The translations under genes were made by a program, and so were the position numbers. This document shows positions 1-64,000 of a DNA stretch of 64,000 nt, in pieces. The first letter of the stretch is position 1. Each line of letters opens with the position of its first letter. The notes under the pieces were generated by a model, which was not told the DNA's origin, made no database searches, and worked only from the letters and a program-made list of their open reading frames with translations. Origin of the DNA: Chloroflexota bacterium (GTDB taxonomy: Bacteria > Chloroflexota > Anaerolineae > Anaerolineales > Anaerolineaceae); contig JAAYUC010000016.1 of NCBI GenBank assembly GCA_012517865.1, positions 1-64,000 of the forward strand. Reading direction: 5' to 3'.

Positions 1-248
1 TCCAATTGAAGCGAGTTCTTGAAGGCTGCTGGTAAATCCGGATCCACGCGCAGAAAAACCGCTTCAGGCGTCGGTGTACGGGTTGGCGCCAAAGTTGTGG
101 TTGCTGTGGGCAGCGAGGTTGTTGTCGGGGCGGTGGTCTGGGTCGGCTCAACCGTCGGGGCGGATGTTCCAGGCACGCAGGCTGAGATAAGCACAACCGC
201 CAGCAAAGCGCGCACGATGCCCAAGAAAGCTTTTTCAGGAGACTTCAT
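1..248 (-). CDS. Lipoprotein with T/P-rich linker, N-terminal part only (runs off window start)
   Basis: Minus-strand reading from ATG at 248: MKSPEKAFLGIVRALLAVVLISACVPGTSAPTVEPTQTTAPTTTSLPTATTTLAPTRTPTPEAVFLRVDPDLPAAFKNSLQL...; lipobox LISAC, upstream GAGGT SD; no stop before position 1; absent from supplied ORF track. Confidence 0.75.
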   Translation of the reverse strand, partial: MKSPEKAFLGIVRALLAVVLISACVPGTSAPTVEPTQTTAPTTTSLPTATTTLAPTRTPTPEAVFLRVDPDLPAAFKNSLQL

Positions 249-418
249 AAAAATAAAAGACCTCTCAGCAGTTGAATCAAGGGCATATTGTAACGCACTA
301 AAGCAGCAGCTGAAACATTCACTTTCAGCACGGATAGTGGTTGTTCCGGAGCGCTTAAATCCCTCGCGTTGCAGCAGCGCGGGGTCTCCGCCTACAGACC
401 CCGCGCGGATATACATTT

Positions 419-3400
419 TTAGCGGCTGAGCCAGGGCAAGTAAATGAATGTTTCCTCAACTGGTTCAGCGAGGCAGCTTTGCACTTTCACATCATCAAGG
501 TACCAACCTTCTGCGCTGCCGCTGCTGCCGCTCCCGAGGCGGAAGCGCACCAGAATGGTTTGCCCGGCGTATTCGCCCAGGTCTGCTACCGTCCAGACCC
601 AATCGGAAACTCCGCACCAGGCAGATTTGCCTGCCAGGGGATTAAACACGCCGCTCCTTACAGTTCCAGTATATGGATTGGTGAGCAATTTTGCACTGCC
701 AAGCTGGGTCCAGCTGCTTCCACCGTTGGTGCTTACTTCCAGGATTGCCCCGTCGTTGCAGACCGAAGGACTGTCAAAGGTCCAGCGGTGCCAGAATGCA
801 AGCGAAAGCGGCAGTTCGTTGACCGGTAGCGTGATAGCCGGAGAAACCAGGCGCTGGTCTGCGATAGCCGTCGGCACTGCGGCTGCCCAGGAGCTGACAG
901 GGGAATGCGCGCGCGCAGTGGAAAGCGCCCAATGGTAAGCGCCTGTGGAACTATCAACCCATCCAGGAGCGCCGTCTTCAAAATCGCTCAGGTAAAGCGT
1001 TTGGGCTGTTGTGCCTGCCGGGCAGTCCCCCGGACCCGGGCGGGTTCTAAAACTAAAAACCTGATTTGCGGTCATCTCACCGCAGGGATTTTCCGCTGTA
1101 ACGCGCCAGTAGTAGCGCGTGTCAGTCTGTAAAGCAACCGGCGGGGTGTATTCTGTGCCGCTGATGCCGTTCTGCATCAGCACCACCTGCGTAAATCCCG
1201 CGTCCATAGCCGCTTCAAGCCGATAGCTGACCGCGCCATCCAACGCCTGCCACGAGAAGCTGGTCCCGGGATCCACATTGGCCGCGCCGTTTGCCGGGGA
1301 TGTCAGCTGCGGACCGCTGCTGAGAGAATTAAAGACATTGACCAGCAAATCCGCCTGATGCGTCAGACTTCCGGAAGTGCCGGTTACCGCAATCGTCTCA
1401 ATTCCGGACAAGGCGCTGCCGTCGCCCGCGAGTGTCAGCACTGTCTGGCCGGGCGGCACAATGGGTCCGGTTGGATTGAAGCTGAGCGCAAATCCTGCCA
1501 GCGGATCCGCTGCTAAAGTAACGGGGTCGTCGAACTGATTAACACTTCCAACAGTGACGGTTACCTCGCTGGTATCTGTGCTGCAGACGGCGATTGCGTC
1601 TGGCTGTAAGGAAAGCGAGAAATCCGGCAGTCTGGGTCCCAGGAGGATTTCAAGGCTGGGGTCGCCAAAAATGTGGTATTCCTCCCAGTAGTACTGGTCC
1701 AGGTCGGTTCCGCTGGCATCCACCGCCATCAGGCCACCGTGTTTCATTTCAGCAACGCTGGGAACAGCGGCGCCGGTCGGGTCCTGATAGAGCAGGTCAA
1801 ATGTTTCCCGCTCGAGAATATCATCTTCGTCCCAGTATGAGTTGTTGCTGGCCGCCGCTATTGTCAGCGCGCCGTTTACAGGTTCAATCACCCAGGTGTC
1901 CGCGAAACTCTCGTCGACGGTAAAATCGCCGGTCACACAGGCATGAGAAGCCACATACGGCACCGCCACGCCGGTCAGATTGCGCACGTTGGTCTGGGTA
2001 AAGCTTGGTCCAGCCCAGCTCGTCTGGCTGCCGTGGCCGCTGTACACCACCATAACGCGGTCGTCGTTAATTGAGTTGGTAACGTTGGTGGTGTTGGCGC
2101 TGTAAGTGATCGCGTACAACTTATCTCCGCCCGGCATCGGGTTGGTCGGGAAAATGCCGGAGTAGCCCTTGGGAAGCGTGTAGGAATCGATGACATAGTT
2201 GTGCGTGGCTTCAGCCACCTGATACCAGCCCGTGTCGCTGGTGGCAAGGAAGGCGGCCTTCTTCACCCAGGCTTCCTGCCCGCTGCGCGCGGCGTAGATC
2301 TGCAACTTTGCCACCATACTTGCAAGCTGAGTGGTGTTTCGTACAGGAAATCGTCCGTAGAATATATCCGGCACGAATTCCGTCTCATTATCCATGGTGA
2401 AGAAATACAGGTCGGTACGGTTAGAGCCGCCGGTTCGGAATTGGTAGTTGGTGATGCTGTCCGCGCCGTTATTGTAGTCCCCAACAAGTAACACATAATC
2501 CGGCGGGTTGGCTCCCAGATACTGGTTTTTGATATAGTTCTTGATGGCCGTGGTTGTGTTGCCCCCAACCGTGCTGATATTCGCCAGACTGACATTGAAA
2601 CCCTGGCTTTGCTTCAGACTCACAAAAGCTGACAGCCCGCTCTCATAGGCATCCGCGGTGATAATCAGATAATTCTCGGGGTTTTTTGGCAGGGTGAGGG
2701 GCCGCCCCTGGTTGTAATTCAGCACCTTGCGGGCATACAACTCGTTAAACCCCTTTGAATTCAGGCGGTCAGCTTCGGCGTAAGTAGCTGCCATATCGCT
2801 TCCTTCCAACTTCAGCCTGAACGTAATGTGTGAGAAAGTATCTAAGGCTCCAGAGGCCGGCGTGTACTGCACTGGCGCGATTTCCAGCTGGACCACGCGG
2901 TGCCCCCGCACCACATATTCATCAACTACGCGCACCAATTCTCCGGGATAAGCTTTTTGGAGCGCGTAAACCTGCTCATCCGGCGGAACAGCGCCCTGGG
3001 CTTCCGCGCATTTGGACTGCGAAGGCTGGCGGGGGGCGATGACGTCTTCCAGCCCTAAATTCGCGAGCGAAGTGGATTTGCTCGTCGCTGAAAGGATTTC
3101 CACGCTCACCTGTGCGCCAAAAGGTACTTCCACATCCCGCAAAATGACAGGCAGCGCCGGGGCCGCGATTTCTGCGGACTTGCCAAAGCCTTCCCCGCTC
3201 AGGTTCAGGTAGGTCTGACCGTCAATATTAACCGGGGTGATGCCAACACCGTCTGCATCAACGCTTATTGTGATGCTCTGCGCGTCCGCCTGCAACAGCG
3301 TAACTTCCGGCGCGCCGCGGTTTTCACTGCTTCCAAAGGCCAGCCAATCCGCCGCGCTGCTCTGTGCCCGCGCGGCGCTCGCCAAACCGCTCAGTAGCAG

Positions 3401-3460
3401 CATCAGGCAAAAACAAACAATTGCTGAACGCAAGAAAATCGGTGTTGGTTTATGGTTCAT
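419..3460 (-). CDS. Secreted C25 (gingipain-type) cysteine peptidase with Ig/FN3-like C-terminal domains
   Basis: Signal peptide; YSGHGSQTSW (catalytic His) and VASHACVTGDF (catalytic Cys) motifs; C-terminal IYLPWLSR tail; SD AAAGGA. Confidence 0.85.
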   Translation of the reverse strand: MNHKPTPIFLRSAIVCFCLMLLLSGLASAARAQSSAADWLAFGSSENRGAPEVTLLQADAQSITISVDADGVGITPVNIDGQTYLNLSGEGFGKSAEIAAPALPVILRDVEVPFGAQVSVEILSATSKSTSLANLGLEDVIAPRQPSQSKCAEAQGAVPPDEQVYALQKAYPGELVRVVDEYVVRGHRVVQLEIAPVQYTPASGALDTFSHITFRLKLEGSDMAATYAEADRLNSKGFNELYARKVLNYNQGRPLTLPKNPENYLIITADAYESGLSAFVSLKQSQGFNVSLANISTVGGNTTTAIKNYIKNQYLGANPPDYVLLVGDYNNGADSITNYQFRTGGSNRTDLYFFTMDNETEFVPDIFYGRFPVRNTTQLASMVAKLQIYAARSGQEAWVKKAAFLATSDTGWYQVAEATHNYVIDSYTLPKGYSGIFPTNPMPGGDKLYAITYSANTTNVTNSINDDRVMVVYSGHGSQTSWAGPSFTQTNVRNLTGVAVPYVASHACVTGDFTVDESFADTWVIEPVNGALTIAAASNNSYWDEDDILERETFDLLYQDPTGAAVPSVAEMKHGGLMAVDASGTDLDQYYWEEYHIFGDPSLEILLGPRLPDFSLSLQPDAIAVCSTDTSEVTVTVGSVNQFDDPVTLAADPLAGFALSFNPTGPIVPPGQTVLTLAGDGSALSGIETIAVTGTSGSLTHQADLLVNVFNSLSSGPQLTSPANGAANVDPGTSFSWQALDGAVSYRLEAAMDAGFTQVVLMQNGISGTEYTPPVALQTDTRYYWRVTAENPCGEMTANQVFSFRTRPGPGDCPAGTTAQTLYLSDFEDGAPGWVDSSTGAYHWALSTARAHSPVSSWAAAVPTAIADQRLVSPAITLPVNELPLSLAFWHRWTFDSPSVCNDGAILEVSTNGGSSWTQLGSAKLLTNPYTGTVRSGVFNPLAGKSAWCGVSDWVWTVADLGEYAGQTILVRFRLGSGSSGSAEGWYLDDVKVQSCLAEPVEETFIYLPWLSR

Positions 3461-3716
3461 GGGAACATCCTTTCAATAAAGGAAAACGGGAATAAGGCAT
3501 TTTACCATTCCCAACCGAATTCCATACGATTCCGGCACAAAAGTCGCCCCTATCAAAAATTCATGAAGTTAGGCCACTATTATTACTTTTCTCCCAACAG
3601 GAAAAATTCCGAGAGGTTGATTTCCAAGCGGTGAACACAAGATTTTACGAAGCAACGCGATTTCAATGCCGTAAATCCTCGTTGACTTTTCGTCTTATTC
3701 CCTCTAAACTTATGCC

Positions 3717-5240
3717 ATGCTCGCACACGTGTTCTCCTGCGCGGTAATCGGCTTGGACGGGGTCATCATCGACATAGAAGTCGATTTTGGGCAGGGCTTG
3801 CCACACATGGCTATCGTTGGCCTGCCGGACGAAGCCGTGAAAGAAAGCCGCGAGCGGGTTTACTCCGCCATCAAGAACGCCGACCTCGCTTATCCCCGCA
3901 AAGCGCTGACAGTCAATCTCGCCCCGGCGTCCGTGCGCAAGGAAGGGCCTTCGTTCGACCTGCCCATTGCCCTGGGCGTGCTGATAGCCGGCGAACAGGT
4001 CAGCCAGGAGCAGATTGAGGGCGCGCTGGTCATCGGGGAACTTTCGCTGGACGGCTCCGTGCGGCACGTGCGCGGTATGCTGGCGGTCGCGGCAGCCGCG
4101 AAGCAGGCTGGTTTTACGACCCTCTACGTGCCGGCCGAGGACGCGCCTGAAGCCGCGCTGATACCGGATATCGCAGTCATTCCTGTTTCCACTTTGTCAG
4201 AACTGTACCAGCACCTGACCGGAGAAAGACTCATCAGCCCGGCCGCCCCGGTTCCTTTTTCCCCGCAGTTCATTCCTTCAGCAGAAACAGATTTTTCCGA
4301 AATAAAAGGGCAGGAACACGTCAAACGCGCCCTGGAAGTGGCAGCTGCCGGCAATCACAATGTGCTCATGTCCGGCCCTCCCGGCGCCGGCAAAACCCTG
4401 CTTGCCCGGGCGATAAACTCCATTCTGCCTCAGCTTACGCTGGAAGAGGCGCTGGAAGTCACGCGCATTTATTCCATTTGCGATATGCTGCCGGCAAACA
4501 CCCCGCTGATGCAGACGCGCCCATTCCGCGCCCCACACCACACCATCAGCCACGCCGGACTGGTAGGCGGGGGCAACCTGCCGCACCCGGGCGAAATTTC
4601 TCTGGCGCACCGCGGCGTGCTCTTTCTGGACGAATTGCCAGAATTCGGACAGCGCATCCTGGAAGTCTTGCGGCAGCCCATCGAAGATAAACGCGTCACC
4701 ATCAGCCGCGCCAACGGCACGCTCACATTCCCAGCCAATTTCATGCTCATCGGTGCGATGAACCCTTGCCCTTGCGGTTATTATGGCGATACCCTCAAGC
4801 AGTGTACCTGCGCGCCCGGGGCCATCACAACCTACCAAAAACGCATTTCCGGTCCGCTTTTGGACCGCATCGATATGTTGATTCACGTTCCGCGCGTGGA
4901 TTACCAGAAGTTGAGCACAGCGCGCCAGGGTGAGAGTTCAGCGGCAATCCGGGAGCGCGTGGAATTTGCCCGCAAACGCCAAAGCGAGCGCTTCGCGGGA
5001 ACCGCGCTGTTTTCAAACGCGGACATGAGCCCCGCAGAACTGCGCCGTTTTTGTATGCTGGACGCTCCCTCCCAGTCCCTGATGCAGTCTGCTATGCGCC
5101 AGCTGCAGCTTACAGCCAGGGGTTACCACCGCGTGCTGAAACTCGCGCGCACCATCGCCGACCTGGCGGACAGCGCTGATATCAAGCAGGTTCATTTAGC
5201 CGAAGCGCTGCAGTACCGCGCCAAAGAGTTTGAGTTTTAG
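3717..5240 (+). CDS. comM: YifB/ComM family Mg-chelatase-like AAA ATPase
   Basis: N-terminal MLAHVFSCAVIGLDGVIIDIEVDFGQGLPHMAIVGLPD, Walker A GPPGAGKT, MNPCPCGYYGD motif. Confidence 0.93.
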   Translation: MLAHVFSCAVIGLDGVIIDIEVDFGQGLPHMAIVGLPDEAVKESRERVYSAIKNADLAYPRKALTVNLAPASVRKEGPSFDLPIALGVLIAGEQVSQEQIEGALVIGELSLDGSVRHVRGMLAVAAAAKQAGFTTLYVPAEDAPEAALIPDIAVIPVSTLSELYQHLTGERLISPAAPVPFSPQFIPSAETDFSEIKGQEHVKRALEVAAAGNHNVLMSGPPGAGKTLLARAINSILPQLTLEEALEVTRIYSICDMLPANTPLMQTRPFRAPHHTISHAGLVGGGNLPHPGEISLAHRGVLFLDELPEFGQRILEVLRQPIEDKRVTISRANGTLTFPANFMLIGAMNPCPCGYYGDTLKQCTCAPGAITTYQKRISGPLLDRIDMLIHVPRVDYQKLSTARQGESSAAIRERVEFARKRQSERFAGTALFSNADMSPAELRRFCMLDAPSQSLMQSAMRQLQLTARGYHRVLKLARTIADLADSADIKQVHLAEALQYRAKEFEF

Positions 5241-5328
5241 AACAAGCCAGTTTTCGCCTGCCCGTCGATAGGTTTCCCGGGTTCGCAGGCTATTAGGCAG
5301 CCAACAAAACGCCAATTCAGGAGAAGCA

Positions 5329-6246
5329 ATGAGAACAATTCAATTAGGAAGTTCAGGACTGCAGGTTCCAGTGGTCGGCGTGGGATGCATGCGCATCCAA
5401 ACGCTTTCGCCTGCCGAAGCGGAAAGGTTTGTGCAGGCAGCGCTCGAATTGGGAGCCAACTTCTTTGACCACGCTGATATCTACGGTGGGGGCGCCTGTG
5501 AGGAAATGTTTGCTGAAGCTGTTCACATGAGCCCGTCCGTTCGGGAGACTCTGTTATTGCAGTCGAAGGTCGGCATTCGCGCCGGCATGTATGACTTTTC
5601 GAAGGAACACATCCTTTCAGCCGTGGAGGGCTGCCTGACGCGCCTGAAAACCGAATATCTGGACGTTTTGCTGCTGCACCGCCCCGACGCTCTGGTAGAG
5701 CCGGAGGAAGTGGCGGAGGCCTTTAATATTTTAGAATCAACAGGAAAAGTGCGGTTATTCGGAGTGTCCAACCACAAACCGATGCAAATCGCTCTGCTGA
5801 AAAAATTTGTCCGCCAGCCGTTACATGTCAATCAGCTTCAGCTCAGCATCGCCCACGCCGCGCTGATTTCCAATGGATTGCATGTGAACACCAGCGAGGA
5901 TGCCGCGCTGGACCGAGACGGCAGCGTGCTGGATTACTGCCGCCTGCACGATATCACTATTCAACCCTGGTCGCCCTTTCAGCACGGCTTTTTTGGCGGC
6001 GTATTTGTCAACAATCCAGATTTTCCTGAATTGAATGCCTGCTTAAACCAGCTTGCTGAGAAGTACAAGGTTAGCAGCACAACCATCGCGCTGGCCTGGC
6101 TGCTGCGCCACCCCGCCAGGATGCAGCCAATCGTGGGCACAATGAACCCCGCCCGCCTGAAAGAATGCGCGCAGGCCTCAGAAATTACCCTTAGCCGGCA
6201 GGAGTGGTACAGCATCTACCGCGCGGCAGGGAATACACTGCCCTGA
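5329..6246 (+). CDS. Aldo/keto reductase
   Basis: MRTIQLGSSGLQVPVVGVGCMRI, FFDHADIYGGG, LLLHRPD, SNHKPMQI motifs; SD AGGAGAA. Confidence 0.88.
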   Translation: MRTIQLGSSGLQVPVVGVGCMRIQTLSPAEAERFVQAALELGANFFDHADIYGGGACEEMFAEAVHMSPSVRETLLLQSKVGIRAGMYDFSKEHILSAVEGCLTRLKTEYLDVLLLHRPDALVEPEEVAEAFNILESTGKVRLFGVSNHKPMQIALLKKFVRQPLHVNQLQLSIAHAALISNGLHVNTSEDAALDRDGSVLDYCRLHDITIQPWSPFQHGFFGGVFVNNPDFPELNACLNQLAEKYKVSSTTIALAWLLRHPARMQPIVGTMNPARLKECAQASEITLSRQEWYSIYRAAGNTLP

Positions 6247-6276
6247 TTTAGTCTGTTGGTCTGATCCTTACACGAA

Positions 6277-6311
6277 AGCGCCAGGCAAATGTTTTACCTG
6301 GCGCTGCGTTT
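6277..6311 (+). terminator. Hairpin terminator downstream of aldo/keto reductase
   Basis: AGCGCCAGG...CCTGGCGCT perfect 9-bp stem; weak T tract. Confidence 0.5.
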
Positions 6312-6373
6312 GCTTATCTAACTCTGGTTCAAAGGGCAAATCGTCTGTGTTCCCCAAAAGGGTCGGGAAAAAG

Positions 6374-7069
6374 TCATATCAGTGGGGTGTCATCTTTTCT
6401 TCCCTCAGGTCCGCTAGAAGAAACAGCCTCAATCTTTTTTTCAGAAATCGGATTTGCCTTTTCGTCTTCGTCATCGTCATCGTCGTCATCAACTTTCTGA
6501 GACTTTGGAATGACGTATAGCGTGCGCGCAGATGGCAACACAAGCAATATGATGACGGCAACTGCTAGCAAAACCTTCAGCACTGACACGACTATGCCAG
6601 GCCAACCAAAAACCCGAAAGAGGCCTAATACACCGCTGACCAACAAGACTGCAGCAACAATTATTGCCATAATTGCGCCCCACTTCTTGGAATTAAAGAT
6701 TCCGAGAGCAGCAATGATAGCTGCCACCAGGGCAACGATATAAATGGCAAAACTCAACCAACCGAAGGGAGCAAAACCGCCCAGCATTATCTTTCCGTTA
6801 GGAAAGTTTCCGTTAGTGGGAGGCAGCCCACGGAAATCCTCGCGATTAATCTCACCTTGTGGAGGGGTCTGTCCTGTTCCAGGCTTCAGGTCATCAGGCG
6901 GTTGTGGTCTTTCACCACTTACATCCTCTCCCTGCATAGGTACAAAGCCGGCTCCTGCACCAGGCTTCATTCTGAATGACGAATACGCGGCATACCCCGT
7001 ACTGAGCAGCGCCAGCAGCAGCAGACAGATGCCTGCACAAGTTAGTAGTGAGTGTTTCTTTACTTTCAT
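6374..7069 (-). CDS. Small membrane protein with poly-acidic tail
   Basis: Start re-set to MKVKKHSLL (7069) to avoid overlapping the ABC permease, SD TCAGGAGAAT; multiple TM segments; DDDDDDDEDE tract. Confidence 0.65.
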   Translation of the reverse strand: MKVKKHSLLTCAGICLLLLALLSTGYAAYSSFRMKPGAGAGFVPMQGEDVSGERPQPPDDLKPGTGQTPPQGEINREDFRGLPPTNGNFPNGKIMLGGFAPFGWLSFAIYIVALVAAIIAALGIFNSKKWGAIMAIIVAAVLLVSGVLGLFRVFGWPGIVVSVLKVLLAVAVIILLVLPSARTLYVIPKSQKVDDDDDDDEDEKANPISEKKIEAVSSSGPEGRKDDTPLI

Positions 7070-7082
7070 TATTCTCCTGACT

Positions 7083-8294
7083 TTATTCATAGCGTAAAGC
7101 CTCAACAGGCCGCAAGCTTGCCGCCTGGTAAGCTGGATAAATCCCGAACACGACACCAACCAATGTTGCCATCGCGACGGATATCAAAACCACTTTCGGT
7201 GTTACCGTTGCAGTCAGCAATCCGCTGGCGGAAACGCCCCAGGCAATCCCCCAGCCTACAAGCACACCAAGCAAACCTCCCAGGAGTGATAGTGTTAGAG
7301 TTTCCACAAGGAATTGGAATAATATCACCCCACGCGTTGCGCCCACTGCCTTGCGAAGGCCGATTTCCCGCGTGCGTTCTCGCACAGAGACCAGCGTGAT
7401 ATTCATGATCCCAATCCCTCCTACCAAGAGGGAGATGCCAGCGATTGCCCCTAACAATGTGGTCAGGGTACTTCTGATACTGTTAAGGGATTCAAGCATC
7501 TGTGATTGAGAACTTACTGAAAAGGGCAGATCATCCGTGAGTTTTTGCCCGTGTTCCCGGCGAAGGATGAATTCGATGCGGGGAATCAGGGTATCCACGC
7601 TCTCCGCGTCGTGGGCAGAAAGTTCGATGGAGGACAAGGTGAACTGACCCTTATATCTGGCCTGTGCCCCAAAAACCAGGCTGTAACCAGTTTGTAAAGG
7701 AATAAGAACCTGGTCATCATTGCTGCCTTTTTCCTCCAGAACTCCTACCACCTTATAGACTTTTCCATTGATTTTTATTTCACGATTTATCGGGTTTAAT
7801 CCCGCAAATAAATCCTCGGCGGAACTGGAGCCCAACACCACAACACGAGATTTTCCCAAGTTATCTTCCTCAGATATGAATCGCCCTTTAGCCAAGGAGT
7901 AAGCATTAACATCAAGATAGCACGGTGTAACACCCCGGACTGACGCGCTTGCGCTGCGGTCACCGTTCATCACGCTGGCAACCCCCTGGTAGTATGGGGC
8001 AATTTCCGCTTCCTCGCCCAGGTCTTCGAGGAGAGCTTCGTAGTCGCTGTACAAGAGCGTTTCGGATTGCCCCCCGAACATGAATTGAAAAGAACGCCCT
8101 CCCGAGACGGTTATTAGATTGGTTCCCATCCCTTCCACACGGCTTGTGATACCGCTGGTTGCTCCCTGACCAGCTGCCATCAGAGCGACTACCGCAGCAA
8201 CACCGATGATAATTCCTAGCATGGTCAGGCCTGAGCGCAGCTTGTTCGTGCCGATCGCGCGGAAAGCGATTCGAAGAGTTTCAATGATGCTCAT
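7083..8294 (-). CDS. MacB-type ABC transporter permease
   Basis: MSIIETLRIAFRAIGTNKLRSGLTMLGIIIGVAAVVALMA; C-terminal FtsX-like TM block ERTREIGLRKAVGA. Confidence 0.92.
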   Translation of the reverse strand: MSIIETLRIAFRAIGTNKLRSGLTMLGIIIGVAAVVALMAAGQGATSGITSRVEGMGTNLITVSGGRSFQFMFGGQSETLLYSDYEALLEDLGEEAEIAPYYQGVASVMNGDRSASASVRGVTPCYLDVNAYSLAKGRFISEEDNLGKSRVVVLGSSSAEDLFAGLNPINREIKINGKVYKVVGVLEEKGSNDDQVLIPLQTGYSLVFGAQARYKGQFTLSSIELSAHDAESVDTLIPRIEFILRREHGQKLTDDLPFSVSSQSQMLESLNSIRSTLTTLLGAIAGISLLVGGIGIMNITLVSVRERTREIGLRKAVGATRGVILFQFLVETLTLSLLGGLLGVLVGWGIAWGVSASGLLTATVTPKVVLISVAMATLVGVVFGIYPAYQAASLRPVEALRYE

Positions 8295-9055
8295 GCATCC
8301 TCCTCATCATTCTCTACTGTCCCCCAATGGGTAGTCATCAAATCGTCTGGTCGAGGCGTGCCTGCATCAAAGGGATCTGCGACAAGTTCATCGCTAACAA
8401 TTCTTCCGTCCACCAATTGGATGATGCGATTGGTGTGCCGCGCGATAAAAGGATCATGTGTTACATATACAACTGTCTGCCCGTTTTCCCGATTGAGCTT
8501 TTGGAATATCCTCATGACTTCATCACCCCTTTGTGTATCCAGGTTTCCAGTAGGTTCATCGGCCAACAAGATGGTTGGCTTGTTTACCAAAGCCCGGGCA
8601 ATTGCAACACGCTGCTGCTCTCCGCCTGAAAGCTGATTGGGATGACTTCTGGCGCGGTCCGATAATCCAACTGCTGCCAACGCTTCCATCGCATTCTGCA
8701 GCCGCATTTTAGGCCTGACGCCGCTGTAATACATAGGCAGCATGACATTCTCCAGGGCAGTAGTCCGCGGCAGCAAATTAAATTGCTGAAAAACAAAACC
8801 TATTTTTTCACGGCGAATTGCTGCCAGTTGATTTTCGTTTAAACCCTCAACTGGCTTTCCGTCAATAAGGTACACGCCTTTGCTGGGCACGTCCAGACAT
8901 CCAAGAATGGACAGCAATGTACTCTTTCCAGAGCCTGAAGGTCCGATGATCGCCACCATTTCGCCATCCTGAATCTTCAGGCTTACTTTACGCAAGGCGC
9001 GCACCTTGATATCTCCCAGCCTGTAAGTTTTGGATATTTCTTGCGTTTCTATCAT
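8291..9055 (-). CDS. ABC transporter ATP-binding protein (MacB/LolD type)
   Basis: Walker A GPSGSGKST, signature LSGGEQQRVAIARAL, Walker B ILLADEPTGNLD. Confidence 0.95.
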   Translation of the reverse strand: MIETQEISKTYRLGDIKVRALRKVSLKIQDGEMVAIIGPSGSGKSTLLSILGCLDVPSKGVYLIDGKPVEGLNENQLAAIRREKIGFVFQQFNLLPRTTALENVMLPMYYSGVRPKMRLQNAMEALAAVGLSDRARSHPNQLSGGEQQRVAIARALVNKPTILLADEPTGNLDTQRGDEVMRIFQKLNRENGQTVVYVTHDPFIARHTNRIIQLVDGRIVSDELVADPFDAGTPRPDDLMTTHWGTVENDEEDA

Positions 9056-9064
9056 GGAACACCT

Positions 9065-10540
9065 CTAGGGTACCTGAGGTCCGCCGCTTGGAGGTTGCTG
9101 TCCGCCCTGAGGCACCTGCCCTCCTCCGGCAGGCATTTCTCCACGATCGCCGCCTCCTCCAAAAATACCAAAGTCACCACCTGTCTCTTCTTCCGAAGCA
9201 GTAGTTTCAATAATGAGCAGGACAAAATCACCCACCTCTAAGTCACCCTCCACGACCACAGTATCGTCCGACATAATGGTTCCACTAACCACATCTACGC
9301 GTTTGTATGTGCCGTCAGTGATGACCTGGACGAACTCACCAGTGTCATCGCTCTGAACAGCGGTGGCAGGGACAAGCAACTTTATTTCTGGTTCGCCAAT
9401 TTGGATGGAAGCTGAAGCGCTGGCGTTTATGGGGATATGTACATCAGTTTCGTCCAGTTCAATTTCAACAGTATAGTAAACCACCCCATTAGAGATTGTC
9501 CCAACCGGGTCAATACTGTAAATGTGCCCGCTGAGTTCGAGGTCAGGGAAAATATCAACGTTAACAATGGCTGGCAATCCAATCGATATCTGGGCGATAT
9601 CGCTCTCTTCCATTGAAACGCCAAGGTATAGCGCGGAGCTATCCACGATTTTTACACTGGTATGGTTATTTGTAACCAGCATGCCAGGCTCGTCGTAAAT
9701 TGCAGCAACTGTACCTGTAATAGGGGCGCGTAAATTTATCGCGTCCAGCGCGTTCTGCTTCTGTCGAAATTCCTGGATAGAAGGACTGGTCGTATCTTCC
9801 GGAATTTCCCCTCCAGTAATTAAGGTGAGATAATTCTGTGCCTCCAGCAAAGCATTCTGGGCAAGCACTACCGCATTATCGTATTCTGCATAAGTCTGCG
9901 CAGAGGATTTAGATTTATATAACTCATAAATATACTGGGCGGTCTCCATCTCAGTCTTGGCTTTATACATAGCGGTGTAAGCAACTGCCAGGTCGGTTTC
10001 GTAATGGTCGCTTTCGTCCTCATCTTTCCAATTTAGATAGTTCTCATACGCTTCTTCGTACCTGGCTTTTGCTAAGATAAACTCAGCATAAGCATTCTCG
10101 ATTAAATCCTCATCCTGATAGTCCAGGTTCATACGATTCTGAACAGCCGTATCATAGGCATCCTGGGCTTCCAACACTTTTTGTTGAGCACTTGCCACTG
10201 CCGCAGGAGAACACAATTCAGCCAGTTCCTGCCTGGTTTTTTCCAGATTTTCGGGCAGCGAACTGATGTCCAGGGTCATTAAAACATCCCCTTTTTCAAC
10301 TTGTTGCCCCACCATGACATTCACCGATGCCACTGTACCTGTAACAGACCAGTTCACGGCTGCGATCTGGCGCGGAGAGATTGAACCGGCCACGTCGATT
10401 GTGTTGGTTAGAGTTATTTGTGTAACCTGTCCAATATCGGTAGTTGTGGTATTTGCTGAGGTGTTGGAAACGCAACCTGTCAGGAACATTGTGGCAGTTA
10501 AAAGAATTAGCGCCTTACTGAATTTGTTACTCTTCATCAA
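9065..10540 (-). CDS. Periplasmic adaptor/membrane fusion (HlyD/MacA-like) lipoprotein
   Basis: Lipobox FLTGC, coiled coil, beta-barrel 'LRAPITGTVAAIYDEPGMLV' biotinyl-lipoyl-like half motif; co-oriented with ABC genes. Confidence 0.88.
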   Translation of the reverse strand: MMKSNKFSKALILLTATMFLTGCVSNTSANTTTTDIGQVTQITLTNTIDVAGSISPRQIAAVNWSVTGTVASVNVMVGQQVEKGDVLMTLDISSLPENLEKTRQELAELCSPAAVASAQQKVLEAQDAYDTAVQNRMNLDYQDEDLIENAYAEFILAKARYEEAYENYLNWKDEDESDHYETDLAVAYTAMYKAKTEMETAQYIYELYKSKSSAQTYAEYDNAVVLAQNALLEAQNYLTLITGGEIPEDTTSPSIQEFRQKQNALDAINLRAPITGTVAAIYDEPGMLVTNNHTSVKIVDSSALYLGVSMEESDIAQISIGLPAIVNVDIFPDLELSGHIYSIDPVGTISNGVVYYTVEIELDETDVHIPINASASASIQIGEPEIKLLVPATAVQSDDTGEFVQVITDGTYKRVDVVSGTIMSDDTVVVEGDLEVGDFVLLIIETTASEEETGGDFGIFGGGGDRGEMPAGGGQVPQGGQQPPSGGPQVP

Positions 10541-10839
10541 TTAATTCTCTTTCTTAATGGTCTTTTTACCGTTAATGCCATTGCACACTAATCAGAACTT
10601 AATCCACCTGAAAACTTGTTCGAAAGTATTCAATGCTGATTGTATAGATGCGTTCCAAAATTTGGTTTAGAACTCGTATATAGCCTGCGCTTACCTGACC
10701 TTTATGCGCAAAAACCCCAACAAAACTTTTTTACCAATAACAAATTTATTACCTGCTGAAAAACATACGTCCAAAAAAGTCTTCTGATGATAAAATTTAA
10801 TTATCGATGGTCTTTCAATTAAATAAAAAAGGAGTCCCT

Positions 10840-11568
10840 ATGAAAAAGGTTTTACCCATCTTCTGTGTCTTCATCCTTCTCACCATATCCGCCTGTTTTC
10901 CGCAGGCTGCTCAGGCTCCGCAAGTCGACTACTCTCCCACCCTCACCTCTTTTGCTGTCGAGGTCAGCAACTTAAAACGCGACTTGCAGGACCTCCAAGT
11001 CGAAAAGGAGAGGCTGATGGCTGAAAAAAGCGACTTAAGCGGTCAGATTGCTGACCTGCAGGCTCAGGTTGCCCAAAACGCAGCCGCAGCGGCGCGCGTT
11101 ACAGAGCTTGAGGGAAAGCTAACTGACCTGCAAAGGCAGCTGGGAGATGCTCAGGACGCCCTGGCAGGTTACGAGGATATCATTGCCGCTTACGAAGAAA
11201 TTTTTAACGGAGAATATTACGATGAGGACGGATTACTGATCTTCTGCGAAGATGCCTTCAACGTCTCCTTTGGTTACGTGGACCGTGTTTCCATGCGAAA
11301 ACAGTTGGTTCAGTATGTGTTTGACCAGTACATCGCGGATGGGTATGAGGTGGACATCAACACAATCTCGTCCGAACACCAGCAAATCTGGACTGATGAA
11401 AACGACGCGCTGATTAAAATCCATTTACTGGATTATTTGGAACCCTTCGTCGTTACATTTGATAATCCGGAATACGATATCCACAGCGCGGTCTACTCAG
11501 TCCGTTTCCAATGCTTCGCGGATTACCCTCTGCTTGAAGAACGTTACCTCGCGCTGCACGGCAACTAA
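10840..11568 (+). CDS. Coiled-coil lipoprotein of unknown function
   Basis: Start at MKKVLPIFCV with SD AAGGAG; lipobox LTISAC; heptad region LKRDLQDLQVEKERLMAEKSDLSGQIADLQAQV. Confidence 0.75.
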   Translation: MKKVLPIFCVFILLTISACFPQAAQAPQVDYSPTLTSFAVEVSNLKRDLQDLQVEKERLMAEKSDLSGQIADLQAQVAQNAAAAARVTELEGKLTDLQRQLGDAQDALAGYEDIIAAYEEIFNGEYYDEDGLLIFCEDAFNVSFGYVDRVSMRKQLVQYVFDQYIADGYEVDINTISSEHQQIWTDENDALIKIHLLDYLEPFVVTFDNPEYDIHSAVYSVRFQCFADYPLLEERYLALHGN

Positions 11569-11591
11569 TCTTTCTGGTCTATTTATACGCG

Positions 11592-11629
11592 AGGCGCGGT
11601 TCGACTTGTGAACCGCGCCTTTGGTTTTC
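11592..11629 (+). terminator. Hairpin terminator
   Basis: AGGCGCGGTTC-gacttgt-GAACCGCGCCT 11-bp perfect stem followed by TTGGTTTT. Confidence 0.75.
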
Positions 11630-11734
11630 CGGAAAAAAAGCTCATCCCAGGCGCATTCTCAGGCTTCCCCCAACCGCGCCGTAAAACCTCATAAACCTGT
11701 TTTTCGGCTTTCCATCTCAGTTTATAATGGCGGC

Positions 11735-14635
11735 ATGGCAAGCGTAGTTTTTGGAAGGAAATTCCACTGGCAGCTGCAGGAGCAAATTGGCAAAGGTGAT
11801 GCCGGCGAAGTCCTGCGCGTGCAAACCGAACTTGGCCGGCAGCGCGGCCTGATGAAGCGTCCGGTTCAGAACATCTCGGGCGGCACGATTTTGCGGCAGG
11901 CCGTGCAGATTGAAAACGAAGGCAAAGTGCTTGCGGCTCTCAATGGACTGGACGCCCGCCGAAATAATCTTACCGTGCATACCCCCCTGCTCCTGGACCA
12001 AAGCCCGGAGGGCACATCCAGAACCGCGGCTCTCTTCATCATCAGCGAGGAAGTGCGCGGCATTGCCATATCAAATTTATTAAAGAACCTGCTCCAAAAG
12101 AATGCCTCCTTCTCGCAAACACTTGTGCTGAAGGTGCTATCCAGTGTGTTCACCTTGCTATCCCGCGTACACGCCCTGGGTATTGCCTGGAATGATGTCA
12201 AAATGGAGCATATTTTTTGGGACGAATCAACGAACACGCTTTCGTTCATTGACTGGGGCAACGGCTTGTTTTTTGAAACCAATGAAGCGCTTCACCCGCA
12301 GCACCCCGTAAATCTGGATTACCAGCAGTTCATCAATGAAGGCAGCCTGCTGCTGAATCAAATAGCTCCGGAACTTATCCCGGAAATTGATTGGCCCAGG
12401 GACGCCTCCGGTCTCACGCCAAAAGCGCTGCTCCAGCTGCAGCACCGCGTGGAATACATGGAAACGCACCTCTCGATGCGCGTCAAGGAGTATCAGCTTG
12501 CTTTCGACAGTAGCTCCCGACAAATTGATTCCTTAACTCAGGTGCAAGAAATCCTCGAATTGAAGCAGGCGCTGGCCAAGTTAGGCGTTCAGGTGCAGAC
12601 CGAGACAGCCATCCTATCTATCCGCCGTTATGCTGACCGTCTCGCGCGTGAAAAAGCTTATAAAGAGCTTCGTGAGCTCATTGAGCTGCTGCGGGTTTAC
12701 GTGCCAGAAGAAGTCAACGAGAGCTGGCAGTTGGTGCAATATTTGCTCAGCCTGGAAGACGCTTACGACCGGCCGGCTTTCACCAATGTTCTCACCAGAA
12801 CGATTACCGACGATTTACCGGGAGCTATCTGGGAATTGGAGGGGGCGCGCGCAATTTCCAAAAACATCGCGCGGCTGAACAGCATCCAGCTTGCCATGCG
12901 TCAGGCTTTTGGCGTCCCGGAAGCCCTGAAAACAACCCTTTTGGAGCAGTTAATCAGCTGGCGCGATGAAGGCCTTACCCGCCTCCTGCATGCGCGGGAA
13001 GAGCTACAGTCTGAAAATGACGCGCTCAGAGCCCTTAAGGATTTGGCCGCCGTCCTGGAAGAGCTCATCTCAAAATGGGGCCAGTTACAGCCGGGGGAAA
13101 TGCTCGGCGATAAACTGCTGAAACTGAGGGATTTGCTGCGCTCGCCTGGAGCGCATCTCACCAGTATTCCGGCAGCGCTGCCGCAGGCTTTGAACCTGGA
13201 ACTGGCGAAAACGCGGGAAATCCTGACTTTGTGGACGGAAGGTGAACTTGAAAAATGCCAGGACGCCCTGGTGAAGTTTTTCCTGCTTGAGCCGACCATG
13301 CCGTTTCTCAGAGATATTCATGCCGGTATCGCCGCGCTTCAAACCTGGATGAACGAAATTTCCCGCGGACCGCAGCCGGGACAAAGCCTAAATGCGTTCG
13401 GACGCGAACTGACAGACCGTATGCCGGATGTGGCAGCCTCCCTGAGCCAACCGGCGTGGCTTGCCAGCCTTGTGCAGTGTCAGAAAGCCCTGGCGGCAGC
13501 TGCCGATTTGGAGACCCTGCGTCTGGTATCCACCAGCAGCCATTGGCCCATCCCATGGCTGGAATATGGTGAATATGTTATCGAATACCGGCCATCCTCC
13601 GCGATGTCGGGCAGGTTAGGCGCCGCTCAAAAGGACGCGATATCACGCTTTCATCAGTCGCTTCGGGAAGGAGAAGACCTCTCCACTGCCTTAAGCAGCC
13701 TCAAGACGCACATGCCTGAGTATTACGGCCCTTACCGGCTGCTGGGCCAGGCATTTGACACTCTTTTTGGTATGCTGCCAACCCAAACCCAACCGGTGGA
13801 ACCAGCTGTTTTCCCGCCGACCGACCAACAAAACGTCATTCAGGCGCTGAATGTCCTTGAGTACCTGAAAGCCTGGAAGGACGCGCAAACCAACGCGGTC
13901 GCGTCACGTGAAGCGCCTCTGCCGGACAACTATTCCCATTGGCTGTTGGTCAGGTCCGCTCTCGAAGCGCAAAAAAACTGGAAAACAACCCTCCAACCGC
14001 ACCTGACCATGATTAAACAAATGCGTTGGGACGCGCTGGCAGAATCCCTGCAGGCCAACGCACTGCCCGCGCATCTCGAATCCTGCGGGCAGGCATTGGT
14101 AAAACTGGTTGGATATTGGCGCCGGCTGCAAGAAAACGGCGTTTTTCTCGATAATGTGCGCGAAATGGTCGCGCTGGCTGAGCAAGCACAGCATGATTTC
14201 TTCACATTCTGGCAGGAACATGAACATTCAGTAAACCGCCCCCTGCGATGGCTCATCCAGATGAACCAGTCCGCGTTCAGCGGCATCAATCAGTCGCTTC
14301 AACAGCTGACCCGCCACCTTCAAACCCTGGAGCGCACATTACTCGCCCTGGCAAAGCCGGGCACAGCGTGCACAAGGCTTGCCTGGAACAGCGCGGGGGA
14401 CATGATGTTCGCGCTCGGACAAATTCACACCCTGCTGGAACCTCCTTCCAGAAAACAATCGAAGGTGCGCCTTTGGCAGGAGCAGTACAATCAGGTGCTG
14501 AAACAAACGGAATGGAAGCACGCAGCCAGCCTGCTGGACGCGCTTGACGTCGCTCACCCTCTGGCGGGCTGGTTTCAGGAGCTGGCATCCAAAGATATTG
14601 ATATCTTCAACGAAGACCCCAAACAAAAATGGTAG
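11735..14635 (+). CDS. Large protein with divergent N-terminal protein kinase fold and long helical C-terminal region
   Basis: Gly loop IGKGDAGEVLRV, Lys in GLMKRP, Glu in IENEGKVL, HALGIAWNDVKMEHIFWDE, IDWGNG; start set at MASVVFGRK. Confidence 0.7.
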   Translation: MASVVFGRKFHWQLQEQIGKGDAGEVLRVQTELGRQRGLMKRPVQNISGGTILRQAVQIENEGKVLAALNGLDARRNNLTVHTPLLLDQSPEGTSRTAALFIISEEVRGIAISNLLKNLLQKNASFSQTLVLKVLSSVFTLLSRVHALGIAWNDVKMEHIFWDESTNTLSFIDWGNGLFFETNEALHPQHPVNLDYQQFINEGSLLLNQIAPELIPEIDWPRDASGLTPKALLQLQHRVEYMETHLSMRVKEYQLAFDSSSRQIDSLTQVQEILELKQALAKLGVQVQTETAILSIRRYADRLAREKAYKELRELIELLRVYVPEEVNESWQLVQYLLSLEDAYDRPAFTNVLTRTITDDLPGAIWELEGARAISKNIARLNSIQLAMRQAFGVPEALKTTLLEQLISWRDEGLTRLLHAREELQSENDALRALKDLAAVLEELISKWGQLQPGEMLGDKLLKLRDLLRSPGAHLTSIPAALPQALNLELAKTREILTLWTEGELEKCQDALVKFFLLEPTMPFLRDIHAGIAALQTWMNEISRGPQPGQSLNAFGRELTDRMPDVAASLSQPAWLASLVQCQKALAAAADLETLRLVSTSSHWPIPWLEYGEYVIEYRPSSAMSGRLGAAQKDAISRFHQSLREGEDLSTALSSLKTHMPEYYGPYRLLGQAFDTLFGMLPTQTQPVEPAVFPPTDQQNVIQALNVLEYLKAWKDAQTNAVASREAPLPDNYSHWLLVRSALEAQKNWKTTLQPHLTMIKQMRWDALAESLQANALPAHLESCGQALVKLVGYWRRLQENGVFLDNVREMVALAEQAQHDFFTFWQEHEHSVNRPLRWLIQMNQSAFSGINQSLQQLTRHLQTLERTLLALAKPGTACTRLAWNSAGDMMFALGQIHTLLEPPSRKQSKVRLWQEQYNQVLKQTEWKHAASLLDALDVAHPLAGWFQELASKDIDIFNEDPKQKW

Positions 14636-14659
14636 AATTGCCCGAATTAAGGGTCAAAC

Positions 14660-15670
14660 ATGATTGAGAAAAAATTAAGCATACAAAGCGGGCTCTATCT
14701 CGCTGAACCTTTGGACACCTGGCTGACTGCCGGAAACCAGGATTTCGCCGTACCCGAAGCCGCGGGTTCGAGCGCCAGAGTTTTTTTATTGAAGGACGAA
14801 ACAGGCAGCAGCGCGTACAAGCGCGACCCCGCATTTAAAGTGATGCGGCACGATAAAATCTCGTACGCGAAGCCCCTTTTCCTCGAGGAATTCCGCATCC
14901 TTGCCAATCTGCAAAACATCCAGGGTCTTACTCCCATGCTGCAGGCTGGTTTTCTTAAAACTGACGCAGCCAGTATGTGGCCTTCTGAATTGGCGCCGTT
15001 ATCCAAAGATGCCGAGCAAAAAGCGAGCGCGGCGCATGTCAGCGGCACGCTATCGCTTTTTGCGCCGGATGAAACGGACACATTGCTGGAGGAGATGGAC
15101 GAAAGGCTGGCCGACGGCTGGCTTCCTTTTCTCATCCTCGAGCGGCGCTGGGAAGACAATCTTTATCTGCTCTGCGATGCCGGTTATACACGCGGTAACT
15201 TTGTAAAGAACCTGACGATGAAACAGGTGCTGGATATTTCCATCCAGATTGTCGATATGCTCGACAAAGCACACCAACGCGGAGCGACTTACCTCGACCA
15301 TAAATTGCTGCATTATTACTGGAACGAGTACCGCCAGAAAGTCATCATGCTGGACTGGAACATTGGCCACTGGCAGCCGCAAAACATTCAGCCCGAAGTG
15401 CTGCAGTTTGATTTGGTGCAGTTCAGTTCCCGGGCAATGCATCACATTTTTACAGGCCGGCAAGCCCCCGGCTCGGTCGCGGTTGGTCCCAACCGCCCGG
15501 AAGATATCAACAACTCCCCCAGGCACTTCAAAGCGTCTTATTCCTATGACGTGCAGAACCGTCTGAACCAGGAGGAGATGCGCTTTTTGGAAAAAGCCCT
15601 GGATGGGAACTTCCTCAGCGCCGCGGAGATGCGGGACCACCTGCAGTACCTTGCCAGCAAACGGCTATAA
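14660..15670 (+). CDS. Divergent protein kinase-fold protein
   Basis: AFKVMR Lys, FLEEFRIL Glu, HQRGATYLDHKLLHYYWNEYRQKVIMLDWNIG catalytic-loop/DFG-like region; 24 nt after preceding CDS. Confidence 0.65.
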   Translation: MIEKKLSIQSGLYLAEPLDTWLTAGNQDFAVPEAAGSSARVFLLKDETGSSAYKRDPAFKVMRHDKISYAKPLFLEEFRILANLQNIQGLTPMLQAGFLKTDAASMWPSELAPLSKDAEQKASAAHVSGTLSLFAPDETDTLLEEMDERLADGWLPFLILERRWEDNLYLLCDAGYTRGNFVKNLTMKQVLDISIQIVDMLDKAHQRGATYLDHKLLHYYWNEYRQKVIMLDWNIGHWQPQNIQPEVLQFDLVQFSSRAMHHIFTGRQAPGSVAVGPNRPEDINNSPRHFKASYSYDVQNRLNQEEMRFLEKALDGNFLSAAEMRDHLQYLASKRL

Positions 15671-15711
15671 TCACCATACACCGTGAAATAAAGACTTGAA
15701 AGGAGCCATCA

Positions 15712-17535
15712 ATGATTCTGGACCTCATTGAACAGGCCAAAACCCTTCTAAAGAAATCTAATCCGTCTGATGACGAGCTTTTGCAGGTAGAAAACGCGCT
15801 TTCGACCTATCTGGAAGCCCTGGCCACACACCGCATTACCGATCAGGTGGACCTGGACGACGTTGATGAAGCCAACCGCCTTCTGCGCGAAATTCGTCGG
15901 GAACGCGGACGGAGAATTGCCAGCGCGGCGCAGCCCCCTCAGCAGGAGGCCCCCGCGGAACCATCAAGACCCGCGCCAGCTCAACCGTCAATTTCAAAAC
16001 CGCCGGTCAGCAAGCTTGATTTGCAGGGCGATTCTGGGATTGACCCGCTGCGGAAATTTTTCCAGTCCAGCCACGACCCCGAAGCCGAACGGCTGATGGA
16101 CGAGGCCGAAGAGCTTTTTTACAAAGGCAATTACCAGGCAGCCATCCCGCTTTATGAGAAGGTCATGCAGATGGAGCCCGGTTGGTCCCGCGCGGAGGAG
16201 CATCACTCCGAAGCGGAGGAATTTTTGCGATCGGGCAACATACCTTCCGTGGCGCTGCCTCCCGAGGCAGGCAAAGCGTATGGCAAAGCCCAGAGCGCGG
16301 CGCGCGTCTTCCGTTATCAGGTGGCGCTGAATTACCTTGAAGAAGCCTTTGAACACCTGCGGGATGCCGGCATCAAACGCTGGCGCGAAGGCGAGGAACT
16401 GCGCCACGACCTGGAAAATCAGATGCAGGCCTACGATGTTTACAAAGAAGGCCTGAATCTGCTTTCTCAGGGTGAATTGGTGCAGGCGCTTGGGAAAATT
16501 CAAACCGCTGCCAGCGCGGTGGCTATTCCGGAATACCTGGATAAAGCCGCAGAGGTAAAAGCTGACATCTCGCTGCTCGAAGAAGTGAGCGATATCGTCA
16601 GTCTGAGCGGGAAAATTCCACCGGCCAAACTGGCGGAGGCCAAAAGCAAACTGGAACGCCTGCGCATGAAGTACGGCAGCATTTCCCAAATCAGCCGGCT
16701 GCAAAACCGCCTGGATTTGCTCATCCCCGCGACAATTCAGTCGCTGCTGGACAATACTCAGCGCTTACAGAAGGACGCGGCTGAGGCGCCGACGCTTGCC
16801 AGCGCTCTCCAAAAAATTGCCGGCGCGCGGGAAAATCTGGACCTTCTGCGCCAGTTGGACGCCTACGATTCTCAGAGCCTGCTTCTGGAAAACGAAATCA
16901 GCAGTCTCGAAACGGAAATTGAGGCGCATCAAGATGCCATCAATCGGGCCTTGGAAGCCCAAAAAACCGGCAGCCGCTTCTTCGCGCTGGATGCTTTCCT
17001 CATCAGTCGCGGAGTCCGCAAGCGCTTCCCCAACGACCCCCAGGTCATCAAGCTTAAACGCGGGCTCTCGCTCACCTATATGGTTGCTGTATCAGGTGCA
17101 TTATTGGCGCTTGTTATGCTGGGCCTGCTAATTAGTGTGGCTACGCGCAGTATCAGCAGCGCCATTCAAGCCCGCAACCTGGCTCGCACTCCCACCGCGA
17201 CCTTCACCCCGACCATTACACTGACCCCGACCATCACCCCAACCCCGACGAAAACCCTGACCCCCACACCTGATTATTCACCTACCCCAACAAAAACGGC
17301 GACCCCGACACCCGTGGTGTACGTTGAAACCATCCGTCAGGTGTATGCCCGCAATGATTGTTATGAAGGTTATATTGCCACCGGACGAATCCCCCAGGGC
17401 ACGCAGCTTACGCTGCTGCCAATGCCCGAAAGGCGCTTTGACAATTTCAACCGGGAATGTCTGCTGGTGGAATTCCGCGGAAATGGGTTCTCCATCATTG
17501 GTTATGTGCTGCTGGTGGATGTCATCGTAAAATAG
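15712..17535 (+). CDS. TPR/helical protein with single TM, T/P-rich extracellular stalk and C-terminal SH3-like domain
   Basis: TPR-like AEELFYKGNYQAAIPLYEKVMQMEPGW; TM LTYMVAVSGALLALVMLGLLISV; stalk TPTATFTPTITLTPT...; C-terminal YARNDCYEGYIATGRIPQGTQLTLL...; SD AAAGGAG. Confidence 0.75.
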   Translation: MILDLIEQAKTLLKKSNPSDDELLQVENALSTYLEALATHRITDQVDLDDVDEANRLLREIRRERGRRIASAAQPPQQEAPAEPSRPAPAQPSISKPPVSKLDLQGDSGIDPLRKFFQSSHDPEAERLMDEAEELFYKGNYQAAIPLYEKVMQMEPGWSRAEEHHSEAEEFLRSGNIPSVALPPEAGKAYGKAQSAARVFRYQVALNYLEEAFEHLRDAGIKRWREGEELRHDLENQMQAYDVYKEGLNLLSQGELVQALGKIQTAASAVAIPEYLDKAAEVKADISLLEEVSDIVSLSGKIPPAKLAEAKSKLERLRMKYGSISQISRLQNRLDLLIPATIQSLLDNTQRLQKDAAEAPTLASALQKIAGARENLDLLRQLDAYDSQSLLLENEISSLETEIEAHQDAINRALEAQKTGSRFFALDAFLISRGVRKRFPNDPQVIKLKRGLSLTYMVAVSGALLALVMLGLLISVATRSISSAIQARNLARTPTATFTPTITLTPTITPTPTKTLTPTPDYSPTPTKTATPTPVVYVETIRQVYARNDCYEGYIATGRIPQGTQLTLLPMPERRFDNFNRECLLVEFRGNGFSIIGYVLLVDVIVK

Positions 17536-17556
17536 TCGCTTTCCCCTTGTCAATCA

Positions 17557-17591
17557 AACCCGGTATGACCCAGCCGCATGCCGGGTTTTTT
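17557..17591 (+). terminator. Rho-independent terminator
   Basis: AACCCGGTAT-gacccagccgc-ATGCCGGGTT stem followed by T6. Confidence 0.88.
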
Positions 17592-17627
17592 AACGCGCAG
17601 GGATATAATTAGGACGCAAACAGGCGT

Positions 17628-19010
17628 ATGGAAATGGAAAATCTCGACCAGGCTTACCAGGACACCCTGGATTTTATTTACAGCTTTATCGATTTCAGCA
17701 TGAAGCGGCACCTGGATGACAGCCACCGCTTTTTCAAACTGGACCGCATGCGGCGGATGATGGATTTACTCGGAAACCCGCAGGATAAGTTTTTAAGCAT
17801 CCACGTGGCGGGCACCAAAGGCAAAGGCTCCACCGCCTCTCTCTGCGCGTCCGCACTGCGAGCTGCCGGGTACCGCGTGGGTTTATACACCTCACCACAC
17901 CTGCAGGAGTTTACCGAACGCATCCAAATAAACGGCTGCCAGATTGACCGACAGTCGCTGGTAAACCTCGCCGCCCGAATTCGCCCGCTGACAGAAAAAG
18001 TACCCGATATCACCACGTTTGAACTCACCACGGCGCTCGCGTTTCTCTTCTTCTTCGAAAGCAAGGTGAACATCGCCGTGATAGAAGTCGGGCTGGGCGG
18101 CAGGCTGGACGCCACCAATATCATCAACCCGCTTGTTTCGGTCATCACCCCCATTTCTTACGACCATACCGCCATTTTGGGAAATACGCTGTCCGAGATT
18201 GCGTCTGAAAAAGCCGGCATTATCAAACCCGGCATACCGGTGGTCTTAGCCCCGCAGGCCCCCGAAGCCGGGCAGGAACTGGTGCGTATCGCCCTGGAAC
18301 GCGGTTCGCCGCTGACACGGGCGGACCAGGCATATTCGCTAACCATCAACAGGCATTCTTTGCGGGCGCAGTCTGTAAGCATTGCTGCCCTGGGTGGCAG
18401 CCCTCTGGTGACCGCTTCGCTGGCAGACCCGGAGATTACCCTAACACTGCCTCTTTTAGGCGCGCACCAGGCGCAAAACGCGCTGACAGCGCTGGCAGCT
18501 TTGGACCAGGCCCGCGCGCAGGGGCTGGCGCTCTCCCGGGAGGACGTCCGAAAAGGCTTTGAACAGGTGGTGTGGCCGGCCCGTTTTGAAATCCTGCGCG
18601 AAAATCCGCCTGTGGTCATAGACTCAGCCCACAACGGGGATTCCATGAACCGCCTCAGACAGAGCCTGGATGATTATTTTCCCGGGCAAAAATTCTTGCT
18701 GGTCTTTGGCGCCTCTGCAGATAAGGAATTGGACGCCATGCTGACCGAAATCCTGCCGCGCGTGGAAAGCGTCATCACCACGCTCTCCACCCATCCGCGC
18801 GCCGCGGACCCCGTCAAATTGATGGAACAAATCCGGCCGTACGGCCTGCCAATCGAAGCGGTGAGCCCGGCGGAAGACGCGCTGGCGCTGGCGCTGGCTC
18901 GCGCGGGCACTGACACCGGCATTATCGTGGCTGGCAGCGTTTTCATCGCCGCTGCAGCAAGGGATATCTGGTATTCTGGTCTTAGTCAGGCTGATAAGTC
19001 CGGAGTATAA
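17628..19010 (+). CDS. folC: Folylpolyglutamate synthase/dihydrofolate synthase
   Basis: VAGTKGKGSTASLCASALRAAGYRVGLYTSPHLQEFTERI; Mur ligase fold. Confidence 0.93.
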   Translation: MEMENLDQAYQDTLDFIYSFIDFSMKRHLDDSHRFFKLDRMRRMMDLLGNPQDKFLSIHVAGTKGKGSTASLCASALRAAGYRVGLYTSPHLQEFTERIQINGCQIDRQSLVNLAARIRPLTEKVPDITTFELTTALAFLFFFESKVNIAVIEVGLGGRLDATNIINPLVSVITPISYDHTAILGNTLSEIASEKAGIIKPGIPVVLAPQAPEAGQELVRIALERGSPLTRADQAYSLTINRHSLRAQSVSIAALGGSPLVTASLADPEITLTLPLLGAHQAQNALTALAALDQARAQGLALSREDVRKGFEQVVWPARFEILRENPPVVIDSAHNGDSMNRLRQSLDDYFPGQKFLLVFGASADKELDAMLTEILPRVESVITTLSTHPRAADPVKLMEQIRPYGLPIEAVSPAEDALALALARAGTDTGIIVAGSVFIAAAARDIWYSGLSQADKSGV

Positions 19011-19049
19011 TTTCCAGCCCTGTAATAACACTCCGAGGAGTATTTTTTC

Positions 19050-21575
19050 GTGTATCGCGACCCATTTTTCTTTAACCAACTTAACCGGGATGACCCTTTT
19101 CAGGTATCCCGATTTTCGAGCCTGAGCAACCTGCGGAACGTGAAAGACAGAAAACGGGATAAAGAAGGTTTCCTTGTTGGCCCGGCAATCAACCTGGAAG
19201 ATATGCTCATGCTCCCGCACGCGATGGCGCCGCTGACCCTGGTCGATGACCCGGACACCCTAAAGACGCTTCAGGACGCCTATCAAAGCAACCAAACGCT
19301 TTTTGCCTGTTACTCCGCAATGGACCTTAACCTGGAAGATACCCAGGAAAAATATCTTGAGATTGGGCTGGAAGTGGCCGTTGGGAGTTTGATTAACCTC
19401 GATGCCGGCAGGCAGTCTGTCCTTTTGCAGGCCCGTCGCAGAATTAAAGTTGAAGATATCTGGCAGGAAGGCAGCCAGTTGATGATGCGCTGCCGGCCAA
19501 TCAAAGCCCGAAGGAGCAGCGCTGTTGTCCAAACCGCGCTGCGGCGCGCCGTGGTCGATAAGTTTAAAGACTACGCCAATCTGGTGGAGTTCCTCAATGA
19601 CGACGTTGTCGAATACGTCAGCTCAATAGAAGACAGCGGCGACCTGGCGGATATTGTATTATCCACCCTGGACCTGACCGAGGAAGAGCGTCTTGCTTTC
19701 CTGCTGGAAACAGACGGCAGCATCCGCCTGGAAGCAGCCCTGCGCAAATTGATGAATGAGACCCGCCTGTTGGAACTGGAAAACGAAATCCAAAATCGCG
19801 TCCAATCGGAACTTGACCGAAACCAGCGGGAAAACTACCTGCGCGAACAAATCTCCACCCTGCAGCGCGAACTGAACGACGGCAAACCCTCAGATCCAGA
19901 CTATCAGGAGTTGAGTGAGGCCCTGAGCAAAATTAACCTGCCGGAAGAAGCGCGGGAAGCCGCCGAAAAAGAGCTGGAGCGTTTTGCCGCCATGCCTTCA
20001 CTCTCGCCTGAAAGCGGAATGATTCAAACCTACCTGCGCTGGCTGATTGAACTCCCCTGGGATAAGGAAACGCAGGATAACCTCGATATCAACCATGCCA
20101 GGGAGATTCTGGAGAAGAACCACTTCGGGCTCAAGAAAGCCAAAGACCGGATTTTGGAATACCTGGCCGTCCGCAGCCTGAAACCAAAACGAAACCGACA
20201 GCCCATCTTGTGTTTTGTCGGTCCTCCTGGAACAGGGAAAACCTCTTTGGGCAAATCCATCGCCGACGCGCTGGAACGCAGCTTCGTGAGAGTCTCGTTG
20301 GGAGGCGTTCATGACGAAGCGGAAATCCGGGGGCACCGCCGGACGTATCTTGGCGCGCTGCCCGGCCGCATTCTGCAAACCATGCGCAAAGCCGGGACGA
20401 TTAATCCGGTCTTCATGCTGGATGAAATCGATAAACTCAGTGCGGATTTTCAGGGCGATCCAGCCGCCGCTTTGCTGGAAGTTCTGGACCCCGAGCAGAA
20501 CTATGCCTTCTCCGACCATTACCTTGAAGTCGCCTACGACCTCTCCAAGGTGCTGTTCATCACCACTGCCAATACAGTTTCCACCATCCCGCCCGCGCTG
20601 CTGGACCGTATGGAGTTAATTGAATTTCCTGGCTATATTCTGGAAGAGAAGGTGGCCATCGCCAGGCAGTTTCTCATCCCAAAACAACTGGAAGAAACCG
20701 GCCTGGAAGAGGAGCCAATCCATTTCTCGGCGGAGGCATTGCAGGCAATCATCGAGGGATATACCTACGAAGCCGGCGTCCGCAATCTTGAGCGCGAGAT
20801 TGGTTCTGTCCTCCGAAAAATCGCGCGCATGAAATCTGAAGGGAAAAGTTTCCCATTGGAAATTAGCGCGGACTTCGTCTCCGAACTGCTTGGGCCGGCG
20901 GAATTCTTCCCGGCGGTAGCGGAGCAAAATGACGAAATTGGAATGGCAACAGCCATTGCCTGGACGGAGAACGGCGGCGAAATTATGCCGGTTGAAGTGC
21001 TGGTCATCGAAGGCAAAGGCAACCTGCAGATGACCGGGCAGATTGGCGAAATCATGCAGGAGTCCGCTCAGGCTGCCCTGTCTTATCTCAAGTCCAAGCA
21101 AGAGACCTTCCAGATACCAACTGACTTTTTTGAGGAAATGGATATTCATATTCATGTCCCTGAAGGCTCAATCCCGAAAGACGGCCCAAGCGCCGGCATC
21201 ACGCTGGCGACCGCCCTCACCTCGGCCGTGCTGGGTGTGCCGGTACGGCACGAAGTCGCGATGACAGGCGAAATCACCCTGCGCGGCAGAGTGCTGCCAG
21301 TTGGCGGGGTGCGGGAGAAAGTCCTGGCAGCCAGCCGTTCCGGCATCCGCACCGTGCTGCTGCCGCGCAAAAATGAGAAAGACCTGCGCGAGATTCCGCC
21401 TCAGGTATTGAGCAAGCTCCAGATTGTCCTCGTGGACCACATGGACCAGGTTCTGGAAGCGGCACTGGCAGATAAGCCCATCAACCGCAAACCCAAACCA
21501 TCCGCCTCCCGCGGAAGAAAGAAAAAAAGCGCGCCTGACCAGCAGGACGCGCCCAAATCACCACAGGAGGGTTAG
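19050..21575 (+). CDS. lon: ATP-dependent Lon protease (GTG start)
   Basis: [18 protein letters not shown] Walker [16 protein letters not shown] catalytic Ser; SD GAGGAG upstream of GTG. Confidence 0.95.
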
Positions 21576-21576
21576 G

Positions 21577-22050
21577 TTATTCAGTTTCTTCAGGCGGAGT
21601 GTTTTGTACCTCTGCCTGAAGTGTTTTGATGCCGTTGCGCACCTGCGCCAGGATGCGGTTCATTTCCGCTTCCAGTTTCGTCAGTGTTTCCACCACATAA
21701 CGGTCGGCATCCCGTTGGGTCTGCGCGGCTTCCCGACGGGCCTGTTCGGTAATTTGCTCTGCTTTGGCCTGTGCCGCGAGAAAAACCTCGCTTTTCTCAA
21801 TCATCTTTTCGCTCTTCTCGCGCGCCAATGCCAGAGTGCGGTTAGCTTCTTCCTGCGCCTGCGCCAGAATGCGGTCTTTCTGGGCAATGATTTGCTGAGA
21901 CTTTTTAATATCATCGGGGATGGAAATGCGCATTTGGTCGATGATATCCATAAAGGCATTCTCATCCACAACCACGCTGCGGCTTAATGGAATGGGCCGG
22001 CTATTATTGAACAGTTCTTCCAAACGGTCTACCAGGTGAAGGATATCCAT
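21577..22050 (-). CDS. Coiled-coil DivIVA/ATP-synthase-b-like protein
   Basis: LFNNSRPIPLSRSVVVDENAFMDIIDQMRISIPDDIKKSQQI followed by long heptad region; start at MDILHLVDRL. Confidence 0.6.
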   Translation of the reverse strand: MDILHLVDRLEELFNNSRPIPLSRSVVVDENAFMDIIDQMRISIPDDIKKSQQIIAQKDRILAQAQEEANRTLALAREKSEKMIEKSEVFLAAQAKAEQITEQARREAAQTQRDADRYVVETLTKLEAEMNRILAQVRNGIKTLQAEVQNTPPEETE

Positions 22051-22182
22051 ATCTTTCTCCGTGAATACTGATGAATGCGCGTTAATCCAGTTTATCATGA
22101 ATTAAGGGCTTAAGCGAAATCTTTTTCCTGCCCCGGTCGGCTCCGATAAATACGCCGCAGTGCGACATCTGTAATCGTTGGT

Positions 22183-22707
22183 TTAGTCCTTCAACGAAGT
22201 TCCCGGCACCACTGTCTGATTGTGGCCTAAGATTCGGAATTTATCCCGCAGTGCCGCCTGAACGTAATCCGGAACCATGCTGGAAACGTCGCCGTCCAGT
22301 GAGGCGATTTCCTTGACTGTGCTTGAGGAGAGGAAGGTGTTTTGCTCGGTGGTAATCAGCGCGATGACGTCAATATCCGCTTCCAGACGTTTGTTTGCCA
22401 GCGCCATGCGGAACTCATACTCAAAATCCGAGAAAACGCGCAGTCCTCTTACGATTGCCTTTGCGCCAATTTCTCTCGCAAAGCTCACCGTGAGCACCTG
22501 GTACCCAACGACGCTCACATTGGGCAGTCCCTCCATAGCCCGTTCGACCAATGCTATCCGCTCCTCAGGACTGAACAGCAGCGATTTAATCGGTTTATCG
22601 TAGACAGCCACCACCACTTCATCAAACAAACGCGCCGCGCGGCGGGCGATATCAATATGTCCGTAGTGGATAGGGTCAAAAGTTCCAGGAAATAATACTT
22701 TTGTCAT
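22183..22707 (-). CDS. coaD: Pantetheine-phosphate adenylyltransferase
   Basis: FPGTFDPIHYGHIDIARRA, VRGLRVFSDFEYEFRMALANKRLE, SSSTVKEIASLDGDVS. Confidence 0.96.
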   Translation of the reverse strand: MTKVLFPGTFDPIHYGHIDIARRAARLFDEVVVAVYDKPIKSLLFSPEERIALVERAMEGLPNVSVVGYQVLTVSFAREIGAKAIVRGLRVFSDFEYEFRMALANKRLEADIDVIALITTEQNTFLSSSTVKEIASLDGDVSSMVPDYVQAALRDKFRILGHNQTVVPGTSLKD

Positions 22708-25187
22708 CAGCTCACATCTCCATTACCGCCAGCAGACGGCCAGAAATTTTCAACAGCGCGTTTCAGCGCCTGGTTTTCTTCAGAGGTCAGCTCCGGATCT
22801 TGCGCCAGTAGTTGTTCAGCAATCGCGCGGGCTTTTTGTATCAAACGCACATCTGCCAGGTTGGCCATTTTCAGGTCCACAAATCCTGCCTGCCTGGTGC
22901 CCAAAAAGTCTCCCGGTCCGCGCTGTTGGAGGTCTTTTTCCGCCAGGACAAAACCGTCATTGGTCTGGGTCATCACAGCCAGCCGTTCATTTTCTGCTGA
23001 ACTATCGCTTTCGGGAATGAGAACGCAGAAAGACTGCGCGTCTCCTCTGCCAACGCGGCCGCGGAACTGATGCAGCTGCGCCAGGCCAAATCGGTTTGCC
23101 CCCTCAATCACCATGATTGTGGCGTTGGGAACGTCCACACCCACTTCAACCACGGACGTGGAAACGAGGATGTCATACTCTCTATTTCGAAAGGCCAGCA
23201 TCACAGCGTCTTTATCCGCCGGTTTCATTCTTCCGTGTACCAAACCAACCTTCAGGTGCGGGAAAGCTTCTTCCTGCAGGCGCTGCTGTTCTTCCACGGC
23301 CGCCCTGACTTCCTCGTTTTCGCCCTGTTCCACCAGAGGATAGATAATAAAGGCCTGATGGCCAGCCTGAACCTGTTCCTCAATCATTTCATAAACGGCG
23401 TGGCGTTCGTACGGATATGCTATGCGGGTCTCGATTGGAAGTCTGCCAGCAGGCATTTCATCCATGATGCTCACATCCAAATCCCCAAATATCGTCAGCT
23501 GCAAAGAGCGGGGGATTGGCGTGGCAGTCATCACCAACAGGTGCGGGTTGTTCCCTTTCGCGCGTAAGGCTGCGCGCTGCTGCACCCCAAAGCGGTGCTG
23601 TTCGTCTACCACAACCATCTGCAGATTCTGAAAGCTGACCGGCTCCTCGATCAGGGCGTGCGTGCCCACCAGAAGTTTAACATAGCCGTCTTGCAGGCCT
23701 GTAAGGATTTGGCGGCGTTCTGCCGCGCTGGTATCGCCGGTTAGCAAGCGCACCTGGTCGGGGGCAAGAAAGGCGGGGTGCGCCCCGTGCGTTTCGGTAA
23801 GCAGGCTCCGAATCGTCCGGTAGTGCTGCTCCGCCAGAATTCCCGTAGGGGCCATAAGCGCGGCCTGCCCGCCTCCCTCAATTACAATGGACATACCCAA
23901 TACCGCGACAATCGTCTTCCCCGAGCCCACGTCGCCCTGCAGCAGGCGGTTCATGGGGTGCGGGCTGGCCACATCTTTGCGAATCTCTTCCAACGCTCGC
24001 GTCTGCGCGTTGGTCAAGGCATACGGCAGCCCCTGTACGCGCTCTTTCAGCCAGGCGTCGCTCACGGAGAACGGCGTGCCGGTCAGGTCCTGCCATTGTC
24101 TTTTCTGGCGGATTACCCCGACCTGCAATAGGAAAATCTCATCAAAGGCGAAACGCCTTTGCGCTGCCCTCAGGTGTTCGTGTGAATCAGGAAAGTGAAT
24201 TTGCGCCAGCGCTTCCGGAAGCGGAATCACCTGCGCTCTTTCGCGCACCGCCTCGGGTAAAAATTCCGGCACCCGCGCTGCCCAGAACTGCGAAACATTG
24301 AATTGCGTCTTGCGCAGCCAGCGCTGAGAGATTTGCGCGCTGAGCGGATAAACCGGCACAATCCGGTTAGTATTCAACTGCTGCTGGTCTACGGACTCGT
24401 AATCGGGGTGGAACATCGCCAGCCTGCCGCTGCTGGTTTCCACCTTGCCAGAGATGGTGATGAACATTCCAATCTTCAGGTAGCGCTGCACGTAGGTCTG
24501 GTTAAACCAGATGAGCCGCAGCACGCCGGTGGCATCCGAAACAATTACCTCCGTCACGAGCTTTCCTCTGCCGGTACGCATTGTCCTGATATCCACCACT
24601 TTCGCGAGAATTGTTACCTCCTCGCCGTAGCGCAGCTGCTGAATGGATTTCAGCTGCGAATAATCATCGTAACGGCGGGGAAACAGGTAGAGTAAATCCT
24701 TTATGGTAAACACATTCAGTTTTTCCAGGTTTTTTGCCTGTTTTTCCCCAATGCCGCGGATTTTTACCACCGGCGCGTTCAACCCGGCATTCGAAGTATC
24801 CAGCAGTGCTGCTCCGCCCAACTTGCGGGATACCTGATTCAACGGGCTTTTTGTATGAGCAGCATCGCGCGGCTTTTCCTGGGGCGCGGGCGCGTCATGC
24901 TTGCGCGGTTCGGGCGGTGGTGTTTCCAGCGCGCTTAAATCCGGAATTTGCAGAAGCGCGGCAATTTCCAGCAGCGTTTGCCGGCGGGCGGCTGAATCCA
25001 ACGTGTGGTAAGCTGCCAGCTTTTCAGCCACCGATGGAATGAGCCGCTCTGACAAACCGGCTTCCCGGGCGTCAGAAAGCCAGGCTTCGCTCAGCCGTTT
25101 CATGCCCCCGTAGACAGCCTTATCCAGAAAGCCCTGACTGGCTTCCAGACGGAAAATTTTCCCGTATTTTTCGCTGATATTTGCCAT
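22707..25187 (-). CDS. recG: ATP-dependent DNA helicase RecG
   Basis: LLQGDVGSGKTIVA, VVVDEQHRFGVQQR, MTATPIPRSL, QFRGRVGRG. Confidence 0.96.
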   Translation of the reverse strand: MANISEKYGKIFRLEASQGFLDKAVYGGMKRLSEAWLSDAREAGLSERLIPSVAEKLAAYHTLDSAARRQTLLEIAALLQIPDLSALETPPPEPRKHDAPAPQEKPRDAAHTKSPLNQVSRKLGGAALLDTSNAGLNAPVVKIRGIGEKQAKNLEKLNVFTIKDLLYLFPRRYDDYSQLKSIQQLRYGEEVTILAKVVDIRTMRTGRGKLVTEVIVSDATGVLRLIWFNQTYVQRYLKIGMFITISGKVETSSGRLAMFHPDYESVDQQQLNTNRIVPVYPLSAQISQRWLRKTQFNVSQFWAARVPEFLPEAVRERAQVIPLPEALAQIHFPDSHEHLRAAQRRFAFDEIFLLQVGVIRQKRQWQDLTGTPFSVSDAWLKERVQGLPYALTNAQTRALEEIRKDVASPHPMNRLLQGDVGSGKTIVAVLGMSIVIEGGGQAALMAPTGILAEQHYRTIRSLLTETHGAHPAFLAPDQVRLLTGDTSAAERRQILTGLQDGYVKLLVGTHALIEEPVSFQNLQMVVVDEQHRFGVQQRAALRAKGNNPHLLVMTATPIPRSLQLTIFGDLDVSIMDEMPAGRLPIETRIAYPYERHAVYEMIEEQVQAGHQAFIIYPLVEQGENEEVRAAVEEQQRLQEEAFPHLKVGLVHGRMKPADKDAVMLAFRNREYDILVSTSVVEVGVDVPNATIMVIEGANRFGLAQLHQFRGRVGRGDAQSFCVLIPESDSSAENERLAVMTQTNDGFVLAEKDLQQRGPGDFLGTRQAGFVDLKMANLADVRLIQKARAIAEQLLAQDPELTSEENQALKRAVENFWPSAGGNGDVS

Positions 25188-25267
25188 GATTGAGGATAAT
25201 GATACCCGATTCTCTCGCAGCTCAGCAGCTTCTACATTGAGGATAATAAAGCGGGTTCAGGTTTGAC

Positions 25268-25301
25268 CGTAAAAGAAAAAACCGGCAGCGCTGCCGGTTT
25301 T
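25268..25301 (-). terminator. Terminator for the Asp23/DAK operon
   Basis: Perfect palindrome AAAACCGGCAGC|GCTGCCGGTTTT, followed on the minus strand by T-rich TTTTTTCTTTT. Confidence 0.85.
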
Positions 25302-25315
25302 AGTAGACTTTTTGG

Positions 25316-26998
25316 TTACTCAATCGCCACGATTAGTTGATAGTAGGGCTGCCCGCCGTCGTGAACTTCCACTTCGTGGTCGGGATAGCGTTCGCGAACT
25401 TTATCCACCATCTGGTTGACGCGCGGAAGTGTCATGCCTTCACCATAGAAGAGCGTTATCCGCTCATAGTCCTCCACTTTCGCGGCAGTTAAGAGTTGGG
25501 TCAGCGCATCATCAACCGTATCCGTGGAAATAATCAATTTTCCATCCAGCAAGGCAATGACGCTGTTTTTCTCCACATGCACGTCGTCAATCGTGACATC
25601 GCGGGTCGCGGTAGTGATTTCGCCTGTGTGCACTTCGGTGATTGCTTCCAGCATGGATTCTTCATTCTCTGCCAGCGTGCCTTCCGGCAGCAAACGCAGC
25701 ATGGCGGCAAACCCCTGCGGCGCGTTGCGGGTCGGGATGACAACGATTTGTTTCACGCTGACCTTTGCCGCGTTTTGTGCCGCCAGGATTATGTTTTTAT
25801 TGTTGGGAAGGATGATAATTTTATCCGTGGGAAGATTCTCAAAAGCGGCGACAATTTCCTTAACGCTCGGATTCATCGTCTGCCCGCCGGACACAACCGC
25901 CGCGGCGCCCAGGCTGGCGAAAATGCGCGTCAGGCCTTCACCGGGGGAAACTGCCACTACCGCGACCTGCCCCGGTTCAACCGGCGCGAATTTCACTTTT
26001 GCGGTTTCTTCTTTTTGAGAATTCATCTGGTCCTGTAAATTTTCCATCGCGATTTTCTTTACAATACCCAGATTTTCCGTGTACTCAATTGGAGCGTAAC
26101 GCTTATCCAGAGGTACGTGGATATGCATGCGGTAAATTCCGTCGCCTTCGCCGACCTGAATGCTGGTGCCAATTTCGCTCAAACCGTTGTAATATGCTTC
26201 AAGGGAAAAATCCGGGTGAGGCGCGAAGTCAATCACGACTTCATAGTCCTGGCCTTCTTCCACTGTTTCCAGGGTGTTGGCGAGGTCTAATTCAGAGAGC
26301 GGCTTAACGACAGCTGTGGAGACATCCAGCGACTTTCCTTCCAGTAAACGGAGCATGCCTTCAAAGATATAAAACAGCCCGGTTCCGCCAGAATCTACCA
26401 CGCCGGCCTGTTTAAGAATTGGCAGGAGTTCCGGCGTGCGCCTGACGCTCTCCTCGCCCGCGGTGACAATCGTAATCAGCAAGTCGCTGAGCTTGGAATC
26501 CGGTTTGATACTGGTCTCTACCGCGGCGGTAATATCCTTGATGACTGTCAGAATTGTGCCTTCCACCGGCCGCACGACACCTTTATAGGCCGTGTTGCGA
26601 GCTTCTTGCAGCGCTCGGACAAAAAGCGCGCTGTCCATCGTTTCGTAGTGGTCCAATGCGCGCGAAAAGCCGCGCCAAATCTGTGAAAGTATTACGCCCG
26701 AATTACCGCGCGCGCCCATCAGGGCGCCCTGCGCGAAAGTGTGCGCCATTTCGCCCACGTTCTTTGTCACTTTGGATTCAGCTTCGGTAAAAGCTGCCTG
26801 CATGGTCAGCACCATATTGGTGCCGGTATCCCCGTCGGGAACAGGAAATACGTTTAGAGAGTTGACATGCTGCTGGTTGGTTGTCAGCCAGATAAGACCG
26901 GCTTCGAACAACAACTTTAAACCTTCGCCATCCAATGGGGACTGAACCAGGCGGTGCCGTTCAGCCTCAGATAGAATGGCTATCGTCTTTCCATTCAT
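25316..26998 (-). CDS. DAK2/DegV-linked kinase-domain protein (FakA/YloV-like)
   Basis: LTTNQQHVNSLNVFPVPDGDTGTNMVLTMQAA, MGARGNSGVILSQI; adjacent to Asp23 family gene. Confidence 0.9.
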   Translation of the reverse strand: MNGKTIAILSEAERHRLVQSPLDGEGLKLLFEAGLIWLTTNQQHVNSLNVFPVPDGDTGTNMVLTMQAAFTEAESKVTKNVGEMAHTFAQGALMGARGNSGVILSQIWRGFSRALDHYETMDSALFVRALQEARNTAYKGVVRPVEGTILTVIKDITAAVETSIKPDSKLSDLLITIVTAGEESVRRTPELLPILKQAGVVDSGGTGLFYIFEGMLRLLEGKSLDVSTAVVKPLSELDLANTLETVEEGQDYEVVIDFAPHPDFSLEAYYNGLSEIGTSIQVGEGDGIYRMHIHVPLDKRYAPIEYTENLGIVKKIAMENLQDQMNSQKEETAKVKFAPVEPGQVAVVAVSPGEGLTRIFASLGAAAVVSGGQTMNPSVKEIVAAFENLPTDKIIILPNNKNIILAAQNAAKVSVKQIVVIPTRNAPQGFAAMLRLLPEGTLAENEESMLEAITEVHTGEITTATRDVTIDDVHVEKNSVIALLDGKLIISTDTVDDALTQLLTAAKVEDYERITLFYGEGMTLPRVNQMVDKVRERYPDHEVEVHDGGQPYYQLIVAIE

Positions 26999-27029
26999 AA
27001 AACCTCGATAAACAATTAAGTAATGATGC

Positions 27030-27386
27030 CTAATCCGGATTGCTGATTCTGAGGCCGCGCACGTGCACGTTCACCCGAATCACAGGAATGCCCATTGTTT
27101 TTTCAACGTTGTATTTCACAGCCTCCGCGACAGAATCGGTCACTGTTTTAATGCGCAAGCCGTATTCAATTACCAGATACACATCCAGGTAAAGACCTTC
27201 GTCGTCAGCTGTCACATTGATGCCGTAAGAACTGTTCCTGCGTAAGAGCTGACCGGCAGCCTCGAAAACATTTGCCGGGGCAAGGCTGATAACGCCGTAA
27301 GATTGCAGAGCAGCATGCCGCGCAACGGATTTAATCGCTTGTGGGAGAATATAAATTCGTCCTAATGGATTTTGCTGACTTGTCAT
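27030..27386 (-). CDS. Asp23/Gls24 family envelope stress protein
   Basis: GRIYILPQAIKSVARHAALQSYGVISLAP; VTDSVAEAVKYNVEKTMGIPVIRVNVHVRGLR. Confidence 0.88.
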   Translation of the reverse strand: MTSQQNPLGRIYILPQAIKSVARHAALQSYGVISLAPANVFEAAGQLLRRNSSYGINVTADDEGLYLDVYLVIEYGLRIKTVTDSVAEAVKYNVEKTMGIPVIRVNVHVRGLRISNPD

Positions 27387-27511
27387 TTTCAGTTTTCTCT
27401 CTTCTCTAATCGCGACTTGATTCTTGTGCCAATGTGTGATATTATCATCGACTGCTTGGGTCGGTCAATCCTTCCCAACCTCGACATTATACTGTATGAA
27501 AGGAAATCGAG

Positions 27512-27697
27512 ATGGCAAAGTGCGATCATTGTGGTAAATCAACCAGTTTCGGTCATAATCGCAGCCACTCTCTTGTCGCGACCCGGCGCGAGTTCCGCCC
27601 AAACCTTCAGCGGATCACTGTGTTCGAAAACGGCAAGAAAGTTCGCAAGGTACTGTGCGCGCGCTGTATTAAGACCCTGACCAAAGCATTCAATTAA
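27512..27697 (+). CDS. rpmB: 50S ribosomal protein L28
   Basis: MAKCDHCGKSTSFGHNRSHSLVATRREFRPNLQRI. Confidence 0.95.
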   Translation: MAKCDHCGKSTSFGHNRSHSLVATRREFRPNLQRITVFENGKKVRKVLCARCIKTLTKAFN

Positions 27698-27718
27698 TTA
27701 ACACGTATACTGATAAAA

Positions 27719-27740
27719 AGTCGCTCAGGCGGCTTTTTTT
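27719..27740 (+). terminator. Rho-independent terminator of rpmB
   Basis: AGTCGC-tcag-GCGGCT stem followed by T-run. Confidence 0.75.
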
Positions 27741-28402
27741 CATTTAACCAGAGCCTTTCGCAAACTGGCAATGCCCGCGCTGATGCCGCCGGGGTGTCCA
27801 AAGACCGCTGTCCCCGCGACAAAATCTCTTGCGCCGGCTTCATAGACCGCGGCAATTGTTTCCGCGTCAATCCCGCCGTCCACCTGGATGACCGCATCTG
27901 AACCGATTTCCTGAAGCAGCTCGCGTGTACGGCGCACTTTATCCACAGCTGAAGGAATAAATTTTTGACCGCCAAAACCAGGGTTGACCGACATAATCAG
28001 CACCAGGTCAAACATTCCGGAAAGATAACGCAGGCCGTCCACCGGTGTGGCGGGATTGAAGGTAATCCCCGGCGCCGCGCCAAGGTCGCGGATGCGCTGT
28101 AAGGTGCGGTGGATATGCGGGCAGGTCTCATGATGCACCGTGATGGCATCCGCTCCCGCCTCCACAAATGCTTCCAGGTGCTTTTCAGGTTCAACAATCA
28201 TCAGATGCACGTCCAGGGGCAGAGATGTGACCTTTTTACACGCCCTGACAATGACCGGGCCGAAGCTGATATTCGGGACGAAGCGTCCATCCATGACATC
28301 AATATGAATTTTGTCCGCGCCGGCGCTTTCGCACTCGCGTAAATCATGGATGAGGTTTCCCAGGTTGGCGGAGAGAATGGAGGGGGAAATTGTGGCGCGC
28401 AT
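27740..28402 (-). CDS. rpe: Ribulose-phosphate 3-epimerase
   Basis: ISPSILSANLGNL, HIDVMDGRFVPNISFGP, MSVNPGFGGQKFIP. Confidence 0.96.
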   Translation of the reverse strand: MRATISPSILSANLGNLIHDLRECESAGADKIHIDVMDGRFVPNISFGPVIVRACKKVTSLPLDVHLMIVEPEKHLEAFVEAGADAITVHHETCPHIHRTLQRIRDLGAAPGITFNPATPVDGLRYLSGMFDLVLIMSVNPGFGGQKFIPSAVDKVRRTRELLQEIGSDAVIQVDGGIDAETIAAVYEAGARDFVAGTAVFGHPGGISAGIASLRKALVK

Positions 28403-28408
28403 AAAGCC

Positions 28409-29485
28409 TCACGGTCTCAAGGTAAGATACACATACAGCCAGAAAGGAATCAGGCCGAACATGGCGGCGGCAGCAAGCAGCCAGAGCATCAGCGTTCCCC
28501 AATCCGGGCTTTTTTTCTCCGGCGCGCGCTCGTCAGCGCCATCATCCGCCGAAAGCGGGAGTTCGTTAATCGGGGTGGGAACAGGCTCCGGAACAGGCAG
28601 GGTTGTGACCGGCTTGGGAGCGGGCTGCGGAGCCGCCGGTCGCGCTTGCGCCGGCCCGCTTTTGTAAGATTGCAGACCCGCCAAAAGCCTTCCCAACTGG
28701 TCCGCGGTGCGATAGCGCGCGGAGGGCTCCTTGGAAAGCACTTTCAGGATGATAGCTTCCAGGGGTTCAGGGATATCTGGATTAAGCACGCGCGGCGGCA
28801 CCGGACGTCCTTCGCGGTGCAAACGCGCCAGTTCTGCCGCGTCGGGGGAGTTGAAAGGCAGCTGTCCGGTCAGCATTTCGTACAGGATAACGCCCAGCGA
28901 ATACACATCTGAAGCGGGAGAAGGCGGCAAACCAGAGGCCTGCTCCGGTGAAAAATAAAGGGGAGAGCCCCACACCACGTCGCTGCGTTCCTCCGGAGAA
29001 ATGGTAGCCAGCGCCCTGGCAATGCCAAAATCAGTCACCTTCAGGCGCCCATCCGGACTGACCAGCATATTGTGGGGTTTGATATCGCAGTGAACCAGCC
29101 CCGCCCGGTGCGCGTACCCCACACCCTGACAGGCTTGCGACATCAAATCCAGCGCTTCCTGGATTTCAAAACGGCCCTTTTCGCGGATGCGGGTTTTAAG
29201 GTCTGTGCCGGGAACAAATTCCATCACAATGAAAAGATGCCGCTGGTCCAGACCAAAATCGTGCACGGTGACAATGTTCGGATGGGAAAGGTTAGCCGCG
29301 GCTTTGGCTTCCTGTCGAAAACGTTCCCGAAAGGCGGCATCTACCGAAAAATCTTCCCGCAGCACCTTCACCGCGACAAAGCGTTCCAGCATCAGGTCCT
29401 TGGCCTTGTAAACAAGCGCCATCCCCCCTGTCCCAAGGGATTCAATTAATTGGTATCGGTCGTTCAGAATTCCGGGAGGTGTCAT
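28409..29485 (-). CDS. Ser/Thr protein kinase with one C-terminal TM (no PASTA domain visible)
   Basis: Canonical LGTGGMALVYKA, HCDIKPHNML, DFG; C-terminal TM WGTLMLWLLAAAAMFGLIPFW. Confidence 0.93.
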   Translation of the reverse strand: MTPPGILNDRYQLIESLGTGGMALVYKAKDLMLERFVAVKVLREDFSVDAAFRERFRQEAKAAANLSHPNIVTVHDFGLDQRHLFIVMEFVPGTDLKTRIREKGRFEIQEALDLMSQACQGVGYAHRAGLVHCDIKPHNMLVSPDGRLKVTDFGIARALATISPEERSDVVWGSPLYFSPEQASGLPPSPASDVYSLGVILYEMLTGQLPFNSPDAAELARLHREGRPVPPRVLNPDIPEPLEAIILKVLSKEPSARYRTADQLGRLLAGLQSYKSGPAQARPAAPQPAPKPVTTLPVPEPVPTPINELPLSADDGADERAPEKKSPDWGTLMLWLLAAAAMFGLIPFWLYVYLTLRP

Positions 29486-29657
29486 TTGACCTCATTATAA
29501 AACAAAAACTTACCCAAAAAAGCTGCCGTTGTTACCTGCTCGTGATAAGAAAAAATGCCGCGGTACACATATTTTGCTAGGAAGTGGGAACCGGGCAGCG
29601 AATTTGATTAATTGTTCCAAAAAACCTTAAATAAATGCAATTTGTGTGCCAAAACCC

Positions 29658-29720
29658 TTGCATTTTTCACAAAAAGAATCTATAATGTGGGAAATAATGT
29701 CATAAAGTGTCAGAAAGTGT
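29658..29720 (+). promoter_or_regulatory. mraZ promoter with MraZ-box-like direct repeats
   Basis: TTGCAT (29658-29663)-N17-TATAAT (29681-29686); then 10-nt-phased repeats GAAATAATGT/CATAAAGTGT/CAGAAAGTGT (29691-29720). Confidence 0.75.
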
Positions 29721-29775
29721 CGTTGAGAGCGCTGGAACTTACCAGCGTTTCGCAATTAAAAGGGAATTAGAACTT

Positions 29776-30219
29776 ATGTTCTTAGGGCAATTTGACCACA
29801 ACATCGACGCGAAAGGGAGACTCACCATCCCCTCCAACTTCCGGGAAGAAGCTCCTGAAGGGCTGTTCGTGACCAAGGGCTTCGACAACAACCTGATAGC
29901 CTATCCGCGGGATGTTTACGAGCGCATGGCGGAAAAAATCAACGAGCTTTCCATCACCGATCCTGAATCCCGCGCGCTGCGCAGAATGTTCTTTTCCAAC
30001 ACGGTCGCGCTGAGCTATGACACTGCCGGACGTATTTTACTACCAGCTTTCCTGCGGGAATCCGCGCAAATCGCCACGACATGCAAACTGGTGGGCAACG
30101 GCGACAATATTGAAATCTGGTCAATGGAACTCTGGCAGATAGAAAATCAGAAAAACGGCGGCTCCGAGAAAAACAGCAGTCGTTGGGCGGCCTATAACAT
30201 TTCAACTAGAGGTCATTAA
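29776..30219 (+). CDS. mraZ: Transcriptional regulator MraZ
   Basis: MFLGQFDHNIDAKGRLTIPSNFRE; start moved from 29707 to 29776 with AGGGA SD. Confidence 0.93.
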   Translation: MFLGQFDHNIDAKGRLTIPSNFREEAPEGLFVTKGFDNNLIAYPRDVYERMAEKINELSITDPESRALRRMFFSNTVALSYDTAGRILLPAFLRESAQIATTCKLVGNGDNIEIWSMELWQIENQKNGGSEKNSSRWAAYNISTRGH

Positions 30220-31169
30220 TGACCGCGGGATTGGGGGATGAACCCCATCACCGACCAGTACTTTACAAACAAATTTTTGATTACCTCGCGCCGTTCAGCC
30301 CGGGCAAATACCTGGACTGCACTGCCGGCGCGGGCGGCCACTCCAGCGGCATTCTGGAAGCCAGCGCTCCTGACGGCCTTCTGCTTGCTCTCGACCTGGA
30401 CCCCCGCGCTGTAGCGCTGACAAGCGCCCGCCTGGCACCATACGGCCAGCGCGCGATAGTCCGGCAGGGTTCTTACCTGCGCAGCAGCGAGTTTCTGCGC
30501 GAACTCGGCTGGGAAAAGGTGGATGGCATCCTTCTGGATTTGGGAGTGTCCTCCATGCAGCTGGATGAAGCGGAACGCGGCTTTTCCTTTCGGCAGGATG
30601 GACCGCTGGATATGCGCTTTGACCCGGCCAGCAAACCAAGCGCTGCTGACCTGGTCAACAACCTGAATGAAAGGGAACTGGCGGATATCCTTTGGAGGTA
30701 CGGCGAGGAACGTTTTTCCAGGCGCATCGCGCGGGCAATTGTTCGGGCCAGACCGATTTACACGACGACAGAACTGGCAGGCATCGTCCGGTCGGTACTG
30801 GGCAGAACGCAGGAAAAACAGGACCCTGCCACCAGAACATTTCAGGCCCTGCGGATTGCCGTCAACAATGAACTGGCAGTTATTGCGGAAGCCGTACCAA
30901 AGCTTATCGCACTTTTACAGCCAAACGCGCGGATAGCAGTCATATCATTCCACTCATTGGAAGACCGCATCATCAAACATGCCTTCCAGCGGGAAAGCCG
31001 GAACTGCATCTGCCCGCCGGAACAGCCGGTTTGCACCTGCGGGCACCGCGCGAGTATCAAGATTGTCACCCCTCATCCGGTGGAAGCCGGAGAAACGGAA
31101 AAGAAGGAGAACCCCCGCGCGCGCAGCGCGAAACTGAGAGTGGCTGAAAAATTACAAGAAATGGCATAG
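30219..31169 (+). CDS. rsmH: 16S rRNA (cytosine-1402-N4)-methyltransferase
   Basis: HHRPVLYKQIFDYL, DCTAGAGGHSSGIL, LLDLGVSSMQLDEAERGFSF. Confidence 0.96.
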   Translation: MTAGLGDEPHHRPVLYKQIFDYLAPFSPGKYLDCTAGAGGHSSGILEASAPDGLLLALDLDPRAVALTSARLAPYGQRAIVRQGSYLRSSEFLRELGWEKVDGILLDLGVSSMQLDEAERGFSFRQDGPLDMRFDPASKPSAADLVNNLNERELADILWRYGEERFSRRIARAIVRARPIYTTTELAGIVRSVLGRTQEKQDPATRTFQALRIAVNNELAVIAEAVPKLIALLQPNARIAVISFHSLEDRIIKHAFQRESRNCICPPEQPVCTCGHRASIKIVTPHPVEAGETEKKENPRARSAKLRVAEKLQEMA

Positions 31170-31188
31170 AATCTGCAGCCTTACGACT

Positions 31189-31671
31189 ATGAAAACTAAG
31201 AACATCATTCACGCATACAAACAAGCCCCCTGGCGCCAACAACTCCAGTGGATTGGCATTTTTCTGCTGATTCTTGTGACAATCGCGGCAATCGCGGGCG
31301 TATACCTTTCTCTCAGCGCTAAAGCTGCCGTGACCGGCCGGCGAATTCAGAAGTTGGAATTCCAAATCAGCGCCCTGGAGTTGGAAATTAATGACCTGGC
31401 TTCTCAGCTGGCCTACGCGTCTTCCGCCCGGGTCATGAGCGAGCGCGCCAAAGCCCTGAACATGAAACAGCGCGACCCAGCGGAAGCGTTGTACCTTGAA
31501 GTTCCAGGCTACAGCCCCGAAGGTTTTGCCCTGGCGCCCGCGCCGAGTGTTGATAAAATCCCCAGCCCGTCCATTCTTCCGGAATTCACTTCCTCCCTGT
31601 GGGATTGGCTGGGCGACCGATTGGCTCAACTGCCGGAATCGGCGGAAAGCACTCCGGAGGCGCAGCCATGA
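31189..31671 (+). CDS. FtsL-like/septum formation initiator protein
   Basis: Short protein, single N-terminal TM then coiled coil, located between rsmH and the PBP gene. Confidence 0.7.
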   Translation: MKTKNIIHAYKQAPWRQQLQWIGIFLLILVTIAAIAGVYLSLSAKAAVTGRRIQKLEFQISALELEINDLASQLAYASSARVMSERAKALNMKQRDPAEALYLEVPGYSPEGFALAPAPSVDKIPSPSILPEFTSSLWDWLGDRLAQLPESAESTPEAQP

Positions 31672-33446
31672 AAAACGCATCCTGGACTCGCTACATTTTG
31701 ATTCTGCTGGTTTTTGTCTTGTTATCCGGCAGCGTCGGCGTGAGGATGATTAGCATCCAGAACATCCCTGCCGCCCAGGTCATTCTGGAGAAAAGCAAAA
31801 ACCTTGTGGGAGTAACACAAACTATTTACCCCGAGCGCGGCAGCATTTACGATTCGCAGGGAAGACTGCTGGCAGGGAATGAAACCGTCTATGAAGTCGG
31901 GCTGGACTTGCGCAGCATTGCCCAACCGGAAACAATCGCCGCGGTCGCCAGCAGCGTGCTTGGCCTGGATTACAGCGAAACGCTTGTTTATGCCAAGACG
32001 GAACCCATTGAAAATCAAAAGCTCTATATCGTGCTGGATTCTTTCGTTGAAAAGGAAAAAATCGAGCAGCTGGAACTGATTGAAGAAGATTACAAAACGA
32101 GGCCGATAGGTAAAAACGAAACACGCCCAAGTCTCGAAGGCCTGATTTGGACTCCTTACAACAAACGCAGTTACCCCGAAGGAGACGTGGCAGCCAATCT
32201 GCTTGGATTTTATTCTTTCCTCGACCGCGTGGACGGCCGCGGTTATTACGGCGTGGAAGAGGCCTACAACGACCTGCTGGCAGGTACACCCAAGCAGGTG
32301 TACACGCCTTTTGACCCGCAGAAAATCAGCTCCGTCGAAGATATTCCGCCCGGCGCCAGCCTCGTCCTGACGATTGACCGGGAAATCCAGGCTATGGTGG
32401 AAGAGCAGCTTGCCGAAGCCATCGAATGGTCCGGAGCGGAATCCGGCACCATCGTGGTCTACAACCCCGAAGACGGCAGCATCATCGCGATGGCGACCAC
32501 GCCCAGAATGGACCCCAATTATTACTGGACTCAGGGTTCGGTTTTCCCGGGCAGCACGCCGTTCAACCGCCCCATCAGTGAGACTTACGAGCCCGGTTCG
32601 GTCTTCAAAGTCATCACGATGGCATCCGCGCTGGACGCCGGCGCGGTGAAACCGGACACAATCTTTAACGACACCGGGTCAATCATGGTTGGCGGCAGCA
32701 CGATTACCAACTGGAACTACGGCGCTTGGGGCGAGCAGGATATGACCGGCTGTATGCAGCACTCCCTGAATGTGTGTTTGTCGTGGATTGCCACGCAGCT
32801 CGGCGCGGATAAGTTTTATACCTACCTGAAGAATTTTGGTTTCGACCGCAATACCGGCATCGACCTGGGCGGTGAATCGCACTGGCCGCTGAAACTGCCC
32901 GGCGACAACCAATGGTATGAAGTGGACCTGGCGACCAACTCGTTTGGCCAGGGCATCTCGGTGACGCCAATTCAGATGGCCATGGCCATCGGCGCGGTAG
33001 CCAATGAGGGCCGTATGATGGCGCCGCATGTCGTGAAGGCCATCATCATCGACGGTCAGCAGTACGAAATCAATCCGGTCATTGTTGGCAATCCCATCAA
33101 AGCCGAAACCGCGGAAACGCTGACGCGCATGCTGGTTACCTCTCTTGAGGAGGAGTCCTCCGTGGCGTTGGTAGAAGGATACTCTGTTGCCGGGAAGACC
33201 GGCACAGCTGAAATCCCGACCCCCTTCGGATATACCAGCTCGGTCACCAACACCTCCTTCGTCGGCTGGGGGCCGGCTGAAGATCCGAAGTTCCTGGTCT
33301 ATGTCTGGCTGGAAAAACCGACCATCAGCATCTGGGGTTCCGAAGTTGCGGCTCCGGTCTTCTCAAAAGTCGTGCAAAAGCTGGTGGTACTGATGGATAT
33401 TCCGCCGGATCAAATTCGCCTGCAGGCATCCGCGGAGGACCACTAA
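31668..33446 (+). CDS. Class B penicillin-binding protein (FtsI-like)
   Basis: SVFKVI (SxxK), KTGTAE (KTG); start MKNASWTRY at 31668 overlapping upstream stop. Confidence 0.92.
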   Translation: MKNASWTRYILILLVFVLLSGSVGVRMISIQNIPAAQVILEKSKNLVGVTQTIYPERGSIYDSQGRLLAGNETVYEVGLDLRSIAQPETIAAVASSVLGLDYSETLVYAKTEPIENQKLYIVLDSFVEKEKIEQLELIEEDYKTRPIGKNETRPSLEGLIWTPYNKRSYPEGDVAANLLGFYSFLDRVDGRGYYGVEEAYNDLLAGTPKQVYTPFDPQKISSVEDIPPGASLVLTIDREIQAMVEEQLAEAIEWSGAESGTIVVYNPEDGSIIAMATTPRMDPNYYWTQGSVFPGSTPFNRPISETYEPGSVFKVITMASALDAGAVKPDTIFNDTGSIMVGGSTITNWNYGAWGEQDMTGCMQHSLNVCLSWIATQLGADKFYTYLKNFGFDRNTGIDLGGESHWPLKLPGDNQWYEVDLATNSFGQGISVTPIQMAMAIGAVANEGRMMAPHVVKAIIIDGQQYEINPVIVGNPIKAETAETLTRMLVTSLEEESSVALVEGYSVAGKTGTAEIPTPFGYTSSVTNTSFVGWGPAEDPKFLVYVWLEKPTISIWGSEVAAPVFSKVVQKLVVLMDIPPDQIRLQASAEDH

Positions 33447-33447
33447 T

Positions 33448-34860
33448 ATGCTGACCCTCCAACACGTCCTGAAAGCCCTTCTTGGGCACGGTATCGGAGA
33501 GCTTGACTTCAAGCTCCCGGAGGCATTCATAGACTCCCGTTCGGTCAGTGAGTCCGGCCTCTTCTTCGCGCTTCGCGGGGAAAGAACGGACGGCCATTTA
33601 TACGTCGATGACGCCTTTGCCGGCGGTGCCAGCCTGGCTGTCATTGACCGCCCAATTCAAAGCGCTTATCCGATTGTGGACCTGCGCGCCGCGGAACCAA
33701 AGTTGCCGGAGCGCGCGCCGTTCAGCCTGCTGACAGATGACAGCCTGCTAGCCCTGCAAAAAATCGCTTCTTATTGGCGCAGTCAATTTGACATCAAGGT
33801 TATTGGCATCACAGGCAGTGTGGGCAAATCTTCCACCAAGGAACTGACAGCAAACGTTCTCTCCAAACGCCTGGTAACGCTCAAAAACCCGGGCAACCTG
33901 AACAACGAAATCGGGATGCCGCTCTCGATTTTGAAACTCACCGAGGAGCACGAAGTCGCGGTATTGGAAATGGGCTTTTATGTTCCCGGAGAAATAAAAC
34001 TGCTGTGCGATATTGCCAGGCCGCAGATTGGCATTGTGACCAATATCGGTACGGTCCATGCGGAACGCGCCGGTTCGATTGATGTCATCGCGCAAGGCAA
34101 GGCTGAACTGGTGCAGGCGCTTCCTCCCGCCCCGGAGGGTGTCGCCATCCTGAATTATGATGACGAACGCGTGCTCGCTATGGCCGCCAAGACCAAAGCG
34201 CGCGTTTTTACCTACGGCCTCTGCCCGCAGGCTGACCTGTGGGCTGACCAAGTTGAGAGCATGGGTTTGGAAGGCATACGCTGCCGCATTCATTATCAAG
34301 GAGATTCTTTTTATGTTACAGCGCCCCTGATTGGCCGGCATTCGGTCTACACCATGCTGCGTTCCGCTGCCGCGGCGCTCAGCCTTGGCTTTTCCTGGGA
34401 TTGGATTTTCTACGCGCTGAAAACCAGCAATCTGCAGCTGCGCATTGCCACCACAAAAACCGCCTCCGGCGCTCTGCTGATAGACGACACGTATAACGCC
34501 TCACCGGATTCAACCCTCGCGGCGTTGAACCTGCTCGATGACCTCTCCGGACGCAAGGTGGCTGTGCTTGGCGACATGCTGGAGCTTGGTCAGTATGAAG
34601 ATGACGGCCACCAGCGCGTTGGCATCCGCGCCGCCCAGGTCGCGGACGAGATAGTGCTTGTTGGTCAGCGCAGCCTCAAGACGCAGGCGGCCGCGATCGA
34701 AAGCGGTTTCCCGCCAGAAAAAATCCACTGGTTCCCGGACCAAAGCGGGGCTGCCCGGTATTTGCAAGATACGTTGAAAGAACATGATATCGCCTTGATT
34801 AAGGGTTCACACGCCATGCACATGGACCTTATCGTGGCCAGTTTGGAGATTGTTTCCTGA
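33448..34860 (+). CDS. murF: UDP-MurNAc-tripeptide-D-Ala-D-Ala ligase
   Basis: GITGSVGKSSTKEL, IDDTYNASPDS, LGDMLELG. Confidence 0.92.
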   Translation: MLTLQHVLKALLGHGIGELDFKLPEAFIDSRSVSESGLFFALRGERTDGHLYVDDAFAGGASLAVIDRPIQSAYPIVDLRAAEPKLPERAPFSLLTDDSLLALQKIASYWRSQFDIKVIGITGSVGKSSTKELTANVLSKRLVTLKNPGNLNNEIGMPLSILKLTEEHEVAVLEMGFYVPGEIKLLCDIARPQIGIVTNIGTVHAERAGSIDVIAQGKAELVQALPPAPEGVAILNYDDERVLAMAAKTKARVFTYGLCPQADLWADQVESMGLEGIRCRIHYQGDSFYVTAPLIGRHSVYTMLRSAAAALSLGFSWDWIFYALKTSNLQLRIATTKTASGALLIDDTYNASPDSTLAALNLLDDLSGRKVAVLGDMLELGQYEDDGHQRVGIRAAQVADEIVLVGQRSLKTQAAAIESGFPPEKIHWFPDQSGAARYLQDTLKEHDIALIKGSHAMHMDLIVASLEIVS

Positions 34861-35855
34861 TGCGCGGATCATCCCTGGCTATTGCCATCAGCGGTTTTAG
34901 TTTCTTACTCACGGTGATTTGGGGCTCTCCGTTCATTAAGCTGCTTAAGCACCTAAAGATTGGCAAGATTATCAGCATGGACGTGCCGGAATCCCATCTG
35001 GCGAAGATGAATACCCCCACGATGGGCGGATTCATGTTCCTGATTCCGATTACCATCCTGACCGTCATCCTGAACGCTGTCTCCCTGTTCGGCTCCCGCC
35101 TTTTTGGGTCATCAATTTTTGTCCCCCTGGCGACGCTGTGGTTGTTCGCGCTGATTGGCGCTGTTGATGACTGGGAAGGTATTCGCGGACCGAGGCGCGG
35201 ATTGGGCATGAGTGCGCGCACCAAGTTCACGCTGCAAGCGCTGGTCGCCATCGCGATCGCGTACAGCCTGAAGGAGCTGCTGGTAGTCCCCAACCTGTTC
35301 TGGCCGACTTCTCCCGTGCCGCTGAACCTGGGCTGGTGGTACATTCCCATCGCGGCTTTCATCATCGTCGCCATGGCGAACGCCGTAAACTTTACGGACG
35401 GCATCGATGGGCTGGCCGGCATGATTTGCATGACCATGTTTGGCGCTTACGGAATTATTGCCATTTTCCAGGGTCAGGTTTACCTTGCGCGCTTCTGCTT
35501 CTGCATCGTCGGCGCCCTGGCAGGTTTCTTGTGGTTCAACGTCAAACCCGCGGAACTGATGATGGGAGATACCGGCTCGCAAGCTTTGGGTGCGATGCTG
35601 GCAGTCGTCGCGCTGATGACCGGGCGCTGGGTTTTCCTTCCGCTCATTGCCATTATTCCTGTTTCGGAGCTTCTCAGCGTCATTATTCAGGTTTCTTACT
35701 TCAAGCTCACCCATGGGAAGCGTGTTTTCAAAAAATCGCCCATCCACCATCACTTTGAAATGCTGGGTTGGCAGGAAAACCAAATTGTGGCGCGGTTTTG
35801 GTTGATTGGCCTCATCGGAGCAATGATCGGATTTGCTCTGACCTTTTTAGGATGA
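34860..35855 (+). CDS. mraY: Phospho-MurNAc-pentapeptide transferase
   Basis: NAVNFTDGIDGLAGM, GDTGSQALG, HHHFEMLGW. Confidence 0.95.
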   Translation: MRGSSLAIAISGFSFLLTVIWGSPFIKLLKHLKIGKIISMDVPESHLAKMNTPTMGGFMFLIPITILTVILNAVSLFGSRLFGSSIFVPLATLWLFALIGAVDDWEGIRGPRRGLGMSARTKFTLQALVAIAIAYSLKELLVVPNLFWPTSPVPLNLGWWYIPIAAFIIVAMANAVNFTDGIDGLAGMICMTMFGAYGIIAIFQGQVYLARFCFCIVGALAGFLWFNVKPAELMMGDTGSQALGAMLAVVALMTGRWVFLPLIAIIPVSELLSVIIQVSYFKLTHGKRVFKKSPIHHHFEMLGWQENQIVARFWLIGLIGAMIGFALTFLG

Positions 35856-37246
35856 TTATGAAAAGCTGGAAGGATATGAAAGTCATCGTGCTGGGAGCTG
35901 CCCGTCAGGGAACAGCGCTTTCACGCTACCTCGCGGGTCAGGGCGCGCGCGTCATCCTTACAGACCTGCGCGGTCCCGAATCCCTTTCAGCGGACGCGTT
36001 AGCGCTGCAGGACCGCGGCGTGGAACTGCGGCTGGGCGGGCATCCGTTGGAAATGCTCGAAGGTGCGGACATGGTCTGTGTTTCGGGAGGCGTGCCCCTC
36101 ACCATCCCATTCCTGCAGGAAGCTTCTCGCAGAGGAATAACACTATCCAACGATTCTCAGGTTTTCATGGAAGCCTGCCCTGCTCCAATTGTTGGCATCA
36201 CCGGGTCGGCAGGAAAAACCACCACCACCGCCCTGCTCGGACTGATGGCGCGAAAATACTTTGAAATGAAGAACAGCCCCAGGCGCGCCTGGGTCGGCGG
36301 CAATATTGGAAATCCCCTGATTGACCAGGTGGCGGAGATACACGAAGATGACCTGGTCATCCTCGAGCTTTCCAGTTTCCAGCTTGAACTGATGACAGTT
36401 TCCCCGCAGGTGGCAGTTGTCCTCAACATCACCCCCAACCATTTGGACAGGCACGGGACCATGCAGGCCTACACAGCTGCCAAGGCCCGCATACTGCATT
36501 TTCAGCACCAGGGAGATGTGGCGGTTCTGAATCGCGATGATTTTGGCTCCTGGGACCTATCCTCGCAGTTGAAGAGCGACCTGATCAGTTTTGGCTTCAA
36601 TCGTCCTGAGGGGACTCAATACGGAACATACATACAGAAAGACTCCATTTGGCTGCAGATTGACCGTCAGCAGCTGAAAATGCTTCCATTGGACTGGATT
36701 CAACTGCGCGGGCAGCACAATATCAGCAATGTGCTGGCGGCCTGCGCCGCGGCCGCGGCGGCCTCGCTGGCGCTGCCGGCCATTCAAAGCGCTGTGGAAG
36801 AGTTTACCGGCGTACCGCACAGGCTGGAGTTCGTGCGGAACGTGCGCGGCGCCGATTGGTATAACGATTCCATCGCCACCGCGCCCGAGCGCACGCTTGC
36901 CGCGCTTGAATCCTTCCAGGGCCCGCTGATATTGCTTTTGGGCGGCAGGGATAAGGACCTGCCCTGGGATAAGCTGGCTGCGCAAGTGCACAGCCGCGTG
37001 CGGCATGCCGTCCTGTTTGGAGAAGCCGCAGGACTGATTGGCCGGGCGCTGGGAACCGTCCAAGCCGGCGAGACGCTTCAGTCCATTACTGAGTGCGCGA
37101 CGCTTCAGGAAGCGGTGGTTAAAGCCGCGGAACTCGCCCGCGAAGGCGATACCGTGCTGCTTTCGCCGGGCGGCACCAGCTACGACGCCTTTAAGGATTT
37201 TGAGGAACGAGGAGAGTACTTCAGACAATGGGTGAACGCGCTGTGA
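35852..37246 (+). CDS. murD: UDP-MurNAc-L-alanine:D-glutamate ligase
   Basis: GSAGKTTTTAL, LELSSFQLELM, ITPNHLDRHG; ATGA overlap with mraY stop. Confidence 0.94.
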   Translation: MIMKSWKDMKVIVLGAARQGTALSRYLAGQGARVILTDLRGPESLSADALALQDRGVELRLGGHPLEMLEGADMVCVSGGVPLTIPFLQEASRRGITLSNDSQVFMEACPAPIVGITGSAGKTTTTALLGLMARKYFEMKNSPRRAWVGGNIGNPLIDQVAEIHEDDLVILELSSFQLELMTVSPQVAVVLNITPNHLDRHGTMQAYTAAKARILHFQHQGDVAVLNRDDFGSWDLSSQLKSDLISFGFNRPEGTQYGTYIQKDSIWLQIDRQQLKMLPLDWIQLRGQHNISNVLAACAAAAAASLALPAIQSAVEEFTGVPHRLEFVRNVRGADWYNDSIATAPERTLAALESFQGPLILLLGGRDKDLPWDKLAAQVHSRVRHAVLFGEAAGLIGRALGTVQAGETLQSITECATLQEAVVKAAELAREGDTVLLSPGGTSYDAFKDFEERGEYFRQWVNAL

Positions 37247-38472
37247 CCAATGATTTCGTGAAACCAGCTGCGCGGCGGAGCAGCGCATCCAGACTGCCTT
37301 TTGACGTTCCGCTGCTGCTGATAATTGCCAGCCTGCTGGTCATCGGGCTTCTGATGGTGTATTCCACCAGCCTGGACGCTTCTCTGCGCATGGGCAAGGA
37401 ACCCACCTACCTCTTTACCCGCCAGATTATGTGGGTACTGCTTTCCATTGGCTTGGCTGTGGGCCTGAGCTACATCGACTACCACATCTACAAACCCTAC
37501 GTCTTCTGGGGTCTGGGGATCATCATCATTCTTTTGCTGGTTGTGCTTATCCGCAACGACATACGCTTCAACTCCAGCCGCGCGCTGTTTGAGGGCTCTT
37601 TCCAACCTTCGGAATTCGCCAAGCTCGGCATCATTTTATACCTTTCCTTCTGGCTCTCCTCTCACCGCGAGACGATGAACCTCCTTTCGGACGGCTTATT
37701 TCCGCTGCTTCTCGTCGTTGGCGTCACCGCCGGCATGATTGTCCTCCAGCCGGATTTGAGCGCAGCCGCGACTGTCGTTGTGCTGGGTATTTTGCTTTTC
37801 TTCCTGGCGGGCGGCGACCTTAAAAAACTGCTGATTTTTGTGGTGTTTGTCGGCGGCATCGGCGCAATTGTGGTTTCGATTTCCCGCACCGGTCAGGCCC
37901 GCATCAGCGACTATCTGAGCGGCCTCAAAGACCTGACCGGCAGTTCCTACCATGTTCAGCGCATCTATGAAGCCATTATCAAAGGCGGCGTGTTCGGCGT
38001 GGGCATCGGTGAAGCGGATACCAAATTTACCGGCCTGCCCCTGCCGCATACGGACAGCATCTTCGCGGTGATTGCAGAAGAAACAGGGCTGGTAGGCGCG
38101 ATTTTTGTCATGACGCTGTACGTGCTGCTGCTCTGGCGCGGATTGGTAATTGCCAGACGCGCGCCGGACCAGCTTGGAGCGCTGATTAGCTTCGGGCTCA
38201 TCAACTGGATTGCGCTTGAGGCATTAATGAACATCAGCGTGATTGTGGGCTTATTCCCGTTCACGGGGAATGCCCTGCCGCTCATCAGCGCGGGCGGTTC
38301 AAGCATGCTCGCGACCATGGGCGCCCTTGGGATTGTGATGAACGTTGCCAGACAAGGCGTGGCAAAAGAAACTGCAGAAAGGAGCCAGACCAGTGCGATT
38401 GTTGATTTGCGCGGGCGGGACCGGTGGCGGAGTGTATCCGGCACTAACCGTTATGGAAACCCTGAGGAATGA
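37228..38472 (+). CDS. ftsW: Septal peptidoglycan polymerase FtsW
   Basis: SEDS family; PSEFAKLGIILYLSFW, LPLISAGGSSMLATM. Confidence 0.94.
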   Translation: MGERAVTNDFVKPAARRSSASRLPFDVPLLLIIASLLVIGLLMVYSTSLDASLRMGKEPTYLFTRQIMWVLLSIGLAVGLSYIDYHIYKPYVFWGLGIIIILLLVVLIRNDIRFNSSRALFEGSFQPSEFAKLGIILYLSFWLSSHRETMNLLSDGLFPLLLVVGVTAGMIVLQPDLSAAATVVVLGILLFFLAGGDLKKLLIFVVFVGGIGAIVVSISRTGQARISDYLSGLKDLTGSSYHVQRIYEAIIKGGVFGVGIGEADTKFTGLPLPHTDSIFAVIAEETGLVGAIFVMTLYVLLLWRGLVIARRAPDQLGALISFGLINWIALEALMNISVIVGLFPFTGNALPLISAGGSSMLATMGALGIVMNVARQGVAKETAERSQTSAIVDLRGRDRWRSVSGTNRYGNPEE

Positions 38473-39463
38473 TGCCCACGAGCTGCTCTGGGTCGGCAGT
38501 GATGGCGGGATGGAGAAGGCGCTGGTGGAACGCGCCGGGCTTCCTTTCACAGCCGTGCCTGCCGCCGGTGTGCATGGGGTTTCCCTCAAGAAGCTGCCTG
38601 GAAACCTCGTCCGGCTCTGGAAAGGCTACCGGAAGTCCCGTCAGCTGCTCAGGCAGTTCAACCCGGATGTGCTCTTCTTCACGGGAGGTTATGTGGCCAT
38701 TCCGATGGCAGTGGCGGGGCTCAGACGGCGGTCCGTGCTCTTCGTTCCGGATATTGAACCGGGGCTCGCGCTCAAAGTACTTGCCCGCTTCGCCAGCCGC
38801 ATCGCGGTCAGCGTGGAGGAATCGCGCAGGTTTTTTAAACAACAGGAGAAAATTACGGTGACAGGTTATCCGTTAAGAGAAGACCTCAAAAAATGGAGCA
38901 AAGACGAAGCGCGGGCTTACTTTGGATTTGACCCCAAAGTTAAGACCATCCTCTTCTTGGGCGGCAGCAGCGGCGCTCGGTCAATCAATCAGGCCGTGAT
39001 GGAAATCGCTGAAAAACTGATCGCGGATTATCAAGTGATTCACCTGACCGGGCATCTGGATTGGGATGTTGTTCAAAACCAAACCAAACAACTCGGTCCG
39101 CGCTATCAGGCATTCCCCTACCTGCATGAAGTTGGCGCCGCCCTAGCCTGCGCGGACCTGGTTGTTTCCAGGGCTGGGGCGTCCACGCTCGGGGAGTATC
39201 CCTTTTTCGGTTTGCCAGCCGTTTTGGTCCCCTACCCTTATGCCTGGAAGTATCAGAAGGTGAACGCTGATTATCTGGTGGACCGCGGAGCCGCGATTTT
39301 GCTGGAGGACCAGTCCCTCAAAACCAGGCTGCTGCCCACCATCACCGCCCTGATGGAAGACCCGCGGCGCCTGGCAGCAATGAGCGCTGCTATGTCCGCG
39401 CTGGCCAACCCAGACGCGGCGCTGGCAATATCTGAACTTTTATTGGAGATGGCTGGAACATGA
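38393..39463 (+). CDS. murG: UDP-GlcNAc:undecaprenyl-PP-MurNAc-pentapeptide transferase (GTG start)
   Basis: VRLLICAGGTGGGVYPALTVMETL; AAAGGAG SD at about 38377; GASTLGEYPFFGLPAVLVPYPYA. Confidence 0.92.
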   Translation: MRLLICAGGTGGGVYPALTVMETLRNDAHELLWVGSDGGMEKALVERAGLPFTAVPAAGVHGVSLKKLPGNLVRLWKGYRKSRQLLRQFNPDVLFFTGGYVAIPMAVAGLRRRSVLFVPDIEPGLALKVLARFASRIAVSVEESRRFFKQQEKITVTGYPLREDLKKWSKDEARAYFGFDPKVKTILFLGGSSGARSINQAVMEIAEKLIADYQVIHLTGHLDWDVVQNQTKQLGPRYQAFPYLHEVGAALACADLVVSRAGASTLGEYPFFGLPAVLVPYPYAWKYQKVNADYLVDRGAAILLEDQSLKTRLLPTITALMEDPRRLAAMSAAMSALANPDAALAISELLLEMAGT

Positions 39464-39479
39464 AACTGGAGCGCCAACG

Positions 39480-40001
39480 ATGATCAGCCTGAGTGTCCTC
39501 TTCTACGTGCTAATTGCCTTATTCGTCCTGATTGGCGCGATGCGCGGTTTCGGTAAGGAAATCGTGGTTTGCGCGTCCAGTATTCTGGCGCTCTTCACGA
39601 TTGAAGTGGTCATTCCCAGAATCTTCGGAGACACGGGCGGTTCCAAACGCTTTTGGATCAATACCATTGTGGTCGTTGTGTGCGCCTTTGCTGGTTACCA
39701 AACCCCGAATTTGCGCCGGTTCGCGGAAAACATCCGTTTTCAGCGCGGACCTTTCCGCGACATGCTTGCGGGCGGTCTGATGGGAGCCATCAACGGGTAC
39801 ATGATCGTCAGTTCGCTCTGGTTTTATCTGGCAGAAGCAAATTATCCCTTCAAAGCGATTACACCGCCGGACCTCGCGACGGAAATGGGTCAGAGCGCCG
39901 CGAAAATCCTCGCGTCCGCCTTCCCGACCTTTATGCATGCACCGGTCATTTATTACGCGGTCGTGATTGCTTTCTTCATGCTGATTGGAGCTTTTGTCTG
40001 A
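39480..40001 (+). CDS. Multi-TM (about 5) CvpA-like membrane protein inside dcw cluster
   Basis: MISLSVLFYVLIALFVLIGAMRGFGKEIVVCASSILALF; stop overlaps murC ATG (TGATG). Confidence 0.7.
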   Translation: MISLSVLFYVLIALFVLIGAMRGFGKEIVVCASSILALFTIEVVIPRIFGDTGGSKRFWINTIVVVVCAFAGYQTPNLRRFAENIRFQRGPFRDMLAGGLMGAINGYMIVSSLWFYLAEANYPFKAITPPDLATEMGQSAAKILASAFPTFMHAPVIYYAVVIAFFMLIGAFV

Positions 40002-41392
40002 TGAAGCGCGTGCACTTGATTGGAATTGGTGGAACTGGCATGTCGGCGATTGCCGTGGTGCTCCTTGAAAAGGGGTACCAGGTGAGCGGTTCTGACCTGA
40101 CGGCATCTGCCTATTTCCAGATGGTCAGCAAACGCGGCGCGCAAGTGGCGCTGGGGCACAATCCCCAGTTGGCCCTGCGCGCGGACCTCGTCGTGCGGTC
40201 TTCCGCTGTGCGGGATGATGACCCGGAGGTGACTGCAGCCCGAGCCGCCGGCATCCCGGTAATCAAGCGGGAAGGCTTCCTCTCCGAGCTCACCTGGGGA
40301 AAAGAAACAATCGCGGTGGCTGGTTCCCACGGAAAGACCACAACCACGGCAATGCTCATTTGCATGCTGGACGCTCTCACCTACGATCCAAGTTTCATCG
40401 TGGGCGCGGAAATCAAAGAGCTGGGCACGAATGCCCGCTGGGACGTCGGCCGACATTTTGTCATCGAAGCCGATGAGTACGACAACATGTTCCTTGGCCT
40501 CACCCCCCAGGTTTCGGTGGTGACCAATATTGAACACGACCATCCGGACTGTTTCCCTACCATGGAGGATTATCTGCACGCGTTCGAAAACTTTATCAAC
40601 CGCGCAGTGCCCAATGGAAAAACCATCCTTTGCGGGGACGATCCGGGTGTGGCCGCTCTGATGAAACGGGATTTGCGCACGGATATCGCCTTAATCACTT
40701 ACGGATTCAGCGAGGACTGCGACTACCGCATTTCGGATTACGCCTGGGACGGCAGCGCTTCTCACTTTAGCCTGACGCGCGTTAAATCCCATCGTGCGCC
40801 CGAAAAGCTGGGGGAATTTGCTTTGCGCTTGCCGGGAAAACACAATGTGGCGAACGCTGCTGCCGCGCTAACGGTCGTGGATGTGCTGGGCGGCAGCCCC
40901 GCGGATTGCGCCCCATCCCTGGCAGAGTACGCCGGCACCGAGCGCCGATTCGAAATCGTGTTTGAAAGCGCCGGTGAGGTCTTAATAAACGACTACGGAC
41001 ACCATCCGACGCAGGTTCGCGCGACTCTGAGCGCCGCGCGGGACCTGTTCCCTCACAAGAAAATCTGGGCGGTTTGGGAGCCCCATACCTTCACCCGCAC
41101 CGAAACGCTGAAAGCGGAATTCGCCCGCGCGCTGGAGCTGGCCGACGCGGTCATGATTACCCGCATTTACGCCGCCCGCGAGGCGGATGACGGCTTTACC
41201 CCGCAGGCGGTTGTGGATCTGATGCCGCAGGGAAAGGCCCAGTACTTCCCGGATTACGCGGCGCTTGTGGAAGCCATCAGTCAGCAGTTATGCGGCAACG
41301 ATGTTGTCGTCTTCCTTTCCGCCGGCAAGGGCCCGCAAATCTGCGCCCTGCTGCGGGAAAGAATCCTTAGTAAGAGCGGGGAGGAGGCATGA
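40001..41392 (+). CDS. murC: UDP-MurNAc:L-alanine ligase
   Basis: MKRVHLIGIGGTGMSAIAVVLLEKGYQVSGSD; GSHGKTTTTAM. Confidence 0.95.
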   Translation: MKRVHLIGIGGTGMSAIAVVLLEKGYQVSGSDLTASAYFQMVSKRGAQVALGHNPQLALRADLVVRSSAVRDDDPEVTAARAAGIPVIKREGFLSELTWGKETIAVAGSHGKTTTTAMLICMLDALTYDPSFIVGAEIKELGTNARWDVGRHFVIEADEYDNMFLGLTPQVSVVTNIEHDHPDCFPTMEDYLHAFENFINRAVPNGKTILCGDDPGVAALMKRDLRTDIALITYGFSEDCDYRISDYAWDGSASHFSLTRVKSHRAPEKLGEFALRLPGKHNVANAAAALTVVDVLGGSPADCAPSLAEYAGTERRFEIVFESAGEVLINDYGHHPTQVRATLSAARDLFPHKKIWAVWEPHTFTRTETLKAEFARALELADAVMITRIYAAREADDGFTPQAVVDLMPQGKAQYFPDYAALVEAISQQLCGNDVVVFLSAGKGPQICALLRERILSKSGEEA

Positions 41393-42318
41393 TGAGCGTT
41401 CCAATCCGCAAATTACAGGAAATCTTTGGCGGCCGGCTGCAGGAGAATGTGCGCATGGCCAACTACACCACCTCACGGGTGGGTGGCCCCGCCCTGGGGT
41501 TGATTGCGGTCAATACCCTGGACGAAATGCGGGAAGCCGCGAACACGCTGTGGGACCTGGATGTTCCGTTCAAACTGATTGGAAGCGGCTCAAACATTCT
41601 GGTCAGCGATAAAGGTTACGCGGGCATTATCCTGTTGAATCACTGCCACAACATCCGGATAAACACCCAAAAGGAGCCGCCAACGATTTTCGCTGAAAGC
41701 GGCGCAAACCTCAGCAATATTGCCCGCCAAAGCGCTTTGCGCGGTCTCAGCGGGTTGGAGTGGGCCGGCAGCGTGCCTGGTTCGGTTGGGGGCGCGGTTT
41801 ACGGAAATGCCGGAGCCTTCGGTTCGGATATTTCCAGGTCGCTCATTTCCATCCAGGCTTTGCTGCGCGGCGAGGGAGAAGTGACTTTAACAGCCGAAGA
41901 CCTTAAATTCGCGTACCGCAGCAGCTGCTTAAAGCGGGAAAAGAAAGATGTTCTCATCCTTTCTGCCACCCTGCAAGCCGAACGCAGTTCGCGGGAAGCC
42001 GCCTGGAAAACCTTGATGGAGATGTCGGAAAAACGGCAGGCCACGCAACCCACCGGCGCGTCCACCGGCTCAACCTTCAAGAACCCGCCCGGAGATTACG
42101 CGGGAAGGCTGATTGAAGCAGCAGGGCTGAAGGGACTGCAGGATGGTCATGCCCGTTTCAGCGGCTTGCACGCGAATTTCATTGTGAATGACGGCAATTC
42201 CAGCGCGCAGGAATACCTGAAGCTGATCCGCCTGGCGCAGAAAACTGTCATGGAAAAATTCGGCGTCGCGCTGGAACTTGAAATTGAATTGATAGGTGAA
42301 TTTGATGACGAAGACTAA
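41389..42318 (+). CDS. murB: UDP-N-acetylenolpyruvoylglucosamine reductase
   Basis: NYTTSRVGGPA, GSGSNILVSDKGY, GSVGGAVYGNAGAFG, STGSTFKNP. Confidence 0.95.
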   Translation: MMSVPIRKLQEIFGGRLQENVRMANYTTSRVGGPALGLIAVNTLDEMREAANTLWDLDVPFKLIGSGSNILVSDKGYAGIILLNHCHNIRINTQKEPPTIFAESGANLSNIARQSALRGLSGLEWAGSVPGSVGGAVYGNAGAFGSDISRSLISIQALLRGEGEVTLTAEDLKFAYRSSCLKREKKDVLILSATLQAERSSREAAWKTLMEMSEKRQATQPTGASTGSTFKNPPGDYAGRLIEAAGLKGLQDGHARFSGLHANFIVNDGNSSAQEYLKLIRLAQKTVMEKFGVALELEIELIGEFDDED

Positions 42319-43408
42319 GCTCAACCTCGGATTAATGTTTGGCGGTCGTTCGGGGGAACACGCGGTATCGCTCAGGTCTTCCCGGTCTGTCCGGGACGTC
42401 CTGGACCCCGCAAAGTATAACGTGATTGAAATCGGGATTACTTTGGACGGCATCTGGCTGAGCGGGCCGGACGCCCTGAAAGCGTTTGAACAAGGCGATA
42501 CCAGCAGCCTGTACGAAGTAAGCCTTCTCAATATCGCGGGCAAAGTGGGACTCTATCGTCTCGAAAGCGAAAAGCTGGAGCTGCTCTCGGAGCTGGATGT
42601 CATCTTCCCGGTCCTGCACGGCACATTCGGGGAAGACGGCACCATCCAGGGCTTATTCGAAATTCTCAACTGCGCCTATGTCGGCGCGGGTGTACTGGCT
42701 TCCGCCGCCTGCATGGATAAAGCAGTCTGCAAAGACCTTCTCCACAACGCGGGCATCCCGGTGCTTCCGTATCGCGTCTTCAGCCGCAGTCAAATCAACA
42801 ATTATCTCGATGATGTCGTTGCCCTTTCCGAGGCCGTATCCGCCTACCCACTGTTCGTGAAACCCGCCAATCTTGGTTCCTCCGTGGGTATCAGCAAAGC
42901 CCGGGGTCGTGAAGAACTTCGCGCCGCATTGAAAAAAGCTGCGCGTTTCGACCGGCGCGTGCTGGTAGAGCGCGGCATCAACGCCCGCGAGATTGAAATC
43001 AGCGTGCTTGGAAACGACGACCCTGTTGTTTCCGTCCCGGGAGAAATTGTCCCGCTAGATGAGTTCTACACCTACAAGGACAAATATCTGAGCGGCGACC
43101 CGGAAACCATCATTCCCGCTCCTTTTGATGAGGAGACCACCCGCACTATCCAGGAATACGCCCTGCGGGCTTACCGCGCGGTGGACGGCGCCGGGCTCTC
43201 ACGGGTGGATTTCCTGTTGGATAAAGATTCCGGTGAACTTTTTCTGAGCGAGATTAACACCATGCCGGGATTTACCAACATCAGTATGTATCCAAAACTA
43301 TGGAAAGTCTCCGGTCTGGAATACCCGGACCTGGTAGACCGCCTCATTGCGCTCGCCTTGGAGCGCAAAGCGGACCAGGATGCGACCGTTCGAAAGTATG
43401 AGGATTAG
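42305..43408 (+). CDS. ddl: D-alanine--D-alanine ligase
   Basis: LMFGGRSGEHAVSLRS, VFPVLHGTFGEDGTIQG, LFVKPANLGSSVGISKA, FLSEINTMPGF. Confidence 0.95.
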   Translation: MTKTKLNLGLMFGGRSGEHAVSLRSSRSVRDVLDPAKYNVIEIGITLDGIWLSGPDALKAFEQGDTSSLYEVSLLNIAGKVGLYRLESEKLELLSELDVIFPVLHGTFGEDGTIQGLFEILNCAYVGAGVLASAACMDKAVCKDLLHNAGIPVLPYRVFSRSQINNYLDDVVALSEAVSAYPLFVKPANLGSSVGISKARGREELRAALKKAARFDRRVLVERGINAREIEISVLGNDDPVVSVPGEIVPLDEFYTYKDKYLSGDPETIIPAPFDEETTRTIQEYALRAYRAVDGAGLSRVDFLLDKDSGELFLSEINTMPGFTNISMYPKLWKVSGLEYPDLVDRLIALALERKADQDATVRKYED

Positions 43409-43416
43409 GGATTAAG

Positions 43417-44439
43417 ATGGCACCTCGTTACGAGAATATGACCAGAGCGGACCAGGTAAGAGCGCGCCGCAGCATTGAACCCGCGCGCCGTAAGCCAATT
43501 CCGCAGCCGGAAAAGTATTCCAAACGGAATGCCGAGAGTTCAGCGCGCGTCACAGTACGGCGGGCGGATTTGAACATGGCCAAACCGACCTCCTCTGCGT
43601 ACACGCAGCACCGCCGCAAGTTTTATGTTCACTCCGAAGCTTCCGGCACAGAAATCGAACTTCCTTCCCTGCCAATGGTCAAACTCAGCTGGCGGCTGGC
43701 TTCGGCGCTTCTCGCGATTCTGGCAGGAATTGGCATCTATCTGGTCAGTTCTTCTCCCACCTTCCTGATTTCTTCCATCAACCTGAACGGCGCTGTGCGC
43801 GTATCCGCTCAGGAAATTCTGGATACGATTGACCTGGAAGGCACGCAAGTCATCAAAATCACACCGGACCAAATCAAGGAAAAAATCGTCTCGGCATTTC
43901 CCGATATTGCCTCCGCGGAAGTCAGCGTCTCTTTTCCGGCAGAGGTGAACGTCTCCGTGCAGGAACGCATCCCCGCCATCACATGGGTAGAAAATGACAC
44001 CCCGCTCTATTGGGTGGATGAAAAAGGCTACACCTTTCCTGTGCGCGGAGAAGCCAGCATTCCGCTGACCGTGCATGCCAGCGGCGAACCTCCCCGTCCT
44101 TTGGGTTACGCGTCAGCGCAGGAATCAGCCCTGCCAGAGGAAGCGGACCAGGCTCCTGCAGAGCCAAAGCCTTCAGTTGACCCGCAGTTTGTGGAGATGG
44201 TCCTCAAGCTGCGGCCAATACTGCCGCAAGGAACCGCGCTGTTGTACAGCCCGGAACACGGCTTGGGCTGGACCGACCCCAAAGGGTGGCAGGTCTATCT
44301 TGGAACAGACCCAAAAGATATCGATATGAAACTGGCAGAGTATCAAGTAATTGTTGCCCATCTTTTGGAGAGAAACTTGCAACCTGTTCTTATCAACCTC
44401 GAATACTTACACGCACCTTATTATCGATTGGAGCATTAA
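43417..44439 (+). CDS. ftsQ: Cell division protein FtsQ/DivIB (POTRA)
   Basis: Single TM followed by POTRA FLISSINLNGAVRVSAQEIL; position between ddl and ftsA. Confidence 0.88.
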   Translation: MAPRYENMTRADQVRARRSIEPARRKPIPQPEKYSKRNAESSARVTVRRADLNMAKPTSSAYTQHRRKFYVHSEASGTEIELPSLPMVKLSWRLASALLAILAGIGIYLVSSSPTFLISSINLNGAVRVSAQEILDTIDLEGTQVIKITPDQIKEKIVSAFPDIASAEVSVSFPAEVNVSVQERIPAITWVENDTPLYWVDEKGYTFPVRGEASIPLTVHASGEPPRPLGYASAQESALPEEADQAPAEPKPSVDPQFVEMVLKLRPILPQGTALLYSPEHGLGWTDPKGWQVYLGTDPKDIDMKLAEYQVIVAHLLERNLQPVLINLEYLHAPYYRLEH

Positions 44440-44440
44440 T

Positions 44441-45679
44441 ATGGAAGAGCCCATTGTAGTAGGACTTGATATTGGTACCTCAAAAATCTGCACTCTGGTT
44501 GCCCGCATCGAAAATGGCACCAACCTACGCATCCTGGGCGTCGGGATTGAACCTTCCCAAGGAATCCGCAGAGGAACCGTCGTGGATATAAACTCGGCGT
44601 CGCAGTCCATTGCGCGGTCCATCGAGAAAGCTGAACGCACCTCGGGTTACGAAATCAACAGCGCCCTGGTGAGCCTGGCTGGTTCTCACGTTAGTTCCAT
44701 GAACAGCCGCGGGGTCGTGGGTATTTCCGGCAGGGTCATAGACCAGGACGATGTCTACCGCGCCCTGGATTCCGCCCAGGCAGTTGCCGTCCCTCACGAC
44801 CGCGAAATCATTCATGTCATTCAGCGCGGTTTCACCGTTGATGGGCAGAATGGGATTCGCAAACCCGTAGGAATGCACGGTTTCAGGATGGAAGTCGAGG
44901 CGCACATCATCACTGCTTCGGCCTCCACAGTGGAAAACCTGCGCCAGTGCGTTTCGATGGCCGGCATTCAGGTTTCGCAATTTGTCCTGAACCCACTGGC
45001 TGCGGGAGAGATGGTCCTCTCGGATTCCGAGCGCGCCATGGGCGTGGCGGTGGTGGACCTGGGCGGCGGAACGACTAACCTGGCAATTTATATCGACGGC
45101 GATGTCTGGTACACGAATGTCCTGAATGTTGGCGGCGGGCACGTGACCTCGGATATTGCCCAGGGTCTCCGGCTGCCGGTGGAAGTGGCGGAAGAAGTCA
45201 AACTGCATCACGGCTACGCGGTGCTGGAAGAAATTCCAGAGGATGAAAGCTTTAACATTGTGTCGTTCGGTTCAGAACAAAGCCGAAAAGTCTCCCGTCG
45301 GGAACTGACCGATATTATCGAAGCCCGCGTGGAGGAAATATTCATGCTCGTCCACAAGGAAATTAAGCGTTCGGGCTACGATGGAATGCTGCCGGCCGGC
45401 CTGGTACTGACGGGCGGCGGCAGTCTGCTGCCAGGGATTCGCAAACTGGCCACGCGCGTCACCGGTTTGCCTGCCAGAATCGGAAAACCGGAAAAAATGG
45501 TCGGATTGACTGACCAGATTAGCACACCCGCCTTCGCGACCAGCGTCGGGCTGCTGCAGTGGGCAATTTTGATGAGTGAGACAAACCAGATTGCTGCGGA
45601 GCATTCTGGAAAATCCAAAAAACCATTCGATATCAAAGCGGAGAAGATAAAGAGTTGGTTTGGGAAATTGTTGCCGTAA
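44441..45679 (+). CDS. ftsA: Cell division protein FtsA
   Basis: VVGLDIGTSKICTLVA; GGGTTNLAIY; C-terminal amphipathic KIKSWFGKLLP. Confidence 0.95.
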   Translation: MEEPIVVGLDIGTSKICTLVARIENGTNLRILGVGIEPSQGIRRGTVVDINSASQSIARSIEKAERTSGYEINSALVSLAGSHVSSMNSRGVVGISGRVIDQDDVYRALDSAQAVAVPHDREIIHVIQRGFTVDGQNGIRKPVGMHGFRMEVEAHIITASASTVENLRQCVSMAGIQVSQFVLNPLAAGEMVLSDSERAMGVAVVDLGGGTTNLAIYIDGDVWYTNVLNVGGGHVTSDIAQGLRLPVEVAEEVKLHHGYAVLEEIPEDESFNIVSFGSEQSRKVSRRELTDIIEARVEEIFMLVHKEIKRSGYDGMLPAGLVLTGGGSLLPGIRKLATRVTGLPARIGKPEKMVGLTDQISTPAFATSVGLLQWAILMSETNQIAAEHSGKSKKPFDIKAEKIKSWFGKLLP

Positions 45680-45706
45680 TAGTTGTGATTCAAGAGGAGA
45701 ATCGAA

Positions 45707-46861
45707 ATGGATGCTAAACAGACTGAACTAAACGCAAGAATCAAAGTAGTAGGCGTCGGCGGCGGAGGCTGCAATGCCATCAACCGCATGATCGCCGAAG
45801 GTCTTTCGGGAATCGAGTTCATCGCGATTAATACCGACGCCCAGGCACTGCTCAAATCCAGCGCGCCAACGCGCGTGCGGATTGGCGAGAAAGCCACGCG
45901 CGGCCTCGGAGCCGGCGGTGACCCAAAAATTGGTCAGGCAGCCGCGGAAGAATCAGCCGAAGAGCTGTATGAGGTGCTGAAAGGCAGCGACATGGTCTTT
46001 GTCACAGCAGGCCTTGGCGGCGGAACAGGCACCGGAGCCGCTCCGGTGGTAGCGCAAATCGCCAAGGAAATTGGCGCGCTGACCATTGGCGTGGTCACCC
46101 GCCCATTCAGCTTTGAGGGCAATCACCGCGCGAAAGCGGCGGAAGAAGGCGCCATGCGGCTGAAGGAACACGCTGACACCTTAATCGTCATCCCCAACGA
46201 CCGGCTGCTGCAAATCGTAAGCAAGAATGTTCCTCTGCAGGACGCTTTCCGCATCGCGGATGACGTCTTGCGCCAGGGCATTCAGGGCATATCCGAGCTG
46301 ATTACCATTCCCGGATTAATTAACCTGGACTTCGCGGACGTTCGCACCATCATGTCCGAAGGCGGTGCCGCGCTCATGGCTGTTGGCGAAGCCTCCGGTG
46401 AAGACCGCGCCAGGATAGCCGCCGGGCAGGCAATCTCCAGCCAGCTCCTGGATGTGACCATCAACGGCGCCCGCGGTATTATCTTCAACATGACCGGCGG
46501 TTCGAACTTCTCGCTGTATGAAGTTTATCAGGCAGCGGACATCATCAAAGAAACCGCTCACCCCGATGTAAACCTTATCTTTGGTGCAGTGGTCGATGAG
46601 TCCATGGGCGACAAAGTTCGCATCACCGTTATCGCAACCGGATTTGATAGTGCCCATACTCCTGCAGAGGTGGAGAGCAACGCGTTTTTTCACAGCGCGC
46701 CCCCCAGAAAACCGGAGAAGGTAACAACCGCGGATTACCTAAGAAGAGCGGAACCTGAGCCCAAAGCGAAGGAACCTGCCGAAGACTATTCGTATGCTTC
46801 CGGCGCGGATATCGACGTGCCAACCTTTCTTCGGAAACGCCGCGACCAGCAGGGGTACTAG
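45707..46861 (+). CDS. ftsZ: Cell division protein FtsZ
   Basis: [29 protein letters not shown]-terminal [12 protein letters not shown]. Confidence 0.98.
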
Positions 46862-46908
46862 TACGGATTAGCGCGCCTGACCTCCTCTTGGGTTTTTTAC
46901 GCTCAATG

Positions 46909-46945
46909 GCTTCCTTCCTCCCCGTTATCAGCGGAGGAAGGAAGC
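46909..46945. other. 13-bp perfect inverted repeat downstream of ftsZ, no T-run
   Basis: GCTTCCTTCCTCC ... GGAGGAAGGAAGC, 11-nt loop. Confidence 0.7.
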
Positions 46946-47397
46946 ATACCGGGCCGGAATCACAAGGAAGAACTCTGAAAGAGCGCCATTTACCGCGCCT
47001 GGCCGAGCAGTTTTACCTGCCTTAGTTTCCATCGTTAGTATTCGACGCTGCCCACTGGCTCAATGAGAACCGAATGAGGGCAGTGTTTGATTTTAACCTT
47101 CAGCCCCACATGGAAACACGATTGCTGTTTGTTTTCGCATGACCTAGCAAAGGGCTTACAGCAAACATTGAAGATAAACATAAAGAAGGGCACATTTTTC
47201 GCTCATAGCAGCCCGGTTCTTTCCTATCTGCAAGTCCTAATACCTCAGGCGATATTACAAAAATACATGGGCTTGACATGGATATCTAATTTCAGCCAAA
47301 ACGCGCTCGCGCAGGAGTTATCAACGAGAAAAGCCAGAGGAAATCCTGACCGGGTTGCAACTGGTAAAATCCTGTTCCAACATTAACTATGGGCGCA

Positions 47398-47436
47398 GGT
47401 TCAACCTTAAAGTCCCGCATTTTTTAAGGTTGAGCC
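47398..47436. other. Inverted repeat upstream of nrdR
   Basis: TCAACCTTAAA (47401-47411) / TTTAAGGTTGA (47423-47433) perfect 11 bp. Confidence 0.7.
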
Positions 47437-47447
47437 CGAATATAACC

Positions 47448-47529
47448 TTGTCCCTATCCCAAAAGCATGCTAAAATCTGAAAACCTTATAGGTGGGGGAG
47501 AAAAGGTAAGCCACCACCATATATTGGGG
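47448..47529 (+). promoter_or_regulatory. Candidate nrdR-nrdJ promoter with NrdR-box-like sites
   Basis: TTGTCC-N17-TAAAAT (47448-47476); ccaCcAtATaTtGggg at 47514-47529 resembles NrdR box; weaker half-match 31 bp upstream (47483-47498). Confidence 0.5.
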
Positions 47530-47552
47530 TAAATCTTGTAAAGGAGGATGCG

Positions 47553-48011
47553 ATGAATTGCCCGTTTTGTCAGCACCCGGATTCCAGGGTCATCGATACT
47601 ACCAAAGATTCGCACGGCGGCATACGCCGGCGCAGGGAATGCGCATCCTGCCATCAGCGTTTCAGCACAATGGAACGGGCGATTCTTGTTACCCCAATGC
47701 TCATCAAACGCGACGGCACGCGAGAAGAATTCAACCGGGAAAAACTGCTGCAGGGTTTGCGCATTGCCTGCGCCAAACGCCCCGTTTCTGCAGCCGCTCT
47801 GGAGCAGCTGGCAAGCTCCATCGAAGCCGAGCTGCAAAAAAAAGGCCGCCCGGAAGTGAATTCCCGGATTGTTGGAGATCTGGCAATCAAAGGCCTAAAA
47901 GAACTTGACCATATTGCCTACGTTCGCTATGCCATCGTGTACCTGCGGATGGATGACCTGCATACCATCCGCAACGAAATTGATCATTTGCTTTCCGAAG
48001 AAACCAAATAA
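47553..48011 (+). CDS. nrdR: Transcriptional repressor NrdR
   Basis: MNCPFCQHPDSRVIDTTKDSHGGIRRRRECASCHQRFSTME zinc ribbon plus ATP-cone. Confidence 0.96.
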   Translation: MNCPFCQHPDSRVIDTTKDSHGGIRRRRECASCHQRFSTMERAILVTPMLIKRDGTREEFNREKLLQGLRIACAKRPVSAAALEQLASSIEAELQKKGRPEVNSRIVGDLAIKGLKELDHIAYVRYAIVYLRMDDLHTIRNEIDHLLSEETK

Positions 48012-48020
48012 GGACAGACA

Positions 48021-50585
48021 ATGGAACCATCAGTCACCCCTTCCGCGGGGCTCTTGCCGACCCCCCCAATGCCTTCTGATTTACCCGCCATCTCTCTGAG
48101 TGAAAATTCCCGACAAATCCTCACCAGACGTTATCTGCGCAGAGACGAGAACGGCACTCCTGTGGAAAGCATTGAAGAGATGTTCTGGCGCATTGCCTGG
48201 CACATCGCGGATGTGGAGTCTGAGAAAAATCCTGAAGAAACAGCCAGGGCGTTCTACCGTCTGCTGGTTTCCAAATCCTTCTTTCCCAACTCCCCCACCT
48301 TCACTGGCGCGGGCACGCCCCTCGGGCAGCTGGCTGCCTGTTTTGTGCTGCCCATCTCTGATGATATGGGCAAGGCCTCTGACGGAATTTTTACCACCCT
48401 GCGCAACGCGGCCCTGATTCAACAAACAGGCGGCGGAAACGGCTTTAATTTTTCCAGGATTCGCCCCAAGGGCGCCATCGTCAAAACCTCTTCCGGGCAG
48501 GCTACCGGACCGGTGGGATTCCTGAAGGTTTATGACCACGCTTTTGGCGAAATCGCCCAGGGCGGCACACGCCGCGGAGCGAATATGGGCATATTGCGTG
48601 TTGACCACCCGGATATTGAAGAGTTCATCAGCTGCAAAACCAGCGAAAACGCCATTACCAATTTCAACATCTCCGTCGCGATTACAGACGCTTTCATGCG
48701 GGCGGTCGAAGAGGACGCGGATTGGGATTTGCGATTTCCAGACGTAAGCAATCCTGCATATAAAAATTTTTCCGGCACGTTGGAGGCCGCGGAGCGCGCC
48801 GGAATCCCGATTCGCACCTATAAAACGGTCAAAGCGCGCGAAATCTTTAACAAATTCGTTCAACAGGCGCATCACAACGGCGAACCCGGCGCCCTCTTCC
48901 TGGACGCGGCCAACCGCACAAACCCCGTGCCGCACTTATACGACCTGGAAGCCACCAACCCCTGCGGCGAACAATGGCTGGGACCCTACGAAAACTGCTG
49001 CCTGGCCTCCGTAAATCTTGCCACCCACTGCGCGCCCGATGGGAAAGTCGACTGGGAGAAACTGCGCGAGACAACTATTCTGGCTACCCGCTTTTTGGAC
49101 CATGTGGTGGATAAAAACGCTTATGTGCCCGCGATTCCTGAACTGAAACAATCAGCCCTGAATGCCCGCCGCATCGGCCTTGGCATTATGGGACTGGCGG
49201 ACTTGATGTACCATGTAGGCGTCCGTTACGGCTCCGAAGAATCGCTTGAATTTGCCGGTCAGGTGATGGAATTTATCCGCTATCACAGTATGCTGACCAG
49301 CATCAATCTTGCCCGGGAGAATGGACCTTTTCCGGTAATCAAAGGCAGCATCTATGACCCTGAGAATTTACGCTGGTCGCCCCCGGAACCTTTGTTCCCG
49401 TATACCCGGGATTGGGGCCGGCCGGCAGTGGATTGGCAGGCGGTTGTGGATGGCATCCGCCAATACGGCATCCGCAACGCAGCGCAAACCACCATCGCCC
49501 CGACCGGAACAATTGGAACGGTTGCCGGATGCGAAGGATACGGCTGCGAGCCCGTTTTTGCGCTGGCCTACGTCCGTCACGTCAATGACCACGGCAAGGA
49601 CCTGACCTTGAATTACGCCAGCCCGCTCTTCCAGGCCGCCCTGGACAAAGCAGATTTCACCCCCGAACAGAAAGAACAAATCATCAGCCAGGTCATAGAA
49701 GCCGGGACCTGCCAGCAAATCACCCTTCTGCCAGAAGCTATGCGCAATGTGTATGTCGTGTCGGCGGATATCAGCGCGCACGAACACATCCGCATGCAGG
49801 CAGCCTTGCAGCGGTTTGTGGATAACAGCCTTAGCAAGACCATCAACTTCCCGGCTGGCACCACCCCTCAGGAAGTCGCTGACGCATTTATGGAAGCCTG
49901 GAAATTAGGCTGCAAAGGCATCACCGTCTATATCACCGGCTCCCGGGAGAAGGTTGTCCTCGAGACCAAGGCGACCATGCAAGCCAAGCAGGCCGTGGCG
50001 GAGGAAAAGCAAACCCCAATAGCCGAAGCGGCGGTCAGCCAGCCGGCATTCTGGAAGGATGCCAAAAAACCCCGGCCTCGCATCCTGAAAGGCTATACCT
50101 ATTCTATCGAGACGCCGCTTGGCAAAGCCTTCATCACCATCAACGAGAACGGCGGCGACCAACCCTTTGAAGTCTTTATCAACACAGCCAAGGCAGGCTC
50201 GGAGACTGCCGCGCACTCAGAAGCGCTCGGGCGCCTGATTTCTTATGTTTTGCGAATCGCGTCGTCTATCGAGCCAAGAGAGCGCTTGAAAGTGGTCATG
50301 GAGCAGCTGGCTGGCATAGGCGGCGGCAGGTCTTTGGGTTTTGGTCCAAATCGCGTCCGCTCACTGCCGGATGGAATTGCCAAAGCGCTGGATGAATACC
50401 TTTTCCAGCAGCACTGGGAGAAGGAAGAAGAGCCGGAGCCTCCCCAGGGCGAACCGCTTCCCTTCCTCGATGATAAAAAAGAAGTCCGACCAATCGGCGA
50501 ACTCTGCCCCGAGTGCGGTCAGGCCACCCTGATTTACGAAGAAGGCTGCCGCAAGTGCTATACTTGCGGACACAGCGAGTGCTAA
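48021..50585 (+). CDS. nrdJ: Adenosylcobalamin-dependent (class II) ribonucleotide reductase
   Basis: [53 protein letters not shown]-terminal Cys4 [22 protein letters not shown]. Confidence 0.95.
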
Positions 50586-50604
50586 TTACCAAAGGATAAG
50601 TCCT

Positions 50605-51432
50605 ACGAGCAGTTGGACCGAAGGTACATGTCTTATCCGGGGGCAGCGGCTGACTTACACGCGCACTGGCGGCAGTCGGCCGCCTGTTGTTCTTTTGCAC
50701 GGCTTCACGGAAGACAGTTCCACCTGGTTTGACCTCGCGCGAGGATTGGAAAATGAATACGACCTGGTCATGCCGGACATGATTGGTCACGGTAAATCCG
50801 ACCGACTAACCCCCGGCACTCTCGTAGACCTTAAACAAGACCTTGCGGACCTGCTCGCGGAACTGCGCCTGGCAAAGGCAGCCCTTCTGGGTCATTCGCT
50901 TGGCGCTCTCACTGCCGCTCAGTTCGCGGCGGAACACTCTGAACTTACCGTGCTGCTCATCCTGGAGGATATCCCTTGGTTCGACCCTGCGGCTCTGCCT
51001 GTAATCCCGCAAGACAGTTACAGCGCGGCAAACCCGACTGCGATCGCGAGCCTGGCCGCGGGCAGCCCGGAACAGGCGCTGGCCTACTGCGCCAAGCACT
51101 TCCCCCATTGGAACGAATCCGCCCGAAGAGCCTGGGCTGAATCCAAGCTGCGCTTTGATACCCAATGGTTTTTACAGCCGCCCCAAAAACAACCGCACTG
51201 GCGGGAAACCGCCGCGAAATTCACATTCCCAACCCTGCTTATCAGCGGAGAGAACAGCCGGGGCAGCTTGATTTCGGATGGTTTTGCCCGGGAGGCCCTG
51301 AAAACGGTCCCGGGCATGCAGTGGTGCCGCATCCCCGGCGCGGGCCACTACCTGCATTACGACGCCCCTGAAGCGTTCCTCTCTTCAGTCCAAACCTTCC
51401 TGCGAAGCCATTACCCACCCCAAAAAGGATAA
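50605..51432 (+). CDS. Alpha/beta hydrolase, apparent ACG start
   Basis: ORF-track start is TTG at 50695 in the middle of the HGF oxyanion motif; reading upstream gives (M)SSWTEGTCLIRGQRLTYTRTGGSRPPVVLLHGFTEDSSTW; AAAGGA at 50591-50596; nucleophile GHSLG. Confidence 0.7.
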   Translation, partial: TSSWTEGTCLIRGQRLTYTRTGGSRPPVVLLHGFTEDSSTWFDLARGLENEYDLVMPDMIGHGKSDRLTPGTLVDLKQDLADLLAELRLAKAALLGHSLGALTAAQFAAEHSELTVLLILEDIPWFDPAALPVIPQDSYSAANPTAIASLAAGSPEQALAYCAKHFPHWNESARRAWAESKLRFDTQWFLQPPQKQPHWRETAAKFTFPTLLISGENSRGSLISDGFAREALKTVPGMQWCRIPGAGHYLHYDAPEAFLSSVQTFLRSHYPPQKG

Positions 51433-51433
51433 G

Positions 51434-52087
51434 ATGACCTCTAAGCTAAGATCTAAGAAATTCGTACTGATGGCCGGCAATATCGGCAGCGGAAAAACCT
51501 CTCTGACGCGGCTGGTCGGCGAAAAACTCGGCTGGCAGACAGCCTACGAATCCGTCTCCGACAATCCGTACCTTGCCGATTTTTATAAAGATATGCGCCA
51601 GTGGTCCTTCCATTTGCAGGTGTATTTCCTGGGAAACCGCGCCGCGCAGCACATCGAACTGGCCCAGTCGCCGCGTTCAGCCATCATCGACCGCAGCATC
51701 TACGAGGACGCGCGCATCTTCGCGCGGGCGCTGAATGCCATGGGCAACCTTCAGGACAGGGAATATCAGGCCTATTTGCGCCTTTACGACCTGATTGTGA
51801 GCACTCTTCCCAGGCCGGACCTGCTGATCTTCCTCAAGGCGCCTGTGAACGTCCTGCTCAAGCGCATCCAAATCCGGGCGCGCTCAATTGAAGACAGTAT
51901 AGATCCGGACTATCTGGCCTTGCTTGATAAGTATTACGCGGAATGGATTGACAGTTTTGACCTCTGCCCCGTTCTTACCATCGAAAGCGATGCGGTGGAT
52001 TTTGTGAATAAACCGGCGCAGCTGGATCTCGTCACGCAGCGCATCCTGGACCGCCTGGCTGGCACCGAGAAGTTGATTCTCGATTAG
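51434..52087 (+). CDS. Deoxynucleoside kinase (dGK/dAK family)
   Basis: LMAGNIGSGKTSLTRLVGEKLGW, DRSIYEDARIFA; SD AAAGGA. Confidence 0.9.
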   Translation: MTSKLRSKKFVLMAGNIGSGKTSLTRLVGEKLGWQTAYESVSDNPYLADFYKDMRQWSFHLQVYFLGNRAAQHIELAQSPRSAIIDRSIYEDARIFARALNAMGNLQDREYQAYLRLYDLIVSTLPRPDLLIFLKAPVNVLLKRIQIRARSIEDSIDPDYLALLDKYYAEWIDSFDLCPVLTIESDAVDFVNKPAQLDLVTQRILDRLAGTEKLILD

Positions 52088-52190
52088 AAAACAGCCCGGG
52101 AGCTGTTATTGCACAAGATACAGCCATCCATGCCAGCAGCCGGCCTTAAGGACTCGAAAGTAATATTGCTTTGTTTCAGCTACGTAATAA

Positions 52191-52244
52191 CCTGTAATTA
52201 CAGGATAACAAGCCCTTGACAATATTTTTTGCTTGTGGTTAAAT
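52191..52244 (+). promoter_or_regulatory. Palindrome plus promoter facing a hairpin
   Basis: CCTGTAATTACAGG perfect palindrome (52191-52204); TTGACA (52216-52221)-N17-TTAAAT (52239-52244). Confidence 0.55.
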
Positions 52245-52250
52245 TGTGCC

Positions 52251-52296
52251 GTTCACCGATTGGGTGCCCCCCTCACCCAGTCGGTGAACACTTTTA
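52251..52296 (+). ncRNA. Candidate short hairpin RNA and/or bidirectional terminator
   Basis: GTTCACCGATTGGGTG-ccccccT-CACCCAGTCGGTGAAC, 16-bp stem with one T:G, followed by CTTTTAA; begins 7 nt after the -10. Confidence 0.4.
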
Positions 52297-53553
52297 ATCC
52301 TGCCACTCCAACTCATAATCGCCAATGCTGACAGTATCGCCTTCCTGGATGCCAGCTTCCCGGAGAGCTTTCTCCACTCCCAGGCTGGTCATCAGGCGCT
52401 GGAAGCGCCTGACAGAACCGGGTTGATCCCAAAAAGTCATCGCAGCGGCGCGCTCAATAATCTTGCCGCGTACTACCCAAAGGTCATCTTCCTTCTCGAT
52501 AGTAAATCCGCGGGGGTCTTCCTCAGCGCGATAGACTGGAAGCTCAGGTTCCACTTCTTCAATTGGCGCTTCTTTGAGAGCTTCATGCGCGCGCCACAAA
52601 ACTGTTTTAAGATTGGTCTGGGCGACCGCGGATATCGGCAGCAGTTCCTTGCCTTCCTGAGCGAATTTTTTCCGCAGTCCTTCAAAAGCAGCGGCAGCGT
52701 CGGGCAAATCCATCTTGTTGAAGACCACAATTTGTGGAAGCCTTCCAAGGCGTTCGTCGAACAGCTGCAGCTCCTGGTTGATGGTGAGGTAATCATCATA
52801 AGGGTCAGGGGAGAGTCCATCCAGAATATGGATTAGCACCCGAGTGCGCTGAATGTGGCGGAGAAAATCATATCCAAGACCAACGCCCTGATGCGCGCCT
52901 TCAATCAAGCCCGGAATATCCGCCAGCACTAAACTGTTTTCCTGGTCCAACTCGACCACGCCAAGGTTTGGCTCCAATGTGGTGAACGGGTAGTCCGCGA
53001 TTTTTGGTTTGGCATTGGTCGTGGCCGCCAAGAATGAAGACTTGCCAGCGTTAGGCATTCCAATCAGCCCGACATCCGCGATTAACTTCAGCTCCAACCG
53101 GAGAGTTTTGACTTCTCCTGGTTCGCCGCGCTCCGCAGTAAGCGGCATCTGGTTGCGGGAAGACGCGAAATGCTGGTTGCCCCTGCCCCCGCGCCCACCT
53201 TTGGCAACAACCAGTGTTTGCCCGGGCTTCACCAGGTCGCCCAGCAGTTGGGCGCTTTCTTCATCGTAGACGATGGTTCCCGGCGGAACAGGAATAATTA
53301 AATCCGGCGCGGATTTCCCCGATTGATTGGAAGGACCGCCGTTCTTTCCATTCTCCGCGGTAAAAACCTCGTTGTGATGGAATTTGTTCAGGGTGTTCAG
53401 CGTCGGAACGACCTGAAGGATGACGCTGCCGCCTTTGCCCCCATCGCCGCCGTCAGGTCCGCCTCTGGGTCGGTATTTTTCGCGGTGCATGTGCACCATG
53501 CCGTCCCCACCCTTGCCGGACTCCACTGTAATAGTCACTGAATCGATGAACAT
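52294..53553 (-). CDS. obg: GTPase Obg/CgtA
   Basis: FIDSVTITVESGKGGDGMVHMHREK glycine-rich N-domain; GMPNAGKSSFLAATTNAKPKIADYPFTTLEPNLG; OCT domain. Confidence 0.97.
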   Translation of the reverse strand: MFIDSVTITVESGKGGDGMVHMHREKYRPRGGPDGGDGGKGGSVILQVVPTLNTLNKFHHNEVFTAENGKNGGPSNQSGKSAPDLIIPVPPGTIVYDEESAQLLGDLVKPGQTLVVAKGGRGGRGNQHFASSRNQMPLTAERGEPGEVKTLRLELKLIADVGLIGMPNAGKSSFLAATTNAKPKIADYPFTTLEPNLGVVELDQENSLVLADIPGLIEGAHQGVGLGYDFLRHIQRTRVLIHILDGLSPDPYDDYLTINQELQLFDERLGRLPQIVVFNKMDLPDAAAAFEGLRKKFAQEGKELLPISAVAQTNLKTVLWRAHEALKEAPIEEVEPELPVYRAEEDPRGFTIEKEDDLWVVRGKIIERAAAMTFWDQPGSVRRFQRLMTSLGVEKALREAGIQEGDTVSIGDYELEWQD

Positions 53554-53649
53554 CTTGTTTCCTCGTTTAATTAATTGCCGCCCTCATTATAAATCAGGGG
53601 TCAGGCATACCTGACCCCTGAAACACCTTTGGGTTAAGCTTTTAAAGGG

Positions 53650-54969
53650 CTACTTGCCAAATTTCGCTGTCAAAATATCGGTCAGGGTCGGTTTGCCAAT
53701 TTCTTCCAGGTCGTAGCGGACGCGCTGGCTGGGCTTGTTCAGCTTCAAAACGCGGGTCAGGTCGATGGGCGTGCCAATCACAACCATGTCCACGTCGGCG
53801 TTTTCAATCGTCTTCTCCAGGTCGCGGACCATCTGCTCGCCGTACCCCATCGCGGGGAGGATGATTCCCGTGCCGGGGTATTTCTTGTAGGTTTCCAGGA
53901 TGCTGCCGACCGCAAAGGGACGCGGGTCCACAATTTCAGCCGCGCCGTAACGTCGGGCAGCAACATAGCCCGCCCCGTACGCCATGCCGCCGTGAGTGAG
54001 TGTCGGCCCATCCTCGACGACCAACACGCGCTTGCCGCGGATGGCTTCCGGATTGTCCACAAAAATGGGCGAGGCACCTTCCACCACAATCGCGTTAGGA
54101 TTCATGCGGAACAGATTGTCGCGCACCGCAATAACGCTGTCCGGATTGGCAGTATCCACTTTGTTGATGACGAAGACATCCGCCATGCGCACATTGGTTT
54201 CGCCCGGATAATATTCTGATTCGTGCCCGGGGCGGTGCGGATCCGCGACAACAATCAGTAAATCAGTGACATAGAACGGGAAATCGTTATTTCCGCCGTC
54301 CCACAGGATGATATCCACTTCTTTTTCTGCTTCGCGCAGGATGGCTTCATAATCCACGCCGGCATAGACAATCACACCCGCGTCGATGTGAGGTTCGTAT
54401 TCCTCGCGCTCTTCGATGGTGCACTCGTGCTTATCCAGGTCGGCATAAGTCGCGAAGCGCTGAACCTTTTGCTTGACCAGGTCTCCGTAAGGCATTGGAT
54501 GGCGGATGGCAGCCACTTTGTACCCCATATTCCTTAGGATTGAGGCAACTTTTCGTGTGGTCTGGCTTTTTCCGGAACCAGTGCGCACAGCGCAGACGCC
54601 GATGACCGGTTTGATGGACTTGACCTGGGTGGTATTGCGGCCCATCAGTCGAAAATCAGCGCCGAGAGCGTTTACTTCAGAGGCTTTGTGCATCACATAG
54701 GAATGCGGCACATCACTGTAAGCAAAAACAACCTCATCCGCCTGAAGTTCTTTTATCAGCCGGGGCAGTTCCGCTTCGGGGTAAATATCGATACCATTCG
54801 GGTAAAGACTGCCCGCCAGGGCGGCCGGATATTTCCTGCCTTCGATATTAGGTATTTGCGTGGCGGTGAATGCCACAACTTCGTACTTCTCGTTATCACG
54901 GAAGAAGGTGTTGAAATTGTGAAAATCCCGACCTGCTGCCCCCATGATGATTGTGCGGATACGACTCAT
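53650..54969 (-). CDS. Cyclic 2,3-diphosphoglycerate synthetase-like GTPase-fold protein
   Basis: MSRIRTIIMGAAGRDFHNFNTFFRDNEKYEVVAFTATQIPNIEGRKYP; VCAVRTGSGKSQTTRKVASIL. Confidence 0.8.
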   Translation of the reverse strand: MSRIRTIIMGAAGRDFHNFNTFFRDNEKYEVVAFTATQIPNIEGRKYPAALAGSLYPNGIDIYPEAELPRLIKELQADEVVFAYSDVPHSYVMHKASEVNALGADFRLMGRNTTQVKSIKPVIGVCAVRTGSGKSQTTRKVASILRNMGYKVAAIRHPMPYGDLVKQKVQRFATYADLDKHECTIEEREEYEPHIDAGVIVYAGVDYEAILREAEKEVDIILWDGGNNDFPFYVTDLLIVVADPHRPGHESEYYPGETNVRMADVFVINKVDTANPDSVIAVRDNLFRMNPNAIVVEGASPIFVDNPEAIRGKRVLVVEDGPTLTHGGMAYGAGYVAARRYGAAEIVDPRPFAVGSILETYKKYPGTGIILPAMGYGEQMVRDLEKTIENADVDMVVIGTPIDLTRVLKLNKPSQRVRYDLEEIGKPTLTDILTAKFGK

Positions 54970-55011
54970 AACGTAATCTCCTTTTGTTTATTGTTTTAGT
55001 AACGCTTCATT

Positions 55012-56763
55012 TTACATCACTTCGGGCGCGCGGATTCCCAAAAGTCTCAACGTGTTGCCAAGACACCAGCGCGCTGCCGCGACCAACGCCAGTCGGGCTG
55101 CCCGTAGGGCGGGCTCTGCGTTTATGACCGGACATTGGTTGTAAAAATCATTAAAACCTTTCGCCAGATCGTAGGCGTAATTGGCGAGCAAATTCGGTTT
55201 GAGTTCCCTGGCCGCGCGCTGCACTTCCTCAGGCAGGCGCGCAATCAGCTCAACTAAATCCACTTCGCTTGGGTGCGTCAGCATGCCAAAGTCGGCACCG
55301 CTTTCCTGTTGAAAGCCAACCTTTCTGAGAATGCTGTTCGCCCGGACGTGCGCATATTGGATATATGGCGCGGACTGTCCGTTGAAATCCAGCGCGCTCT
55401 CCCAATCAAAGGTCACCATCTTGGTATTTTCCCTGGAGAGCATCGGATACTTGATTGCCCCCAGAGCAACCGCTTCTGCAATCGCTTGCATTTGAGCGGG
55501 ATCTAATTCAGGATTTTTCTCCTGTACCACTTCCAACGCGCGGCGGGTGGCTTCACGGATAAGGTCGTCCAGAAGGACTACCGTTCCTTCACGCGAGGAC
55601 ATGGTCACATTGCCGGGCAGGTTGACAATCTCGTAGGCAAGGTGGTGAATTTTATCCGCCCAGGGATAGCCCATCAACTCCAGAATTTTGCGGAATTGTT
55701 TGATGTGCAGAGTCTGCCGGACATCCACCACATAGATGGACTTTTCCAGGTCGTATTCATTAAATTTCATCACCGCCAGCGGGATATCCTTGGTGGCATA
55801 GAGCGATGTGCCGTCGGACCGCAGAACAATGACCACGCGGTATTCCTCCTTGGTGCCCAAAATCTGGTCCAAATTAACCACCACCGGCAGGTCCGGGCGG
55901 CCGTCTTCCGCCAAACCCGATTTAATCAACTGCTCGACAGCCGCTTTTCCGGGCTCTTCCACTTCACTTTCAAAGTAAATCCTGTCAAAGTGCTCCCCAA
56001 GCAGGTCATAAACCTGTTTGAAGCCCTCCAGCGACCACTCCCGCGTCTCCTTCCAGAGCGCGTGAATGTGCGGGTCGCGCGCGTCCCAGCGGGCAAAGTA
56101 AGCTCTTACTTCTGCTTCAAAGCCTTCTTCATACGCAAAGCGCCGGTCAGCTTCGGCAAACAGGTCGCCCATCCAGCGGGTTTTGTCCTCTCCAGGCTGT
56201 TCCCCTTGATGGTATTTTTCGTAATTGCACAACCACTTGATAACGTGCAGGCCAATATCGCCCAGGTAATTGGCGCGAATCACGCGTTTGCCGCTGGCTT
56301 CCAGGATATTGCAAGTGGACCCACCCAGGATGACATTGCGCAAATGCCCGACGTGCAGCGGTTTATGGGTGTTTGGGTTGGAATACTCCACCATGATAGG
56401 TTTGCCCTCAGGCTCGCGGCTGCCGTAGCGGCTGCCTGACGCGAGCACAGAGTCTATAACCTTTTTGGCGTATTCGCTGGTCGTGTAGTAGAGATTCAGG
56501 TACCCGCGCACAGCTTCCATGCGGCTGAAGCCAGCAGGCAGTTTAATGCTGTCGCGCAGCGCTTCGGCAAGCGCCTGGGCGTGCTGCGGCACCGGCTGCG
56601 TCCGGGCCGGGTCAGCGGCAGCCAAAGGGAAAAGCGGCGCCGCGATGCCCCATTCCCCGCTGAAAGGGATACTGCGCCACTCAAGTTTGCCCGTCGGAAG
56701 GGAACGCTCCTGGCAAAAGCGGGCAATCAGTTCGTCCAGAATTTGTTTTTCTTGTTCAAACAT
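55012..56763 (-). CDS. argS: Arginyl-tRNA synthetase
   Basis: VEYSNPNTHKPLHVGHLRNVILG; C-terminal DALR domain. Confidence 0.96.
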   Translation of the reverse strand: MFEQEKQILDELIARFCQERSLPTGKLEWRSIPFSGEWGIAAPLFPLAAADPARTQPVPQHAQALAEALRDSIKLPAGFSRMEAVRGYLNLYYTTSEYAKKVIDSVLASGSRYGSREPEGKPIMVEYSNPNTHKPLHVGHLRNVILGGSTCNILEASGKRVIRANYLGDIGLHVIKWLCNYEKYHQGEQPGEDKTRWMGDLFAEADRRFAYEEGFEAEVRAYFARWDARDPHIHALWKETREWSLEGFKQVYDLLGEHFDRIYFESEVEEPGKAAVEQLIKSGLAEDGRPDLPVVVNLDQILGTKEEYRVVIVLRSDGTSLYATKDIPLAVMKFNEYDLEKSIYVVDVRQTLHIKQFRKILELMGYPWADKIHHLAYEIVNLPGNVTMSSREGTVVLLDDLIREATRRALEVVQEKNPELDPAQMQAIAEAVALGAIKYPMLSRENTKMVTFDWESALDFNGQSAPYIQYAHVRANSILRKVGFQQESGADFGMLTHPSEVDLVELIARLPEEVQRAARELKPNLLANYAYDLAKGFNDFYNQCPVINAEPALRAARLALVAAARWCLGNTLRLLGIRAPEVM

Positions 56764-56834
56764 GCCGTTATCCTGTGCTTTATTTTGTGGATTATATCAT
56801 TCCGAACACGCCGTTTTTGTCGGTTAACAACAAA

Positions 56835-56858
56835 TACGGGAGCCGGAAGGCTCCCGTA
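56835..56858 (-). terminator. Hairpin terminator downstream of rpsT
   Basis: TACGGGAGCC-ggaa-GGCTCCCGTA perfect 10-bp stem, followed on minus strand by TTTGTTGTT. Confidence 0.7.
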
Positions 56859-56878
56859 TGAACAAGCCGTCTGAGCGC

Positions 56879-57142
56879 CTACTGCAGGGAATTGAGTTTC
56901 TTAACCAGGCGGGATTTGCGGCGGGCAGCGTTGTTCTTGTGAATGACGCCCATGGTAACCGCTTTATCCAGAGCCTTGATGGCGTTTTTCACTTCTGCCT
57001 GCGCGGTTTCTTCCACGCCGCTCTTAATTGCGGCATTCGCTTTGCGGACAAAGGTGCGCGCCGCGCCACGATAAACGCGGTTGCGCTGTCGCTTCACCTG
57101 GTTCTGTTTATTCCGTTTGATTTGAGACTTAATATTTGCCAA
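56879..57142 (-). CDS. rpsT: 30S ribosomal protein S20
   Basis: MANIKSQIKRNKQNQVKRQRNRVYRGAARTFVRKA. Confidence 0.95.
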   Translation of the reverse strand: MANIKSQIKRNKQNQVKRQRNRVYRGAARTFVRKANAAIKSGVEETAQAEVKNAIKALDKAVTMGVIHKNNAARRKSRLVKKLNSLQ

Positions 57143-57422
57143 CTTCTTCCTCCGAACGATAATTCCAATTTCACGAACTTTTATTTTACAACAAAAACTG
57201 AAAATGTCCAGTTAAAACTGGGATGCTGTGAGAGTTAAATCAGGTAAAACCGCCGTCGGCAGTTATTCTACCGCAAAAATGCTGGGTTTACACGCATTTT
57301 CAGTGTTTTCTGTTTGCGATGTTCGCGTCTTCATCACGGCCGGGACGAGCTTGCGGCCGTCTCCACCCCGCGCCGGCAGCCCATCCGATTGACTTTTAAT
57401 CCTGTTTTGGATATGATGAAAT

Positions 57423-57787
57423 CACTCAGGTCAGTCGGGTGTGCGCGCTGCCAATCAGGCAGTGAGGAAAGTCCGTACACCACAGAGCAGGAAGCCAGGT
57501 AATGCCTGGAGAGGCGCAAGCTTCTGGACAGGGCCACAGAAACATACCGCACGCGCAGGCGTGTGAGGGTGAAAAGGCGGTGTAAGAGACCACCGGCGCG
57601 GACAGCAATGCCCGCGGCCAGGCAACCCCCTTCCGGTGCAAGGTCAAACAGGAGAGAAGCATCTTCGGATGCCAGCGCTGGCTCGGCGCTGTTGATCTCC
57701 GGGTAGACCGCATGAGCGGCCTGGTGACAGGTCGTCGAGATAGATGCACATCCCCGACAGAATACGGCTTACAGGCTGACCTGAGTG
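57423..57787 (+). ncRNA. rnpB: RNase P RNA, bacterial type A
   Basis: GAGGAAAGTCCG, ACAGAAACATACCGC, GTAAGAGACCACCGG, AGATAGATGCACATCCCCGACAGAATACGGCTTACA; P1 12-bp CACTCAGGTCAG/CTGACCTGAGTG. Confidence 0.95.
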
Positions 57788-57830
57788 CTTCGTAATGATG
57801 CTGACAGGACGTATTCATCAAAATCGCGCC

Positions 57831-58796
57831 GTGACCAAAAACAAAAATCTCTACATTCGCATTCTCCTTCCGCTTTTATTCTCGCTGATTCTAAGCGCCA
57901 GCGCATGCTCTTCCCGCCCGGATAATCTGGTGATTGTTGTCATTCCTTCCTCCGGGGCTTTTCTGCCTGTATACCAGGAGGCCCAAATCATCTCACAGGT
58001 TACCGCGCGGCGCGGTTGGTCGCGGTTGGAGCTTTACGCGAACGGAGAGCTGGTGCGTGTTGACTCCTCCGAGCCGGAAACTGCCTATTCAGCCATCGTC
58101 AAACAGCCCTGGATTCCAACCACAGAAGGCCCGGTGCTAATCAGCGTCGTGGCAGTGAACGCGAAGGAACGCCGCATCGCTAAAGCTGAAGTCGCAGTGC
58201 TGGTGGGCACGCCCAGCCCCACACCCACCCTTGCCCCGCCAACCCCAACCCCAACCGCGAGCCCGACTATGCGGGTCAGTCCGACTGAGTGCGCGCCCCA
58301 GGCCGCGCTGCTGCAGGATGTCAGCATCCCCCCTGGAACGGTGCTGGAGCCCGGGCAAACCTTTACCAAGATCTGGCGCGTGCAAAACACCGGAACCTGC
58401 TCGTGGAGCGCTTATCAGCTGGTATTTATTAGCGGGAATCTGCTCGGCGGTAAATCTCCGACCAGAATCGGCGACCTGGCGCCTGGAGGGGTGATGAATA
58501 TCTCGGTTGACCTGATTGCTCCGCGCTACCAGGGCGATTATTCCGGAGTTTGGCGCCTGCAAACAGAGAAAGGCGCGCTCTTTGGTCCGGACCTGAGCTT
58601 CAACATTCGCATCCCACAGCCGACGGCGACCAAATCGCTCACCCCGACGGCGAGCGCGACGCCTACGCCCACACCGACGCTTTCCTCCACAGCTACGCCC
58701 ACCCCGACCCTGACGCCGTCATTCACCCCCACCCCAACCCCGACCGCGAGCCCCAGCGGCACAGTCACCCCAACGCTTCCCGGCTCCGAACCTTAA
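57831..58796 (+). CDS. Lipoprotein with NBR1-type Ig-like domain and T/P repeat tail (GTG start)
   Basis: Lipobox-like LSASAC; VSIPPGTVLEPGQTFTKIWRVQNTGTCSWSAYQLVFISGN...APRYQGDYSGVWRLQT; TPTPT tail. Confidence 0.75.
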   Translation: MTKNKNLYIRILLPLLFSLILSASACSSRPDNLVIVVIPSSGAFLPVYQEAQIISQVTARRGWSRLELYANGELVRVDSSEPETAYSAIVKQPWIPTTEGPVLISVVAVNAKERRIAKAEVAVLVGTPSPTPTLAPPTPTPTASPTMRVSPTECAPQAALLQDVSIPPGTVLEPGQTFTKIWRVQNTGTCSWSAYQLVFISGNLLGGKSPTRIGDLAPGGVMNISVDLIAPRYQGDYSGVWRLQTEKGALFGPDLSFNIRIPQPTATKSLTPTASATPTPTPTLSSTATPTPTLTPSFTPTPTPTASPSGTVTPTLPGSEP

Positions 58797-58909
58797 GGAT
58801 AGAAGCCGTAATGAGGCGGGCGGAAAAATCCGCCCGCGTTTTCATTATCCATCAAGAACTCTGGCCAGACTGCCTGAGACGTGAACCTTACCCGGCCAGG
58901 AGCAGGATA

Positions 58910-59479
58910 TTATCCAACTATCAAATCCTCAAGAGCGCGCTTGGGCACATGGTGCACGCCCTGCGCATCGCGGTAGTATTTTATATCGCCGTCACTGCCG
59001 ACCGGTTCAATCACAACCGTCTCAGCAGGTTTTCCAAGCGCGAGTACCAACACAATTTCAAGGTAAGGCGGAAGCTCCAGCAGCGCAGCCAGTTCCTCAC
59101 GCTTTACCGAGCTCATCATGCAGCCGCCAAAACCCCTTTCCACCGCGCCCAACATCATGGTCTGCGCGGCAATACCGGTATCAAGGTCGTATTGGCGCTT
59201 GATGCGCGTATCCCCGAGCACCACAATATAGGCCGTCGGTCTCTCGCCCTCCGCAGGACCGCCCCAATCCTTCAGGTATCCCGCGAACTTAAGCAGCGGA
59301 AAAACCTGGTCGGTCATCTTTTTTTCCTGTATCAAGCAGAATTTGAGCCCCTGCAAATTGGCGGAACAGGGCGCGTGCCTGGCCAGGTCCACCAGTTCCA
59401 CAAGAGTCTCCCGGGAAATGCGAACGCTCTCGTCGAAGCGCCGGTAACTGCGGTTTTTCAACACCAAATCTCTAAACAT
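58910..59479 (-). CDS. Nitroreductase family protein
   Basis: MFRDLVLKNRSYRRFDESVRISRETLVELVDLARHAPCSANLQGLKF. Confidence 0.9.
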   Translation of the reverse strand: MFRDLVLKNRSYRRFDESVRISRETLVELVDLARHAPCSANLQGLKFCLIQEKKMTDQVFPLLKFAGYLKDWGGPAEGERPTAYIVVLGDTRIKRQYDLDTGIAAQTMMLGAVERGFGGCMMSSVKREELAALLELPPYLEIVLVLALGKPAETVVIEPVGSDGDIKYYRDAQGVHHVPKRALEDLIVG

Positions 59480-59930
59480 TTGTCTCACCTTTCTTGAAAA
59501 GCGAAAACGGACAATTCGCCGCGCAGTAAGCGGCAGCCAGGAAAACCAGGCCGGCCGCGTCAAAAACGATATAGCGGGTTATACTGGACCTTAAGACCGC
59601 GTGGCCGGCATCAATCCGCCCAAGCAGCCAGGTCTCCCCGACCAGCCCGATGGTTTGCATAAGAATTGCTTCGAGCAGTGATACTCTCCGGACAATCGGA
59701 TTGGAAAGCGCGAAGATGTAGGGCACCTGCCACATGAGATACAAAATACCAACGCCCGCGACGGCGGCAGACCCCGGCGCCCCTCTGAGTTCGAAGGACG
59801 CGCTGAAGGCCTGCGGATTCAGCAGGTAAGATACAGCCGCCTGCAGGTTGACCGCCAAAACCACAGCAATCAGCACTCTTGCAATCCAAATCCTGGTCTT
59901 CGCTGCTGCCTGTGGTTCAGCGTTCATCAT
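59472..59930 (-). CDS. Four-TM hypothetical membrane protein
   Basis: Start at MMNAEPQAAAKTRIW; hydrophobic segments; overlaps nitroreductase start. Confidence 0.65.
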   Translation of the reverse strand: MMNAEPQAAAKTRIWIARVLIAVVLAVNLQAAVSYLLNPQAFSASFELRGAPGSAAVAGVGILYLMWQVPYIFALSNPIVRRVSLLEAILMQTIGLVGETWLLGRIDAGHAVLRSSITRYIVFDAAGLVFLAAAYCAANCPFSLFKKGETNV

Positions 59931-59949
59931 GTTTTCTCCCGGGGTTTGG

Positions 59950-61155
59950 TCAGTCCTGGAAAACCATCCCGTCCTGCACCCGCCAGAGTTCGTGATTCTG
60001 CTTGAAGTCAAGCGGGAACATATCAGGATCGGTCGATGTCAGCAGCGCCTGCTCAACCTGGCTCAGAACCGTCAGCATGCTCGCCCTCCGTTCGGGGTCC
60101 AGTTCCGCCATAATTTCATCGAGCAGAAGCACCGGCCACTCGCCGGTTCTTGCCCGCATCCACTGTACTTCAGCCATTTTGAGGGAGAGAAGCGCTGTCC
60201 TTCCCTGTCCTCTGGAGCCGTAATCACCCAAATCTATCCCGCTGCCGATAAAGCGAAATTCATCGCGGTGCGGGCCCAGAGTTGTCATCCCCCGGCTGAT
60301 ATCTTCTCGATAAGCGGCATGCAGCGCCTTGCGGAAACCTTCTTCAATTTCCTCGGTCGTGAGCTGCGAACGATCCACGGCAGTTTGCACCGGCAGAGAA
60401 AGCTGTCCTTTAGGCGCTGGCAGCGGCTCATAGGAGGGTTTGTACAGCAGCCGCAATAATTCTGTCCCGCCGGTCAGCTGGTGGTGAATGGGAGCGGCCT
60501 GTTCCTCCAACTCTTTTAGAAGGCGGATGCGCGCCCGCATCAATTCCGCTCCGTGACGGGCAAGCATTTCATCCCATACTTCCAGCTGTCGGGTATCCCC
60601 CCCGCGCTCCGAAAGTATCTTCAGCAAAGCGTTGCGTTGGTTCAAGGCCTTGGTGTAGTCCGCGTTGTGGCGGGCGTAGCCTGCCTGCGCCTGCGAAAGC
60701 GCGTCATCCAGATACTGCCTTCGTTCGGAAGGTGAGCCCTCGATGATGCGCGACATTTGCGGCAAAAAGCTTACCGCGTTGAATTGCCCAAATACCTCTC
60801 CCATGCGCTTGCGCACGCCGTCCAAAAGCACTTCTTTGCGGAAGCGCGGCGCGTTTGGGTTTCCGTTGTATTCCTGGATGAGGCGGACTTCGAGGGTGTG
60901 GGATTTTAATCCGCGCTGGTATTCGCCCACAATGCGGCCGACCAGTACAGGCTCTGGCTGCAGGTTAAAATTGAGCAGCTGCCGATCAGCAGCGGCAAAA
61001 AAAGAAGAAAAAGTCGCCAGGTACGCGACTGCTTCAAGGATGGTGGTTTTCCCCTGGGCATTGGAACCGGCAAGGAGAATGACCTTCTTCGGTAACTGCA
61101 GGTCCAGTCGGGAAAAAATCCTGAAATTGGTCAGCGCGAGCCTGGTGAGATGCAT
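59950..61155 (-). CDS. recF: DNA replication/repair protein RecF
   Basis: MHLTRLALTNFRIFSRLDLQLPKKVILLAGSNAQGKTTILEAV; SRGQGRTALLSLKMAE; LLLDEIMAELDPERR. Confidence 0.95.
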   Translation of the reverse strand: MHLTRLALTNFRIFSRLDLQLPKKVILLAGSNAQGKTTILEAVAYLATFSSFFAAADRQLLNFNLQPEPVLVGRIVGEYQRGLKSHTLEVRLIQEYNGNPNAPRFRKEVLLDGVRKRMGEVFGQFNAVSFLPQMSRIIEGSPSERRQYLDDALSQAQAGYARHNADYTKALNQRNALLKILSERGGDTRQLEVWDEMLARHGAELMRARIRLLKELEEQAAPIHHQLTGGTELLRLLYKPSYEPLPAPKGQLSLPVQTAVDRSQLTTEEIEEGFRKALHAAYREDISRGMTTLGPHRDEFRFIGSGIDLGDYGSRGQGRTALLSLKMAEVQWMRARTGEWPVLLLDEIMAELDPERRASMLTVLSQVEQALLTSTDPDMFPLDFKQNHELWRVQDGMVFQD

Positions 61156-61664
61156 CAGTCTTTTATCTGTTCCATCTCTTCGACCGTGGGCTGGAACACG
61201 CGCGCCGCGCGGTCGATATACAAGACCCCGTCGATGTGGTCAATTTCGTGCTGAAAAATGCGCGCCAGCCAGCCGCTGGCCTTTACGGTGATGGGTTTGC
61301 CAAAGCGGTTCTTAGCCTGGATTTTTACGCTCTGGTGTCTTTCGACCTCACCAGCCAGACCGGGAACCGAAAGGCAGGCCTCCACATCGCTGATGGTTTC
61401 CTCAGATTTGTACACATACTCAGGGTTCACCAGGACGTATTTCTTAGGTTTGGCATCTTCGCGTTCGTCATCCGTGTATTCCACCACGACAACACGCAAA
61501 GATTCCCCAATTTGTGGGGCAGCAAGCCCAACGCCGGGAGCATCCCGCATGGTATCAAACATATCATCCACCAGGGCCTGAAAGTCTTTATCAAAAACCT
61601 GGACGGGTTTCGCCTTCAGCCTGAGTGAAGGCGCGGGGAACTTTACAATCTCGCGAACTGCCAC
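61155..61664 (-). CDS. def: Peptide deformylase
   Basis: GVGLAAPQIG, EACLSVPG, HEIDH motifs. Confidence 0.97.
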   Translation of the reverse strand: MAVREIVKFPAPSLRLKAKPVQVFDKDFQALVDDMFDTMRDAPGVGLAAPQIGESLRVVVVEYTDDEREDAKPKKYVLVNPEYVYKSEETISDVEACLSVPGLAGEVERHQSVKIQAKNRFGKPITVKASGWLARIFQHEIDHIDGVLYIDRAARVFQPTVEEMEQIKD

Positions 61665-61704
61665 GATGACTCCAAAATTGTGTGTTATTTGGGAGTATTG
61701 TACC

Positions 61705-63372
61705 TTAGAGAGGTGGTGGACTCAATCTTTTTGTAGGGTCTTGTGCCTGCGTTTGCTGGTGGTACACATTAAACCAGCGCGCCACGCGTTCTCGCTCCTC
61801 GTCGATGTCGCGTTCTCGGGACGCCGCGGCGGCAGCCTGCATCTGTCGGAAGATGTCTTCCTGGACTTTCGAAGGCTGGTAAACATTGTCGAAAGTCAGC
61901 ACTTCTGTGGATACGCGGATATATACCGTGCCAAAATTGAGAAGCATTGGGATAATTCCCCGGCGTTCATATTCCACTGCCAGGATTTTGTCTAGCGGCG
62001 CGCTGCGCTTCGACTCACGGCCAAGTGGTTTGCGGTCAATATCAATGACCTGGTCGGGCGTAAGGCGGTAAATATCATTGCGCCAATCCACGTAGTTATA
62101 AATCAGCCACAAAAGAGCCGACACCCCCAAAAGAGCGCCCAGGAAAACTGAGATATTATACGGGAGAAGGGTGAAATTCCAGGTGAAAACAGCCGCGAGC
62201 AGGGTGATCGCACCGGCCAAAACCAGCAAAGGCAGCAGCGCTTTGCGCAGCAAGATAAACCAGTGTTTTCTGTAAGTGGTTACGCCGCCAATTTCATTGC
62301 GCACCTTGAGAAAATCACCAAACATCCAGGCAAAAAAGCTTTTTTCCCGCAGCGGCAGATCAGATTCGATTGGCAGGCTGGTATCCTCTTTGGCCTGCAC
62401 CTGGTGCGTATCCCCGGCTCCGCTGATTTTTTGGCGAAGGACAGCGCGCATTTTTTCTTCTTCAAAAGCAGCTTCTTCAGACTGCCGGCGCCGCCAAAAC
62501 ACCTCAACCAGGTGCTCAATTATCTCAGCATCCTCCACCCGACTAAAGCGCACATTCCCAATGATGGTTCTGACCACCACATCCGCGTAACCAAGAATCC
62601 GTCCCATCTGAGTGCTCTGAACGCCAACGGACACCACCATCCCCAGCGGGGCTTCCTGTCGGGATTCATAGAAACCTGAGACCTTTTCCACCCAGACCAT
62701 GCGCTGATTGGTGATAATGTAGTAATCATTGGCCCAGTTGTGATTGTTCCACGCCAACCAAAGCAAAGCGAAAATGAATCCGGCGATGATTACGGGCACT
62801 GCCAAATCCAGTCTGTTCGCCCAAAAAACCGCCGCAGCTGCTACTAACAGCCCGAAGCTGACCAGCGGTAAAAGCAAGCTGAGCAGCAGAAAAATCGGGT
62901 GCTTGCGGGTTATAAAGTGCACCTGTTCATCTTTTTCAAGCCAGCTCATGCGCACGCGTTCAGCCAGCTCCCTGCTCCGCAAAAGCACAGCACGCGCCTT
63001 CCAAACCCGCGAATTGCCCAGAAACGCTTCGCGCAGCTGACTGGCTGGAAAGAACCAGCAGGCGCAGTCTGTCTGCGCCCGCGCGGTGCGCGCGCGAATA
63101 TTCAGCCCGTCCAGGAATTCGTCCCCAATCAGCTCTCCGCTGATAATTGTGCAGGTATCTTCAGGATTCTCCGCGGGCGCAAGTTCAAGCTTTCCCGCGG
63201 CGATTAAAAACGCTCCATCCGCCTCCGCCCCGGCACGATACAGCAAATTGCCTGCTTCCAACGTGACAAATCGCGCGGCGGCAGATAGTCCGCGCGCGCT
63301 GTCTTCATCCAGTAAACTGAATAATGGATGTGCAGACATTAAATCTTTTAACGCGTTTGCGGGCATACTCAT
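61705..63372 (-). CDS. Cyclic-nucleotide-binding-like domain fused to two bacterial PH (bPH2)-type membrane modules
   Basis: N-terminal LFSLLDEDSARGLSAAARFVTLEAGNLLYRAGAEADGAFLIAAGKLEL (cNMP-like); two TM-hairpin+PH repeats (YYIITNQRMVWVEK..., IYRLTPDQVIDIDRKPLGRESKRSAPLDKILAVEYERRG). Confidence 0.75.
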   Translation of the reverse strand: MSMPANALKDLMSAHPLFSLLDEDSARGLSAAARFVTLEAGNLLYRAGAEADGAFLIAAGKLELAPAENPEDTCTIISGELIGDEFLDGLNIRARTARAQTDCACWFFPASQLREAFLGNSRVWKARAVLLRSRELAERVRMSWLEKDEQVHFITRKHPIFLLLSLLLPLVSFGLLVAAAAVFWANRLDLAVPVIIAGFIFALLWLAWNNHNWANDYYIITNQRMVWVEKVSGFYESRQEAPLGMVVSVGVQSTQMGRILGYADVVVRTIIGNVRFSRVEDAEIIEHLVEVFWRRRQSEEAAFEEEKMRAVLRQKISGAGDTHQVQAKEDTSLPIESDLPLREKSFFAWMFGDFLKVRNEIGGVTTYRKHWFILLRKALLPLLVLAGAITLLAAVFTWNFTLLPYNISVFLGALLGVSALLWLIYNYVDWRNDIYRLTPDQVIDIDRKPLGRESKRSAPLDKILAVEYERRGIIPMLLNFGTVYIRVSTEVLTFDNVYQPSKVQEDIFRQMQAAAAASRERDIDEERERVARWFNVYHQQTQAQDPTKRLSPPPL

Positions 63373-63472
63373 TTGTTCTGCTGCTCCACTGTGAAACAGC
63401 TTTCAGACGCTTTTAACCAATGGTCTTGCAGCGCTGCCCGCTTTCGCGGGCAGCACCCATCAATTACCATCC

Positions 63473-64000
63473 TCACTCAGCGGCGGGGTCGCTTTCCGAA
63501 TTCGCGTGCTCCCGCTTCGTAAAGCTAAGCGCGCCTTCAGGGTCTTTATCCACGAAGACTACATCGCCAGCCTGGTAACCGCTGGCCAGAAGCTGGGTTG
63601 CCAGAGGGCTCTCCAAATATTTCTGCATCGCCCTCTTGAGCGGCCTGGCCCCAAGCAGTGGGTCATAGCCCTGTTCCGCCAGCCAGGACCGCGCTTCACT
63701 GCTGACTTCCAACTTCACGCCGTACTCATCCAGACGCTCCTGAAGTTCAGCCAGCTGCAGGCTGACGATATCCATCACATTTTCGTGCGAAAGCGGCGAG
63801 AACACGATAATGTCGTCGATGCGATTCAGGAACTCCGGCCGGAAAGCGTTCTTCAGCGCCTTCTGGATTTTTTCCTGAGAAGATCTCACATCGGCATCGT
63901 TGCTGTCATCCAAAAAGCCAAGCGCGCCGCCCTTCTTTACGAATTCAGTTCCAAGGTTGCTGGTCATAATCAGCACTGTGTTGCGGAAGTCCACTATGTG
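63473..64000 (-). CDS. ClpB/ClpC-type AAA+ chaperone, C-terminal fragment (runs off window end)
   Basis: HIVDFRNTVLIMTSNLGTEFV, FRPEFLNRIDDIIVFSPL, GARPLKRAMQKYLESPLA. Confidence 0.92.
   Translation of the reverse strand, partial: HIVDFRNTVLIMTSNLGTEFVKKGGALGFLDDSNDADVRSSQEKIQKALKNAFRPEFLNRIDDIIVFSPLSHENVMDIVSLQLAELQERLDEYGVKLEVSSEARSWLAEQGYDPLLGARPLKRAMQKYLESPLATQLLASGYQAGDVVFVDKDPEGALSFTKREHANSESDPAAE

Follow-up and report, generated by a model that had tools for sequence, protein, structure and literature searches.

Why would a bacterium keep two kinase-like proteins with altered active sites beside a membrane protein predicted to reach outside the cell? The locus that raises this question lies in a 64,000-nucleotide stretch of DNA (the window), part of a 1.9 Mb genome whose nearest named relatives are Anaerolineaceae MAGs, with UBA6073 at 87% for the second gene. 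An earlier note on this DNA had proposed that the three genes encode a signalling complex coupling an envelope sensor to atypical kinases or pseudokinases. That proposal is supported as the best reading by the co-conservation of the genes, by natural fusions of the two kinases and by phosphatase genes beside distant relatives. We consider it probable, with moderate confidence, that the three genes constitute one envelope-coupled, PknB-like phosphosignalling module of Anaerolineae, in which gene 1 would be regulatory and gene 2 is the predicted active kinase.

Locus organization and transcription

The three genes run in the same direction on the plus strand and are separated by gaps of 24 and 41 nt: gene 1 (K1, 11735-14635, 966 aa) has an N-terminal kinase domain and a long helical C-terminus, gene 2 (K2, 14660-15670, 336 aa) is a stand-alone kinase domain, and gene 3 (G3, 15712-17535, 607 aa) combines a TPR region, a transmembrane helix, a stalk and a beta ectodomain. 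Layout, coordinates, frames, gaps and motifs agree with the earlier description.

Does the unit have its own promoter? A TATAAT -10 box (11723-11728, plus strand) lies 6 nt before the ATG of K1, and within the window's genus-level clade TATAAT-N6-ATG is kept in 20/20 sequences amid variable flanks. The conserved spacing marks the ATG at 11735 as the predicted start codon and suggests a leaderless transcript beginning at K1, which points to a unit transcribed from its own promoter. The sister genus has a Shine-Dalgarno leader at this position instead, a switch between leaderless and leadered transcripts. The perfect 11-bp hairpin terminator reported just upstream (11592-11620) was right as to the hairpin, which our scan extends to 13 pairs (11591-11621, plus strand, at the end of the preceding gene), but as a terminator it is weak, since the tail TGGTTTTCCG is a poor T-run. 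The terminator after G3, a hairpin with a T6 run (17557-17591, plus strand), is there as described; its 9-nt loop exceeds the limits of the hairpin scan, and it was identified by reading the sequence.

A membrane protein with a small exported domain

The G3 model (mean pLDDT 82.9) consists of helical repeats, a long helix (residues 443-490), a disordered stalk and a beta domain. The cytoplasmic helical region (15712-17031, plus strand) is of TPR type: TPR_2 profile matches occur in 23/31 family members, and its best fold matches are TPR proteins, with weak E-values. The only strongly hydrophobic segment, at about residues 458-476 (17083-17139), falls within the long helix and is the predicted membrane span. 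A Thr/Pro-rich stalk follows (residues 491-535, 17182-17316, pLDDT mostly <55), and then the exported beta domain (residues 537-606, 17320-17529), which is modelled confidently and contains two cysteines, C550 and C583, invariant among near relatives.

The TPR region, single membrane helix, stalk and beta ectodomain proposed earlier thus all stand; the SH3 identity of the ectodomain stands less well. The bacterial SH3 profile SH3_3 matches 4 of the 31 family members (best 2.2e-7, one of them a distant relative) and does not match the window's own G3 (P0003), so that "SH3-like" is a fair name, with membership not proven. Ectodomain profiles built from near and far relatives match each other weakly, which suggests that the sensed ligand may differ between them.

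Two related kinase domains with a shared, altered active site

Both kinase-like domains are predicted to adopt the two-lobed protein-kinase fold of Hanks-type kinases. The fold was modelled with AlphaFold2 on a fused K1-K2 homologue from Anaerolinea thermolimosa (998 aa, 14 sequences, mean pLDDT 86.4), which the window's K1 and K2 match over both kinase domains; the model places a kinase domain, beta strands first and helices after, on either side of an all-helical middle that links the two. PknB ranks first among solved structures in a Foldseek search with this model (E 6e-8, TM 0.74 by target length) and is also the best PDB match of both family profiles (E 1.5e-16 for K1, 1.8e-10 for K2), and the K1 and K2 profiles match one another at 99.5% probability. 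The possibility that one of the genes would show no kinase fold in structural models has therefore not materialized.

In K1 the Gly-rich loop GKGDAGEV (residues 19-26, 11789-11812, plus strand) is followed by the beta3 Lys41 of LMKRP (11855-11857), which pairs with alphaC Glu62 (11918-11920); then come the catalytic loop WNDVKMEHIFW (D154, K156, H159, W162; 12188-12220), in which D, H and W are invariant, and the metal site DWGN (D173-N176; 12251-12262), with the next conserved Asp, that of alphaF, 22 residues on. K41, E62, D154, H159 and D173 are invariant in the alignment of 18 relatives. K2 has Lys60 in AFKVMR (14837-14839, plus strand) with alphaC Glu77 (14888-14890), the catalytic loop YLDHKLLHYYW (D213, K215, H218; 15290-15322) and the metal site DWN (D232-N234; 15353-15361), with alphaF Asp251 19 residues on; K60, E77, D213, K215, H218 and D232 are all invariant among 17 relatives. 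The four key residues expected of a Hanks-type kinase, from beta3 Lys and alphaC Glu to the catalytic and metal Asp, are thus all retained in both families (18 and 17 rows).

What has changed is the rest of the site. The Mg-binding Asn of the canonical HRDxKxxN is absent from all aligned K1 and K2 relatives, every one of which carries a His in its place (H159, H218) and a Trp three residues later, and DFG has become DWG in K1 and DWN in K2. These observations confirm the retained Lys and Glu positions and the motif changes noted earlier, and such invariance across 18 K1 and 17 K2 relatives indicates that the changes are not chance. The DxKxxH signature described as shared needs one correction: its His is universal, but the catalytic-loop Lys of K1 (K156) is not, since distant K1 relatives read D-V-D-A-K-H, with the Lys displaced and an Asp where it stood. 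To these changes we would add the loss of the activation segment. The distance between the metal Asp and the alphaF Asp is mostly 21-23 residues in K1 relatives and 19-21 in K2 relatives, against 41, counted from the sequence, in the window's ordinary kinase (28409-29485); the activation loop and APE region are thus missing, and neither DFG nor a full activation segment to APE is present in K1 or K2. The ordinary kinase, of the canonical Ser/Thr type, has a hydrophobic segment at its C-terminus; its gene adjoins one for ribulose-phosphate 3-epimerase (27740-29485, minus strand), and the pair recalls the prkC-rpe neighbourhood of Firmicutes.

The C-terminal region of K1 (12467-14632, plus strand), described earlier as resembling no recognised family, is helical and indeed belongs to no named family; it matches the inter-kinase linker of the fused homologues to residue ~611. 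Distant K1 proteins are 1400-1500 aa long and carry a membrane helix, a stalk and an outer domain of their own. In five of them (L123, L125, L129, L200, L212) the C-terminal outer domain after the helix and stalk looks beta-type by eye, and a search for a Pfam match to it returned none.

Genomic neighbours

What surrounds the unit? Among 21 distant loci with a stand-alone K2, 13 have a PP2C phosphatase gene transcribed divergently from K2 (four Pfam-checked); in two of them a class A penicillin-binding protein is encoded past the PP2C, and a transglycosylase protein adjoins one further stand-alone K2. A PknB/PstP/penicillin-binding-protein arrangement is known in Actinobacteria, and the K2 neighbourhood echoes it. 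Genes for PP2C or PBP do not adjoin the unit in the lineage of the window itself, whose genome has its single PP2C gene on another contig (C39).

The immediate neighbours of the unit differ between genera. In one family (f60; L119, L126, L127) the unit is divergent from what by eye appear to be microcompartment shell genes with deoxyribose-phosphate aldolase and RpiB. Type VII secretion was considered here and rejected: neighbours of ~100 aa, found in this family only, first looked like WXG100 proteins and were then read as microcompartment shell proteins. Anti-phage defence was likewise set aside, the PADLOC matches of both kinases being solely to PD-T4-6 models, which match kinase domains generally.

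Are the kinases active, and on what?

Could both kinase-like proteins be pseudokinases that carry out no phosphotransfer and, like EssB/YukC or mycobacterial MviN, act on the membrane protein as scaffolds or as switches gated by ATP? The Asn-to-His and DFG-to-DW changes, the lost activation segment and the displaced Lys of distant K1 would all fit, and in EssB/YukC a pseudokinase whose activation loop is reduced serves as a scaffold (PMC12599244). Against this reading, neither family varies at any of the four key positions (beta3 Lys, alphaC Glu and the catalytic and metal Asp), and the PP2C neighbour suggests real phosphorylation. The hallmark of pseudokinases such as EssB, MviN, ActPs, DLHK and CP1, namely lost ATP-binding or catalytic residues, was not seen at these four positions in K1 or K2, and their retention argues against gene 2 in particular being a dead pseudokinase; of the two proteins, that of gene 1 is more open to doubt. 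We regard the pseudokinase reading as unlikely.

A different target is a less probable alternative still: the kinases might act on a sugar or small envelope precursor, as WaaP or Kdo kinases do, with G3 positioning them at envelope assembly. E. coli WaaP, which reads HRDCYICHF, has this His too, and its stretch from metal Asp to alphaF Asp is just as short; K1 scores 21.0 bits against Pfam Kdo/WaaP, just under the 21.3 cut-off, and the aminoglycoside-kinase-type APH family matches 7/18 K1 members. Pkinase, however, matches 18/18 K1 members with the best E-value of all families. The window's K1 itself, at 26-30 bits, falls short of the Pkinase cut-off of 31.7, and the fused homologue (36.8) and a distant K1 (34.7) exceed it. 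In K2, Pkinase is the sole family found (10/17 members; the window's K2 alone gives no Pkinase match), and none of the members matches Kdo. PknB as the nearest solved structure for both domains and the PP2C neighbour also point toward protein substrates, and no recurrent glycan gene was seen adjoining the unit. We therefore hold a sugar or precursor substrate to be improbable.

The module reading, with K2 as a protein kinase, has points against it as well. With no activation segment or P+1 loop, the usual mode of binding protein substrates is lacking, and the combination of His and short segment also occurs in WaaP, a sugar kinase. Moreover, the catalytic-loop Lys of K1 is lost in distant relatives, neither a PP2C nor a PBP gene sits beside the unit in the window's lineage, and the ectodomains of near and far G3 proteins resemble each other weakly.

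Inheritance as a unit

Are the three genes linked by function or merely by position? A survey of 397 genomes of the class gives K1 and G3 identical distributions, each being present in the same 45; K2 is found in all but one of these (44, the exception being G291). In an order-level sample of 121 genomes all three are found in the same 13 (13/13 concordant), a count that leaves aside stalk-only G3 matches and weak matches in two genomes (G003, G072). Because ordinary kinases also pass E 1e-12, K1 was called by a gap in score (>=174 bits versus <=82), and because the full G3 protein is swamped by Thr/Pro stalks, its survey was redone with the cytoplasmic part; K2 matches in two further genomes (G229, G367) were judged to be other kinases. 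The chance of such co-occurrence is ~1e-58, a figure that ignores descent and is not to be taken literally. In a phylum-wide sample there was one weak match outside the class and no others.

Linkage alone does not account for this pattern. In one family (f34) the genes are dispersed yet all kept, at 2.39, 0.59 and 0.52 Mb on the single contig of one genome (G429), and the neighbours of the unlinked K1 and G3 show nothing conserved that bears on function. Within three other families (f1, f50, f64) presence of the unit is patchy. The named collection contains 53 nearer loci. In 30 of them K1, K2 and G3 come in that order, two (L173, L179) having the look of frameshifted fusions; in 13 intact loci a single K1-K2 protein precedes G3, and most of the remainder end at a contig edge. 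In the tree, split genes of the window's type form one clade (98), and a single clade of fused genes is not firmly supported (69). The three genes thus co-occur far beyond what linkage would give, and the earlier concern that they might not be co-conserved has not been borne out; inherited together even when far apart, they very probably represent one undescribed envelope-signalling system. That they are mere neighbours with separate jobs, as their dispersal in f34 might suggest, is very improbable given their joint retention there, the identical 45-genome sets, the patchiness within families and the repeated fusion or tight linkage, to which the genome without K2 is the sole exception seen.

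A few loci deserve mention in their own right. In Brevefilum sp. C14-21 (L163, 5382-9578, minus strand) a transposase and a GH38 mannosidase gene are inserted between K1 and K2, both of which stay open frames. Two records titled Pleurocapsa minor (L196) and Bacteroidetes bacterium (L204) contain K2 genes that fall among Chloroflexota in the tree; these are probably mislabelled or misbinned MAGs.

A proposed mechanism

How might the module work? G3 would serve as membrane sensor and anchor: the Thr/Pro stalk would hold its small beta domain outside, probably within the cell wall, and the TPR region would keep the kinases at the membrane. K1 and K2, diverged Hanks-type kinases related to one another and to PknB, would work as a pair, and the natural K1-K2 fusions and PP2C neighbours lend support to such a complex. 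K1, on its long helical arm, would probably be the regulatory partner and K2 probably the active kinase; we infer this division of roles from the displaced catalytic-loop Lys of distant K1. K2 would then phosphorylate proteins in response to a cell-wall signal and a PP2C phosphatase would reset them.

A bolder proposal, which we offer tentatively and hold to be rather doubtful, is that K1 and K2 make up a bacterial protein-kinase class of their own, marked by a His at the metal site and by the missing activation segment. The two would form an obligate pair, one regulatory and one catalytic, in a logic comparable to that of the tandem kinase domains of JAKs; the pair would sense the cell wall by way of G3 and control peptidoglycan synthesis in Anaerolineae. 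In a major bacterial group that is mostly uncultured, the locus offers a coherent signalling unit of three proteins, as yet unnamed, and a first handle on envelope sensing in Anaerolineae. It also allows a test of whether a kinase can function when His replaces the Mg-binding Asn and the activation segment is gone, and a cultured host exists for the fused form, Anaerolinea thermolimosa IMO-1.

Comparison with known systems

We found no published description of the K1-K2-G3 unit in the searched literature, which mostly did not extend to subscription papers. Chloroflexota and Anaerolineae go unmentioned in a 2025 review of bacterial pseudokinase families, and no motif set in its Table 1 equals that of K1 and K2 (PMC12599244). 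EssB/YukC and MviN resemble K1 and K2 in having a kinase fold with altered motifs that serves an envelope complex (PMC12599244), but the canonical motifs are gone from EssB and MviN (Table 1, PMC12599244), and with them catalytic residues that are invariant in K1 and K2. WaaP, the LPS heptose kinase of the Kdo/WaaP family, shares HRDxxxxH and the short segment, and by its sequence the Asn-to-His exchange is not unprecedented; unlike WaaP, K1 and K2 are closer to Pkinase than to Kdo and are paired with a TPR membrane protein.

By profile and fold, both kinase domains come nearest to the PASTA kinases PknB, PrkC and StkP, which function with a PP2C phosphatase (PstP/PrpC). Like them, the unit spans the membrane and has an outside domain, and PP2C genes, at a few loci together with a class A PBP, lie near distant K2. 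The differences are substantial: sensor and kinases are separate proteins here, there are two kinases, the ectodomain is SH3-like and not PASTA, and the active sites have His for Asn, DW(G/N) for DFG and no activation segment. In organization, the nearest working analogy is PknG-GlnX-GlnH of Actinobacteria, an operon that couples its soluble kinase both to a membrane protein and to an exported sensor, with a TPR region proposed to connect the kinase with the membrane protein (PMC8546545). There the TPR lies in the kinase, whereas here it lies in the membrane protein, and the present unit has two kinases and no binding lipoprotein.
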